This document shows positions 1-50,507 of a DNA stretch of 50,507 nucleotides, in pieces (position 1 is the stretch's first letter; every line of letters starts with the position of its first letter). This DNA comes from Alphaproteobacteria bacterium (lineage in GTDB: Bacteria > Pseudomonadota > Alphaproteobacteria > UBA9219 > RGZA01). The stretch is from NCBI GenBank assembly GCA_021732145.1, contig JAKFVN010000049.1, forward strand, positions 1-50,507. Reading direction: 5' to 3'. The translations under genes were made by a program, and so were the position numbers. The notes under the pieces were generated by a model. The model made no database searches and had not been told where the DNA came from. It saw only the letters and a list, made by a program, of their open reading frames with translations.

Positions 1-127
1 GCCCTGCATCGGCACCACGGCGCGCTGTTGATTTGGCTAATGGTTTAATTCTGCGCACCAGCTCATTTCCAGCGTCGATATTAACGCCTGCCTTTGCATA
101 TGCATCTTTGGCCGCCGTGTTAGTCAT
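1..127 (-). CDS. purM: phosphoribosylformylglycinamidine cyclo-ligase, N-terminal fragment
   Basis: The first 42 codons of a gene that runs off the left edge. Reading leftwards from the ATG at 125-127 gives a protein with [20 protein letters not shown], which matches the well-known N-terminus of PurM (the E. coli protein has KDAGVDIDAGNALVGRIK). PurM makes aminoimidazole ribotide in de novo purine synthesis in the cytoplasm. An AGGA ribosome site lies seven bases before the ATG. It is divergent from the DUF2066 gene, an arrangement I recall from alphaproteobacteria. Only the N-terminus is visible, so nothing can be said about integrity. Confidence 0.9.
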
Positions 128-215
128 TGATTGTCCTGCTTATAATAACTAGAAATTGCCATAAAGTTCGTTATGATACGGGGCTTCTTTTTACCTAAGC
201 TTGTGACATTTGCCA

Positions 216-1811
216 ATGCTGCGTTTTATCTTTGTTTTTGCACTTATAATGCTAGGAACCGCACCTGCCATTGCGGCAAGTTCCTCGCCTTTGCCAACCA
301 TTGCTTCGCCGACACTTGGCAGCCCAACGCCCAAAGCGGCTGCGCCAGCACCCACGCCTGCACCCGTTGCCGCGAAACCAGCGCCTGCGCCTGTTAAAGA
401 CAACCCGCCCGCCGCTGTTTCAAAAATTGAAGCGCCCGCCGCGAATGACGGTTCAGGCGAAGTTTCAGAAGATGACCCCTACACCGTGCACGGCGTGAAG
501 GTGGATGTAAGCGAAAGCACATCGATGAAAGCGCGCGACAAGGCATTCACGCTGGGGCAGCAGACTGCATTCATCGCGCTCGCCAAAAGCTTGTCGGGCG
601 ATGACGCGATTAAGATTCACGATGAAGCCACCATCGGCAAGCTGATTAAAAGTTTTGAAGTGGAAAGCGAGCGCGCTTCCGGCACGCGCTATACCGCAAC
701 GCTGACCTATCACTTCAAGCCGCAGGCAACCGCAGCCTTCCTGGGCAAAAACGGCGCGGAAGTGAATGACGACCCTTATAACAGACCCAAGAAGCCCGAT
801 GGCATTCAGGCATTAAGCGCAACCACCATGCCGCCCATGCGCATATTGGTATTGCCCATGCTGCGTGCGCCAGACCGCAGCATTTTATGGGAAGAAAAAA
901 CCCCGTGGCATCTGGCATGGTATAATGTGCTGTCGGACAAGCCCACGCCGGATTTAATTTTGCCAGATGGCACGGTTGAAGATGTGGGCGCGATTACCGC
1001 CAGCGAAGCGCTGGCGGGATTAAACCTGCCCCTCACCCGCATCATGCGCAAATACCAGGCGCGCGGCGCAATTGTTCCCGTGCTGCTCGCCAACAATAAT
1101 ATGCCGCAAGCTAACCAGAACCTTTCCGTTCAACTGGCGCGCTTTGATGAACACGGCAAAATGATCAGCACCATTGTGCTGCCCGTGCCCGCACAGCCCA
1201 ACCGCAAGGATATGGAATGGCTGCAAGCCAGCGTTTCGAATTCCATCGCCGCATGGCGTGACAGCGTTTCAAAGACCATAGCGCCGCCACCGCAATATGG
1301 CGTTGCGCAGCCATCCATGCCAACCAACACAGCGCCCGGCCAATTCATCCGCGTAATGCTCACTGTGCCTTTCGCGAACATGGAAGAATGGTCGGCCAAG
1401 CGCGAAGCCTTGCAAGCCATTCCCGGCATGGCGGCGCTGGAAGTATTGCGCATGAACCGTTTCCGCGCCGTGGTGCAAATTGATTATACGGGCGCACAAA
1501 GCCAGCTTGATCAGGCGCTGTCGACGCGCAACATGCAAATCCTGCCAACCAATCCGCCCGATGGCACATACATGTTAAGCAGCACCGCCCAACCGCAGGT
1601 GATTAACGGCACACCGGGCCAGCCTGTGTTCACCACCGTTTATCCGGGCGCGCAGCCACAGCAAATGATGCCAGGCCAACACATGCCGCAGGGTCAAATG
1701 CAACAGGGATATCAACCCGCATATAATCCCGATTACCGGCAGCAACAGATGGATGCAGGCCCGGCATCCGGCCAAGACCCCAATATCCAAGAGCGATTTG
1801 AACAGCAATAA
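216..1811 (+). CDS. DUF2066 domain protein, exported
   Basis: About 531 residues. The ATG at 216 gives a clean signal peptide (MLRFIFVFALIMLGTAPAIA, then Ala-Ser rich); a TTG two codons upstream at 210 is the less likely start. A Pro/Ala-rich linker (about residues 25-75) follows, then a globular region of about 330 residues that resembles DUF2066 proteins encoded between purM and perM in proteobacteria. The last 70 residues are rich in Gln, Met, Pro and Gly and look disordered. Function is unknown; it is probably periplasmic. The stop is ten bases before the permease gene, so the two are probably co-transcribed. Family call from order and resemblance, not from a search. Confidence 0.7.
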   Translation: MLRFIFVFALIMLGTAPAIAASSSPLPTIASPTLGSPTPKAAAPAPTPAPVAAKPAPAPVKDNPPAAVSKIEAPAANDGSGEVSEDDPYTVHGVKVDVSESTSMKARDKAFTLGQQTAFIALAKSLSGDDAIKIHDEATIGKLIKSFEVESERASGTRYTATLTYHFKPQATAAFLGKNGAEVNDDPYNRPKKPDGIQALSATTMPPMRILVLPMLRAPDRSILWEEKTPWHLAWYNVLSDKPTPDLILPDGTVEDVGAITASEALAGLNLPLTRIMRKYQARGAIVPVLLANNNMPQANQNLSVQLARFDEHGKMISTIVLPVPAQPNRKDMEWLQASVSNSIAAWRDSVSKTIAPPPQYGVAQPSMPTNTAPGQFIRVMLTVPFANMEEWSAKREALQAIPGMAALEVLRMNRFRAVVQIDYTGAQSQLDQALSTRNMQILPTNPPDGTYMLSSTAQPQVINGTPGQPVFTTVYPGAQPQQMMPGQHMPQGQMQQGYQPAYNPDYRQQQMDAGPASGQDPNIQERFEQQ

Positions 1812-1820
1812 TCATCCCTG

Positions 1821-2906
1821 ATGAAACTGGAATCTTCAGATACACATTATCAAGTACGGTTTTGGTTTCTGGCCATTATAGGCTTTGCCGCGATGGTGTG
1901 GCTGCTGTCGGGCGTGCTAACGCCGTTCGCGCTTGCGCTGGCGATTGCCTATTTCCTTAACCCTATCGTGAGCGGCCTGTGCAAAATTGGCGTACCGCGC
2001 TGGCTTGGGACTTTAACTGTACTACTCGTCTTCCTGGCGATTATTACTACCGCGACCATTTTCCTTGCGCCGCTCATCCGCGCGCAGGTCGTGGAGCTTG
2101 TGAACTCCCTGCCTTCCTATATTGATACGCTGCAACAGGAATTATGGCCACGCATCAAGGACGTGCTGGGGCGGCTTCCCGCGGTTGACACCAGCAAGCT
2201 GCAAGATACCTTCAGCCAATACACCAATGATGTGGTGAACTTTGCCGGCAGATTGCTGGGCAGTGTCGTGACGAGCAGCATGGCGCTCCTCGACATGCTG
2301 GTGCTGATGATACTAACGCCAGTCATCGCATTCTATCTGATGCGCGATTGGCAGGGCATGCTTTCCAAAGTGGATAGTTACCTGCCCGTGCGTCATGCGC
2401 CCGCCATTCGCCAGGAACTGCGCAACATTGATACGATGATTGCAGGCTTCATTCGCGGGCAGGCCTTGGTTAGCCTGGCGCTTGCTTCCTATTACAGCAT
2501 TGCCCTCAGCCTTGCGGGCTTGAAATACGGCATGGTCATCGGCCTGATTAGCGGATTTTTATCCTTCATTCCCATCGTTGGAACGCTGACCGGCATCATC
2601 ACCAGCCTTATCATGGCATTCATCCAATTCGATAATACAAGTTCGATTTTGATGGTGGGCGCTATCTTTGCGGTGGCGCAAGTGCTCGATGGTTATTTCC
2701 TGACGCCTAAATTGGTGGGCGACCGCGTGGGCCTGCATCCGGTATGGATTATTTTCGCGGTGCTGGCGGGTGGCAAATTGCTGGGGCCGCTGGGCATTAT
2801 CATCGCGGTGCCCTTTGCGGGAACGATTGCCATTCTTATCCGCCTTGGCCTGCGCCAATACCGCCGCAGCAGATTTTTCAGCCCCATTCCGCCATCGGGT
2901 CATTAA
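1821..2906 (+). CDS. perM: AI-2E/PerM family permease
   Basis: 361 residues with about eight hydrophobic segments arranged as in the AI-2E transporter (PF01594) family: paired helices near the N-terminus, a long soluble stretch (about residues 90-150), and a C-terminal membrane block containing GFLSFIPIVGTLTG and LHPVWIIFAVLAGGKLLGPL, which are the family's most conserved segments. The substrate is unknown; members have been linked to autoinducer-2 export and Na+/H+ antiport. It starts ten bases after the DUF2066 stop and ends five bases before Hda, so the three genes look like one operon. Confidence 0.85.
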   Translation: MKLESSDTHYQVRFWFLAIIGFAAMVWLLSGVLTPFALALAIAYFLNPIVSGLCKIGVPRWLGTLTVLLVFLAIITTATIFLAPLIRAQVVELVNSLPSYIDTLQQELWPRIKDVLGRLPAVDTSKLQDTFSQYTNDVVNFAGRLLGSVVTSSMALLDMLVLMILTPVIAFYLMRDWQGMLSKVDSYLPVRHAPAIRQELRNIDTMIAGFIRGQALVSLALASYYSIALSLAGLKYGMVIGLISGFLSFIPIVGTLTGIITSLIMAFIQFDNTSSILMVGAIFAVAQVLDGYFLTPKLVGDRVGLHPVWIIFAVLAGGKLLGPLGIIIAVPFAGTIAILIRLGLRQYRRSRFFSPIPPSGH

Positions 2907-2911
2907 CCATC

Positions 2912-3547
2912 ATGGCGCAGCAAATCCCGTTTGCATTGCCTGTTGACCCCAGCATGGGGGAAGATGATTTTCTCATCACACCCAGCAATCAAACCGCCGC
3001 CACGCAACTCTACAGCGATAACGCAACCCTACTGCTTGGCCCAAAAGGCACAGGCAAAAGCCATTTGGCGCGCATCTGGCAAAAGCGCCGAAATGCAGTC
3101 GCATTTGATATTTCAAGCACCAATATCGGCACCTTATCGCAAGCCGTGCTGTGGGAAGATGCCGATGCAACCCATTGGAATGCGCAAGCCCAGGAAGCAG
3201 CATTTCATTTACTGAACACCGTGAAGGAAAAAAAACTCCCCTTGCTCATCACCGCAACCACGCCCGCTGCGCAGTGGAATTTAACGCTGGCGGATTTACG
3301 CTCCCGCCTGCTGGCCATCCATGTTGCCAGCATTGATATGCCCGATGATGCGTTGGTAGCAGGTTTATTGCTGAAGCACTTCAAGGACAGGCAATTGCGC
3401 GTGAGCGAAGATGTGCTCAGCTACATCATTCCGCGCATTGCACGTGATGGCGCTGCGATTGAAGGTCTAGTGAAGCAGCTTGATGAATTATCGCTGGCAA
3501 ATAACCGCGCGATTACCATCCCGCTGATTAAAAAAGTACTGGATTAA
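2912..3547 (+). CDS. hda: DnaA-homologous replication regulator Hda
   Basis: 211 residues from the ATG at 2912; a longer open frame exists upstream but would lie inside the permease gene. The N-terminus [10 protein letters not shown] carries a QxPxxL-like sliding-clamp-binding motif, followed by [13 protein letters not shown], typical of Hda. The Walker A loop GPKGTGKS is at residues 43-50 of a DnaA-type AAA+ domain. Hda with the clamp stimulates ATP hydrolysis by DnaA and prevents re-initiation. It has no DnaA domain IV (DNA-binding helix-turn-helix), as expected. The gene follows perM and its stop codon overlaps that of the convergent CobW gene by four bases (TTAA). Confidence 0.85.
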
Positions 3548-4596
3548 GCAGCGCAGGCTGCAAAGCCCTTTTGCAAATCATCCACCGGCAAATCGCGGCC
3601 AATGAATACCAAACGGCTTTGCTTGTTTTCATTTGCCTTCCATGGGCGCTGGAAGCCGCCTTCCTTCACCATATGCACGGCTTGGAATACAAAGCGGTCT
3701 GGCTCCCCATTTAGATTCAAAATGCCCTTGGAACGCAGAATGTTCTGGCCATGGTTGGCAAGCACATCGCTAATCCAGCCATCAAATTTTTCGGTATCAA
3801 GCGGCTTCTCGCTGCTGAGCGAAATACTGCTAATGCCTTCGTAATGCGGGGCATGGTCGTGGTGCTCGTGATGATGATGGTCGTGCCCCTGATGATGGTC
3901 GTGATCATGGCCGCAATGCTCGTCATGCACATGGTGTGGGTCGTGCGAGTGGTCGCACAGGAAATGCGGGTCTGCTTCCAGAATGCGTTCCAAATCAAAT
4001 GCGCCGCGGTTGAGGATTTTATCCAGTGCAATCGATGAACGCTGCGTGTGATAAATCGGCGCATAGCGATTGATGATTTTGATGGTCTTTTCCAGTTCCG
4101 ATAATTCGCTCGCACTTACCAAATCGGTTTTATTGAGCAGGATTACGTCAGCAAAGGCGATTTGTTCAACGGCTTCCTTACTGTCGTTCAAACGCGCGGA
4201 TAAGTGCTTGGCGTCCACCACTGTCACCACCGCATCCAGTTTCGTGCGGCGGGCAACGTCTTCATCCACAAAGAATGTTTGGGCAACGGGTGCTGGGTCA
4301 GCAAGGCCTGTGGTTTCCACAATAATCGCATCAAAGGTGCCCTTGCGTTTCATCAAATTGCTAATGATGCGGATAAGATCGCCGCGCACGGTACAGCAGA
4401 TGCACCCGTTGTTCATCTCGAACACTTCTTCATCGCTATCGACAATCAAATCGTTATCAATACCGATTTCGCCAAATTCATTGACTATCACCGCGTATTT
4501 TTTGCCATGCGGTTCCGACAGAATGCGGTTCAGCAAGGTTGTTTTGCCAGCACCCAGATAGCCTGTGAGCACCGTTACGGGGATTTTTTGTTCCAT
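3544..4596 (-). CDS. CobW/COG0523 family metal-handling GTPase
   Basis: 350 residues. The ATG at 4596 is preferred over the ATG at 4623 because GAGAG sits at ribosome-site distance before it and [12 protein letters not shown] is the usual family start. Visible motifs are Walker [10 protein letters not shown] (12-20), the metal-binding GCICC (64-68), VETTGLADP (switch/Walker B), NKTD (guanine specificity) and a C-terminal CobW_C domain. A histidine-rich loop ([19 protein letters not shown]) between the domains indicates Zn2+ or another transition metal. Family members (YeiR, ZigA, YjiA) are GTP-dependent metallochaperones. No obvious cobalamin genes are nearby, so a zinc role is more likely than CobW proper. 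Confidence 0.88.
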
Positions 4597-4697
4597 GATG
4601 ACTCTCAATTTTCCTTGGCACATTTTTTATAGATTAGAACGCTTCTTTCTCATACAATCTGCCCATTAAGTCTAGTGTGTTCAGAAAGCCTTTCAAT

Positions 4698-5765
4698 ATG
4701 CCCAAAAACATTATCGTTGCAGGCGGTGCCGGTTACATTGGCAGCCATTTTTGCAAATTGGCCGAAGCAAAAGGCTATACTCCCATTACGGTGGATAGAC
4801 TAACCAGCCCTTCGTCGCGCGTGGAAGAATGGCGCAAGCAAGCGGTGCAATGGGGCCCGCTGGAAGTTGCGGATATTGGCGATGAAGCCGCCATTGAAGC
4901 GATTGCGCAAACCTACAAACCCGTTGCGGTTGTGTGTTTTGCAGCATTGATTGAAGTGGCTGAATCCGTCGCAAAGCCCGATATGTATTGGGATAATAAT
5001 TTTAATAAGGCCGTGCGTTTTTTCAAAACACTGGAACGCAATGGCGTAAAACATGCCGTGTTTTCATCCACCGCTGCGGTTTATGGCAATCCCGTTGAAC
5101 CGCGCCCATTGGTTGAAGATGATATGCTTGCGCCCATTAATCCATATGGCATGACAAAACTGGCAACTGAAATTGCATTACAGGGCACGCGTAAAAATGC
5201 ATCTGACACGTTCATGGCGGAGATGAAGCAGCGTTCCGCAAATATGGATTTCCCAAAATTAAACAGCGTCATCTTCCGTTATTTTAACGCAGCTGGCGCG
5301 GATGATTGCTGCACGATTGGCGAAATGCACGAACCTGAAACGCATTTGATTGCGAACGCGGTGCTGGCCGCGCAAAACGCGCGCGATTTTGCAAAAGATA
5401 AAAAATTCACATTGAATGGCACCGATTACCCAACGCCCGATGGCACATGCGTGCGCGATTATGTTCACGTGGATGATTTGGCGCTGGCGCATATTCAAGG
5501 GTTAGAATACCTGCTGGCGGGCGGCAAAAACGAAGCCTTTAACCTTGGCACCGGCAAGGGTTATAGCGTGCGCGAAGTCATTAACGGCGTTAAGAAAGCA
5601 ACGGGCAAAGATTTCAAGGTGAATGAAGGCCCGCGCCGCGCAGGCGACCCCGCCTTTCTGGTCGCCAATGCAGATAAGGCCGAGCGCGTGCTGGGCTGGA
5701 AGCCCGTTAAAAACCTGGATGCGATTATTCAAAGCGCCGCAACATTCCACGGCAAGCACGGTTAG
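4698..5765 (+). CDS. galE: UDP-glucose 4-epimerase family protein
   Basis: 355 residues, the usual GalE length. The N-terminal Rossmann motif GGAGYIGSH (9-17) binds [11 protein letters not shown] and the catalytic NPYGMTK (YxxxK) motif follow; the C-terminal part has [11 protein letters not shown] and [11 protein letters not shown], both typical of GalE. It interconverts UDP-glucose and UDP-galactose and would feed the polysaccharide locus 28 kb to the right. The ATG at 4698 is chosen over an in-frame GTG at 4677 because the protein then starts [10 protein letters not shown] as in homologues. A possible -10 (TACAAT, 4653-4658) lies in the divergent gap with the CobW gene. Specificity for Glc/Gal versus GlcNAc/GalNAc cannot be decided. 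Confidence 0.88.
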
Positions 5766-6442
5766 GCGACGTCTTTAGGCTCTTGGCCGTAATACATCAC
5801 GCCGATTTTGATGTTTTCTTCCCCGTGATCGCGGCGGCGTTTATTGGTATCGCGCAGACTGTAAATACAGCCGCAATATTCCTGCTGGTAAAAATGCTCG
5901 CGCTTGGAGATATCAATCATGCGTTCGGCCCCGCCGCCTTTGCGCCAGTTATAATCCCAATAGGTCAGGCCTTCATAACGCGAAGCTGCGCGGTGACCGC
6001 AGCCATTAATCTGGTTCATATCTTTCCAGCGGGAAATACCAAGGCATGAGGTGAACAGATTAAACCCATGTTCATGCGCATAAAGTGCCGTGCGCTCAAA
6101 GCGCATATCAAAACATTCGGTACAGCGCTTGCCCTTTTCCTTTTCCCATTCCATGCCCTTCATGCGATCAAACCAGTTATCGGTATCGTAATCGGCATCG
6201 ATGAACGGGATACCCATCTTTTCAGCAAAGCGGATGTTCTCCTGCTTGCGCAGTTCATATTCTTCGCGTGGATGGATGTTGGGATTGTAGAAATAGATGG
6301 TGATATCTAAACCACTCGCCTGCATCGCTTCCATCACCTCGCCCGAACATGGCGCACAGCAGGAATGCAGCAGCACTTTGTCCGCGCCAGTTGGCACAGG
6401 CAGTTTAAAGCGTTCAACGGTTAGATTATCGGGCTGCGTCAC
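5762..6442 (-). CDS. queH: epoxyqueuosine reductase QueH
   Basis: 226 residues from a GTG at 6440-6442, preferred because GGAAG lies six bases upstream and the ATG at 6514 would put the first 24 codons inside ogt. The protein carries the DUF208/QueH signature: CCAPC (residues 28-32), [19 protein letters not shown] and YCGCIYS, whose cysteines bind the 4Fe-4S cluster and the neighbouring metal. QueH reduces epoxyqueuosine in tRNA to queuosine, the last step of the pathway whose early genes are at 14066-16253. The start overlaps the ogt stop by 17 bases, so they are co-transcribed. The stop overlaps that of convergent galE by four bases (TTAG). Confidence 0.9.
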
Positions 6443-6992
6443 GTTCTGCTTCCAATGATAATAAATAGCGTTTCTTGGACAGGCCGCCGGTATACCCACC
6501 AATGGAACCATCATGACTAATCACGCGGTGGCATGGCACCAATACGCATAGCGGGTTTTTGCCATTGGCGGTTCCGACCGCACGGCATGCCTTGGGGTTG
6601 CCCACCATCACCGCAACATCCTTATAGCTTGCCGTTTTGCCATAGGGAATTTTTGATAAAGCGTTCCATACTTTTTTCTGGAACGGCGTTCCCTTTACTT
6701 CAAGCGGCACATCAAAAGATGTCAGCTTGCCTTTGAAATATTTTTCTAATTGCTGTTTTGCCTTATTCAAAATCGCGTCATGCGCGCCTGCATTCAATTC
6801 CGTTTTATTGGCTACTTTATTTAGTAATGGCGCTTCCGAAATACGGATAGCGGTCAGGGCATGGCCATTGCCATAAAGGGTCAGAATGCCCAAAGGGCTA
6901 TCCATCATAGCCGCGCATGCGCTTGGCTTGAGCTTGGATATCGCACCCACGTTGACCGTCCGTTTTGCCAGTCTTTTCATTGCTTTTGCCAT
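6426..6992 (-). CDS. ogt: methylated-DNA--protein-cysteine methyltransferase
   Basis: About 188 residues. The C-terminal ATase domain has the active-site motif VPCHRVI with the acceptor Cys at about residue 154, preceded by [17 protein letters not shown] and the helix-turn-helix stretch [14 protein letters not shown]. It repairs O6-alkylguanine by moving the alkyl group irreversibly to its own cysteine. The N-terminal domain lacks the Ada metal-binding part, so it is the Ogt/AGT form. The start is uncertain: ATG at 6992 has GGA before it, and ATG at 7001 is also possible. It is the upstream member of an ogt-queH operon. Confidence 0.9.
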
Positions 6993-7074
6993 GATTTCCA
7001 TCCCGAATTTATGCGTAGCTTATGCCAGAAGCCCAGTAAAAATACACGTCTATTCCATGAGATTACCAAATAGG

Positions 7075-7210
7075 CTTGCCAGTTATCAGGAAATTGGGGT
7101 AAAAACCATCTCGTTTGGCTTAAGACTACGCCCGGATACAACCTATCTTGCGCTACGACTTTGACAAACTTTTGGAGCACCTGCTCTTAAAGCAAAACTA
7201 AACTGGCAAG
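7075..7210 (+). repeat. long-range inverted repeat in the csp leader
   Basis: CTTGCCAGTT at 7075-7084 is exactly complementary to AACTGGCAAG at 7201-7210. The second arm ends on the first base of the GAAGGAG ribosome site of the cold-shock gene. If both arms are transcribed they would close a domain of about 136 bases next to the ribosome site. Seen directly; the function is inferred. Confidence 0.6.
7161..7191 (+). promoter_or_regulatory. csp: possible csp promoter with internal palindrome
   Basis: A perfect -35 hexamer TTGACA (7161-7166) precedes the cold-shock gene; the -10 is weak (CTTAAA at 7186-7191 with a 19-base spacer, or CTCTTA at 7184-7189). Between them lies GAGCACCTGCTC (7175-7186), an inverted repeat GAGCA-CC-TGCTC in operator position. 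If this is the only promoter, the 5' arm of the 7075-7210 repeat is not transcribed. Confidence 0.4.
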
Positions 7211-7223
7211 AAGGAGTATCACT

Positions 7224-7427
7224 ATGCCATCAGGTACAGTAAAATGGTTCAACGCCCAGAAGGGTTATGGATTCATCACACCAGACGAAGGTGGCCGCGA
7301 CGTGTTCGTTCACGTTACCGCTGTTGAACGCGCTGGCATGGACGGTTTGCGTGAAGGTCAAAAGATTTCCTACGAAATCGCGACCCAAAAAGGCAAAGAA
7401 TCAGCAGTAAATCTTAAAGCTGTTTAA
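7224..7427 (+). CDS. csp: cold-shock protein, CspA family
   Basis: 67 residues, a single cold-shock domain. RNP1 is KGYGFI and RNP2 is VFVHV, with the aromatic surface WFN.KGYGFI intact, so it should bind single-stranded RNA or DNA as a chaperone. A strong ribosome site (AAGGAG, 7211-7216) lies eight bases before the ATG. The 220-base leader has no other gene and carries the inverted repeat and promoter noted separately. A strong terminator follows at 7450-7483, so the gene is a monocistronic unit. Whether it is cold-induced or constitutive cannot be told from the protein. Confidence 0.95.
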
Positions 7428-7449
7428 GCCTTTCGACGAATTTCTGATA

Positions 7450-7483
7450 AACTCCCCGGAACGCAAATTCCGGGGAGTTTTTT
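7450..7483 (+). terminator. Rho-independent terminator of csp
   Basis: A perfect 12-bp stem, AACTCCCCGGAA (7450-7461) and TTCCGGGGAGTT (7468-7479), with a six-base loop and a T-run. The T-run ends on the ATG of the next gene (7484). Confidence 0.92.
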
Positions 7484-7876
7484 ATGTCCAAACGCAAACC
7501 ACGGCGGCTGTTACGATTTGAAGGCAAATCCGACCCTGTGCTGTCACACCGCCAATGGTTGCAGCGCATCATCAATACCCTATGGCTGGCTTTTGGTGTC
7601 ATTACCATTTCGCTTGGCATTGGCATTATGGGGTATCATTTTATCTCCGGCCTTCCCTGGATTGATGCGATTTTGGAGGCCTCGATGATTTTGGGCGGCA
7701 TGGGCGCAATCGCGCCGATAACAACCGATGCCGCAAAATTATTCGCATCCTTTTATGCGTTGATGAGCGGCCTGGTTATCATCAGCACCACCGGTATTCT
7801 GCTTGCGCCCTTCCTGCACCGCATGATGCACCGCTTTCACGCCGACCCGGAACCCGATGGCGGAAGCGATAAATGA
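7484..7876 (+). CDS. small membrane protein resembling a K+-channel pore module without filter
   Basis: 130 residues. A basic N-terminus, a first membrane helix (about residues 28-52), a short re-entrant-like segment (60-80) and a second helix (90-112), then a polar tail. The layout TM - pore helix - TM and the stretch [23 protein letters not shown] follow the pattern around the filter of two-TM K+ channels (TVGYGD.xP.T..GK.FA..Y.L), but the TVGYGD filter is replaced by GGMGAIA. It is therefore not a classical K+ channel. The gene starts right at the csp terminator and overlaps the methyltransferase start by four bases (ATGA). Function unknown. Confidence 0.7.
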
Positions 7877-8472
7877 ATACGCTTTTAAAACTGAACCGCG
7901 AAGACACGCTCAGCGTTGCCGAATTAAAGGCCGAAGGCATTTGGCCCAAGCATTATATATCGGCGATTGGGCTTATTCCGCTATTGCGTAATCTTGGCGA
8001 TAATATAAACGGCCTCGAAATCGGCGTGTGCCGCGGCGAGAATATCGCGCGGTTTCTTGATGAATGCCCCAATATCGCGCATATCGACGCGGTTGATCCA
8101 TTCATGGCGTATGATGACCCCAATGGCGGCATGGATCAGGCAATGATGGATGCGTTCCACGCGCTGGCTGTAAAAAACTTTGAAAACTATCCGGGGCGCG
8201 TAACCTTGCACCGCATGCGTTCCGTCAACTTTGCGCGCACGGTTGATGATGGGTTTTATGATTACCTGTTCATTGATGGCGATCATTCCTATGAAGCGGT
8301 GCGCGATGATATCGCCGCGTGGTATCCCAAACTAAAAACCGGCGGATTGTTTTGCGGGCATGATGTGCTGGTTAAGGATGTGCAACGCGCGATTGTTGAA
8401 TTCCGCGATACAAATGGCATCACCACGCCCGTGCAGCTATGCAAAAACACGGTGTGGTACTGGCAGAAATAG
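7873..8472 (+). CDS. class I SAM-dependent methyltransferase (Methyltransf_24-like)
   Basis: 199 residues. Motif I is [15 protein letters not shown], followed by an acidic motif II end (IDAVDPF), and a late [18 protein letters not shown] plus [10 protein letters not shown], which are typical of the Methyltransf_24 group that includes sugar and small-molecule O-methyltransferases. The substrate is unknown. Translation is probably coupled to the preceding membrane protein through the ATGA overlap at 7873-7876. A hairpin terminator is at 8611-8638. Confidence 0.8.
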
Positions 8473-8863
8473 GAACTTATTTTACGTTCAAACGCCGCCC
8501 ATTATCTTTACGGGGCTTCGCTCGCATAAACTCGCGGCATGATGGTCATCATACTTCAGGAATCGAATTAATCCGCCCCCATTCCATTATGTGTTAAACT
8601 GTGAGATGCCAAAAACCCCTATAAATTAAGGGTTTTTTAAACCTGTTTTCGCGATTTCTGTGGATTAAGCCCGTTTAAAAGGCATTTTTCTGCATTTTTT
8701 TTGCAAACATGCGAAAAATGCTATCGACAAAGGCGTTTAAAGCTGCTGAGAATTCATTCGTTCACTGCTGTGATTCTAAGGTTAAACAACAAACCTCACT
8801 AAAACGGGCATTGAACGTAGACCTTTAATTTCTTCGAACCCTTAAAAAACAGGACCACTGCTC
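8473..8863. other. 391-base non-coding stretch between methyltransferase and HU genes
   Basis: No convincing gene is present on either strand. It contains the terminator at 8611-8638 and then an AT-rich, T-rich block with an inverted repeat GCATTTTTC (8682-8690) / GAAAAATGC (8713-8721). The rest is presumably the promoter and leader of the HU gene, but I cannot point to a clear -35/-10 pair. I see no tRNA-like fold in it. Confidence 0.6.
8611..8638 (+). terminator. hairpin terminator after the methyltransferase
   Basis: AAAAACCC (8611-8618) pairs with GGGTTTTT (8630-8637) around an 11-base loop and continues into a short T-run. The stem is A/T-heavy and about 140 bases downstream of the stop. 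The A-rich 5' arm means it could also act on leftward transcription. Confidence 0.6.
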
Positions 8864-9163
8864 ATGGCTACTGCAACTCAACCAACCGTAACTCTGAAGC
8901 AAATCGCAGCTGAACTGGCTGAAAAGAACGATATGCCAAAGAAGACCCTCAACACCCTGATGGAAGGCCTCGTAGCTTCCCTCGTTAAGAACCTCAAGAA
9001 GGGCAACCGCGTTCGCATGGCTGGCCTCGGCATCTTGCAAGTTCGCAAGCGCGCTGCTCGCATGGGCCGCAACCCAGCCACCGGAGAAACCATCTCCATC
9101 CCAGCAAAGAAGAAGATTGCTTTCCGCGCTGCTAAGGAACTTAAAGAAGCAGTTGGCAAGTAA
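8864..9163 (+). CDS. HU/IHF-family DNA-binding protein
   Basis: 99 residues. The second half has GRNPATGETISIPAKKKIAFRAAKELKE, the beta-arm and C-terminal helix signature of the HU/IHF family, including the Arg-Asn-Pro tip that intercalates in DNA. The N-terminal helices (LKQIAAELAEKNDMPKK) are more divergent than in HU-beta and the protein has a short Thr/Gln extension. It is a nucleoid protein that bends DNA. AGGA lies nine bases before the ATG. A strong terminator follows. Whether it acts as HU or as a site-specific relative cannot be said. Confidence 0.88.
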   Translation: MATATQPTVTLKQIAAELAEKNDMPKKTLNTLMEGLVASLVKNLKKGNRVRMAGLGILQVRKRAARMGRNPATGETISIPAKKKIAFRAAKELKEAVGK

Positions 9164-9171
9164 TTGCTAAA

Positions 9172-9198
9172 CATTATTCGCTTTATTGCGGAATAATG
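9172..9198 (+). other. hairpin after HU stop
   Basis: CATTATTC (9172-9179) pairs with GAATAATG (9191-9198). It has no T-run of its own but stands just before the strong terminator at 9205-9231; it may protect the 3' end of the HU mRNA. Confidence 0.5.
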
Positions 9199-9204
9199 AA
9201 CAAA

Positions 9205-9231
9205 ACCCACCCTATCCAGGGTGGGTTTTTT
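9205..9231 (+). terminator. Rho-independent terminator of the HU gene
   Basis: ACCCACCCT (9205-9213) and AGGGTGGGT (9218-9226) form a perfect 9-bp stem with a four-base loop, followed by a run of Ts to 9231. Confidence 0.93.
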
Positions 9232-9343
9232 GTTGCGCTTTTATTAGGCAGTCTTTATAACAGCCTTATCGTTTGGCCTAAATGACCGCCTATTTCTGTT
9301 ACTAGATGCTGTGCTGTCCCTTATGCAAACCTGAGCTTTAAGT

Positions 9344-9392
9344 CTGGTCGATGTACCAGCGGGCTCGTGGGGATACCCAAGATGGGATATCC
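9344..9392 (+). promoter_or_regulatory. two hairpins in the helicase leader
   Basis: CTGGT (9344-9348) / ACCAG (9355-9359) and GGATACCC (9371-9378) / GGGATATCC (9384-9392, one bulged base) form two adjacent hairpins in the 200-base region before the helicase ATG at 9434. They end about 40 bases before the start codon. Their role is not known; RNA-helicase leaders are often targets of autoregulation or cold control. Confidence 0.45.
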
Positions 9393-9433
9393 GGACACAC
9401 ACATAACCATGAACTGTAAACAGAAAGTACCCC

Positions 9434-11479
9434 ATGTCATCCTTTAAAGACTTTGCGTTACCGCAAGCCATCCAACACGCCATCGAAAAACTGAACTACA
9501 CCACCGCTACGCCAATTCAGGCGCAAGCCATCCCCCCTGCCCTTGAAGGCAAGGACGTTTTGGGAACTGCGCAAACAGGTACCGGTAAAACCGCAGCTTT
9601 TGCTATTCCGCTGATTGCGAAGTTGATGGAAAATCACACCGCAACCGCCATCGTGCTGCTCCCGACCCGTGAACTGGCGGCGCAAGTTGAAAAAGCCGTG
9701 ATTGAACTCTCCGCTGGCTCCAAACTTTTAACCGCTCTGCTCATTGGCGGCGATTCGATGGGCAAGCAGTTGAACCAATTGCAAAAGAAACCCCGCGTCA
9801 TCATCGGCACGCCGGGCCGCGTGAACGACCATTTGAAGCGCGGCACACTCAAACTTTCCCACGCTGAAGTTTTGGTGCTCGATGAAACCGACCGCATGCT
9901 CGATATGGGTTTTGGTATTCAAATTGAAACCATCATTGAAAAGATGCCAAAACAGCGCCAAACGCTGATGTTCTCCGCCACCATGCCGGGCGAAATCGTC
10001 AAGCTGGCTGGCCGTTATTTAAACCACCCCGTGCGCATTTCGGTTGGCGAAACCAACCAAACCGCAGCCAATGTGGAATCAAAGGTTGTTGAAACCGAAG
10101 ACGGCAAGAAATACGAACACCTCATCCGCGAACTTGGCGAACGCCAGGGCAGCGTGATTATTTTCGTGAAGACCAAATACGGTGCAGACCGTTTGGCGAA
10201 GCGTTTGCGTGGTGATGATCATGAATCCGATGCATTGCACGGCGATTTACGCCAGCACAAGCGTGATAAAGTAACCCGCAACTTCCGCGAACAAAAATAC
10301 CGCATTCTGGTGGCAACCGATGTGGCTGCGCGCGGCCTGGATATTCCGCACATTGAACACGTGATTAATTACGATTTGCCGCAGGCACCGGAAGATTTCA
10401 TTCACCGCATTGGCCGTACTGGCCGTGCAGGCGCAAAGGGACAAGCGGTTAGCTTCGTTGCACCATCTGAATCCCGTAAATGGTTTGCGATTGAACGCCT
10501 GCTTGACCCCACCAAGAAATCCGAAAGAAAACAGGGCAAGTCATCCGGTGGTAATTACGAAAAGCGTGGCCGTGCTGGCAGCGATGGCGAAGGCTATAAG
10601 GGCAAGTCGTTTGGTAAGAAGTTTGGTGGCAAGAAGCCTTTTGGCCGCGATAACCGCCGCGATGATGAAGCGCATAGTGATGCAAGACGTGGTTTTGAAA
10701 AAAAGCGCGAATTCTTCAAGAAAGACCATGTAAATAAGCCAGAAGGCGAACGTGATGAACAACGTTCATTCGCAAAGAAGCCGTTTAAAAAAGAATGGGG
10801 CAACAAAGAACGCAGCTTTGAGCGTAATGATGAGCGCCGTGATGACCGCCGTGATGACCGCCGTGATGACCGCCGTGATGACCGTAAGCCATTTGGCGAA
10901 CGCAAATCATTCGGTGATAAAAAGCAGTTTGGCAAAAAGCCGTTTAATAAAGGTGGCTACGACCCATTAGAAAAGCGCGAAAACTTTGACCGTGAAGCAC
11001 GTGAGTTCGAACGCCGCGATGGCCGCAAGCCGTTCGGTAAAAAACCATTCAACAAAGAATGGGGCAACAAGGAACGCAGCGTTGACCGCGATGACCATAA
11101 ACATAAACCATTCGGTAAAAAGCCGTTTAATAAAGAACGTCGTTTTGACAATGACGGTGAGCGTAAATCATTTGGCGAACGCAAACCGTTTGGCAAGAAG
11201 TTCGATAAAGAACGCAGTTTTGGCAACGATAATCGTCGAGAAGATGGGCGCCACGAAGACAGGCGCGATGACCGTAAATGGAACAAGGGCGGTGACAATC
11301 GTTTCGAAGGGCGCTTTGAGGGCCGTTCCGAAAACCGTTTCGGCAAATCGGAAGGCGGCAACAAGTCGTTTGGCAAGAAATCCTTTGGTAAGCCAAGCTT
11401 TGGCAAACCAGCCTTTGGCAAGCGCAGAGACGAAGACGGCGCTGGCAAGCCACGCCACTTCAATAAAAAGCGCGGCTAA
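9434..11479 (+). CDS. DEAD-box RNA helicase with long repetitive basic tail (RhlE-like)
   Basis: 681 residues. The core (1 to about 360) has all helicase motifs: AQTGTGKT (I), PTRELA (Ia), TPGR (Ib), SAT (III), ATDVAARGLD (V) and HRIGRTGRAG (VI). Motif II reads DETD (150-153) instead of DEAD. The remaining 320 residues are low complexity, made of Lys, Arg, Phe, Gly, Asp and Asn, with recurrent KPFGKKPFNK, EWGNKERS, FGERK and a tandem RRDD block, so the tail is disordered and RNA-binding in character. It should unwind RNA in ribosome assembly or mRNA decay. The ribosome site is weak and the leader is structured. Confidence 0.9.
   Translation: MSSFKDFALPQAIQHAIEKLNYTTATPIQAQAIPPALEGKDVLGTAQTGTGKTAAFAIPLIAKLMENHTATAIVLLPTRELAAQVEKAVIELSAGSKLLTALLIGGDSMGKQLNQLQKKPRVIIGTPGRVNDHLKRGTLKLSHAEVLVLDETDRMLDMGFGIQIETIIEKMPKQRQTLMFSATMPGEIVKLAGRYLNHPVRISVGETNQTAANVESKVVETEDGKKYEHLIRELGERQGSVIIFVKTKYGADRLAKRLRGDDHESDALHGDLRQHKRDKVTRNFREQKYRILVATDVAARGLDIPHIEHVINYDLPQAPEDFIHRIGRTGRAGAKGQAVSFVAPSESRKWFAIERLLDPTKKSERKQGKSSGGNYEKRGRAGSDGEGYKGKSFGKKFGGKKPFGRDNRRDDEAHSDARRGFEKKREFFKKDHVNKPEGERDEQRSFAKKPFKKEWGNKERSFERNDERRDDRRDDRRDDRRDDRKPFGERKSFGDKKQFGKKPFNKGGYDPLEKRENFDREAREFERRDGRKPFGKKPFNKEWGNKERSVDRDDHKHKPFGKKPFNKERRFDNDGERKSFGERKPFGKKFDKERSFGNDNRREDGRHEDRRDDRKWNKGGDNRFEGRFEGRSENRFGKSEGGNKSFGKKSFGKPSFGKPAFGKRRDEDGAGKPRHFNKKRG
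10835..10882 (+). repeat. four perfect 12-base tandem repeats inside the helicase tail
   Basis: CGCCGTGATGAC occurs four times in a row without change, coding for (Arg-Arg-Asp-Asp)-type repeats. Perfect identity at the DNA level suggests recent slippage and a length that may vary between strains; each gain or loss keeps the frame. Confidence 0.9.
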
Positions 11480-11498
11480 CCTTCACTAAACAGCACTA

Positions 11499-11575
11499 AA
11501 TGGTAGTTTCATCGGGAAGCCGATGAAGCGCCATTAGCTTGCCTTAATTAAGGCAGAGCCTCTAGGGCGCTTCCC
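11499..11575 (+). promoter_or_regulatory. structured leader with two competing folds
   Basis: Fold one is TTCATCGG (11508-11515) / CCGATGAA (11520-11527) with a GAAG loop, extended by AATGG (11499-11503) / CCATT (11531-11535). Fold two is GAAGCGCC (11525-11532) / GGCGCTTC (11566-11573), which encloses the perfect palindrome TGCCTTAATTAAGGCA (11540-11555). The folds share bases 11525-11532 and so exclude each other. The AGGAG ribosome site of the next gene starts at 11590. It may be a regulatory leader; it has no T-run, so it is not a simple terminator. Confidence 0.55.
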
Positions 11576-11600
11576 ACCCAACCCGCATCAGGAGCGTTCC

Positions 11601-12005
11601 ATGTCCATCACTAAATCCCCCCTTTTAAAAACTATGGCACTCGCAGCAGTACTCACCACAGTAATTATTGGAGGCGTTGCATCCAGCGCATTCGCATACC
11701 AGGTCACCGGCCCAATCCTTGAGCTGACCGACAGCAAGATTGTTGTGCAAAAGGGCAAGGAGAAATGGGAGATTGCGCGCACCGGCGCAACTGAAATTCC
11801 AGTAGATGCAAACGTTGGCGACAAGGTCACCATCGAATACGGCATGACTGCAGAAAAAGTTGAAGTAAAGGGCGCAAAGAAAGCTGAAAAGCCAGCCACA
11901 CAACCAAGCGCGCAACCAGCAACGGCAACCGCAGGCGTGAACGCAACCACGCATGTATCCACCAAGGCACCAAAGCCAATGCCCGCACCCGCGGTATCAC
12001 GGTAA
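11601..12005 (+). CDS. small exported protein of unknown function
   Basis: 134 residues. A signal peptide ends at about ASSAFA (residues 26-31). The mature N-terminal half (YQVTGPILELTDSKIVVQKGKEKWEIARTG... VGDKVTIEYGMTAEKVEVK) is a compact beta-rich domain that looks like a small OB-like or DUF5666-like fold. The C-terminal 45 residues are Ala, Pro and Thr rich and disordered. It is probably periplasmic. A good AGGAG ribosome site and the structured leader at 11499-11575 precede it and a terminator follows. I do not recognise a function. Confidence 0.75.
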   Translation: MSITKSPLLKTMALAAVLTTVIIGGVASSAFAYQVTGPILELTDSKIVVQKGKEKWEIARTGATEIPVDANVGDKVTIEYGMTAEKVEVKGAKKAEKPATQPSAQPATATAGVNATTHVSTKAPKPMPAPAVSR

Positions 12006-12023
12006 TATACCCACACGACGCAC

Positions 12024-12050
12024 GGCCTCGTCCGCATAAGCGGACGGGCC
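12024..12050 (+). other. GC-rich hairpin downstream of the small exported protein
   Basis: GTCCGC (12030-12035) / GCGGAC (12040-12045) with an ATAA loop, extended by GGCC (12024-12027) / GGCC (12047-12050). It has no T-run. It stands between the stop codon and the terminator at 12070-12099. Confidence 0.6.
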
Positions 12051-12069
12051 AGCGGTCGCTGACCTTAAG

Positions 12070-12099
12070 AAACCGCCTTCACTTCGAGGCAGTTTTTTT
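12070..12099 (+). terminator. terminator between the small exported protein and uup
   Basis: AAACCGCCT (12070-12078) / AGGCAGTTT (12087-12095), nine positions with one C-A mismatch, followed by Ts to 12099. The T-run overlaps the uup stop codon, so it serves the rightward transcript; there is no T-run on the other strand. Confidence 0.75.
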
Positions 12100-13963
12100 A
12101 TGCCTGCGTTGCCGAACTAATCAGCGCATCCAGTTCCAGCCAGCGCTGTTCGGCTTTTTCTAACTCATGCGTTGCTGCGCCGTGGCGCTTGGTTGCTTCG
12201 TGGAATGCATCAATATCCCGCGCATAGAAATCGGCATCTTGCAGCAGCGTGTTTAAATCCGCGATTTCGTGTTCCAACGCCGCAATTTTATCGGGCAATT
12301 GCTCCCATTCATATTGATGCTTATAGGAAAGCTTAATCGCTGGCTTTTCAACCTTGCGCGGTTCGCTTTTCACCGGCTGCGCTTTTGGTTTTTCAATGAC
12401 CGTTTCTACAGGCGCTTTCCTGGCATCGCGCTTTTGCTTGAACGCCAGATAATCCTGATAACCGCCAATCACGCCTTCCACCTTGCCATCGCCTTCAAAG
12501 GCCAACATTTTGCTAACCGTTTGGTCCAGGAAATCGCGGTCATGGCTGACCACAATCAACGTACCCGTATACCCCGCCAGAATATCTTCCAGCATATCCA
12601 GCGTATCCATATCCAGATCGTTGGTGGGTTCATCCAAAATGAGCAGGCTGCCGGGGTTCGCCAGAATTTTGGCCAGCAGCAAACGGTTCTTTTGCCCGCC
12701 CGATAAGGTGCTGACCGCGTGGTGCACCATTTTGGGGTCGAACATGAAATCTTTTAAATAGCCGCAGATATGGCGGGTTTTGCCCATCACATCCAAATGG
12801 TCGCTGCCATTGGGGCATAATGTTTTATGAAGGGAATTTTCGGGATTCAAATCCTTGCGCTTCTGGTCGAAATACGAAAACTGCAAATCCTTGGTCAGTT
12901 TTACCTTGCCCATATCGGGCGCGAGCTCACCTACCAGCATTTTCAGGAAACTTGTTTTACCCGAACCGTTTTTGCCCACAATGCCAATGCGGTCGCCGCG
13001 CATGATGCGCAGGTTAAATCCATCCAGAATGGTTTTCTTGCGCCCTTCATCCTCATAGCTTTTATGCACCTTGAAGAATTCCGCAACGATGCGGGTGGAC
13101 GATACCTCTTCTTCCTTCAGCGGCGTGAATTCAATTTTGGATAGCATACGTGCGAGGGAATTCTTATCCGCGCGCAGCCTGTCACGTTCAATCTTCATCA
13201 ATTCAACGCGGCGCACATTGCGTTTGCGGCGTGCCTTCACACCCCTGCTCGCCCACTCTACCTCTTGGTCTAATACCTTCTGGCGGTTTTTTAATTCGCG
13301 CTCTTCATGCTCCAATAACTGGGTTGACCATTCTTCGAAATGGCCAAAGCCGCGCGGGCATACGCGCAAGCGCCCTCTATCCAGCCAGAAAACCTTATCC
13401 GATATATTCGCCAAAAATGCCTTGTCGTGGCTGATGCAGACAATCGCGCCATGATAGAATTTCAGGTAGGTTTCCAGCCATTCAATGACATCCAGATCCA
13501 AATGGTTAGTGGGTTCGTCCAATAACAGAATATCGGGGCCTTCCACCAGCGCGCGTGCCAGCGCAGCGCGGCGCAATTGCCCGCCCGACAACGCCGCCAT
13601 TTTATCATCCAAATTCAGATGCAGCGGCGCGATGACCATTTCAATTTTATAATCCTGCGCGCCGTCTTGGTTATCAACGCTTAAGCCTTCAAATACAAAA
13701 TCGTAAACCGTCTGGCCGGGCTTGAAATGCACTTCCTGCTGCAAATAACCAACGCTGGTGCCTTGCAATTGCCAGCGCTCGCCCTCATCTAATTCCTTGA
13801 TGCCCTGAATGATGTTCATCAGCGTTGTTTTGCCTACGCCGTTTTTGCCGACCAGGCAAATCTTGTCGCCTTCGCAAATCGAGAAGGATAGGTTTTCGAA
13901 CAAGACTTTTTCGCCATACTGGATGGCGGCATCTTGAACGCTGAGCAAAAGGGTCGCGGCCAC
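12098..13963 (-). CDS. uup: ABC-F ATPase Uup
   Basis: 621 residues with two ABC domains and no membrane segments. The first has GKNGVGKT, LSGGQLRRAALARAL and LLLDEPTNHLDL; the second GKNGSGKT, LSGGQKNRLLLAKIL and LILDEPTNDLDM. The linker (about 225-285) is basic and the last 70 residues form a coiled coil, as in Uup, which binds branched DNA and acts on ribosomes. The start is a GTG at 13961-13963 with a weak ribosome site; a TTG six codons further on is the alternative. The gene is divergent from the queuosine operon. Confidence 0.88.
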   Translation of the reverse strand: MAATLLLSVQDAAIQYGEKVLFENLSFSICEGDKICLVGKNGVGKTTLMNIIQGIKELDEGERWQLQGTSVGYLQQEVHFKPGQTVYDFVFEGLSVDNQDGAQDYKIEMVIAPLHLNLDDKMAALSGGQLRRAALARALVEGPDILLLDEPTNHLDLDVIEWLETYLKFYHGAIVCISHDKAFLANISDKVFWLDRGRLRVCPRGFGHFEEWSTQLLEHEERELKNRQKVLDQEVEWASRGVKARRKRNVRRVELMKIERDRLRADKNSLARMLSKIEFTPLKEEEVSSTRIVAEFFKVHKSYEDEGRKKTILDGFNLRIMRGDRIGIVGKNGSGKTSFLKMLVGELAPDMGKVKLTKDLQFSYFDQKRKDLNPENSLHKTLCPNGSDHLDVMGKTRHICGYLKDFMFDPKMVHHAVSTLSGGQKNRLLLAKILANPGSLLILDEPTNDLDMDTLDMLEDILAGYTGTLIVVSHDRDFLDQTVSKMLAFEGDGKVEGVIGGYQDYLAFKQKRDARKAPVETVIEKPKAQPVKSEPRKVEKPAIKLSYKHQYEWEQLPDKIAALEHEIADLNTLLQDADFYARDIDAFHEATKRHGAATHELEKAEQRWLELDALISSATQA

Positions 13964-14065
13964 GGATAACTTTCAAAAGCGATTGAAGACAGCTAAATAG
14001 GCCTTAAATGGCCTGAAATCAAAGCAAACCTTGCATGATTTGGCAAAAAACCATAAATAAACAGC

Positions 14066-14533
14066 ATGAAAAACGAAAAAATGAAAAAACTGAAAACCAA
14101 ACTGCTTGGCAAGACCACACCCATCCCCCAATCGCCTAGTAAAGCGATATTGGAAGCTGTAGCGAACCCGCACCCTGACCATTACGTAGCGCGTTTTACC
14201 GCGCCTGAATTTACATCGCTCTGCCCCGTAACCGGCCAGCCAGATTTTGCGCATATCGTCGTCGATATTGTCGCCAATAAATGGCTCCTCGAAAGCAAAT
14301 CGTTCAAGCTGTACCTATTCTCCTTCCGCAATCATGGCGCATTCCACGAAGATTGCACGGTGCGCATCGGCAAAGATATCGCCGCCACCATCAAACCGCA
14401 TTATCTGCGCATTGGCGGTTATTGGTATCCGCGCGGCGGCATTCCGATTGATGTGTTCTGGCAAACCGGCACGCTACCCAAAGGCGTATGGCTGCCAGAC
14501 CAAGGCGTTTCACCCTATAAGGGTCGCGGCTAA
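14066..14533 (+). CDS. queF: NADPH-dependent 7-cyano-7-deazaguanine reductase QueF (type I)
   Basis: 155 residues, the short unimodular form. [17 protein letters not shown] carries the nucleophilic Cys53 and catalytic Asp60; [20 protein letters not shown] is the QueF signature. It reduces preQ0 to preQ1, the base inserted in tRNA by Tgt. Three codons separate it from queE, so it heads the queF-queE-queD-queC operon. The upstream gap (13964-14065) has a small hairpin AGGCC/GGCCT at 13999-14014 but no convincing preQ1 riboswitch. Confidence 0.94.
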
Positions 14534-14536
14534 CCC

Positions 14537-15169
14537 ATGACCTATTCGGTGAAGGAAATCTTTAAAACATTGCAGGGCGAAGGCGGACAAGCCGGACGCG
14601 CAGCGGTGTTTTGCCGTTTTACCGGATGCAATTTATGGACGGGCCGCGAAGAAGACCGCGCGGATGCCACATGCGCCTTCTGTGATACCGATTTTGTTGG
14701 AACCGATGGCGTTGGCGGCGGCAAATTTAAAGATGCAGATGCGCTATGCGCCGCGCTGATAAAATGCTGGGGCGAAAGCACTGCGCGCCGATTGGTTGTA
14801 TTCACCGGCGGCGAACCCTTATTGCAATTGGATGATGCGGTGATTACCGCCGCGCACAATGCGGGCTTTGAAATTGCCGTTGAAACCAACGGCACCCTTC
14901 CTGCACCCGCCAGCATTGACTGGATTTGCGTCAGCCCCAAAGCCAAAGCGGAACTAAAGCAAAAGACTGGCAAGGAATTAAAGCTGGTTTACCCGCAAGA
15001 CGGCGTATCACCGGCTGATTTTGAAAACCTGCCATTTGATCATTTCTGGCTGCAGCCGATGGACGGCGCAGACCGCGCAAAGAATACTGCGCTGGCCGTT
15101 GAGTTTTGCATGAACAATCCGCGCTGGCGCGTTTCCTTACAAACCCACAAACTTATGGGCATTCCGTAA
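14537..15169 (+). CDS. queE: 7-carboxy-7-deazaguanine synthase QueE
   Basis: 210 residues. A radical-SAM enzyme whose cluster cysteines are C31, C46 and C49 (FTGCNLW ... TCAFCDTDF), with 14 residues between the first two as in the proteobacterial variant rather than CxxxCxxC. FTGGEPLLQLD is the SAM-binding GGE motif. It converts carboxytetrahydropterin to CDG. The start lies four bases after queF and the stop overlaps the queD start as TAATG. Confidence 0.94.
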   Translation: MTYSVKEIFKTLQGEGGQAGRAAVFCRFTGCNLWTGREEDRADATCAFCDTDFVGTDGVGGGKFKDADALCAALIKCWGESTARRLVVFTGGEPLLQLDDAVITAAHNAGFEIAVETNGTLPAPASIDWICVSPKAKAELKQKTGKELKLVYPQDGVSPADFENLPFDHFWLQPMDGADRAKNTALAVEFCMNNPRWRVSLQTHKLMGIP

Positions 15170-15549
15170 TGTACGAATTAAGCAAGCAATTCCGTTTTGA
15201 TGCCGCGCACACGCTGAACCGCGATATAAAAAATTTGAGGGAAGAAAATGCCAGCCGTGAAATCCACGGCCATTCGTATCGCGCGGAAATTACGCTGCGC
15301 GGCGAACCAAACCCTGCGACCGGAATGTTGATTGACCTTTATCAATTTGAAAAAATTATTGAAGAAGCGCGTGACGGGCTGGAACACAAATTCCTTGATG
15401 ATTTGAAAGACCTTGGCCCTGCCACCATGGAAAATCTATGTGCATGGATATGGAAGAAACTGGCGCCAAAGCTGCCTCAATTGCACAGCGTGACCGTTCA
15501 CCGCGACAGCGGCAGCGAAAAATGCGTTTATTTCGGGAATAAGAAATGA
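15169..15549 (+). CDS. queD: 6-carboxytetrahydropterin synthase QueD, Ser variant
   Basis: 126 residues from the ATG at 15169 that overlaps the queE stop. The zinc ligands of the COG0720 fold are present: FDAAH (H14) and HGH (H33, H35). The residue four before the first His of HGH, the catalytic Cys in E. coli QueD (KCGRLHGH), is Ser29 here (ASREIHGH), and the LDH motif is LEH (72-73). The context makes it QueD. An alternative catalytic set, or another reaction on dihydroneopterin triphosphate, is possible. The stop overlaps queC by ATGA. Confidence 0.85.
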
Positions 15550-16253
15550 GTTCCGCGCCCATGAATAATGCACTTGTCCTATTCTCCGGCGGGCAAGATT
15601 CAACTGTATGCCTTGCATGGGCACTGGAACAGTTTGAAACCGTGCACACCATCGGCTTTGATTACGGGCAGCGCCACAGCGTTGAGCTAACCTGCCGGAA
15701 AATCGTCATCGAAAAAATCAAAGCCGCCTTTCCTGCATGGGGCAAGAAAATTGCCAGCGATACGCTGATTGATTTGAAATCACTGAGCGCCATTGCCGAT
15801 ACATCACTAACCCGCGAAACGGAAATCAAATTCAATAAAAACGGTTTGCCTAATACGTTTGTGCCAGGGCGCAATTTGCTGTTCTTCAATTATGCTGCTG
15901 CGCTTGCCTACCGTCTTGGCATCAAGAACCTTGTGGGCGGCATGTGTGAAACGGATTATTCCGGCTATCCCGATTGCCGTGATGAAACGCTGAAAGCGCT
16001 GGAACGCGCCATCAACCTTGGCATGGGCGAGGATTTCAAAATCCACACGCCATTAATGTGGGTGGATAAGGCCAAGACGTGGGATATGGCCAAAACCCTT
16101 GGCGGGCAGCCATTAATCGACATCATCGTGGATGAAACCCATAGCTGCTATGTGGGTGACCACACAACCAAGCATAGTTGGGGTTTTGGCTGCGGTACCT
16201 GCCCTGCCTGCGAATTGCGTGAAGCTGGCTTTACGAAGTATAAGGCTGCCTAA
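15546..16253 (+). CDS. queC: 7-cyano-7-deazaguanine synthase QueC
   Basis: 235 residues. The PP-loop motif SGGQDS (14-19) activates the carboxylate of CDG with [25 protein letters not shown] and the C-terminal zinc site [14 protein letters not shown] are all intact. It makes preQ0, the substrate of QueF. It is the last gene of the operon and its stop is 14 bases from that of convergent cysA, with no clear terminator between. Confidence 0.95.
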
Positions 16254-16267
16254 AAAAACATAACGAG

Positions 16268-17389
16268 CTATTCAAAAATGCGCGTAACTTTTGGACGCAC
16301 GAATAATATGTCGTCGCGTTTAATTGTCAATTTATCCAACACACTTTTGGGAACTTCGGCCTGCAATACGCGGTTGCTGTTGGATTCCAATTCCATTTTA
16401 ACGAGCGGCCCTGCGGGATTGATGTGAATGACCTTCACCTGAATGCCGTCATCTTCCAAGGGTGAACGTGACACGAGCATTTCATGCGGGCGGGCATAAA
16501 GCTTAATCGCCTTCGCGCCATCCGGCATGCGCAGAATGCGTTTCTTTTCCGGCAACAATAACGCTTCGGTTTCGGCTTCTTCGTTGCTGGCAACTTCATC
16601 CGCGCTATCCATCACATCGGTTTCCGCGATATGAATGCGGCCATCGCGGTCTTTCCAGCCGTCAAATTCATTATAATTGCCCATGAAGTCATACACAAAC
16701 GCGTTGGCGGGCACGTGATACACATCTTCCGGCGTGCCCACCTGTTCAATGCGGCTGCTGTTCATCACCACCACGCGGTCGGCCACTTCCATCGCTTCTT
16801 CCTGGTCGTGCGTTACAAAAATACTGGTGATGTGCATATCGTTATGCAGTTTACGCATCCAGCGACGAAGTTCCTTGCGCACCTTGGCATCGAGCGCACC
16901 AAACGGTTCATCGAGCAGCAAAACTTGCGGCTCCACCGCTAATGCACGCGCCAGCGCCACGCGTTGACGCTGCCCGCCGGAAAGCTGGCTGGGGTATCTG
17001 TCCCAAAACGCTTCCAAGTGAACAAGACTTAAAAGCTTTACCACCTTGCGGCGAATAGCGAATTCGGTTGGGCGGTATTTTTTATTGCGCACACGCAACC
17101 CAAAGGCGATGTTTTCAAACACGGTCATGTGTTTAAACAGCGCATAATGCTGGAATACAAAGCCTACATGGCGGTCTTGGTCATTGGTACGCGCTTCCGC
17201 GCCATCAAACTCCACGCTGCCGCTATCGGGAAAATCAAGGCCGGAGATAATGCGCAGCAAGCTGGTTTTACCGGAACCCGATGGGCCAAGCAGCGCCACC
17301 AGCTCGCCTGACTTCACATCAAGGCTGACATTATCGAGCGCTACAAATTCCTTGTACCGCTTGCAGATGTTTTTTGCGCTAATGCCCAT
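16268..17389 (-). CDS. cysA: sulfate/thiosulfate ABC transporter ATP-binding protein CysA
   Basis: 373 residues. Walker [10 protein letters not shown]-loop [18 protein letters not shown], signature [15 protein letters not shown], Walker [12 protein letters not shown] and H-loop [12 protein letters not shown] are complete. The C-terminal 130 residues form the regulatory TOBE-type domain with an unusual acidic insert (residues about 255-285, rich in Glu, Asp and Ala). It powers sulfate uptake with CysT, CysW and Sbp encoded upstream. Nine bases separate it from cysW. Confidence 0.93.
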
Positions 17390-17398
17390 GATGCGTCC

Positions 17399-18256
17399 TT
17401 ACGTCGTTATCTTTTTGGTTTTGGCGCCGTATTTTTCAACTACACGTTTTAACAATAATGTAACTACCGCCAGCAGCGTGAGAATGGATGCGACTGAAAA
17501 CGCAGCGACGAAATTATATTCGTTATACAAAATTTCAACCTGTAGCGGGATGGTGTTGGTCTCTCCCTTAATATGGCCCGATACAACCGAAACCGCACCA
17601 AATTCGCCCATCGCGCGCGCATTGCACAGCAATACGCCGTATAACAACCCCCAGCGGATATTGGGCAAGGTAATCGATACAAAAGTCCGCCAACCGGATG
17701 CGCCAAGCAAAATCGCTGCCTCTTCCTCTTCCGTTCCTTGCTCTTCCATCAGCGGTATCAATTCACGCGCAACGAATGGGAAGGTCACAAAGATGGTGGC
17801 GATAACCAGCGCAGGCACCGCAAACAAAATCTGAATATCGTGTTCCAGAAGCCATGAACCCAGCAGCGATTGCGCGCCAAACATCAGCGCATAAATCAAC
17901 CCGGAAATAACCGGCGATACCGAAAACGGCAAATCGATGAGCGTAATGAGCAAGCGTTTTCCTGTAAATTCAAATTTGGTAATCGCCCAACTGGCAGCAA
18001 TGCCGAATACGATGTTGAGCGGAACGGCAATCGCCGCAACGAGGAGCGTTAAACGAATGGCCGATAGCGCATCAGGCTCGATAATGCTGGCGACGTAAGC
18101 ATCGAGGCCCTTGCGCAGTGCTTCGGTGAACACCGCCGCCAATGGCAGGCCAATGACAGCGCCAAGAAACAGCATGCCCGTGATAATCAGCGCGATGCGC
18201 ACCCATAACACTTCGCCGATGCCACTTTGTTTATTTTGCGGGATGGAGAGCGACAT
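17399..18256 (-). CDS. cysW: sulfate ABC transporter permease CysW
   Basis: 285 residues from the ATG at 18256, which overlaps the cysT stop as TAATG; a longer frame inside cysT is unlikely. About six membrane helices with the coupling motif [30 protein letters not shown] and [18 protein letters not shown], both typical of CysW. It forms the inner-membrane channel together with CysT. Confidence 0.93.
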
Positions 18257-19119
18257 TAATGTTCCCTCAGCATCCGGGTTTGACCCCATTTTTGCAGCAC
18301 GTTGATTAAATAAAGCATGATGAATGAAACAAACAGCATCACAATCGCCAGCGCCGTCGCGCCTGCATGGTCATATTGCTCCAGCTTCGTCATAATCAGC
18401 AGCGGGATGATTTCTGAAATCATCGGCTTGTTACCTGCAATGAAGATAACTGATCCGTATTCACCCAGCGCACGCGCAAAGGCCATAGCAAAGCCGGTCA
18501 TCAATGCGGGCGTGATATGCGGCAGGAAAATCAGCAGGAAGATTTGCATGCGCGTTGCGCCTAGACTTGCCGCCGCCTCTTCCAATTCGCGGTTCATGTC
18601 TTCCAATACGGGCTGTACGGTGCGCACCACAAACGGCAAGCCAACGAAGATAAGCGCAATGGTGATGCCCAGCGGCGTAAACGCCACTTTAATTCCCAGC
18701 GGTTCCAAATACTGCCCAATCCAGCCCGATGGCGCGTAAAGCGATGTCAGCGCAATGCCCGCAACGGCAGTTGGCAGGGCAAAGGGCAAATCCACCATCG
18801 CATCAAAGATTTTTTTGAATGGAAAATCATACCTAACCAAAATCCACGCCACGATAAGGCCGAACACCACATTGATAAGCGCCGCGACAAACGCGGTGCC
18901 GAAACTTATGCCGTAGGCATGCATCACGCGGTCAGCGGTAATGGTATTAAAAAATTCTGCCCATGAAAGCTTGGCGGTTGCAAAAAACAAACCTGATAAT
19001 GGCAACAGCACAATCAGCGTCAGGTAAACCAGCGTGAAGCCAAGCGTAAGGCCGAACCCCGGCAGCACACTTGGCTTTTTAAGCTGTTTGAAAAAGGATG
19101 ATGCGCGCGCCGTATTCAT
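18256..19119 (-). CDS. cysT: sulfate ABC transporter permease CysT
   Basis: 287 residues, six predicted membrane helices, with the coupling loop [20 protein letters not shown] and [16 protein letters not shown] that distinguish CysT (CysU) from CysW. It is the first permease of the operon, two bases after sbp and translationally coupled to cysW. Confidence 0.93.
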
Positions 19120-19121
19120 GC

Positions 19122-20120
19122 TTATTTTTTGGAAAGCTGGTCAAAGAGACCATTATCATCAAAATGTTTTTTCTGTGCGGCCTTCCAACCACCGAAATCG
19201 GCAATGGTCATCATCGCGACGGTGGGGAAGGTTTGCTTATGCTTGGCCAGCACCTTTGCATCCTGCGGGCGGTAATAATGCGCGGCGGCTAATTCCTGCG
19301 CTTCTGCGGAATACAGATACATCAGGTATTCCTTGGCGGCTTCAACCGTTCCCTTCTTCTCCGTATTCTTTTGCACCACGGCCACGGGCGGCTCCGCGCG
19401 AATGCTGATGGATGGCACAATGATATCAAACGTGTTCTTGCCCAATTCGTTTACCGCCAAATAGGCTTCGTTTTCCCATGTCAGCAACACATCGCCAATG
19501 CCGCGCTGAACAAATGTAGTGGTGGAACCACGCGCGCCTGTATCCAGCACCGGCACATGCCTGAATAACTGCTTCATGTAATCGGTAATTTTGGCTTCAT
19601 CGCCTTTGAAATGTTTTTCGGCATAACCATAGGCCGCCAAATAATTCCACCGCGCGCCGCCGGATGTTTTGGGGTTGGGCGTAATGACTTCCACGCCATC
19701 CTTAATCAAATCGCCCCAGTCTTTAATTTCCTTGGGGTTTCCCTTCTTCACCAGAAACACAATCGTCGATGTATAGGGGGAGCTATTGTTCGGCAACAGT
19801 GTCTGCCAATTTTCCGGCAGCAAGCTGCGATTGCCTGCAATCATATCAATATCGTAAGCGAGCGCCAGCGTGACCACGTCAGCTTGCAGTCCATCAATCA
19901 CCGCACGCGCTTGCTTGGCCGAACCGCCATGCGATTGACGGATGGAAATATCGCCGCCGCTCTTTTGCTTCCAATGCTTTTGGAACAACGTATTGTATTT
20001 TTCATAAAACTCACGGGTTGGATCATAGGAAACATTGAGAAGCTCCAGCTTATCCGCTGCATGCAATGGCTGGGCAACACCCAATAGCAATAGGAATGCA
20101 GCAATGACGGCTTTCAACAT
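19122..20120 (-). CDS. sbp: periplasmic sulfate-binding protein
   Basis: 332 residues. A signal peptide ends at about LHAADK. The mature protein begins [19 protein letters not shown], has [16 protein letters not shown] and ALAYDID, and later ENPKTSGG-like [19 protein letters not shown], all typical of Sbp/CysP. It delivers sulfate (perhaps also thiosulfate) to CysTWA. It is the first structural gene of the operon, 23 bases downstream of the Rrf2 regulator and in the same direction. Confidence 0.93.
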
Positions 20121-20143
20121 AACTCTCTCCTGATTTTTTTAAT

Positions 20144-20551
20144 TTAGCAGGCCATATCAAGAATGGAGGTGTTATCTAAAACCTCCGACATGGCATCGCG
20201 TACTTTTTTCATCGTCTTGCGAATGGCGCAAGCGCGCTCATCCTTGCAATCATCGCATTTCTGGTAAGCCGAAATACTGGCGCAGCGCACTGGCGCCAAG
20301 GGCCCGTCAATAATGCGCATCAATTCCGCAACGCTGATGTCTTTCGCGGGCTTGGCCAGGTAATATCCGCCAAACACGCCGCGCTTGCTTTCTACCAGAT
20401 GATTGCGTTTCAATTCCTGAAGAATGTTTTCGAGGAATTTAATGGGCACGCCTGCTTCCTTGGCGATGACTTTGCTTTGGGTCATCTCTTCTTTGCTTTT
20501 GGCAAGCACTGTCAGAGCGCGCAGCGCATATTTGGCTTTCATCGACAGCAT
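20144..20551 (-). CDS. Rrf2-family transcriptional regulator
   Basis: 135 residues from the ATG at 20551, which has GGAGA before it and gives MLSMKAKYALRALTVLA, the usual Rrf2 start. A winged helix (1-80) is followed by a cysteine-bearing segment CASISAYQKCDDCKDERACAIR with four Cys, three or four of which could hold an Fe-S cluster as in IscR or RirA. The position at the head of sbp-cysTWA suggests that it regulates sulfate uptake, like CymR in Firmicutes, but an iron or Fe-S role is also possible. Divergent from trhO. Confidence 0.85.
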   Translation of the reverse strand: MLSMKAKYALRALTVLAKSKEEMTQSKVIAKEAGVPIKFLENILQELKRNHLVESKRGVFGGYYLAKPAKDISVAELMRIIDGPLAPVRCASISAYQKCDDCKDERACAIRKTMKKVRDAMSEVLDNTSILDMAC

Positions 20552-20627
20552 CGTGGGAATCTCCGGATTAAGTCGCGTAAGCGATTGTTTTAAGCCATAT
20601 ATCATACCGAGTAAATAGGGTTTTGCT

Positions 20628-20655
20628 TTGACAAACGGCCTTTAAAAAGCATAAT
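20628..20655 (+). promoter_or_regulatory. near-consensus sigma-70 promoter of trhO
   Basis: TTGACA (20628-20633), a 16-base spacer and CATAAT (20650-20655). The expected transcription start at about 20661-20663 is only two to four bases before the ATG at 20665, so the mRNA would be practically leaderless. No ribosome site is visible before the ATG. Confidence 0.65.
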
Positions 20656-20664
20656 CTGTTCCGC

Positions 20665-21552
20665 ATGACTTACACCGTTGCCGCCCTTTACTGCTTTACG
20701 CCAATTGCCGATGCGCCTGCGCTTCGCGCAAGCCTTAAAGCTGCCTTTGCGGAGCTTGGAATTTGCGGTTCGTTATTGATTGCACCGGAAGGCATTAACG
20801 GCACCCTGGCGGGCAGCGAAGCATCGGTTGATGCCATGTTAAAGCTGCTGAACGAAACCACGGGCTTATCCCGCGGGGACGTTAAATTCTCTTCCTCCCC
20901 TTTCAAGCCGTTTGACCGTTTGAAGGTGCGCCTTAAAAAAGAAATCATCACCTTCAACCAGCCATCAGCCAATCCGCATCAACGTGTTGGCCAGTATGTA
21001 GAAGCAAAAAACTGGAACGCGCTGATTAATGACCCCAGCGTGACGGTGCTGGATACGCGCAATGCCTATGAAACCATGATCGGCATATTTGAAGGCGCGA
21101 TTGACCCGAAGATTGACCAATTCACCGACTTTGCCGAATTCGTGAAGAAAACATTAGACCCCAACAAGCACAGCAAGATTGCCATGTATTGCACCGGCGG
21201 CATTCGCTGTGAAAAAGCATCGGCCTATATGCTCGCGCAGGGTTTTCCGGAAGTGTACCATCTGAAAGGCGGCATTCTGAAATATCTGGAAGAAGTTCCT
21301 GAAGGTGAAAGCAAATGGAATGGCGAATGCTATGTATTTGACCGCCGCATGGCGGTTGGCCACGGACTTTCCACTGGCGCGCATGCCATGTGCTTTTCAT
21401 GCGGATATGCGTTAAACGCTGCCGATCAACAACATGCGCAGTACGAAGCGGGCGTTTCATGCCACCACTGCCACGCCACCACCAGCGATGCGGATAAAGC
21501 ACGTTTCCGCATGCGTCACATGCAAATGACAGCACACAAGCGCACGGCATAA
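20665..21552 (+). CDS. trhO: tRNA uridine(34) hydroxylase TrhO (YceA-type rhodanese)
   Basis: 295 residues. The N-terminal ferredoxin-like part has IAPEGINGTLAGSE; the rhodanese domain has VLDTRNAYETMIGIFEGA and the catalytic loop YCTGGIRCEKA with Cys176; the C-terminal part has the conserved CFSCG ... CHHCH cysteines. TrhO hydroxylates U34 of several tRNAs with O2. Together with the queuosine genes it means three separate loci in this window act on the tRNA wobble base. It probably lacks a 5' leader (see promoter). A FixH gene follows 15 bases downstream. Confidence 0.92.
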   Translation: MTYTVAALYCFTPIADAPALRASLKAAFAELGICGSLLIAPEGINGTLAGSEASVDAMLKLLNETTGLSRGDVKFSSSPFKPFDRLKVRLKKEIITFNQPSANPHQRVGQYVEAKNWNALINDPSVTVLDTRNAYETMIGIFEGAIDPKIDQFTDFAEFVKKTLDPNKHSKIAMYCTGGIRCEKASAYMLAQGFPEVYHLKGGILKYLEEVPEGESKWNGECYVFDRRMAVGHGLSTGAHAMCFSCGYALNAADQQHAQYEAGVSCHHCHATTSDADKARFRMRHMQMTAHKRTA

Positions 21553-21567
21553 AACACACCGCATAAA

Positions 21568-22062
21568 ATGGGCAACGTCAAGAAACAAGTTCAACAGCGC
21601 ATTAAACCCAAAAAAGAATCCTCGTTTTTCATCAAACTGTTTGTCGTATTTGCGGTCATGATGATTGGCGGCACGGCATGGCGCATGCTGGATGACCAGC
21701 ACATTTTTGAACAAAAGCAAATCCGCGCGGAAGAAAAGCAGGAAATGCAGGAAGCCCTAGGCTGGGGCAGCGAGTTGCGCATTGAAAAGAAGGAAGACAA
21801 CATTGCGCGCATTCGCTTCATGCTGCGCGATAAAGCCCACAAACCCATCCAGAATGCGCAAGTGCAACTAACGCTGTTACATGTGAAGGATGGCAGCGGC
21901 ATCATGGCGCAAAGCTCCCTTACCCTTCCGTTAAGCATGGTGGAACCCGGCGTTTACCGCGGGCAAGTCAAGCTGCCATTGCCGGGCGATTGGGATGCCA
22001 GCATTACCGCGCAAATCGGCGACAATAGCTACCAAACCAGCGAACGCGTAACCCTGCGTTAA
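21568..22062 (+). CDS. FixH-family membrane-anchored protein
   Basis: 164 residues. One membrane helix (about 22-42) anchors a periplasmic Ig-like domain. GWGSELRI, ARIRFMLRDKAHKPIQNAQVQLTL and the C-terminal PGDWDASITAQIGDNSYQTSERVTL fit the FixH family. FixH normally helps insert copper in cbb3 oxidase together with FixG, FixI and FixS, but none of these is in the window, so it is an orphan here. No ribosome site is clear; it is probably transcribed with trhO. Confidence 0.75.
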   Translation: MGNVKKQVQQRIKPKKESSFFIKLFVVFAVMMIGGTAWRMLDDQHIFEQKQIRAEEKQEMQEALGWGSELRIEKKEDNIARIRFMLRDKAHKPIQNAQVQLTLLHVKDGSGIMAQSSLTLPLSMVEPGVYRGQVKLPLPGDWDASITAQIGDNSYQTSERVTLR

Positions 22063-22123
22063 AAATCTATTTTCATTTGTTAAAAACCGAATCCACTTTT
22101 TTTCGGGATAAATCGACCCGCGC

Positions 22124-22139
22124 TTACTACACTTAGTAA
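22124..22139 (+). other. small hairpin before the cystathionine beta-synthase gene
   Basis: TTACTA (22124-22129) and TAGTAA (22134-22139) with a CACT loop, a few bases before the GGGAG ribosome site at 22147-22151. It could be an operator or hinder initiation. I could not fit a SAM-II riboswitch to this leader. Confidence 0.4.
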
Positions 22140-22156
22140 AAAGCTTGGGAGTACTC

Positions 22157-23539
22157 GTGGTCGCATCTAAAAATGTTCTGGAATTGGTGGGCAACACGCC
22201 GCTCGTTAAGGTCAATCACCTGGATTGCGGGCCATGCGAATTATTCCTGAAACTGGAAAGCCATAACCCCGGCGGGTCGATTAAAGACCGCATCGCCCTT
22301 TCCATGATTAACGCCGCTGAACAGGATGGCAGCCTGAAACCCGGCGGTACCTTGGTGGAAGCAACGGCTGGCAATACCGGCCTTGGCCTTGCGCTGGTCG
22401 CCAGCCAAAAGGGTTATAAACTTATTCTGGTTATCCCTGATAAAATGAGTCAGGAAAAAATCTTCCACCTGAAAGCGCTGGGCGCGGAAGTGGTGATTAC
22501 CCGCACCGATGTGGGCAAAGGCCATCCCGAATATTATCACGATATGGCCGAACGCATCGCCAGGGAACGCGGCGGATTTTACGTCAACCAGTTTGAAAAC
22601 CCCAATAATCCCGTCACCCATGAACGCACCACGGGCCCCGAAGTATGGGAACAGATGAACCACAAGATTGATGCGCTGGTCTGCGGCGTGGGTTCGGGCG
22701 GTACACTTACGGGGCTTGGCCGTTATTTCCAGCGCGTGGCGCCGGAATGCGAAATGGTTCTCGCTGACCCGAAGGGGTCGGTGCTGGCACCGTTCATTAA
22801 TGAAGGCGTGATGATTGAAGCCGGTAGCTGGCTGGTCGAAGGCATTGGCGAAGATTTCATTCCCAAAAACTGCGATCTCAGCCTTGTTAAAAAGGCCTAT
22901 ACCATTTCCGATACGGAAAGCATTTCAACCGCGCGCGATGTGCTGCGTCAGGAAGGCATCATTTGCGGTTCGTCATCGGGCACGCTCATTGCCGCAGCCC
23001 TGCGTTATTGCCGCGCGCAAAAAGCACCAAAGCGCGTCGTCAGTTTCGTGGTGGATAGCGGCAATAAATACCTGTCCAAAATTTATAACGAATACTGGCT
23101 GGATGATCATGGCTTGGTGATGAAGAAAGAAGCGCATGATTTGCGTGATTTAATTACCCGCCCGCACACTGGCAAAAACGCGATTACCATTATGCCGTCT
23201 GATACATTGCAGGCCGCTTACCGCAAAATGCGCATGTATGATGTATCGCAATTGCCCGTGATGGACCCGAAAACATCTGGGGGCAAGCTGGTCGGCATCG
23301 TCAATGAAACCGATATTTTATTGGCCATAACAGGCAACCCCAAGGGCTTCGGCATTGAGGTTGCGCAGGCGATGACCAAGAACCTCCTCACCATCCAGGT
23401 GGATAAGCCGATGGAAGACTTGCTGCCGATTTTTGAACGCGGCATGGTTGCCATCATTATGGACAAGCATGAATTTCTGGGCATCATCACGCCGATTGAT
23501 TTGCTCCAATATCTTCGCAAGCGCACAGGTGTAGCATGA
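22157..23539 (+). CDS. cystathionine beta-synthase with C-terminal CBS domains
   Basis: 460 residues from the GTG at 22157, chosen because GGGAG lies five bases before it; a TTG at 22145 overlaps that site. The PLP fold has SHNPGGSIKDR (Lys43), TAGNTG and VGSGGTLTGLGRY, GSSSGT. From about residue 330 a pair of CBS domains follows (ITIMPSDTLQAAYRKMRMYD, LVGIVNETDIL, LLPIFERGMVAIIMDKHEFLG). The reaction is homocysteine with serine (or O-acetylserine) to cystathionine; the CBS pair suggests control by SAM or adenosyl ligands. It overlaps the next gene by ATGA. Confidence 0.88.
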   Translation: MVASKNVLELVGNTPLVKVNHLDCGPCELFLKLESHNPGGSIKDRIALSMINAAEQDGSLKPGGTLVEATAGNTGLGLALVASQKGYKLILVIPDKMSQEKIFHLKALGAEVVITRTDVGKGHPEYYHDMAERIARERGGFYVNQFENPNNPVTHERTTGPEVWEQMNHKIDALVCGVGSGGTLTGLGRYFQRVAPECEMVLADPKGSVLAPFINEGVMIEAGSWLVEGIGEDFIPKNCDLSLVKKAYTISDTESISTARDVLRQEGIICGSSSGTLIAAALRYCRAQKAPKRVVSFVVDSGNKYLSKIYNEYWLDDHGLVMKKEAHDLRDLITRPHTGKNAITIMPSDTLQAAYRKMRMYDVSQLPVMDPKTSGGKLVGIVNETDILLAITGNPKGFGIEVAQAMTKNLLTIQVDKPMEDLLPIFERGMVAIIMDKHEFLGIITPIDLLQYLRKRTGVA

Positions 23540-24720
23540 CCCCCAAAAATATTAATAAGCAGCGTGATAACAAAAACTGGGGGTTCGATACCCGCGCCAT
23601 TCACGGCGACCAATATCTTGATGAAGCGACAGGCGCGGTCATCACGCCTATCTATGCAACATCCACCTTTGCGCAAAGCGCGCCCGGTGAACATAAAGGT
23701 TTTGATTATGGCCGCAGTCACAACCCCACCCGCTTTGCTTATGAACGTGCCGTAACCAATTTGGAAGGCGGCAGCGCTGGCTTTGCCTTCGCATCCGGCA
23801 TGGCGGCATCATCCACCGTTTTGGAACTGCTGGAAGCAGGCTCCCACGTCATTGCGATGAATGATTTATATGGCGGCACCTATCGTTTATTCGAACGGGT
23901 GCGCAAGCATTCGGCCAAGCTTGAATTTTCCTATGTTGATTTAACGGTTGCGGGTGAATTGGAAAAAGCCATTCGCCCCAATACGCGGATGATCTGGGTT
24001 GAAACGCCAACCAATCCGCTCCTCAAGCTGGTGGATTTGAAAGCCGTTGCGGCCTTTGCCAAGAAACACAAACTCATCGCCGTTGCCGATAACACCTTTG
24101 CCAGCCCATATATCCAGCAACCGCTATCGCATGGGTTTGATGTGGCGGTGCATTCCGCAACGAAATATTTAAGCGGCCATTCAGATATCATTGGCGGCAT
24201 TGCTGTTGTTGGAAATAATTCGGAAATTGCCGAACGCCTTGGCTTTCTGCAAAACGCCACCGGCGCGATTGCCGGCCCGTTTGACAGTTTCCTTGCGCAT
24301 CGCGGCCTAAAAACGCTGGGCCTGCGCATGGAACGCCATTGCCGCAATGCGATGGCCGTTGCGACCTTCCTTTCAAACCACCGCTCCATTGAACGTGTGA
24401 TTTACCCTGGTTTATCATCCCACCCGCAATATGCCCTCGCCAAACAGCAAATGAGCGGGTTTGGCGGCATGGTTTCTGCGATTATCAAGGGCGGCGAAGG
24501 CGCAGCCAAAAAAATGCTGTCCAACTGCCATGTCTTCACGCTGGCTGAAAGTCTGGGCGGGATTGAAAGCCTGATTGAACACCCCGCCATCATGACCCAT
24601 GCCAGCATTCCGGCGGATGTGCGCAAGAAGCATGGCATTGATGATGGGTTGATCCGCCTGTCCGTTGGCATTGAAAACGAAACCGACCTACTCAAGGATT
24701 TAGAAAGCGCGCTGGCTTAA
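23536..24720 (+). CDS. cystathionine gamma-lyase / gamma-synthase family PLP enzyme
   Basis: 394 residues. Cys/Met metabolism PLP-enzyme fold with YGRSHNPTR, FASGMAASS, DLYGGTYRLFE and the PLP lysine in HSATKYLSGHSDIIGG; the C-terminal SLGGIESLIEHPAIMTH is also conserved. Placed directly after cystathionine beta-synthase it is most likely the gamma-lyase (cystathionine to cysteine), giving reverse transsulfuration. Gamma-synthase activity cannot be ruled out from sequence. Confidence 0.88.
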   Translation: MTPKNINKQRDNKNWGFDTRAIHGDQYLDEATGAVITPIYATSTFAQSAPGEHKGFDYGRSHNPTRFAYERAVTNLEGGSAGFAFASGMAASSTVLELLEAGSHVIAMNDLYGGTYRLFERVRKHSAKLEFSYVDLTVAGELEKAIRPNTRMIWVETPTNPLLKLVDLKAVAAFAKKHKLIAVADNTFASPYIQQPLSHGFDVAVHSATKYLSGHSDIIGGIAVVGNNSEIAERLGFLQNATGAIAGPFDSFLAHRGLKTLGLRMERHCRNAMAVATFLSNHRSIERVIYPGLSSHPQYALAKQQMSGFGGMVSAIIKGGEGAAKKMLSNCHVFTLAESLGGIESLIEHPAIMTHASIPADVRKKHGIDDGLIRLSVGIENETDLLKDLESALA

Positions 24721-24722
24721 TC

Positions 24723-24956
24723 ATGTCCAAGGATTTTTTTTATAGATTATTTCTGGAACATCCGCAGCTGAATGGTGAAACCTATTGGCAGCATATTCTA
24801 TTCACGTGGAAGTGCAGCTTTCAGATGCTGATTGCCGCAATCTGCCTGTTCATTCATGGCGCTGTTCCCGGCATTTTCACCAAGACCGCCAGCGATAAGG
24901 TCAGCGACATGCATATGACGCTCGAAAAGCGCCGCCAGCGCATGAAACAGGATTAA
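24723..24956 (+). CDS. small DUF6356-like membrane protein
   Basis: 77 residues. It begins FLEHPQLNGETYWQHILFTW and has one membrane helix (about residues 33-52), then FTKTASDKVSDMHMTLEKRR. This layout (LF.EHP...GE.Y..H, a helix ending in HG..P, then KT.S..V...H) resembles the DUF6356 family of alphaproteobacteria. Function unknown. It follows the lyase gene after two bases, so it is the last gene of that operon. Its stop overlaps that of the DUF1513 gene (TTAA). Confidence 0.65.
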   Translation: MSKDFFYRLFLEHPQLNGETYWQHILFTWKCSFQMLIAAICLFIHGAVPGIFTKTASDKVSDMHMTLEKRRQRMKQD

Positions 24957-26074
24957 ACCGTTTCCAGAATGGAGTGGGAACTGCTGTAGCCGGCTTTGTT
25001 TTCAATCGGCAGCTTGGTCATCTTGCTGAAATCAGGCGCAATCCACACCAGTTTTTCAGCGCTGCCGATATAGCCTTTTGAAACCGGATCCCACACAATG
25101 CCGCGGAATGGCGCATCAAGCGATCGGATGACGCTCTGCTTTTCCATATCAATCAGCACCACGTTGCCGGCAAGCGGGTTGGTGACAGCGGCCTGCGTAT
25201 GATCTTCATTAAGCGCAACACTTAAAATCTCGCCTTTAATCTGGGTTTGCAAACGATGCCCCCAATCCATGATCTTAAGTGGCTGCTTGCCATCGGGACT
25301 GAAATAAACGTAACCGCTATTATGCCTGCTTGCGGTACGCATATCCTGGCCAAGGAATTGACGCGAAGGGCTGGTGAGAGCAATGATTTGCCCATGCTTG
25401 GTCACTTCAAAATGACCAATAATCTGCTGGTCATCTTCAATCGGCAATTGCTTCACGACCTTGCCACCGCCAACAATATCAACAAAGGTCAGTGCGGAAG
25501 GCTCAACGCGGTGTCCCTTGCGCGGGTCACCGTAATCATCGGCTTTAATCCCGGAATTGGTGACCGCATAGGTGTTATCGGGCATGCGGCGGCATTCATG
25601 CAGCCCGCCCATGCAGACATGAATGGATTCTTTGACTTCATACGTTTCAGGGTCATAGGCAACAAGATAGCCTTTTCCGGTTTCAACCGAAACGCGCGCA
25701 ACATAAAACGCATTTTTTTCTGGTACATAACGGCCGTGCCCATAAAAGCTGTATTTGTTGCCGCTTGGAATTTTCCTTACTTCATCGGTTTCAAAATCCA
25801 CCATCGCAGCATTCGGGCCCCATTTTTCCATTGCAAGATAGCGGTGAGGATATTTCGGATGGCGCAGCAGGCTGTGCGCCAGAAAGCCAATTTCTAATTG
25901 CTTGACGGTTTGCTGCGTAAGATTGGCGCGAACCGCCTTGGTAAACGAACCAACGACCAGATATTCCTGCGCGCTCGAAGCAGCGGCCAGCACGCGAAGC
26001 GGATCGATGGCAATGCCCGCTGAAGCCGTAAAGGCCATGACATATTTCAGAAAATCGCGCCGGGAATGCTCCAT
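24953..26074 (-). CDS. Tat-exported DUF1513 beta-propeller-like protein
   Basis: 373 residues. The N-terminus SRRDFLKYVMAF followed by a weakly hydrophobic segment and an AAA site is a Tat signal, so it is exported folded. The body has repeated blade-like stretches (YSFYGHGRYVPEKNAFYVA, GLHECRRMPDNTYAVTNSGI, YVYFSPDGKQPLKIMDWG) matching my knowledge of DUF1513 proteins, which usually stand beside imelysin and other iron-uptake genes. No such partners occur here. Function unknown. Divergent from the orphan gene at 26172. Confidence 0.75.
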   Translation of the reverse strand: MEHSRRDFLKYVMAFTASAGIAIDPLRVLAAASSAQEYLVVGSFTKAVRANLTQQTVKQLEIGFLAHSLLRHPKYPHRYLAMEKWGPNAAMVDFETDEVRKIPSGNKYSFYGHGRYVPEKNAFYVARVSVETGKGYLVAYDPETYEVKESIHVCMGGLHECRRMPDNTYAVTNSGIKADDYGDPRKGHRVEPSALTFVDIVGGGKVVKQLPIEDDQQIIGHFEVTKHGQIIALTSPSRQFLGQDMRTASRHNSGYVYFSPDGKQPLKIMDWGHRLQTQIKGEILSVALNEDHTQAAVTNPLAGNVVLIDMEKQSVIRSLDAPFRGIVWDPVSKGYIGSAEKLVWIAPDFSKMTKLPIENKAGYSSSHSILETV

Positions 26075-26171
26075 CTATAGAGGGTATTTCAGAAAGTATT
26101 AAAAAACTATCTATTTGAAATAATACAGCAATTATGGCCTTCACTTTTTTGCTTAATATCCATATACCATT

Positions 26172-28262
26172 ATGATTATTAGCGAAAACATCAATATGAC
26201 AACGGTTCTTCAACCCCTAACGCTTCAAGTGACAGCTACGCAACTGCGACTGCGTTCGCAATTGCATGCGGTGTGGCCACGAACCATTCATGGCGCGCGC
26301 AAAGCCCGCGCCATTCATGCCATCACCAAATACATCAGGCATATGATGCCCGATGATTATGAAGGCGAGCTGAACGTATTCCTAAGCAACGAAGCGGAAG
26401 ATGCCCTCATGCCAGAACAGGGGTTTATATATAACCTTGTGCAACAGAGCATTGTCACGCGCCCTGTGCATGGCACAGATCAAGCCGCGCTGCTTTACAT
26501 CCACTATGAAACGGCGCTGGCGATGGGCCAGATCGATAATGAAAGCGATAATGAAAGCGATACGGAAATCCCGCTTTCACGCATTGAACAGATTAAGCAA
26601 TGGCAGAAAGAAACGGCACGAACCGTATTGCAATGCATGGCGGATACGGCTCTGAGCATGGAAGCGCAAACGGCGCTGCGCGGCGCGATGGCCGGCCTTA
26701 ACAAGCTTGGCGCGCTATTGAACAAGGCGGGCACCATCACCGCCAACCAAACCCGGCATGCAACCAGGCAGGCCATGCAAAAAACCGTAACGCGGGATAT
26801 TGCCTCAATCCTTTCCGATGTGCGCAGCAGCTTGAATGTGGCGGGCACCAATGGCATCACGCCGCCAACCAAGGCACAACTGGCAGTGCGCGCGCAGTTA
26901 AGCAAGCTTGACAAGATGCTTCCGGCGCATCGCCCGCGCATGACAAAACCCGCGCCTGTGATTAAAGCCGCCGCACCGGTAACCGCCATTCAAAAGCCAA
27001 AAGCCAGGACAGCGGCAATCCGCATTAAAGCCATGCGCGCAATTGCCGTTACCAAACTCGCGCGGAGTTCACGTGCAGGGATACGGGTAGCCCCACGCCT
27101 GGTTACTGTGCCGCTGCGCGCGATTGCACGCATCTCCGCGCGGCCACAGCAACGCACGGCGGCGGCATCACAGCGTTTTTCTCTGACTGTTTCCAAGCCA
27201 ATGCTTCAGAAACTGTTGGTTGCCCTGCGCACGCCACCAATCAGCCCTATTCAACGCAAGGCTACCCATTTTCAAATCAGCCGGCCTGCGATGGCGGCGC
27301 GGCGCCTGATGCCACCCATTATGCGGCTACCTATTGCGCAACTGCGCGATAGCACACTGCGCGGCAATGCACGCCAAGCGCCCCTGCCCTTACAGGCCAA
27401 GGCCCCCATCATTCCGCAACGCCTTGCACGGCAACCGGCACACTATGCTGCGATGGCCACTTCGGTTGCCGCGCCGCGCCAGATTGCGCATAAAGCAATA
27501 ACCATTGCGATTGCGCCATTCAGCGTCCGCCACGAAATCGCATCCCTGCCAATCCCTGTCACGCCGGCAGCGGCATGGATTAAACCGGTTATTCACAATG
27601 AAACTGTGCAGCACGCAATGCCAGTGCCTGAAAAAATTGCTGAAAAAGCAGTTGAAAAAACAGCTGAAAAAGCACTGGTCGCCGCATCCTCCGCGCAGGC
27701 ACGCAGCCTGATTGAAAAACTGCGCGGCGCGCAGCAGGATAGGCCAATAAGCATTGAAGCGCACATTAAAGCACCCAAGATTATTATTTCCAGCGCCCCA
27801 ATGGTTCCGGTAAGCGATATTATCGTGCCACAACAACGCACAGCCCCGCCAATAACCACATTGCCTGAAAGCAATATCATCCCGTTTTCCCGGCAAGCCA
27901 TTCATACGCCGCAAGCCCGCCATGCAATGGCTGATGCAGCGTCATCCCCTGAGCAAATGGCTATCGCGCGCGGCAAAACAGGCGCTGAGCACCGTGTATC
28001 GAATGTTATTCAATTCAAGCGCCCAGCAATCGTCAGTCCCATTCAAAAACTGCGTGATAGCTGGATGGATCGCGAACGCCACAGTGCCGGCATTGGAACG
28101 CTTGCCTTTGCCGGAAGCCGCGTGGCACAACCCCATGCGGTGCACGGCGACCGCATAGGCATTACGCCCATAGCGCCACCATCATCACCGCCCAAAGAGC
28201 GCCCACAGGGCGCAAAGAAAAAAGTGGCCGTTTTAAAAATCGGCATATGCGGCCCATGTTAA
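26172..28262 (+). CDS. large unrecognised protein, helical N-terminus and basic disordered body
   Basis: 696 residues. Residues 1-230 look helical and mixed in charge, with an acidic patch DNESDNESDTE (122-132, from a 12-base tandem repeat at 26535-26558). Residues 248-454 contain one acidic residue (D393) against dozens of Arg and Lys and are rich in Ala, Ile and Pro, so they should be disordered and strongly basic. An EKxxEK helix (487-500) follows. Two related short motifs occur: SNIIPFSRQA and SNVIQFKRPA. No signal peptide or membrane segment. No known domain recognised. The ATG at 26196 is an alternative start; neither has a clear ribosome site. Confidence 0.7.
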   Translation: MIISENINMTTVLQPLTLQVTATQLRLRSQLHAVWPRTIHGARKARAIHAITKYIRHMMPDDYEGELNVFLSNEAEDALMPEQGFIYNLVQQSIVTRPVHGTDQAALLYIHYETALAMGQIDNESDNESDTEIPLSRIEQIKQWQKETARTVLQCMADTALSMEAQTALRGAMAGLNKLGALLNKAGTITANQTRHATRQAMQKTVTRDIASILSDVRSSLNVAGTNGITPPTKAQLAVRAQLSKLDKMLPAHRPRMTKPAPVIKAAAPVTAIQKPKARTAAIRIKAMRAIAVTKLARSSRAGIRVAPRLVTVPLRAIARISARPQQRTAAASQRFSLTVSKPMLQKLLVALRTPPISPIQRKATHFQISRPAMAARRLMPPIMRLPIAQLRDSTLRGNARQAPLPLQAKAPIIPQRLARQPAHYAAMATSVAAPRQIAHKAITIAIAPFSVRHEIASLPIPVTPAAAWIKPVIHNETVQHAMPVPEKIAEKAVEKTAEKALVAASSAQARSLIEKLRGAQQDRPISIEAHIKAPKIIISSAPMVPVSDIIVPQQRTAPPITTLPESNIIPFSRQAIHTPQARHAMADAASSPEQMAIARGKTGAEHRVSNVIQFKRPAIVSPIQKLRDSWMDRERHSAGIGTLAFAGSRVAQPHAVHGDRIGITPIAPPSSPPKERPQGAKKKVAVLKIGICGPC

Positions 28263-28284
28263 TATATCTTAAATAGGAATTGGC

Positions 28285-29628
28285 ATGGCTGAACTATATA
28301 TCATTGATCTGAACAGCAGCAACGGGGCTGCTTTTGACGCGATTGCAAAGCAGCAGGCGACGAAGGACGATTGCGATAAATTATCCGACCCCAGGGTGCA
28401 GGCGGAGATTGCAGCATTCATTACTGCGCAACGCGCAGCGGAGCTTCCCGCATCATCCGTTCATTCCGTTGCCGGTGAACAACGGGTTATTTTTTCGCAT
28501 GATGCATCGGTCAATACTGATCTTAACGCGCTCGCCTTATCCAGAAACGGTGAGCGCACGGAATATATAAGCAAGCTGCACAAGCTGATTGTCGCAGATA
28601 CAGTGGATACCGGAAAAAAAATAAAAATTACTATGGATCCCTTGCCTGCCGGCAAGCGCGTTGGCATCTTTTTTAAGTCACTGCCAAGCGATGTATGGTC
28701 AATTGCCAGCGCTGTTTCAACGCCGAAGCTGGATTATATCGCAGCCTTGCTAAACCATGACGATGTTCCCGGGTTAAAGGCGCAACTGGCCATATACGAG
28801 TATCATAATGGCACAGCCAAGACGCGTATTCTCGCGCGCCGATACATGATGGAATATAAAGACCCCGCAAATCCATCCATGCGATTAAAGCCCGATGTGC
28901 TTGAAATTACCGCCATGTATGTGCAACACGATGACAACCGGGTTGAGCAGCAATACACGCCGGAAGATGCATTTATCAATACCGGCAGATTCATGCCGAT
29001 AGCCGAATGGGAAAAGGCACAGAAAATAAAATACGGGCGGCAGATATCCCACCGCTATGTAACCAGTGCCACTCAGTGCACGGATTTCATGAATGGCGAT
29101 GTGCATTTCACCATTTACAAAACCAGCCATGCGGATGCCGCAAGCACCATTATTGGCCAGTATTTGCAGATGGACAGCGAGAACAAGCCATTCATCCAGT
29201 CACGCAATGCCAGTGTGGTAGAAACCACGATTGATGAATTGCTGAACCAATACCCTGCATTGGCATTACGCAGCCAGATTAATCACGCGCCCAGCGCACA
29301 GGCATGGAAAAACAGCGGATTTAAGCATGTGCAGCAGGTGAATGCAGATACCGTTAAGGTAACATTGAACGCGACCAGCCATATCGTTGAAACAAGAAGC
29401 AGCCTGTCGCTGTATGGCCAGGCCAAAGAAGATCATATGCGCGCCATGATATGCCATGCCAAAGAACATTGGCGCGGCCGTTTCAAGATTGAGAGCGGCA
29501 CGGAAGCAGAAAAACGATTGATGCGCAAACTTGCCGCTGAAGCTGGCGTTACCATTATTGAAGCAGCGCCCGCGCGCCCGGTGCCAGCAGCACGCAGGGC
29601 ATCTGCCCCGCAAGCGCGCGCTGCTTAA
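28285..29628 (+). CDS. unrecognised protein with possible LPD7-like C-terminal domain
   Basis: 447 residues, AGGA ribosome site, 22 bases after the previous gene. Residues 1-355 are a mixed alpha/beta globular sequence that I cannot assign. Residues 356-426 (HIVETRSSLSLYG ... HMRAMICHAKEHWRGRFKIESGTEAEK ... AAEAGVTI) resemble the LPD7 domain of large polyvalent proteins and relaxase-type proteins of plasmids: a strand, an Ala-rich helix ending K.W.G, then I.SGTE..K and a helix ending G(V/I). The last 21 residues are Ala/Pro/Arg-rich like its neighbour. The function is unknown. The stop overlaps the ABC-F stop (TTAA). Confidence 0.65.
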   Translation: MAELYIIDLNSSNGAAFDAIAKQQATKDDCDKLSDPRVQAEIAAFITAQRAAELPASSVHSVAGEQRVIFSHDASVNTDLNALALSRNGERTEYISKLHKLIVADTVDTGKKIKITMDPLPAGKRVGIFFKSLPSDVWSIASAVSTPKLDYIAALLNHDDVPGLKAQLAIYEYHNGTAKTRILARRYMMEYKDPANPSMRLKPDVLEITAMYVQHDDNRVEQQYTPEDAFINTGRFMPIAEWEKAQKIKYGRQISHRYVTSATQCTDFMNGDVHFTIYKTSHADAASTIIGQYLQMDSENKPFIQSRNASVVETTIDELLNQYPALALRSQINHAPSAQAWKNSGFKHVQQVNADTVKVTLNATSHIVETRSSLSLYGQAKEDHMRAMICHAKEHWRGRFKIESGTEAEKRLMRKLAAEAGVTIIEAAPARPVPAARRASAPQARAA

Positions 29629-31469
29629 ATCTGCTTCATTAACGCTTCGAGCTGGGCTTCCTGCGCTTCAATATCATCTTCCAGCTTTTTATGCGCAGAT
29701 GTTAAACGCTTAAGTTCGGCTGCATGTTCGGGCTTGGCAAAAAAATCTGCCATTTCGCCTTCCAAATCCTGCTTACGTTTTTGCAGCTCGGCAATTTTCT
29801 TCATTTGCTCTTCGGCTTTTTGTTCAGCATCTGAATTTGCTGCGCTCGCTTCATTATCATTCTTGGGTTTGCGCGCATCCTGCTTTAGTTTATCACGTTC
29901 CATCTTGCGTTGCTTGATAACAAGCTTGGAATACGCATCCAGATCATCTTCAAATGCGCTGACCTTGCCATCTGCGACCAGCCATAACTGCTCGGCTACG
30001 GTTTTTACCAAATGCGCATCATGGCTTACCAGAATGACAGCACCTTCATAATTATTGATGGCCTGCGCCAATGCCTGGCGCGCATCGATATCCAGATGGT
30101 TCGTTGGTTCATCAAGCAGCATGATATGCGGCGCATCAAAGCTCATCAGGCAGAACAGCAGCCGCGCCTTCTCGCCGCCCGACAGCCCGCCAACTTTCGT
30201 ATCAGCCTTGTGCCTGTCAAATCCAAAGCGCGCCAGCATGGAGCGCACCTGCACTTCGGTTTTGTCTTTCATCGCCATCGTCATGGTTTCAACAGGCGTA
30301 ACGGTGACATCCAGTTCATCCGTTTGGAACTGTGCAAAATAGCCGATTTTGAGCTTGCCCGATTTATGCAGCTCGCCCTGCAATGGCGATAAACGTTCGG
30401 AAAGGATTTTAACCAGCGTGGATTTACCGTTGCCGTTCGCACCCAGCAATGCAATGCGGTCTTCCATATCAATGCGCAAATCCAGTTTTTTCAAAATGGG
30501 CTTGCCGGGTGCATAACCTGCATCCACCTGTTCCAACCGGATGATGGGCGATTTCAGCGGTTTGGGCTCGGGAAAGGTGAACGATGTCACGCGGTCTGCA
30601 ATCACGGCATCTACAATATCCATTTTCTCAATGGCTTTTAACCGGCTTTGCGCTTGACGCGCCTTGCTTGCCTTTGCGCGGAAGCGTTCAACGAACTTCA
30701 TCATCATTTCTTTTTGCGCAGTTTGCTTTTCATGCATTGCCTGCTGGTTCATCATGCGCTCCGCCCGGCGGCGCTCAAACTGGTCGTAATTGCCGGTATA
30801 GGCATTCAGCGTTTTATTTTCGAGATGCAGAATATGCGTAACCGTTTTATTCAGAATATCGCGGTCATGGCTGATGATAATCAGCGTTTGCTGATAGCGC
30901 ATGAGGAAATTTTCCAGCCACACCATGGATTCAAAGTCCAAATGATTGGTCGGTTCATCGAGCATCAACACATTAGGCTGGCAAAACAGCACGGCCGCCA
31001 AGGCAACGCGCGCGCGCCAGCCACCGGAGAACGAGGAGATGGGGTTTTGCTGTGCTTCATCACTGAATCCCAGCCCGGCCAGAATGGTTGCCGCGCGCGA
31101 TGGCGCATCATACGCGCTGATGTCATTCAAGCGGTCAAAGATATAGGAAATGCGTTCAGGATCGGTTGCGGTTTCGGATTCCTTGAGCAAGCTTGCGCGT
31201 TCGGTATCAGCATTCAGTACTACGTCGAGAATGGATGTGCCATCATCGGGAATATCCTGGCGCACCATGCCGATGGTCGTGCCTTTAATGAACGAAATTT
31301 CACCGCCATCAGGCTGCAATTCTCCTGCAATCAGCTTGAACAGGGTGGATTTGCCAGCGCCGTTTGGCCCCACCAAGCCCACGCGGTGGCCCGCCGGGAT
31401 ATTCACCGAGACATTTTCCAAAAGGGCGCGCCCGCCAATGCAGTAGGTAAGGTCGTGTATGGATAGCAT
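29625..31469 (-). CDS. ABC-F ATPase, YheS-like
   Basis: 614 residues, two ABC domains. GPNGAGKST, FSGGWRARVALA, LMLDEPTNHLDF in the first; GANGNGKST, LSGGEKARLLF, LLDEPTNHLD in the second. The linker has MMNQQAMHEKQTAQKEMM and KARQAQSRLKAIEKM, and the last 100 residues are a charged coiled coil, all as in YheS. ABC-F proteins bind the ribosomal E site and help translation of difficult sequences. It is a separate subfamily from Uup at 12098. Confidence 0.88.
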   Translation of the reverse strand: MLSIHDLTYCIGGRALLENVSVNIPAGHRVGLVGPNGAGKSTLFKLIAGELQPDGGEISFIKGTTIGMVRQDIPDDGTSILDVVLNADTERASLLKESETATDPERISYIFDRLNDISAYDAPSRAATILAGLGFSDEAQQNPISSFSGGWRARVALAAVLFCQPNVLMLDEPTNHLDFESMVWLENFLMRYQQTLIIISHDRDILNKTVTHILHLENKTLNAYTGNYDQFERRRAERMMNQQAMHEKQTAQKEMMMKFVERFRAKASKARQAQSRLKAIEKMDIVDAVIADRVTSFTFPEPKPLKSPIIRLEQVDAGYAPGKPILKKLDLRIDMEDRIALLGANGNGKSTLVKILSERLSPLQGELHKSGKLKIGYFAQFQTDELDVTVTPVETMTMAMKDKTEVQVRSMLARFGFDRHKADTKVGGLSGGEKARLLFCLMSFDAPHIMLLDEPTNHLDIDARQALAQAINNYEGAVILVSHDAHLVKTVAEQLWLVADGKVSAFEDDLDAYSKLVIKQRKMERDKLKQDARKPKNDNEASAANSDAEQKAEEQMKKIAELQKRKQDLEGEMADFFAKPEHAAELKRLTSAHKKLEDDIEAQEAQLEALMKQI

Positions 31470-31553
31470 GCCGCTTTTTTAGAAGGCTTTTTGGAAAGTG
31501 CAACAGATTAATGGGCGGTTTACGCAAACCCGCATAGTTTGCTAACATAAGCC

Positions 31554-32834
31554 ATGTCATTGCTTAGCCAAACCTTCATGCCCGACAATATCACCCCGGA
31601 CAATATAGCTAACGGGCGCATGCGCCGCAAAACGCTGATTAAGATGCGCTGGCTGGCCATTTGCGGGCAAATTGCGGCGCTGGCGGTGGCGCATTTCTCG
31701 TTCAATTTGCAGATGAATCTGGTGGCTCCCGCCTGCGTCATCCTGACCTCCGTCATCTTTAACAGTGTTGCGGTATCACGCCTTCGCGGCAGGCCCTATT
31801 TGCATAATAAGGGCGCAACCTTTGCGCTGGGATTTGATACGCTGCAATTATCCGCGCTGCTGTTTGTCACGGGCGGATTCACCAACCCGTTTATTGTGCT
31901 GATGCTTGCGCCCATCACTATCGCCGCAACGGTATTATCAGGGCGCAGTGTTTTTGTGTTGCTGACCCTTACCCTGATTTGTTACTGCGCGATGTTTTTT
32001 GCGATGCCCCTGCCCTGGCCTGTGCCACAGCAATTTTCGCCGTTATTTTTAGGTGGCAGCGCCGCAGCCGTTTATATCTCCGGCGCGTTTTTGGTATTAT
32101 ATGTGCGGCGCGTGGCCCGCGAAGCGCGGCGGTTATCGGAAGCACTCAATGCCAGCCGCCTGGCATTGGAATATGAGCAAAAAATATCCGCCTTTGGCGC
32201 GCTGGCCGCAGCGGTGGCACATGAATTGGGCAGCCCGTTAAGCACCATCGCGATTATCAGCAGCGAATTGGCGCACAGCCTTAAAACCACGCCGCTGAAT
32301 GAAGACATTGAATTGCTGCAAAGCCAGATTGATAGATGTCGCGCGATTTTATCGGATTTTTCGAAGCATAATGTGCTGTCCGACCAATCCTTCGATACAT
32401 TGCCACTGCGCGATTATGTGCTGCATGTATTGGAACCTTACCGCCGCGGCAATGCTGTTATTGAAATCATCGCCGATGGCACGGGCATCGAGCCATCATG
32501 GCCATTAAGCCCCGGATTGATGCACGGGATTGGCAATATCCTTCACAACGCGTGCCAATTCGCCAAAAGCGTCGTGCGCATCACGATGCAGTGGCAGGAC
32601 AATGCCGTGAAGTTGCGTATTGAAGACGATGGCCCGGGCTTTTCCGATGAGTTATTGCCGCGCCTTGGCACCCCTTATATAAAAGAAAGCACCAATGGCA
32701 TGGGTCTTGGCCTGTTTATTGCCAAAACGCTGCTGGAACGCAGCGGCGCAACGGTAACCTTTGCCAACCGCCCAAAAAATGATGTGTCGGGCGGCGCACA
32801 AATAACCCTTTCATGGCCGTTTGCGCCAACATAA
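31554..32834 (+). CDS. regB: redox sensor histidine kinase RegB/PrrB/ActS
   Basis: 426 residues. About six membrane helices (30-185) with the ubiquinone-site motif GGFTNPF (107-113), the H-box VAHELGSPLSTI (phospho-His223) and QIDRCRAIL with Cys262, which matches the redox-active cysteine of RegB (Cys265 in Rhodobacter capsulatus). ATP-binding N and G boxes (NILHNACQFA, DDGPGFSDE, GMGLGLFIAKTLLERSGA) are intact. It senses quinone pool and redox state and phosphorylates RegA. The ATG at 31578 is an alternative start. Confidence 0.92.
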   Translation: MSLLSQTFMPDNITPDNIANGRMRRKTLIKMRWLAICGQIAALAVAHFSFNLQMNLVAPACVILTSVIFNSVAVSRLRGRPYLHNKGATFALGFDTLQLSALLFVTGGFTNPFIVLMLAPITIAATVLSGRSVFVLLTLTLICYCAMFFAMPLPWPVPQQFSPLFLGGSAAAVYISGAFLVLYVRRVAREARRLSEALNASRLALEYEQKISAFGALAAAVAHELGSPLSTIAIISSELAHSLKTTPLNEDIELLQSQIDRCRAILSDFSKHNVLSDQSFDTLPLRDYVLHVLEPYRRGNAVIEIIADGTGIEPSWPLSPGLMHGIGNILHNACQFAKSVVRITMQWQDNAVKLRIEDDGPGFSDELLPRLGTPYIKESTNGMGLGLFIAKTLLERSGATVTFANRPKNDVSGGAQITLSWPFAPT

Positions 32835-32843
32835 TGTGCCATC

Positions 32844-33404
32844 ATGACTGAAACCGCAAAACAGCTTTTAATTGTTGATGATGATGCGCCGCTGCGCAAC
32901 CGCTTGGCGCGCGCGATGGAACGCAAAGGCTTTGCAGTAATCACGGCGGAGTCCGTCAAGGATGCGATTAGCGCCGCCGAAAAAACACCGCCCAATTATG
33001 CCGTGGTCGATTTGCGTTTGACCGATGGCTATGGCCTGGTGGTGGTGGAGGCGCTGCGCAAGCTAAACCCCACCATGCGCATTGTGATTTTAACGGCGTA
33101 CGGAAACATTGCATCGGCCGTCACCAGCATGAAATTGGGCGCGGTGGATTATCTGGCCAAGCCCAGCGATGCGGATGTGATTGAAAACGCCTTGCTGACC
33201 GAAAAAACCGAAGGCCTGCCCCCGCCGCCAGAGCAACTCATGTCAGCCGAGCGCGTGCGCTGGGAACATATTGCCCGCGTGTTCGAACAGTGCGAGCGTA
33301 ACATATCGGAAACCGCGCGCCGCCTGAACATGCACCGCCGCACCTTGCAGCGCATTCTGGCCAAGCATGCGCCCAGAGAACATATCGACATTGAAGACGA
33401 CTAA
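32844..33404 (+). CDS. regA: redox response regulator RegA/PrrA/ActR
   Basis: 186 residues. Receiver domain with IVDDD, phospho-acceptor Asp56 (VVDLRLTDG) and LAKPSD; a Pro-rich hinge PPPPEQ; and a Fis-type helix-turn-helix ERNISETARRLNMHRRTLQRILAKH, which is nearly invariant in RegA homologues. It regulates energy-metabolism genes in response to redox state. Nine bases after regB. SenC, often between the two genes or beside them, is absent. Confidence 0.94.
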   Translation: MTETAKQLLIVDDDAPLRNRLARAMERKGFAVITAESVKDAISAAEKTPPNYAVVDLRLTDGYGLVVVEALRKLNPTMRIVILTAYGNIASAVTSMKLGAVDYLAKPSDADVIENALLTEKTEGLPPPPEQLMSAERVRWEHIARVFEQCERNISETARRLNMHRRTLQRILAKHAPREHIDIEDD

Positions 33405-33458
33405 TCAGGGCGAATAGCGTTGATTGACCGATAGGAAGATACCCATTATCGTTGCCCG

Positions 33459-34853
33459 ATGTCCGTTTCTAAACAACCTGCCCTGCCCGCTTTAACATTA
33501 AGCAATGCCGCCTTTGCCTGCTATGTGCTGTGCATTACGTTATTGCCGCTGGGATTTGGCGGAAACCGTGACATACCCTTTGGCATTGCGCAGATTGTCC
33601 TGGCCATCAGCGCCCTGTTACTTGTCTTCGAGCAGACCCTGATAAAGGAATGCTTCTGGCCCAAACGCATCATTTACGCGCTGTGGCTATTTGCACTGGC
33701 CATGCTGTGGGGCTTTTTGCAAACGCAAAGCTTCATGCCCAGCGATTGGCACCACCCCATTTGGCAGGACGCAGCACAGGCGCTCAACAAACCATTGGAA
33801 GGCAGCATTGCGCTGTGGCGCGGTGAAGCATTTTTTAGCCTGAACCGTCTTATCACTTATATTGTGACAGGCATTCTGGGATATGTATTCGGGCAGGAGT
33901 GCGGCCGCGCCAAGCTGATGGTCAAAGCGCTGTGGTATTCGGGTATTGCGCTGTGCATCTATGGCTATTTCAATGTCGCAACCGATAGCACCAAGGTGCT
34001 GTGGGTTGAAAAGCTGCAATATGAACATGATTTGACATCCACCTTCTTCAGCAAGAACCACTTCGCGATTTATGCCGCGCTGGTGCTGCTGTGCGGCTGT
34101 TGCCTGTTTTATCAATCCTGGCGCAAGGAACTGCGTGAAACGCGCGAGAAGAAGCGTTCAAAAACCTTTATGATGTGGGCCACGCAAAAAGCCCCGCTTC
34201 CATTCTTTTTAATCCTGTTTGTGTTTGTTGCCATTTTACTGACGCATAGCCGCGCTGCGCTGCTGCTCAGCCTTGCTGGCGTTGCGGTTTATTTCATCTG
34301 CTACCAGCTTTATGCCAAGCAGTGGAGCCGCGCAATGCTGCTGCTGCTGGCTTGCGTGGGAATTGGCGCAGTGATTATATCCTTTGCTGTAGAATCGTCG
34401 GTGCAATTCGCCAATCTGTTCATCGACCAATCATCCAAAGACCGCGCTACCGTTTATAATTTCTGCATGGCAGCCATTGGCGATAATCCGTGGCTTGGCT
34501 ACGGCCTTGGCTCATTCCAGGCCGTGTTCCGAATGTATAATGATAGCGTCAGCGCATCGTTCAACCATGCGCACAGCGATATTCTGGAAAGCCTTGTTGA
34601 TTTGGGATTGCCCGCAGGCCTGATGCTGTGGGCAGCGATGGCACTGCTGATAAGCGGTGTCATCCGCGGGCTTTTCAAACGCCGCCGCCGCGGGCTTTTC
34701 CCTGCGCTGGGCTGCGCGGCGTGCGTTATCGTACTTGGTCACAGCGCGGTTGATTTCAGCCTGCAAATCCCGGGGGTCGTCATGCCATTTGCGATGCTGC
34801 TGGGGCTAAGCCTTGCGCAAAGCTGGGGCTCATCAGAAAAAGACACGGGTTAA
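33459..34853 (+). CDS. O-antigen ligase family membrane protein
   Basis: 464 residues with about ten to twelve membrane helices and one large periplasmic loop. The stretch DRATVYNFCMAAIGDNPWLGYGLGSF followed by NHAHSDILESLVDLGLPAGL is the Wzy_C/O-antigen ligase signature (PF04932). It transfers or polymerises glycan repeat units at the periplasmic face. It opens the polysaccharide locus but is transcribed away from its neighbours; its stop overlaps the next gene by four bases (TTAA). Ligase versus polymerase cannot be decided. Confidence 0.82.
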   Translation: MSVSKQPALPALTLSNAAFACYVLCITLLPLGFGGNRDIPFGIAQIVLAISALLLVFEQTLIKECFWPKRIIYALWLFALAMLWGFLQTQSFMPSDWHHPIWQDAAQALNKPLEGSIALWRGEAFFSLNRLITYIVTGILGYVFGQECGRAKLMVKALWYSGIALCIYGYFNVATDSTKVLWVEKLQYEHDLTSTFFSKNHFAIYAALVLLCGCCLFYQSWRKELRETREKKRSKTFMMWATQKAPLPFFLILFVFVAILLTHSRAALLLSLAGVAVYFICYQLYAKQWSRAMLLLLACVGIGAVIISFAVESSVQFANLFIDQSSKDRATVYNFCMAAIGDNPWLGYGLGSFQAVFRMYNDSVSASFNHAHSDILESLVDLGLPAGLMLWAAMALLISGVIRGLFKRRRRGLFPALGCAACVIVLGHSAVDFSLQIPGVVMPFAMLLGLSLAQSWGSSEKDTG

Positions 34854-35422
34854 TGCTTGCGGGTCTTGTTAAGCTTCGCGAGTAATTCGGGGTCGCCTTC
34901 AATCGCCATGTCAAACACATGGTGCAAATGGTGCGCGGCAATCACATTATATAAATTATCCCAATCTCCGCGATAGGCCTTGCGCCACATCTGCACTTCG
35001 CGGTCTTTATCGGCATCGGTATGGATATCGGCATAGTCATGCCACATCAAAATGCGTTCCATGCCGCCGACATTATCGGGCTGGGCAATTTTATCGGCAA
35101 ACCGCAGGGCATCAAAGGCCGATGGGCGGGATTCACCCGTATTTTGGCGCAAGTAGGAGAGGCGCATCCACGCATAGGGTTCAATCGGGTTTTCTGCCAG
35201 CAAGGCCTCCTGCCGCTGGCGCAACGCCATAAAGCGATCAAGGCGTTGCAGCTTCGGCAGGGCCGCCGCCTGGTTAAGCTGGATAGCGAGCGCGTCATTT
35301 TTATCTACCGCAGGCTTGAAATCGTAAAACAGGTTGATGGCAGCAAAGCCCAGCAATGCCACAGCCAACACCGCCATGCTGATCAATCGTGCGGGATGTG
35401 TGGGCGCAGCAGCAGAAGTCAT
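34850..35422 (-). CDS. membrane-anchored helical protein of the polysaccharide locus
   Basis: 190 residues. One membrane helix (14-35) near the N-terminus and a soluble, helical, TPR-like rest (LPKLQRLDRFMALRQRQEALLAENPIEPYAWMRLSYLR). The NPIEPYAWMRLSYL stretch is what TPR proteins of the cell envelope show. Ten bases downstream of the tyrosine kinase in the same direction, so it should be part of its operon. I do not recognise a named family. Confidence 0.65.
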   Translation of the reverse strand: MTSAAAPTHPARLISMAVLAVALLGFAAINLFYDFKPAVDKNDALAIQLNQAAALPKLQRLDRFMALRQRQEALLAENPIEPYAWMRLSYLRQNTGESRPSAFDALRFADKIAQPDNVGGMERILMWHDYADIHTDADKDREVQMWRKAYRGDWDNLYNVIAAHHLHHVFDMAIEGDPELLAKLNKTRKH

Positions 35423-35431
35423 GCGGGAAGA

Positions 35432-37588
35432 TTAGTTGGTGTAATAATCTTTGTACTTGCCATAGTAATAGCCGTAATCGCCATAGCCGTATTCTTTTTG
35501 CTCTTCCAGATCGACCTGGTTGAGCACAACGCCGGCAAGCTTCACGTTATAGTCGGTCAGGCGCTTGATGCCCTGCTTCACCACTTCGCGCGGGGTTGAT
35601 GCCCAGCGAACAAGGTACAATGTGGTATCCACCAATTTTGATACAACCGCGCTGTCGGAAACCGCGATAACGGGCGGCGTATCCACAATCACGATGTCAT
35701 AGTGGGTGCGTGCCTCGGCAAGCAGGCGTTCCATTTGCTTGGACGCCAGCAAATCATGCGGGTTTGGGGTTTTGGCTCTCGCAATCACGACATCCATGCC
35801 GCTAATGTCGCGTTGCGCGGCATCAGCCAGCTGAACTTCACCCGTTAAAATGCGCGCCAAATCAGGCTTGGTCTTATCAAGGCCCAGCACGCTGTGCACG
35901 CGCGGGCGGCGCATATCGGCATCAATCAACAATACCTTTGCGCCCGACTTCGCCATCACGCGGCCAAAGCAGAGAGAGAAAATGGTCTTACCTTCACCCG
36001 GCAGCGAGCTGGTGACCATAATCACGCGCGGCGGCGTATCAACATTCGAGAAATGCACGGCAGTGCGCACGCCGCGAATGGATTCCGCATAAACCGATAA
36101 TGGTTTTTCAAGCACGTAATCGGTCGGCAATTGGTCGCCGCTTTCAATCAATGGAACAATTCCAAGGCCTGCAACGCCCAGCGCGCCTTCCATGACGTTG
36201 AGATCGCGGTAGCCGCGTTCCATATATTCAAGAATAAGCGCAAGGCCAAAGCCAAGCATCGTGCCCAGCACAAGGCTGAGGGCGAAGAAAATCATCGGGT
36301 CTGGGAAATAGGGGCGTAATGGCACTTCAGCCTTTGCCACAATGCGGGCATCCGCCATTTGCAAGTCTTGCTGTTCTGCCACCTGCTTGAAGCGGGCAAG
36401 GAAGCTTTCATAAAGCGTCTTATTGGCATCGGCTTCACGGCGCAATTGGCGCAGGGTAACCATAGCCTGGTCGCCCTCACCCGTTTGGCCTTTCAGTGAT
36501 TGCACGCCTTCTTCAAGGCTTTTGACCTTGCTGCGGGCAATATCCAAATCGCTGTCTGCGCCACTGAGAATCTTTTGGGTTTCTTCTTCCACTTTCGCAG
36601 AAATATCGCGCAACTCGTTGTGAACATTAATCATTGTTGGGTGGCGATCACCGTAACGCGCGGATAAATCCGCTTCCTTGCGGCGCACTTCGGCAGCTTG
36701 GCGCTTCAATTCCTGAATAAGCGGCGAGGTCATAACCACCGAAGCGGTTTTGCCATTATCCTTTAAATTGGCAATGGTTTTCTGGCGGGCTTCGGCCTGC
36801 GACAGCTCGGCCTTGGCGGTGATAAGCTGGGTACTTAAATCGGTTAATTGCTTTTGAGTAACGGTTTCTGTATCAACCCCTACCAGATTATGGGCCTGAC
36901 GGAAATCTTCCACCGCCTTTTCGCTGGTGCGCAGTTCACCGCGCAAGCCCTCAAGGCGTTTGCCCAGCCATTCATTCGCGCGCTGGCTGGCATCAAACTT
37001 CACTTCCAATTGGTCAACAAGATACTGGTCAGCAAAGGCATTGGCAATTTTGGCGGCGCGCTGCGGGTCGGTATCACGGAAACGAATGTTGATGCTGTAG
37101 GAACGGCCATCATTTTCAACTTCCAGGAATTTCTTGAGCTTACCCGCAATCATGGTGCGCTCGGTGCTTTCATCCTTTGCTTTTTCTTCATCGCTGGATT
37201 TCCACGGCAGCAATTTCGCGAGCCAGCTAAGGCCGCGCAGGTTTGGATTGAAATCCGGATCTTCATTGAGCTTGAGCTGCTTTTGCACGCGGTCAATCAC
37301 CGCGCGTGAGCTGATAATATCGATTTCTGTACGCACCGCAGAAGTATCCAGCGTCATGTTGGAAACAACTGCATCCATGTTGGTGATGCGGGTTTTGCGG
37401 CTATCCATCATCACAATCGCTTCGCTCACGAAGCGGGGCGTTGCCACGAATGCATAGAGCATCGCCAAGACAACCGTGCATAAAATCACGCGACCAATCA
37501 GCAGCGCGTTGCGGCGGACAAAATACCAGATTTTGAGTAATTCACCTGATGAAATAAAATCGTCTTGTTCTTGTTCCGTGGTGGACAT
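35432..37588 (-). CDS. polysaccharide chain-length regulator / tyrosine autokinase (Wzc/ExoP type)
   Basis: 718 residues from the ATG at 37588; an upstream TTG (37615) is less likely. N-terminal Wzz domain with helix one (about 35-55), a long periplasmic coiled-coil GNVR region, and helix two (MIFFALSLVLGTMLGFGLALI), then a BY-kinase domain with Walker A SLPGEGKT, Walker A' LLIDADMRRP and Walker B IVIVDTPPV. The C-terminus is a tyrosine cluster (YGYGDYGYYYGKYKDYY), the autophosphorylation tail. It controls polymerisation and export of the polysaccharide. It carries both modules in one chain, as in proteobacterial Wzc. Confidence 0.92.
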   Translation of the reverse strand: MSTTEQEQDDFISSGELLKIWYFVRRNALLIGRVILCTVVLAMLYAFVATPRFVSEAIVMMDSRKTRITNMDAVVSNMTLDTSAVRTEIDIISSRAVIDRVQKQLKLNEDPDFNPNLRGLSWLAKLLPWKSSDEEKAKDESTERTMIAGKLKKFLEVENDGRSYSINIRFRDTDPQRAAKIANAFADQYLVDQLEVKFDASQRANEWLGKRLEGLRGELRTSEKAVEDFRQAHNLVGVDTETVTQKQLTDLSTQLITAKAELSQAEARQKTIANLKDNGKTASVVMTSPLIQELKRQAAEVRRKEADLSARYGDRHPTMINVHNELRDISAKVEEETQKILSGADSDLDIARSKVKSLEEGVQSLKGQTGEGDQAMVTLRQLRREADANKTLYESFLARFKQVAEQQDLQMADARIVAKAEVPLRPYFPDPMIFFALSLVLGTMLGFGLALILEYMERGYRDLNVMEGALGVAGLGIVPLIESGDQLPTDYVLEKPLSVYAESIRGVRTAVHFSNVDTPPRVIMVTSSLPGEGKTIFSLCFGRVMAKSGAKVLLIDADMRRPRVHSVLGLDKTKPDLARILTGEVQLADAAQRDISGMDVVIARAKTPNPHDLLASKQMERLLAEARTHYDIVIVDTPPVIAVSDSAVVSKLVDTTLYLVRWASTPREVVKQGIKRLTDYNVKLAGVVLNQVDLEEQKEYGYGDYGYYYGKYKDYYTN

Positions 37589-37692
37589 GTCTGGCCTTAT
37601 CAATGTAATCTTCAAGATTAGGGCAATGTATATAGGTTCCTAAATGGCCGCGCCACCTAAAAGAAGGCGCTATTTGTTTCCGCCTATAATCG

Positions 37693-38814
37693 TTACTTTT
37701 TTGGCGCATTTTCACGGATTGCCTGCTCCAGCAATGCGTTAAAATCATAGCGGAAACGCCCTACTTCAAACCGTTCCGCGTTACGGCGAATGGCTTGTTT
37801 GTCAAGCGATGGCGCGAGCATTTCAAATCGTTTCACTGCATCAATTAATGAGGCTGTGGTTTGCTCGGCAAAAAATACGCCTGTCACGCCGTCCACTACT
37901 GTTTCCAATGCCCCGCCCTTGCCATAGGCAATCACGGGCGTGCCGCAGCCTTGCGCTTCAACCGGCACAATTCCAAAATCTTCCTCGGCTGCGAATACGA
38001 ATGCCTTGGCGCGCTGCATGTAATCAATCACTACGGAACGTGGCTGGCGGCCAAGGAATTCGATGTATGGGCCAGCGACATCACGCGCCGCGTTATTCTC
38101 CGGCCCATCGCCAATCACCACCAGTTTTTTTCCCGTCATGCGCGCAAAGGCTTCGACAATCAGCGGGATTTTTTTATACGGCACGAAGCGCGAAACGGTC
38201 AGATAAAAATCTTCTTTCGGTTTTTTGCCCAGAACAAATTCATCAAGCTGCACGGGCGGATAAATCACTTCCGCCTTGCGCGCATAGCATTTAGCGATGC
38301 GCCGCGCGATGAAGCTTGAATTGGCAATGAAATAATCAACGCCATTTACCGTGCGCGCATCCCACATGCGCATGTAATGCAGGATAATCCGCGCAATGCC
38401 GCTCTTGACACCCTTTTCCATCTTGGCTTCGCGCAGATATACATGCTGCAAATCCCACGCATAGCGAATAGGGCTATGCACATAGGAAAGATGGATTTGA
38501 TCTGGCCCGGTGATGACACCTTTTGCAACAGCGTGCGATGAACTGATGACCACGTCATACCCCGATAGATCGAATTGCTCGATTGCCAGCGGCATGATCG
38601 GCAAATAGGCGCGGTAATGCTTTTGGGCAAATGGCAGCTTTTGAATGAAGCTGGTGAAGCAGCGCGAACCGTTTAACAACCTTGCATCTTCAGCATTTAA
38701 AAAATTGACCAGCGTAAAAACATCGGCGCCCGGATACATCAGCAATAACTGTTCCAGCACGGCTTCCGAACCGGCTTTTGTCACAAGCCAATCATGGATG
38801 ATAGCAATTTTCAT
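37693..38814 (-). CDS. glycosyltransferase family 4 (WbaZ-like)
   Basis: 373 residues from the ATG at 38814 (MKIAIIHDWLVTKAGSEAVLEQ). GT-B fold; the C-terminal nucleotide-sugar motif is FVFAAEEDFGIVPVEAQGCGTPVIAYGKGGALETV, and the N-terminal half has HLSYVHSPIRYAWD, both typical of the WbaZ-type mannosyltransferases. Sugar specificity is a guess. It stands about 100 bases upstream of the tyrosine kinase and in the same direction. Confidence 0.85.
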   Translation of the reverse strand: MKIAIIHDWLVTKAGSEAVLEQLLLMYPGADVFTLVNFLNAEDARLLNGSRCFTSFIQKLPFAQKHYRAYLPIMPLAIEQFDLSGYDVVISSSHAVAKGVITGPDQIHLSYVHSPIRYAWDLQHVYLREAKMEKGVKSGIARIILHYMRMWDARTVNGVDYFIANSSFIARRIAKCYARKAEVIYPPVQLDEFVLGKKPKEDFYLTVSRFVPYKKIPLIVEAFARMTGKKLVVIGDGPENNAARDVAGPYIEFLGRQPRSVVIDYMQRAKAFVFAAEEDFGIVPVEAQGCGTPVIAYGKGGALETVVDGVTGVFFAEQTTASLIDAVKRFEMLAPSLDKQAIRRNAERFEVGRFRYDFNALLEQAIRENAPKK

Positions 38815-38944
38815 AAAAGCATCCTTGGGGGTCGTTTTTACGTGCCCAATAAACCAGTTTTTACCTATCTTAGCAATTTGGATTATGATACCCATAACGT
38901 GAATTGTTCAGGCAAGGCTTTATGCTTTTTTTATACCCGCACTC

Positions 38945-40051
38945 ATGACCACGCTGGCCCACGCTTCAAACATCAATGTTCTTCAGGTTGTTGCCGATGG
39001 CACCCCCGGCGGCGGCACGACCTTTGTCATCAGCCTTGTCGAAGCATTGCTCACAACCAGCGCCTTCACCCTTAATGCGGTTACCGATAGCGGTTCCTAT
39101 GGGCACAAGGCGCTGATTGGCCTGTGCGCACAAACCTTCGGGCTGGATTTTTTCAAAAGCAAGCTAAGCGCCAGCCTGCCATTTCAGCTCAATCACATTA
39201 TCACTGAAACAAAGCCCGACATCGTGCATCTGCATGGCGCGCGCGCGGCGTTTCAATGCTTGCTGGCACGATTGCTGCACCCACGCATCATTTTTATTTA
39301 TACCGTTCACGGCTATCACTTTGTTCAAAAAAAACCGCTTGCACGCATCATCGGCATGATGGCCGAAAGGCTGATTGCGCTGTGCGTTGATGCGATTGTA
39401 TTTGTTTCAAAAGGCGATGAAGCCATTGCCAAACGCTATAGCCTTTTAAACAAGCATTCGCTTGTCATTCATAACGGCATCAAGCCCGCCGCGCAAGCCG
39501 CACCAGCCGAAAAGCAATTTGATGCGGTGTTTGTCGGGCGCATGGTCAGACAGAAAAATCCAGAACTTGCGGTGGAGGTATTCAGGCAATTAAAAGATAG
39601 CGGATATCGCTTTGCTATGGTGGGCGGCGGTGAAAAAGAAGCCGACATCACGCGCATGCTTGCCCATGCCAGGCATGTTGAATTCTTTGGCACCAAAACA
39701 CACGCCGAGACATTGAATATTCTGCGTTCCGCAAAAATCATGCTGCTGCCCTCGCGCTGGGAAGGATTGCCGCTGACCTTATTGGAAGCCATGCAGTTTG
39801 GCATTCCGGCGGTCGTTTCCAACGTTACCGGAAATAACGAAGCGATTGCCGATGGCATGAACGGTTACCTTATTTCAGGCGAAGATGCCGCTGCTTATGC
39901 CGCAAAAATCAAAACGCTGCTGGGCGATGCCAATCTTTATCATCGCCAATCGCTGGCAGCCAGAAGGATATTTGCAGAAAGATACCAGATGCAAAGCTGC
40001 GCCCGGCAATATGCGCAACTGTATGAACACGTTTTGAAGGCCGGAGCATGA
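38945..40051 (+). CDS. glycosyltransferase family 4
   Basis: 368 residues. N-terminal VVADGTPGGGTTFVISLVEALL and IVHLHGARAAF; the C-terminal half has FVGRMVRQKNPELAVEVF, MVGGGEKEADI and PSRWEGLPLTLLEAMQFGIPAVVSNVTGN, the usual retaining GT4 donor site. It is divergent from the previous transferase and begins a run of five rightward genes with overlapping or near-touching ends; the stop overlaps the next start by ATGA. Confidence 0.88.
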   Translation: MTTLAHASNINVLQVVADGTPGGGTTFVISLVEALLTTSAFTLNAVTDSGSYGHKALIGLCAQTFGLDFFKSKLSASLPFQLNHIITETKPDIVHLHGARAAFQCLLARLLHPRIIFIYTVHGYHFVQKKPLARIIGMMAERLIALCVDAIVFVSKGDEAIAKRYSLLNKHSLVIHNGIKPAAQAAPAEKQFDAVFVGRMVRQKNPELAVEVFRQLKDSGYRFAMVGGGEKEADITRMLAHARHVEFFGTKTHAETLNILRSAKIMLLPSRWEGLPLTLLEAMQFGIPAVVSNVTGNNEAIADGMNGYLISGEDAAAYAAKIKTLLGDANLYHRQSLAARRIFAERYQMQSCARQYAQLYEHVLKAGA

Positions 40052-41253
40052 ACAAGCAACGCGTGCTCATCGTCTCATCCCTGTTTCCGCCGCACGTTCT
40101 GGGCGGCGCGGAAAGCTCTGCCTACAACCTTGCGCTGCATTTCCGTGATAATGGCTGGGATGTCGGCGTTTTAACAACAGCGGTTGATGCCAATGATGCC
40201 ACGCATGGCACAGCGTTTGAAGGAATGCGCATATGGCGCGTGCTCATGCCGCGCCCCTATGCCACGTTTCATTTTCAAAAAGCGAAGGGTTTGCAGAAAC
40301 TGCTCTGGCATTTTCTTGATCATTTCGACCCGCGCAACAAGCGCATCATGGCGGATGTGCTGGACAACTTCAGGCCAGATGTCGCTAGCATCCATTTGCT
40401 GCAAGGCCTTGGCTATAACGCGCTTGAGGAAATCACCAAACGCAATATCAGCATCAATTTTGTGCTGCATGACCTGGGGCTTGCCTGCATTCGCATGAAT
40501 ATGTTCAAGAATGGCAGCGAATGCGCCGCGCAATGCGCCATTTGCAAATGCTCCTCAGCTTATAAATGGAACATGCTGAAGCAAGGCAAGAAACTGGGCT
40601 TCATTTCACCATCCCAGGCAAACATCGATACATTATCCAAATTCCTGCCCATCACATCCTACCGCAATCAGGCCATTCTCAATCCCAATAGCTATCCGCC
40701 AGCAACGGCGCAGCGTACATCTGCCGATTACATGCGCTTTCTATACGTTGGCCGCCTGCACAGCACCAAGGGCGTAGATTTACTGCTGGATGTGCTTTCG
40801 CAATTAAAAGCCAGGCATGCGTTCAAGATAACCGTGATTGGCGACGGGCAGGAAAGCGCGAGCCTGCGCGCAAAATACGGCGCGCACGATTGGTGCCATT
40901 TCACCGGATACATATCACAAGCCGAGATCAGCAATTACATGGTCAACAGCGATGCGATGTTCATTCCATCCATCTGGGCGGAAAATTCACCGGGCGTTGT
41001 GGTGCATGCCTTATCGCTTGGCCTGCCAGTGATGGGCAGCCGCAAGGGCGGCATTCCCGAGCTTATCAAGGATGGCATGACAGGCAAGGTTGTTGAAGCA
41101 GGAAATGCAGATGCCTGGCGCGATGCGATTGCCGCTGTATTGCAAAAACCTGAAATCCTTGCGCAGTGGCGCACGCATTGCCTGCACCATGCCCATGATT
41201 TTGAAGTCACCCGCATTGTCAAACAGCACTTGGAATTTGCCAGCCATGAATAA
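40048..41253 (+). CDS. glycosyltransferase family 4
   Basis: 401 residues. LFPPHVLGGAESSAYNLALHFRDNGWDVGVLTT and VGRLHSTKGVDLLLDVL, then FIPSIWAENSPGVVVHALSLGLPVMGSRKGGIPELI, mark a GT4 protein. A cysteine group ECAAQCAICKC (about residues 153-163) interrupts the two halves; similar cysteine motifs occur in some GT4 enzymes and may bind metal. It overlaps the glycosidase start by eight bases. Confidence 0.86.
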   Translation: MNKQRVLIVSSLFPPHVLGGAESSAYNLALHFRDNGWDVGVLTTAVDANDATHGTAFEGMRIWRVLMPRPYATFHFQKAKGLQKLLWHFLDHFDPRNKRIMADVLDNFRPDVASIHLLQGLGYNALEEITKRNISINFVLHDLGLACIRMNMFKNGSECAAQCAICKCSSAYKWNMLKQGKKLGFISPSQANIDTLSKFLPITSYRNQAILNPNSYPPATAQRTSADYMRFLYVGRLHSTKGVDLLLDVLSQLKARHAFKITVIGDGQESASLRAKYGAHDWCHFTGYISQAEISNYMVNSDAMFIPSIWAENSPGVVVHALSLGLPVMGSRKGGIPELIKDGMTGKVVEAGNADAWRDAIAAVLQKPEILAQWRTHCLHHAHDFEVTRIVKQHLEFASHE

Positions 41254-42505
41254 AACGTTTTTTCTTTTGCTCATTTTGCTTTTTGCAGCGCCGCTGCATG
41301 CCGCGCCATTAAAGGAAGCGCCCATTCCAGGCAATTTCGGCGTGAATGTGCATTTTCTTGGCAATCTGGATGACCATATCCAGCTCTTGAAAGAAGCCGG
41401 GTTTGGTTGGGTGCGCAAGGATTTTGACTGGGCAACGATTGAAAAAAACGAAGGCGAATATAATTTTGAAAAATACGATGCGTTTGTGAATGCATTGAAT
41501 AATGCGGGAATAAAAGTCCTGCTCATCCTCAATTACCGCAATCCATTATATGACAGCAATCTTTCGCCCTATACCAACATTGGGCGGCGCGCTTTTGCGC
41601 GCTTTGCCGAAGCCGCCGCCAGGCATTACGCCAATAATGACGTGGCATGGGAAATCTATAACGAACCCAACTGGGGATTCTGGAAACCCGTGCCGAACGT
41701 TGAGCATTATATCGAGCTTGCGCGCGTGGTAACCCAAACGCTGAAACGCGCCGCGCCGCGCCAACCCATTCTTGCGCCCGCGCTTGCCGGCCCTACATCC
41801 GACCAAAGCAAGAAGGAAGCATCATATACTTATTTAAATGCGGTACTGAATGATCCCGTTGCAAAACAATGGAATGCCATCAGCATCCACCCCTATTGCA
41901 CGCCAAAAAAGCCCGAATGCATTTTTAATGAAGCGCCACGCCTTAATTCACTGCTTTCCTGGCACGGCATTAAAGCGCCTTATATATTCAGCGAATGGGG
42001 CTATCACACCGCCAACCGCAAGGGCGTAAGCGAAGATGTTCAAGCCGCCTATGCCGCGCGCGCTTTCCTGATTACCAGTTCGATGCGCATGCCATTTTCA
42101 ATCTGGTATGATTGGCAGGACACCGCCGACGACCCCGGCGACGGCGAGCACAATTATGGCCTGCTGTATTATAACATGCTCGACAGCAACAGCGATGGCA
42201 CGCGCAAGCCGGCCTTTAACGCCATCCGTGATTTAGGACGAGAACTGAACGGCTATCGTTTCGACAAAATCATATCGCATACAAACGGGATTTATTGCCT
42301 GCGGTTCAAGAAAGGCCGCAGCCTTGCCTATGCGCTCTGGACAAGCGAACCAGAAACAAAACCCTATCAATTGCCCGTTTCTGCCGGCCGGTGGCAGGCA
42401 ACCACCTTGCTTGCAGATAGCGCTGTGATTGACGTTAACAACACGCAGCCTCTTTCCTTGCAACTGCAGGCGATGCCGCTTATTGTCAGGCGCGTTACTG
42501 AATAA
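41246..42505 (+). CDS. exported clan GH-A glycoside hydrolase, PslG-like
   Basis: 419 residues from the ATG at 41246; a longer frame inside the transferase gene is a shadow. A signal peptide (MNKTFFLLLILLFAAPLHAA) precedes a TIM-barrel with FGVNVHFLGNLDDHIQLLKE, WVRKDFDWATIEKNEG, the acid/base Glu in WEIYNEPNWGFW and the likely nucleophile Glu in FSEWGYHT. The layout fits GH39-type PslG of Pseudomonas, which trims or releases its own exopolysaccharide. It sits in the middle of the locus and so probably acts on the polymer made here. Confidence 0.82.
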   Translation: MNKTFFLLLILLFAAPLHAAPLKEAPIPGNFGVNVHFLGNLDDHIQLLKEAGFGWVRKDFDWATIEKNEGEYNFEKYDAFVNALNNAGIKVLLILNYRNPLYDSNLSPYTNIGRRAFARFAEAAARHYANNDVAWEIYNEPNWGFWKPVPNVEHYIELARVVTQTLKRAAPRQPILAPALAGPTSDQSKKEASYTYLNAVLNDPVAKQWNAISIHPYCTPKKPECIFNEAPRLNSLLSWHGIKAPYIFSEWGYHTANRKGVSEDVQAAYAARAFLITSSMRMPFSIWYDWQDTADDPGDGEHNYGLLYYNMLDSNSDGTRKPAFNAIRDLGRELNGYRFDKIISHTNGIYCLRFKKGRSLAYALWTSEPETKPYQLPVSAGRWQATTLLADSAVIDVNNTQPLSLQLQAMPLIVRRVTE

Positions 42506-42519
42506 CCCGTTGCGATTGC

Positions 42520-43845
42520 ATGCTGCCCACAGAGATTAGAGCCAACAGCCCCACCCATAAAAAATCATGGGGAACCTTCGCGCTGAAACAGGCCATCGTT
42601 TTAGCCATGTGCCTGGTCATTCTCAATGAAATGCTGGGCGGTGTTATCAAGTATTACTGCGCCAATTCGGCCCTGCTCTATCTGTCTTACCTGCCCATTA
42701 TATTCGCCGGCGTTGTCGTCATCGGCTATTTCATGATTTATGGCATCACCATGCACATCCATAAGAAGATGGGCCTGTTTCTGCTGCTGTTCATGTCTTA
42801 TGCCATCTACGGGATATTGATGGGCCGCAACGTGAATGCGGTTGCGTTCGGGCTTTACGTTTGGCTGCCGTTTTTCCTTGGCCTGCTTGTCAGCTCGTTT
42901 GAACTGCAAAAAGAATTTCAAAAAAACATATTGATATGGTGGCTTATTGTAACAACAGGCGTTTTAATCAACGCATTTGTTGAATTCCCGTGGACAGGCG
43001 ATAGCTATCAGGCTTTCGGGCAAACCATGCAGGCATCGCGTGACTGGACTGCATCCGGCTTCAACCGCTTGGCTGGCTTCTCCCGCGCTAATTACGCCGC
43101 ATCCAACCAGATTGCCTTGTTTTGCGTGGTGGCATTGACCCTGCGCATGAATATTTTCCTGAAAATCGTCATATGGCTGATGTCTACCATTGCCATCTAC
43201 CTCACCACATCCAAAACCACGCTGATTGCAATGGCGGTTGTTCCATTGATGATTATTATTGTGGAATTCTTGCAGCAGCAGGATTACGCCAAGAAAAAAC
43301 CAACCAAGAATGCGGAGCGCGTCGCATTGGCCGTGCTAACGGGACTAGCCGCCGTTTCCGTATTGCTCCCTGTGCTGTTTTTAACCAGCCGCTCGCACAT
43401 TACATCCAGCGAAGGAATCGGATTCATCAATTTCAGCTCCATGATGGATCGCGGCGCATGGATGTGGCCCAACGCATGGGACTTGATTTTCAAAACCAAC
43501 GAAGTGCTCCCCATGATATTTGGCCGCGGCATTGGCGGCATCGGAACCGCGCAATATTTCTTTGAACGCCTGAAATGGAATTCGGCCGATAACCTCTTTA
43601 TCTACCTTTACGTGACGTTTGGCGCATTCAGCGTCTTTTTCATACGCTTTCTGGTTACCGGCGTGCGCAAATGGCTTCCCATTAACAGCAGCGAGTTTCT
43701 GGTTTACTATACGCTGACCTGCGTCGTTTTCATTGTTGGCATGACATCGAATGTCATTGAAAGCGCAAGCATGTGCTTGATTATTGGCATTCTTATTGGT
43801 AAATCCGCACCAGCCAAATGGCGCAAGAAAAACGAATTCGCGTAA
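42520..43845 (+). CDS. Wzy-like polysaccharide polymerase
   Basis: 441 residues with about ten to twelve membrane helices and a periplasmic loop (about residues 135-200; GDSYQAFGQTMQASRDWTASGFNRLAGFSRANYAAS). The layout and the late SSEGIGFINFSSMMDRGAWMWPNAWDLI and GRGIGGIGTAQYF point to an O-antigen polymerase/ligase family member. Sequence conservation in this group is low, so the call rests on layout and context. It lies 14 bases after the glycosidase. Confidence 0.72.
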   Translation: MLPTEIRANSPTHKKSWGTFALKQAIVLAMCLVILNEMLGGVIKYYCANSALLYLSYLPIIFAGVVVIGYFMIYGITMHIHKKMGLFLLLFMSYAIYGILMGRNVNAVAFGLYVWLPFFLGLLVSSFELQKEFQKNILIWWLIVTTGVLINAFVEFPWTGDSYQAFGQTMQASRDWTASGFNRLAGFSRANYAASNQIALFCVVALTLRMNIFLKIVIWLMSTIAIYLTTSKTTLIAMAVVPLMIIIVEFLQQQDYAKKKPTKNAERVALAVLTGLAAVSVLLPVLFLTSRSHITSSEGIGFINFSSMMDRGAWMWPNAWDLIFKTNEVLPMIFGRGIGGIGTAQYFFERLKWNSADNLFIYLYVTFGAFSVFFIRFLVTGVRKWLPINSSEFLVYYTLTCVVFIVGMTSNVIESASMCLIIGILIGKSAPAKWRKKNEFA

Positions 43846-43859
43846 CAACCGAGACAACC

Positions 43860-44420
43860 ATGCCCGCGCACGAACAACACAAAGCTGATGGATTTTGGAA
43901 AAAAATAACCTGCGATGCCGGTTATTACCCACCCCGTGTTAAATCCATTTTTTTCCTTCCGCTGCATATTCCTTATCTGTTGTTACTGGTTCCAGGATTT
44001 CAATTAGCGTTGTCCCTCAGACTGCAAGAAGCGTTTGCCAAAATCCCCCTTATTGGCAGATTAGCGCGGCGGGTCATGTGGTATATGACGACCATTTATT
44101 TTGGTTCGGAGATTGATACCAAAGCCACCATCGGCGCTGGCATTTATATGCCGCACCCCTACGGGATTGTGATTGGCGGCGCATGCATCATTGGCAAGAA
44201 TGTTTCAATTAATCAAAACGTGACGCTGGGGCGGCGCGATATTGATGAAACCGGCGATCCCGTCATTGGCGATAATGTTGCGATTAACAGCGGCGCAGTG
44301 ATTGTAGGCGCCGTGAAGGTTGGCAATAATGCAAAAATCGGCGCTAATTCTGTCGTGTTAAAAGATGTGCCGGAGCATGCAACAGCGGTTGGCATTCCCG
44401 CACGCATTATAGCCAAATAG
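43860..44420 (+). CDS. hexapeptide-repeat acetyltransferase (serine acetyltransferase-like)
   Basis: 186 residues from the ATG at 43860, which has a GAG before it; the ATG at 43818 would overlap the polymerase gene. N-terminal helical part with a hydrophobic stretch (IFFLPLHIPYLLLLVPGF), then a left-handed beta-helix of hexapeptides (SEIDTKATIGAGIYMPHPYGIVIGG, IGKNVSINQNVTLG, IGDNVAINSGAVIVGAVKVGNNAKIGANSVV). Acetyl-CoA is the expected donor; in this locus the acceptor is probably a sugar of the polymer. CysE-like function is possible but less likely. Confidence 0.82.
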   Translation: MPAHEQHKADGFWKKITCDAGYYPPRVKSIFFLPLHIPYLLLLVPGFQLALSLRLQEAFAKIPLIGRLARRVMWYMTTIYFGSEIDTKATIGAGIYMPHPYGIVIGGACIIGKNVSINQNVTLGRRDIDETGDPVIGDNVAINSGAVIVGAVKVGNNAKIGANSVVLKDVPEHATAVGIPARIIAK

Positions 44421-44422
44421 CG

Positions 44423-45745
44423 TTAGTCAATATCCATAAACATAAAATTATTGTTCGATAATTCCTGAACCTTTGGCAAATGCGCGCGTATGGCTTTCTG
44501 CAAATTACTGCGCTCATCAATGAATTGCTCAATTTTTGCGATTAAATCCTGCGTTTCAAGCACCGCATTCGGGCTTACCAATAGCCATTCCGGCAGATTG
44601 AAATAATCAAACAGCCCCTGGAATTTATCCTGATAGGTCAGCGCCAGAACCGGCACGCCCATGCCAAGCGCCGCAATCGCCAGATGCATGCGGCCGGTCA
44701 CAAGGCCATCTGCAAGCCCAACCATACCCTTCAGCGTTGCGGCTGTGGGCTGCCCCGTAATGTGCAGGATATTTTTCAGGCCTCTTGCCTGCAATTGCTT
44801 CGCGATTGCATCCAGGCAAATATTATCGGCCAGCTTCGCGCGAAAATCATGCGGAACCAGCAGCCAGCCAACCTTCTTACGCTGTGAAACGCCTGCAATA
44901 ACATTCACCATGCCATCAACCAGCGCTTTAATCTGCCGGGTGCTTGCATGCTTAATCAGCATGGGGTGAAGGTTGAAACCGATCACCTCATTGCCAGCTT
45001 CGCGCTGCTGGCTAACCCATGCGCTAACGCTCTTATATTCTGCACCCTGCGCATCTGGCTTAAGGCAAAAGGCGGCATCTGTAACCTGATGCGTATCGCG
45101 TGATGTGAATGCCTTGAAACGGCTGTTTGAAATCGCATCCCGCAAGTTAAACCGTACCGATGGGTGCATGTGCTGGAAGGCTGCTTTCAGTTCCGGCGCG
45201 GGCGCGGCATTAAAGCTAAAGCCGATAAAGGCAACCCGTGCGCCCAAACGCGCGCACAGATCGCCAATAATCAAATAACCGAGCGTGCCATAGGATGTGT
45301 AATAGCCATCCATCGCATCCGCGCCAAGCAACGCCACTGCATCGGGTGCATAACTCTTTAAATCAGCATAGAGCTGTTCTGGATTAATCATATCTTGCCA
45401 TGCACGCAGCGGCACGCAGCCCATTTTATTCGCAGCCATATCGGCGGCATCGGTTGCGGTCAGTACGGCGATGTGCATGCTTGGATTTTTTGCTCGGGCT
45501 TTATCAATAACCGCCGTCATCATCGCATGGTCACCGCGCGAGCCTGTTAACGTATAAGGATCCGGTGGGATAACCAGCAGCCTGTCAAAACGCTGCGATG
45601 AAGGCTTGCCCGCAATGGCCTTGGCGAGCGATAACCATTCCTGCACGGCGTGATTATACCGATGCTTGGCGCGCAGCGCCGCAATAAACGGGATGCGCGA
45701 CAAAACGGCGTTAACAATCCGCTTAGGTGTGATTTTTTTTGTCAT
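44423..45745 (-). CDS. polysaccharide pyruvyltransferase family protein
   Basis: 440 residues. LLVIPPDPYTLTGSRGDHAMMTAVID and the C-terminal LADGLVTGRMHLAIAALGMGVPVLALTYQDKFQGLFDYF match the CsaB/PssM-like pyruvyltransferase family (PF04230). It would add ketal-linked pyruvate from phosphoenolpyruvate to a sugar of the polymer, giving negative charge. Its stop is two bases from that of the convergent acetyltransferase. It follows the flippase with a four-base overlap. Confidence 0.82.
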   Translation of the reverse strand: MTKKITPKRIVNAVLSRIPFIAALRAKHRYNHAVQEWLSLAKAIAGKPSSQRFDRLLVIPPDPYTLTGSRGDHAMMTAVIDKARAKNPSMHIAVLTATDAADMAANKMGCVPLRAWQDMINPEQLYADLKSYAPDAVALLGADAMDGYYTSYGTLGYLIIGDLCARLGARVAFIGFSFNAAPAPELKAAFQHMHPSVRFNLRDAISNSRFKAFTSRDTHQVTDAAFCLKPDAQGAEYKSVSAWVSQQREAGNEVIGFNLHPMLIKHASTRQIKALVDGMVNVIAGVSQRKKVGWLLVPHDFRAKLADNICLDAIAKQLQARGLKNILHITGQPTAATLKGMVGLADGLVTGRMHLAIAALGMGVPVLALTYQDKFQGLFDYFNLPEWLLVSPNAVLETQDLIAKIEQFIDERSNLQKAIRAHLPKVQELSNNNFMFMDID

Positions 45746-47211
45746 GAATCCTTCAAACGACCTGGGATTTTCAAGAACGCGAGTATAGACATCATGCGTT
45801 CGCGCGCAAACAGCAAAACGCCGCCCGCATATACGGTTACGAATATCGCGCCCAATGCAATTCCGCGAAGGAATGCGCCTTCAATCAAGTTCACAAGCAT
45901 ATCGTGCGATACCAGAACAGCCGCAAAGCCAAGCAACGCAAACGATACGAACGGCACAAACCGGCGAACCAGCTCCATTCTATCTATTTCAAGCACGCGC
46001 GTTACAAAAACAAAGCTGGGCAGCACCACGGCGGACTGCGCGATGCAGAAATAGGTAACGAAGGTAAAAATATCCTCATTCCTGCTGAATATGAATATGG
46101 GTGCGAGCGTCAGTATCTTGATAATATTCAGATAGAAAAGATAAACGGGACGGCCCATAGCCGAAAAATAGGAGGCATTTAAAATCAGCATGCATTGAAC
46201 CGCACCGAATAGCAGCAACGGGCGCACCAGCCTGTCAATCATCTCCCACTTATGACCAAACAAAACCGTGCTTATTTCCGGTGCCAGCGCCGATAGCATC
46301 ATGAAAACCGGAGAAATGACCGCAATGTTGGTCGTGACCGTGTTGAGATATACATTCTGGATGCGCGGGCGGTCATGCGCAATCTTTGATAACAGCGTTG
46401 ATGCCACATCGGATAATACCGATTGCAGCAATATAATAAGCACCTGCAACAAACGGTAACTGGCGCTGTATAGCCCAAGCGTTGCCGTGCCAAACAGCGT
46501 AACAATCATGATGTCTGCGGTGCGCACGGCGGTATAATCAAGAACGCGCTGGCCAAAAATCGAACTGCTGAATTTCACCAGCGGCTTCAGCGCGGTTGTC
46601 GCAAAATTAAAGCTTGGCTTCCACACTGGCCGTGCCCACAGCCAGATAAGGTTCACGAAAATCATCACATACATTTGCACAACCAGCGACCACACCCCGC
46701 CACCCGAATAGGCCACGATGCATGCAGTGGTGCCGCCAAGCGCTGTGCCCGCCAAGGTGCGCAAGGCCAATTGCTTGAACTGTGTATGCCGCCGGTATAA
46801 CGCCTCCTGGAACAGGGCGGCGGTGTTAAACGGCGACAAGAATGCAATGGCTTTCACCACAGGCGCGAGGCCCGCAACGCCAATCCATTCCTCAACCAGG
46901 CTGGCATTGCATATCACTGCAATACTGAGCAGTACTGAAAGGCCGATGGACATGAAAAACGGCAGGTTGATGTCTTCATCTTTTAAGTCCTGCTTTTGAA
47001 TAATCGCTTCGCCAAAGCCAAACTCTGCAACAATGGTCATCAGCGTTAGCACAAGAATGCCGGCTGCAACGGTTCCGTATTCAACCGGCGTGAGCAACCG
47101 CGCCAGCACAATAAACAGCACAAAAGTCAGTATCTTGCTGCCCCAGCTTTGCGCCGCCGACCACATCAGGCTATGAATGGCTTTTTTCCTGAAATCCTCG
47201 CCAGGCATCAT
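45742..47211 (-). CDS. lipopolysaccharide/exopolysaccharide flippase, Wzx type
   Basis: 489 residues, about 14 hydrophobic segments. Starts SLMWSAAQSWGSKILTFVLFIVLARLLTPVEYGTVAAGILVLT, the signature of the polysaccharide-exporting PST/Wzx family (WzxC-like). It flips lipid-linked repeat units across the inner membrane to the Wzy-like protein. The ATG at 47209-47211 overlaps the preceding stop as ATGA; the ATG at 47208 is also possible. Confidence 0.87.
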   Translation of the reverse strand: MMPGEDFRKKAIHSLMWSAAQSWGSKILTFVLFIVLARLLTPVEYGTVAAGILVLTLMTIVAEFGFGEAIIQKQDLKDEDINLPFFMSIGLSVLLSIAVICNASLVEEWIGVAGLAPVVKAIAFLSPFNTAALFQEALYRRHTQFKQLALRTLAGTALGGTTACIVAYSGGGVWSLVVQMYVMIFVNLIWLWARPVWKPSFNFATTALKPLVKFSSSIFGQRVLDYTAVRTADIMIVTLFGTATLGLYSASYRLLQVLIILLQSVLSDVASTLLSKIAHDRPRIQNVYLNTVTTNIAVISPVFMMLSALAPEISTVLFGHKWEMIDRLVRPLLLFGAVQCMLILNASYFSAMGRPVYLFYLNIIKILTLAPIFIFSRNEDIFTFVTYFCIAQSAVVLPSFVFVTRVLEIDRMELVRRFVPFVSFALLGFAAVLVSHDMLVNLIEGAFLRGIALGAIFVTVYAGGVLLFARERMMSILAFLKIPGRLKDS

Positions 47212-48416
47212 GCTGCTAATACCTGTTTGCTCAATTCATTATTATGCGCCGCGCAGTATTCATTCCACAACTGCGTGATGCGCAAACGCTCTGCCGCCTG
47301 ATGGGCCGGCATATCATGAAGCTGCACAATGGCCCGCGCGGCTGATGCCGGGTTATTTAGCGCAATCGCTGGCAGAATGTTCAAAAACTCAAAACCGCGC
47401 AGGGATTCCGCCGTGGCAATAACCGGGTTCCCCGCCATCACTGCATCCAGTACTTTTATTTTGATGCCACCGCCATGCACGACAGGGCTGATGACCGCAA
47501 GGCCATCGCGCAAGATTGCCGAAAGCTCCTCATCGGAAACAAAGCCCATATGCTTGATGTTGGGTTTATTTGCACCCGGCAACTCCGCGCTGCCCTTCCC
47601 CACCAGCATGATGCATATGGAAGGGTTCAGTGTAGCAAGCGCAGGTGAAAGGTGATTGATAATCCATTCCAGCGCAGCCTTGTTTGGCAAGAACCCGGTG
47701 CCGCCCACGAATACAACATAGGGTTTGGCTGCGCCCCTGGTGCGGTCATCATGCTTTTTTCGTTCAGTCAGCATAGGGCATAACGATAGTGTCCTGGCAT
47801 TCAGCCAGCCATAGAATTGCTGGTCATAGCCCGATAAAAAAACGGTCAATGCCGCGCGGCTGACAAGGATGCTTTCAATAACCCATGCCTTGATGGCATC
47901 CATATATAAAAACAGTTTTGCGAGGATAGCGGGATTAAGCTGGCTGGTGCCCAGCAGGTAAAGCGGCATGGCATCATGCGCAATCAATATGGTTTTATTT
48001 TTTAACGCGAGCAAGGAGCAGAACGGGATATTGCACATGGCCAGCATGTGGTCGATAACCACCACATCATGATTCCTGGCAAGCTCAACTTTTATTTCCC
48101 GCTTCGCGGCATCGCATTGAAACGCATAGGCCGCAAGCGGCGCGCAATTGAGCATAATCGATTTCAATTTTTTGATGATGCGCGATAGACCGCCCGATTC
48201 ATTTTGCAGATCGCCGATATATGATTTGAAATGTGGCCACGGCAATTGGGCCGCCGGCATTTGCGCGCCCGCCACTCCCGCCTGAACAATAATCCCGCGC
48301 AATTCAATATCACGGCATTGAACAAGTTCCAGAATATGTTCACGCAGCACAACATCCATGCCGCTGCTGGGCTGGGCAGGATTTCCGACACCTATATACA
48401 GGACTTTTTTAGCCAT
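47208..48416 (-). CDS. glycosyltransferase, GT4/GT1 type
   Basis: About 402 residues from the ATG at 48416; a TTG four codons upstream (48428) is also in frame. The start VLYIGVGNPAQPSSGMDVVLREHILELV, the middle VVFVGGTGFLPNKAALEWIINHLSP and the late VHGGGIKIKVLDAVMAGNPVIATAESLRGFEF form a GT-B transferase. No clear ribosome site. It begins a minus-strand run with the flippase and pyruvyltransferase. Sugar specificity unknown. Confidence 0.82.
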   Translation of the reverse strand: MAKKVLYIGVGNPAQPSSGMDVVLREHILELVQCRDIELRGIIVQAGVAGAQMPAAQLPWPHFKSYIGDLQNESGGLSRIIKKLKSIMLNCAPLAAYAFQCDAAKREIKVELARNHDVVVIDHMLAMCNIPFCSLLALKNKTILIAHDAMPLYLLGTSQLNPAILAKLFLYMDAIKAWVIESILVSRAALTVFLSGYDQQFYGWLNARTLSLCPMLTERKKHDDRTRGAAKPYVVFVGGTGFLPNKAALEWIINHLSPALATLNPSICIMLVGKGSAELPGANKPNIKHMGFVSDEELSAILRDGLAVISPVVHGGGIKIKVLDAVMAGNPVIATAESLRGFEFLNILPAIALNNPASAARAIVQLHDMPAHQAAERLRITQLWNEYCAAHNNELSKQVLAA

Positions 48417-48498
48417 TAATGCGCGCAAGGATGCATGGGTTCATATGCATCTATATACGGGAAGTAGGGCTTAAATAGAAGCGCGTTTTAATGGCGGC

Positions 48499-50507
48499 TT
48501 AATGCAGCATTCCAACGGTTGGTGGCTTGCGCTGGCGTTTCTGCCATTCATCATCAAATATCAGGAATTCGGGAATTGCCAATGGTGTCTGCAAACTCTT
48601 CTTCACAGTGTTTGGAAGTTGCAGCGCAAGCGACAAATCAGGCGTTGGCGTGACAACCACAACCACTGGCGTTCCGGTTGCAAGAATGTCGGCAATCGTC
48701 ATCGCGCTGCTATTATAGGTGTAGTTGCTGCTGTCAGTGCCAGTCAGGATGAGGCCCGTTACATTAACTGGCTTATTGGTGCCCACGCTGCTGTTCGAAT
48801 AATGCGCGTCGCTATAGGTATAGGTCAGGATATCGCCCGATACACGGTTATCGCTCAGCATGACAATCGCATTGTCATTGCCATCATACACTTTATTGGA
48901 AGCCGTTGCGCTAATCAGCAATGCGCGCGGCGTGATATCTGCTGTAGCCGCGCCGGTGCTTGCGGTTACGTAATTGCCGCTTGCCACGCCAACAAGGCTT
49001 ATGCCTGTCACGCTGATGGCCTTGCCCACGCCCACATTCTTATCGTTAAAGTTTGAATTGAAGGTATAGCCAAACACATCGCCTGCAATGCGATTATCGG
49101 TGATATGAATGCCGGCGGTTGTGGTGCCGTCATATACCTTGTTCACGCCAACAATGCTTGCAACCAATGTGCGCGGCGTAATCGTCGCAGTGGTGCTTGC
49201 GGTGGTGTTGAAGGCGTAATTGCCCGCATCGCCTGTTGCGATACTGATGCCGGTTACATTGATGGTCTTGTTCACGCCAGCATTCTTATTCACGAAGGTT
49301 GCAGCGCCATAGCTGGTGGTGAACACATCGCCCGCCACGCGGTTATCATTCAACGTGATGCCTGCAGCCGTTAAACCGTCATACACCTTGCCTGTACCGC
49401 TTGCGGTAATCAGCAAGGCGCGCTTGGTGATATTTGCCGAGGCCGATGCGGTTGCATTGAACGTATAGTTACCTGAATCACCGCCAGCAATGTTCAAGCC
49501 AAGCACGCTGATGGACTTGCCCGTGCCCACGTTCTTATCCGCAAAATCGGAACTGGTATAGCTGGTGGTGAACACATCGCCCGCCACGCGGTTGTCATTT
49601 AATGTAACACCTGCGGTTGTCAGGCCATTATATGCACGACTGATACCGGTTGCGCCGATGGTGAGCGCGCGCGGGGTAATGTCAGCCGTAGCGCTGGCGC
49701 TTGTGTTAAAGGTATAGTTGCCAGCATCCCCTGTTGTGATATTGATGCCAGTGATATTGACTGTCTTGCCACTGCCCACATTCTTATTGGCAAAGGTGCC
49801 GGTATAGGTTGTGGTGAACACATCGCCCGCCACGCGGTCATCAGAAAGCGTTGCAGCAGCAACCGTGTTCCCGTTATAGACCTTGTCAATACCTGTTGCA
49901 GTGATGGTAAGTGCACGCTGCGTGATGTCAGCCGATGCGCTTGCGGTGGTGTTGAAGCTATAGTTTGCTGAATCCCCACCGGTAATGCTCAGGCCCGTTA
50001 CGTTGATTGACTTATTGTTGCCCACATTCTTATTGGCGAAGTTCGCCGCGCCATAGCTGGTGGTGAATACATCGCCCGCCACGCGGTCATCGCTGAAGCT
50101 TGCGCCAGCAGTTGTCAGGCCGTTATACACCTTATCCACGCCAGTCGCTGAAATCGTCAATGCGCGCTGCGTAATATCGGCTGCGGTGCTTGCCGTTGTA
50201 TTAAAGGTGTAATTTGCTGCATCACCCGATGTGATATTGATGCCCGTTACGCTAATCGCCTTGCCAATGCCCACATTCTTGTCGCCAAAGGTAGCGCTGC
50301 CATAGCTGGTGGTGAATGTGTCGCCCGCCACGCGGTCATCGCTGAAGTTCACGCCCGCTGTGAGGGTGCCGTTATAAATCTTATCCGCGCCAGTCGCTGA
50401 AATGGTCAATGCGCGCTGCGTGATATCGGCGGAAGCAGAGGCCGTGGTATTGAACAAGTAATTTGCTGCATCACCGCCGGTAATGTTCAGGCCAGTCACG
50501 CTGATAC
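48499..50507 (-). CDS. surface adhesin with MBG/YDG repeats, C-terminal part
   Basis: 669 residues up to the right edge, still open there. Seven complete repeats of 82-83 residues (ITQRALTISATG.DKVYNG....AG..FSDDRVAGDVFTTSYG...F.NKNVG..K.I.VTG..I..GD..NY.FNTTAS..AD) and part of an eighth fill most of it. The KVYDG motif identifies the YDG/MBG domain of filamentous-haemagglutinin-like adhesins. The repeats are followed by a 62-residue Pro/Val tail ending TVGMLH without an autotransporter barrel. The N-terminus with signal and secretion domain would be beyond the edge. It lies 82 bases downstream of the transferase. Confidence 0.85.
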   Translation of the reverse strand, partial: ISVTGLNITGGDAANYLFNTTASASADITQRALTISATGADKIYNGTLTAGVNFSDDRVAGDTFTTSYGSATFGDKNVGIGKAISVTGINITSGDAANYTFNTTASTAADITQRALTISATGVDKVYNGLTTAGASFSDDRVAGDVFTTSYGAANFANKNVGNNKSINVTGLSITGGDSANYSFNTTASASADITQRALTITATGIDKVYNGNTVAAATLSDDRVAGDVFTTTYTGTFANKNVGSGKTVNITGINITTGDAGNYTFNTSASATADITPRALTIGATGISRAYNGLTTAGVTLNDNRVAGDVFTTSYTSSDFADKNVGTGKSISVLGLNIAGGDSGNYTFNATASASANITKRALLITASGTGKVYDGLTAAGITLNDNRVAGDVFTTSYGAATFVNKNAGVNKTINVTGISIATGDAGNYAFNTTASTTATITPRTLVASIVGVNKVYDGTTTAGIHITDNRIAGDVFGYTFNSNFNDKNVGVGKAISVTGISLVGVASGNYVTASTGAATADITPRALLISATASNKVYDGNDNAIVMLSDNRVSGDILTYTYSDAHYSNSSVGTNKPVNVTGLILTGTDSSNYTYNSSAMTIADILATGTPVVVVVTPTPDLSLALQLPNTVKKSLQTPLAIPEFLIFDDEWQKRQRKPPTVGMLH
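48688..50424 (-). repeat. seven tandem repeats of 246-249 bases coding for MBG/YDG domains
   Basis: Reading in the direction of the gene, units of 83, 83, 82, 83, 83, 82 and 83 codons start with Ile-Thr-(Gln/Pro/Lys)-Arg. The first five keep RVAGDVFTT or RVAGDTFTT; the last two are the most diverged. A partial eighth copy lies at 50425-50507. Confidence 0.92.

Follow-up and report, generated by a model that had tools for sequence, protein, structure and literature searches.

A probable structured leader with competing helices between a helicase gene and a small exported protein gene, a candidate translational switch in an alphaproteobacterial genus

Introduction

Translational attenuators of the erm/cat type are controlled by a leader peptide and carry competing helices (1:2, 2:3 and 3:4), of which 3:4 hides the ribosome site. 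In translational riboswitches, an anti-sequestor competes with a sequestor of the ribosome site. The leader analyzed here has in common with the erm/cat attenuators the 1:2/2:3/3:4 chain with 3:4 on the ribosome site, but differs in that the attenuators have a translated, conserved leader peptide over segment 1, and none convincing was found in the leaders of the two species compared. With translational riboswitches it shares the competition between anti-sequestor and ribosome-site sequestor; it differs from them in having no Rfam match and no sign of a ligand-binding core, and in being found in two genomes only.

The gene following the leader encodes a small exported protein related in sequence to ExtJ (NF040942), a small exported protein of selenite/tellurite reduction operons. 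One publication describes ExtJ as small and periplasmic (PMC6148476), and another as a small protein whose function is unknown (PMC5877670). The two settings differ, as the small gene here adjoins a helicase gene and no helicase neighbor was found in 67 distant homologue loci.

If real, the leader would add an unclassified cis-regulatory RNA of compact 1:2/2:3/3:4 design, in a genus represented by three genomes, and would offer an initial way into the regulation of a widespread family of exported proteins whose function is unknown. Such claims can be tested with a species pair when its own synteny supplies the null.

Flanking genes and possible joint transcript

The window (the whole 50,507-nt stretch of DNA that was analyzed) belongs to a genome of 2.09 Mb, hereafter G000. 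In it, 121 bases separate a DEAD-box RNA helicase gene (9434-11479, + strand; 681 aa with a basic low-complexity tail; Pfam DEAD 8.6e-50, Helicase_C 6.7e-32) from the small exported protein gene (11601-12005, + strand, ATG at 11601; 134 aa, ExtJ-like family), the product of which has a signal peptide with likely cleavage between AFA and YQ, as judged by eye. The genus comparison covered three genomes, G000 included. An orthologue of the small protein was present in G002 (89-90% identity, same position after the helicase), where the helicase orthologue also lies upstream of the leader, and none was present in G001. Both the small gene and the leader were absent from G001; in the corresponding region (L009 1888-2100) a strong intrinsic terminator (15-bp stem, T-run) directly follows the helicase gene, and a different gene comes next. 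As both are missing where the helicase has its own terminator, the two were apparently acquired or lost as a unit.

A terminator-like site was searched for on the + strand between the helicase and small genes of G000 and none was found, in line with the original view that the leader is not a terminator. This result, together with the terminator after the G001 helicase, suggests that helicase and small gene may share one transcript. One weak terminator-like match (5-bp stem) was found inside the G002 leader, and an intrinsic terminator-like site follows the small gene in the window (12075-12100, + strand). A scan of 11400-12150 gave no sigma-70-like promoter, which says little.

Helices of the leader

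A structured RNA leader at 11499-11600 is probably genuine, at least as regards its first hairpin, P1 (segments 1:2; 11499-11535, + strand). P1 has 16 bp, a GAAG loop at 11516-11519 and a predicted energy of -21.3 kcal/mol, and in its inner part TTCATCGG (11508-11515) pairs with CCGATGAA (11520-11527). The preliminary description had recognized a hairpin here, but not its full length. Its central proposal was that eight bases, GAAGCGCC (segment 2; 11525-11532, + strand), pair either with this hairpin or with an arm downstream. Both complementarities were borne out when the sequence was checked. All eight bases lie in the full 16-bp P1, whereas the shorter hairpin shares only three of them (11525-11527), and the downstream arm, GGCGCTTC (segment 3, + strand), is at 11566-11573 and not at 11568-11575. 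With the arm ending at 11573, this second fold does stop 16 bases ahead of the AGGAG ribosome site (11590-11594), as had been said. The pairing of segments 2 and 3, termed the anti-sequestor (AS), encloses hairpin P2 (11537-11559, + strand), which contains the reported perfect 16-base palindrome TGCCTTAATTAAGGCA (11540-11555). By count the palindrome is not remarkable and is about at chance level (expected number in 50.5 kb, 4^-8 x 50,507 = 0.8; found, one).

A third helix had been overlooked. In this sequestor (S), 11565-11573 pairs with 11591-11599 (segment 4) and covers the ribosome site, its 3' arm and that site together occupying 11590-11599 on the + strand. Because GGCGCTTC also pairs with the ribosome site (at 11591-11598), the leader is a chain consisting of the P1 hairpin (1:2), AS (2:3) and S (3:4). 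S and AS share 11566-11573, and both are pairable in G000 and in G002. The architecture is better than in the version first described, as AS competes with the helix that hides the ribosome site.

The region 11480-11620 folded into three stems, P1, P2 around the palindrome, and S (-42.5 kcal/mol, z = -3.6, 0 of 200 shuffles equally stable); z was -4.15 for an 82-nt fold and -6.5 for the 42-nt P1 stretch. The stability of P1 is not unique, since 19 of 33,648 37-mers from both strands of the window were at least as stable. Rfam gave no match in the window at the gathering cut-off, and nothing relevant for the leader and its homologue at a permissive threshold (to E 5); the statement that the leader belongs to no known family is limited to Rfam 15, in which it has no match.

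Retention of the helices in G002

The G002 leader aligned without gaps over 105 columns, of which 68 were identical, compared with 78-87% identity in long syntenic stretches of the two genomes. P1 kept 13 of 16 pairs with four two-sided changes, S kept eight of nine with one two-sided change, and P2 seven of nine with none. All eight AS pairs were kept despite 7 substitutions (one two-sided and five one-sided changes), five of the eight being G-U wobbles in G002. Exactly three helices of at least 6 bp were pairable in both leaders (P1 core, AS and S), and RNAalifold on the alignment alone returned P1, P2 and S. The full G002 leader was no more stable than its shuffles (z = -0.28). The sequences show the helices as complementarities and show that none of the three is lost in this one homologous leader. 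The check that the preliminary description had proposed, covariation and presence of both folds in homologues, did not refute it in the one leader compared.

In control windows taken from this species pair, three such helices never occurred (0 of 3,724 windows, that is 7,448 overlapping window-strands, of which 12 held two); 3,279 of the windows were mostly coding, and the 445 mostly outside long ORFs also gave none. This count overstates the case, because the leader was picked for the helices seen in its G000 sequence, and it is fairer to ask how often individual helices are retained. In simulated divergence, three such helices arose in 0 of 400 runs when the changed columns were random, and three or more in 49 of 400 when the changed columns were held fixed. 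In a two-sequence shuffle control, P1+P2+S was obtained in 15 of 500 and AS+P2 in 243 of 500. Single-helix nulls (20,000 draws) were 0.006 for P1, 0.022 for AS and 0.09 for S with random columns (pairs kept and two-sided changes taken jointly), and 0.048, 0.12 and 0.23 with fixed columns; re-mutating only the shared arm 11566-11573 gave 0.39 for AS or S.

Against hairpins of the two genomes, P1 was tied first for two-sided changes (n = 1,261). When hairpins with eight or more stem substitutions were ordered by the share of pairs retained, it came 5th of 128, and one of the four ahead of it was P1 itself on the opposite strand. For G000 helices resembling AS with similar substitution counts, all eight pairs were kept in 1 of 128; for those resembling S, at least eight of nine were kept in 13 of 151. 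Retention supports P1 well, AS moderately, and S weakly on its own.

These rates bear on the reading that only P1 is real and that AS and S are coincidental complementarities, favored by G-U pairing and by a pyrimidine tract opposite the purine-rich ribosome site. Such coincidence is consistent with the fixed-column simulation, with the frequency of S-like retention and with the lack of S and AS in the predicted G002 ensemble (below), but it has to account for the complete lack of three-helix control windows, and is considered unlikely.

On the - strand of the leader, only one helix of at least 7 bp with at least four substitutions was retained, and because a single helix survives there, a + strand RNA is favored over a DNA dyad. 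That P1 and the palindrome are dyads would suit a DNA inverted repeat (an operator or the remnant of a mobile element); this is nevertheless highly improbable, as the element is single copy in G000 and absent from the other 31 genomes of the order, the + strand pairing depends on G-U pairs, and the palindrome is asymmetric in G002. A dispersed repeat was likewise put aside, the leader being single copy in the genome.

As a separate observation, a - strand hairpin at 11989-12025 kept 10 of 13 pairs against G002 with four two-sided changes, and is the only hairpin besides P1 among the 1,261 with that many.

Predicted ensembles and a candidate mechanism

At equilibrium, the G000 leader was predicted to form P1 (0.998) and S (0.79) but hardly any AS (0.001), with 11591-11594 unpaired at most 0.02, so that the default state is closed by computation. 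In G002, S (0.000) and AS (0.001) were both lacking; the 3' arm of P1 was instead predicted to pair with the equivalent of 11594-11603 and to hide the start codon directly, which would give P1 the opposite role. The start is therefore predicted to be closed in both species, by different helices. The unpaired probability of the ribosome site was 0.014 in G000 and 0.044 in G002, whereas other starts in the window (n = 21) averaged 0.33, two of these also being at or below 0.05 (rough gene calls; the ribosome-site filter left 21 of 45, including no fewer than two doubtful starts).

In growing-prefix folds, P1 was the first helix to form in both species. When 11499-11515 was blocked in G000, AS rose to 0.99, S fell to 0, and 11591-11594 became partly open (unpaired 0.13, 0.12, 0.40 and 0.72); the same block in G002 had no effect. 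When AS was forced in G000, the ribosome site stayed paired, because the freed 5' arm of P1 paired with it. As forcing AS was ineffective and blocking the 5' arm partly effective, an on-state would need something on the 5' arm of P1, and displacing a helix of -21 kcal/mol is difficult. The translational switch proposed at the outset keeps its helices in G002, but by computation AS is all but missing at equilibrium in both species, forming AS alone does not release the ribosome site, and the two leaders do not fold alike.

A cis-acting leader that serves as a default-off translational switch for the small exported protein is put forward tentatively, somewhat short of an even chance. The helicase-to-small-gene transcript would carry the leader, and translation of the small exported protein would be low by default. 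P1 would form first during transcription, so that segment 3 stays available to segment 4 and the ribosome site is hidden in S. If the 5' arm of P1 were occupied, segment 2 would capture segment 3 as AS and the ribosome site would be exposed. The occupant could be the helicase or some other protein, or else a ribosome that re-initiates once past the helicase stop. Co-transcription, the default-off state, switching and its trigger are what we infer, and with two leader sequences only, the switch remains a candidate.

The same data may be read without switching. In a static structured intercistronic region, P1 would be conserved for mRNA stability or processing, and pairing of the ribosome site would set a constant low translation. 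P1 is the helix with the best support and begins 18-20 nt past the helicase stop in both species, and the equilibrium ensembles give P1 (G000) and a closed start (both) without AS, all as expected for such a region; a static P1, on the other hand, has no need of AS, which was kept in full despite its substitutions, as was seen in a single one of the comparable helices. The static region is held to be just as possible as the default-off switch, which is the most specific reading that fits the data and is no likelier. A narrower form of the switch, restricted to the genus and intercistronic, is a long shot: P1 would be opened either by the helicase protein or by translation of its gene, and the ExtJ-like protein would be switched on as a result; if true, it would be a helicase operon reading its own RNA.

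Two other modes of control were put aside. The ribosome site lies within a helix with G-U pairs, and a UUUU tract is opposite it in G002, as might be expected of an RNA thermometer, but in G000 11591-11594 was computed to remain closed up to 55 °C (unpaired at most 0.12), and a thermometer is scarcely credible. For a leader peptide, the ORFs from the AUG at 11500 encode MVVSSGSR-stop in G000 and MTIP-stop in G002 (8 and 4 codons); no ribosome site was found for them, and they have no residues in common after Met. Translation of this mini-ORF would place a ribosome on P1.

Distribution of the leader and of the small protein

A covariance model (R2) was built from the G000 and G002 leaders and searched against 33 genomes of the order and 385 sampled genomes of the class. 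The leader was found in two of the 33, which are the two building sequences, and in one of the 385, which is G000 itself. The preliminary description had suggested searching for the motif upstream of orthologues: it is present in G002, but the model gave no convincing match among 66 distant homologue loci of the small protein. Viral contigs held no match to the conserved leader DNA pattern and no relatives of the small protein.

Relatives of the small protein were found in 66 GTDB loci, largely Deltaproteobacteria (many Geobacter), Nitrospirae and others, and in two of the 33 order genomes and two of the 385 class genomes sampled. The only homologue in the class sample other than that of G000 (L087, genome G178) has an in-frame TAG within the match. 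Against the NCBIfam model for ExtJ (NF040942), the small protein reached E 3e-5; the scores of 24.3 and 29.3 bits are under the curated cut-off of 52.5, and the protein is called ExtJ-like only. Start accessibility in the distant homologues averaged 0.31, with three at or below 0.05 (44 of the 66 loci were left after filtering), and their starts are not specially closed. As the leader is restricted to two genomes of the genus and unmatched at the relatives of the protein, it goes, within the searches made, with the genus rather than with the protein family.

Other hairpins and repeats in the window

A strong + strand hairpin was observed at 12019-12065 (-26.3 kcal/mol per 37 nt), past the small gene and ahead of its terminator. 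Inspection by eye showed no such hairpin in G002; the Rfam family RcsR1 matches 12013-12099 weakly and below threshold (E 0.25). Sites at 7444-7487 and 45230-45266 (- strand) are among the most stable short hairpins of the window, at about -22 to -27 kcal/mol. The region 48811-50505 had several overlapping, shifted matches in G002, as expected for a gene with long internal repeats.
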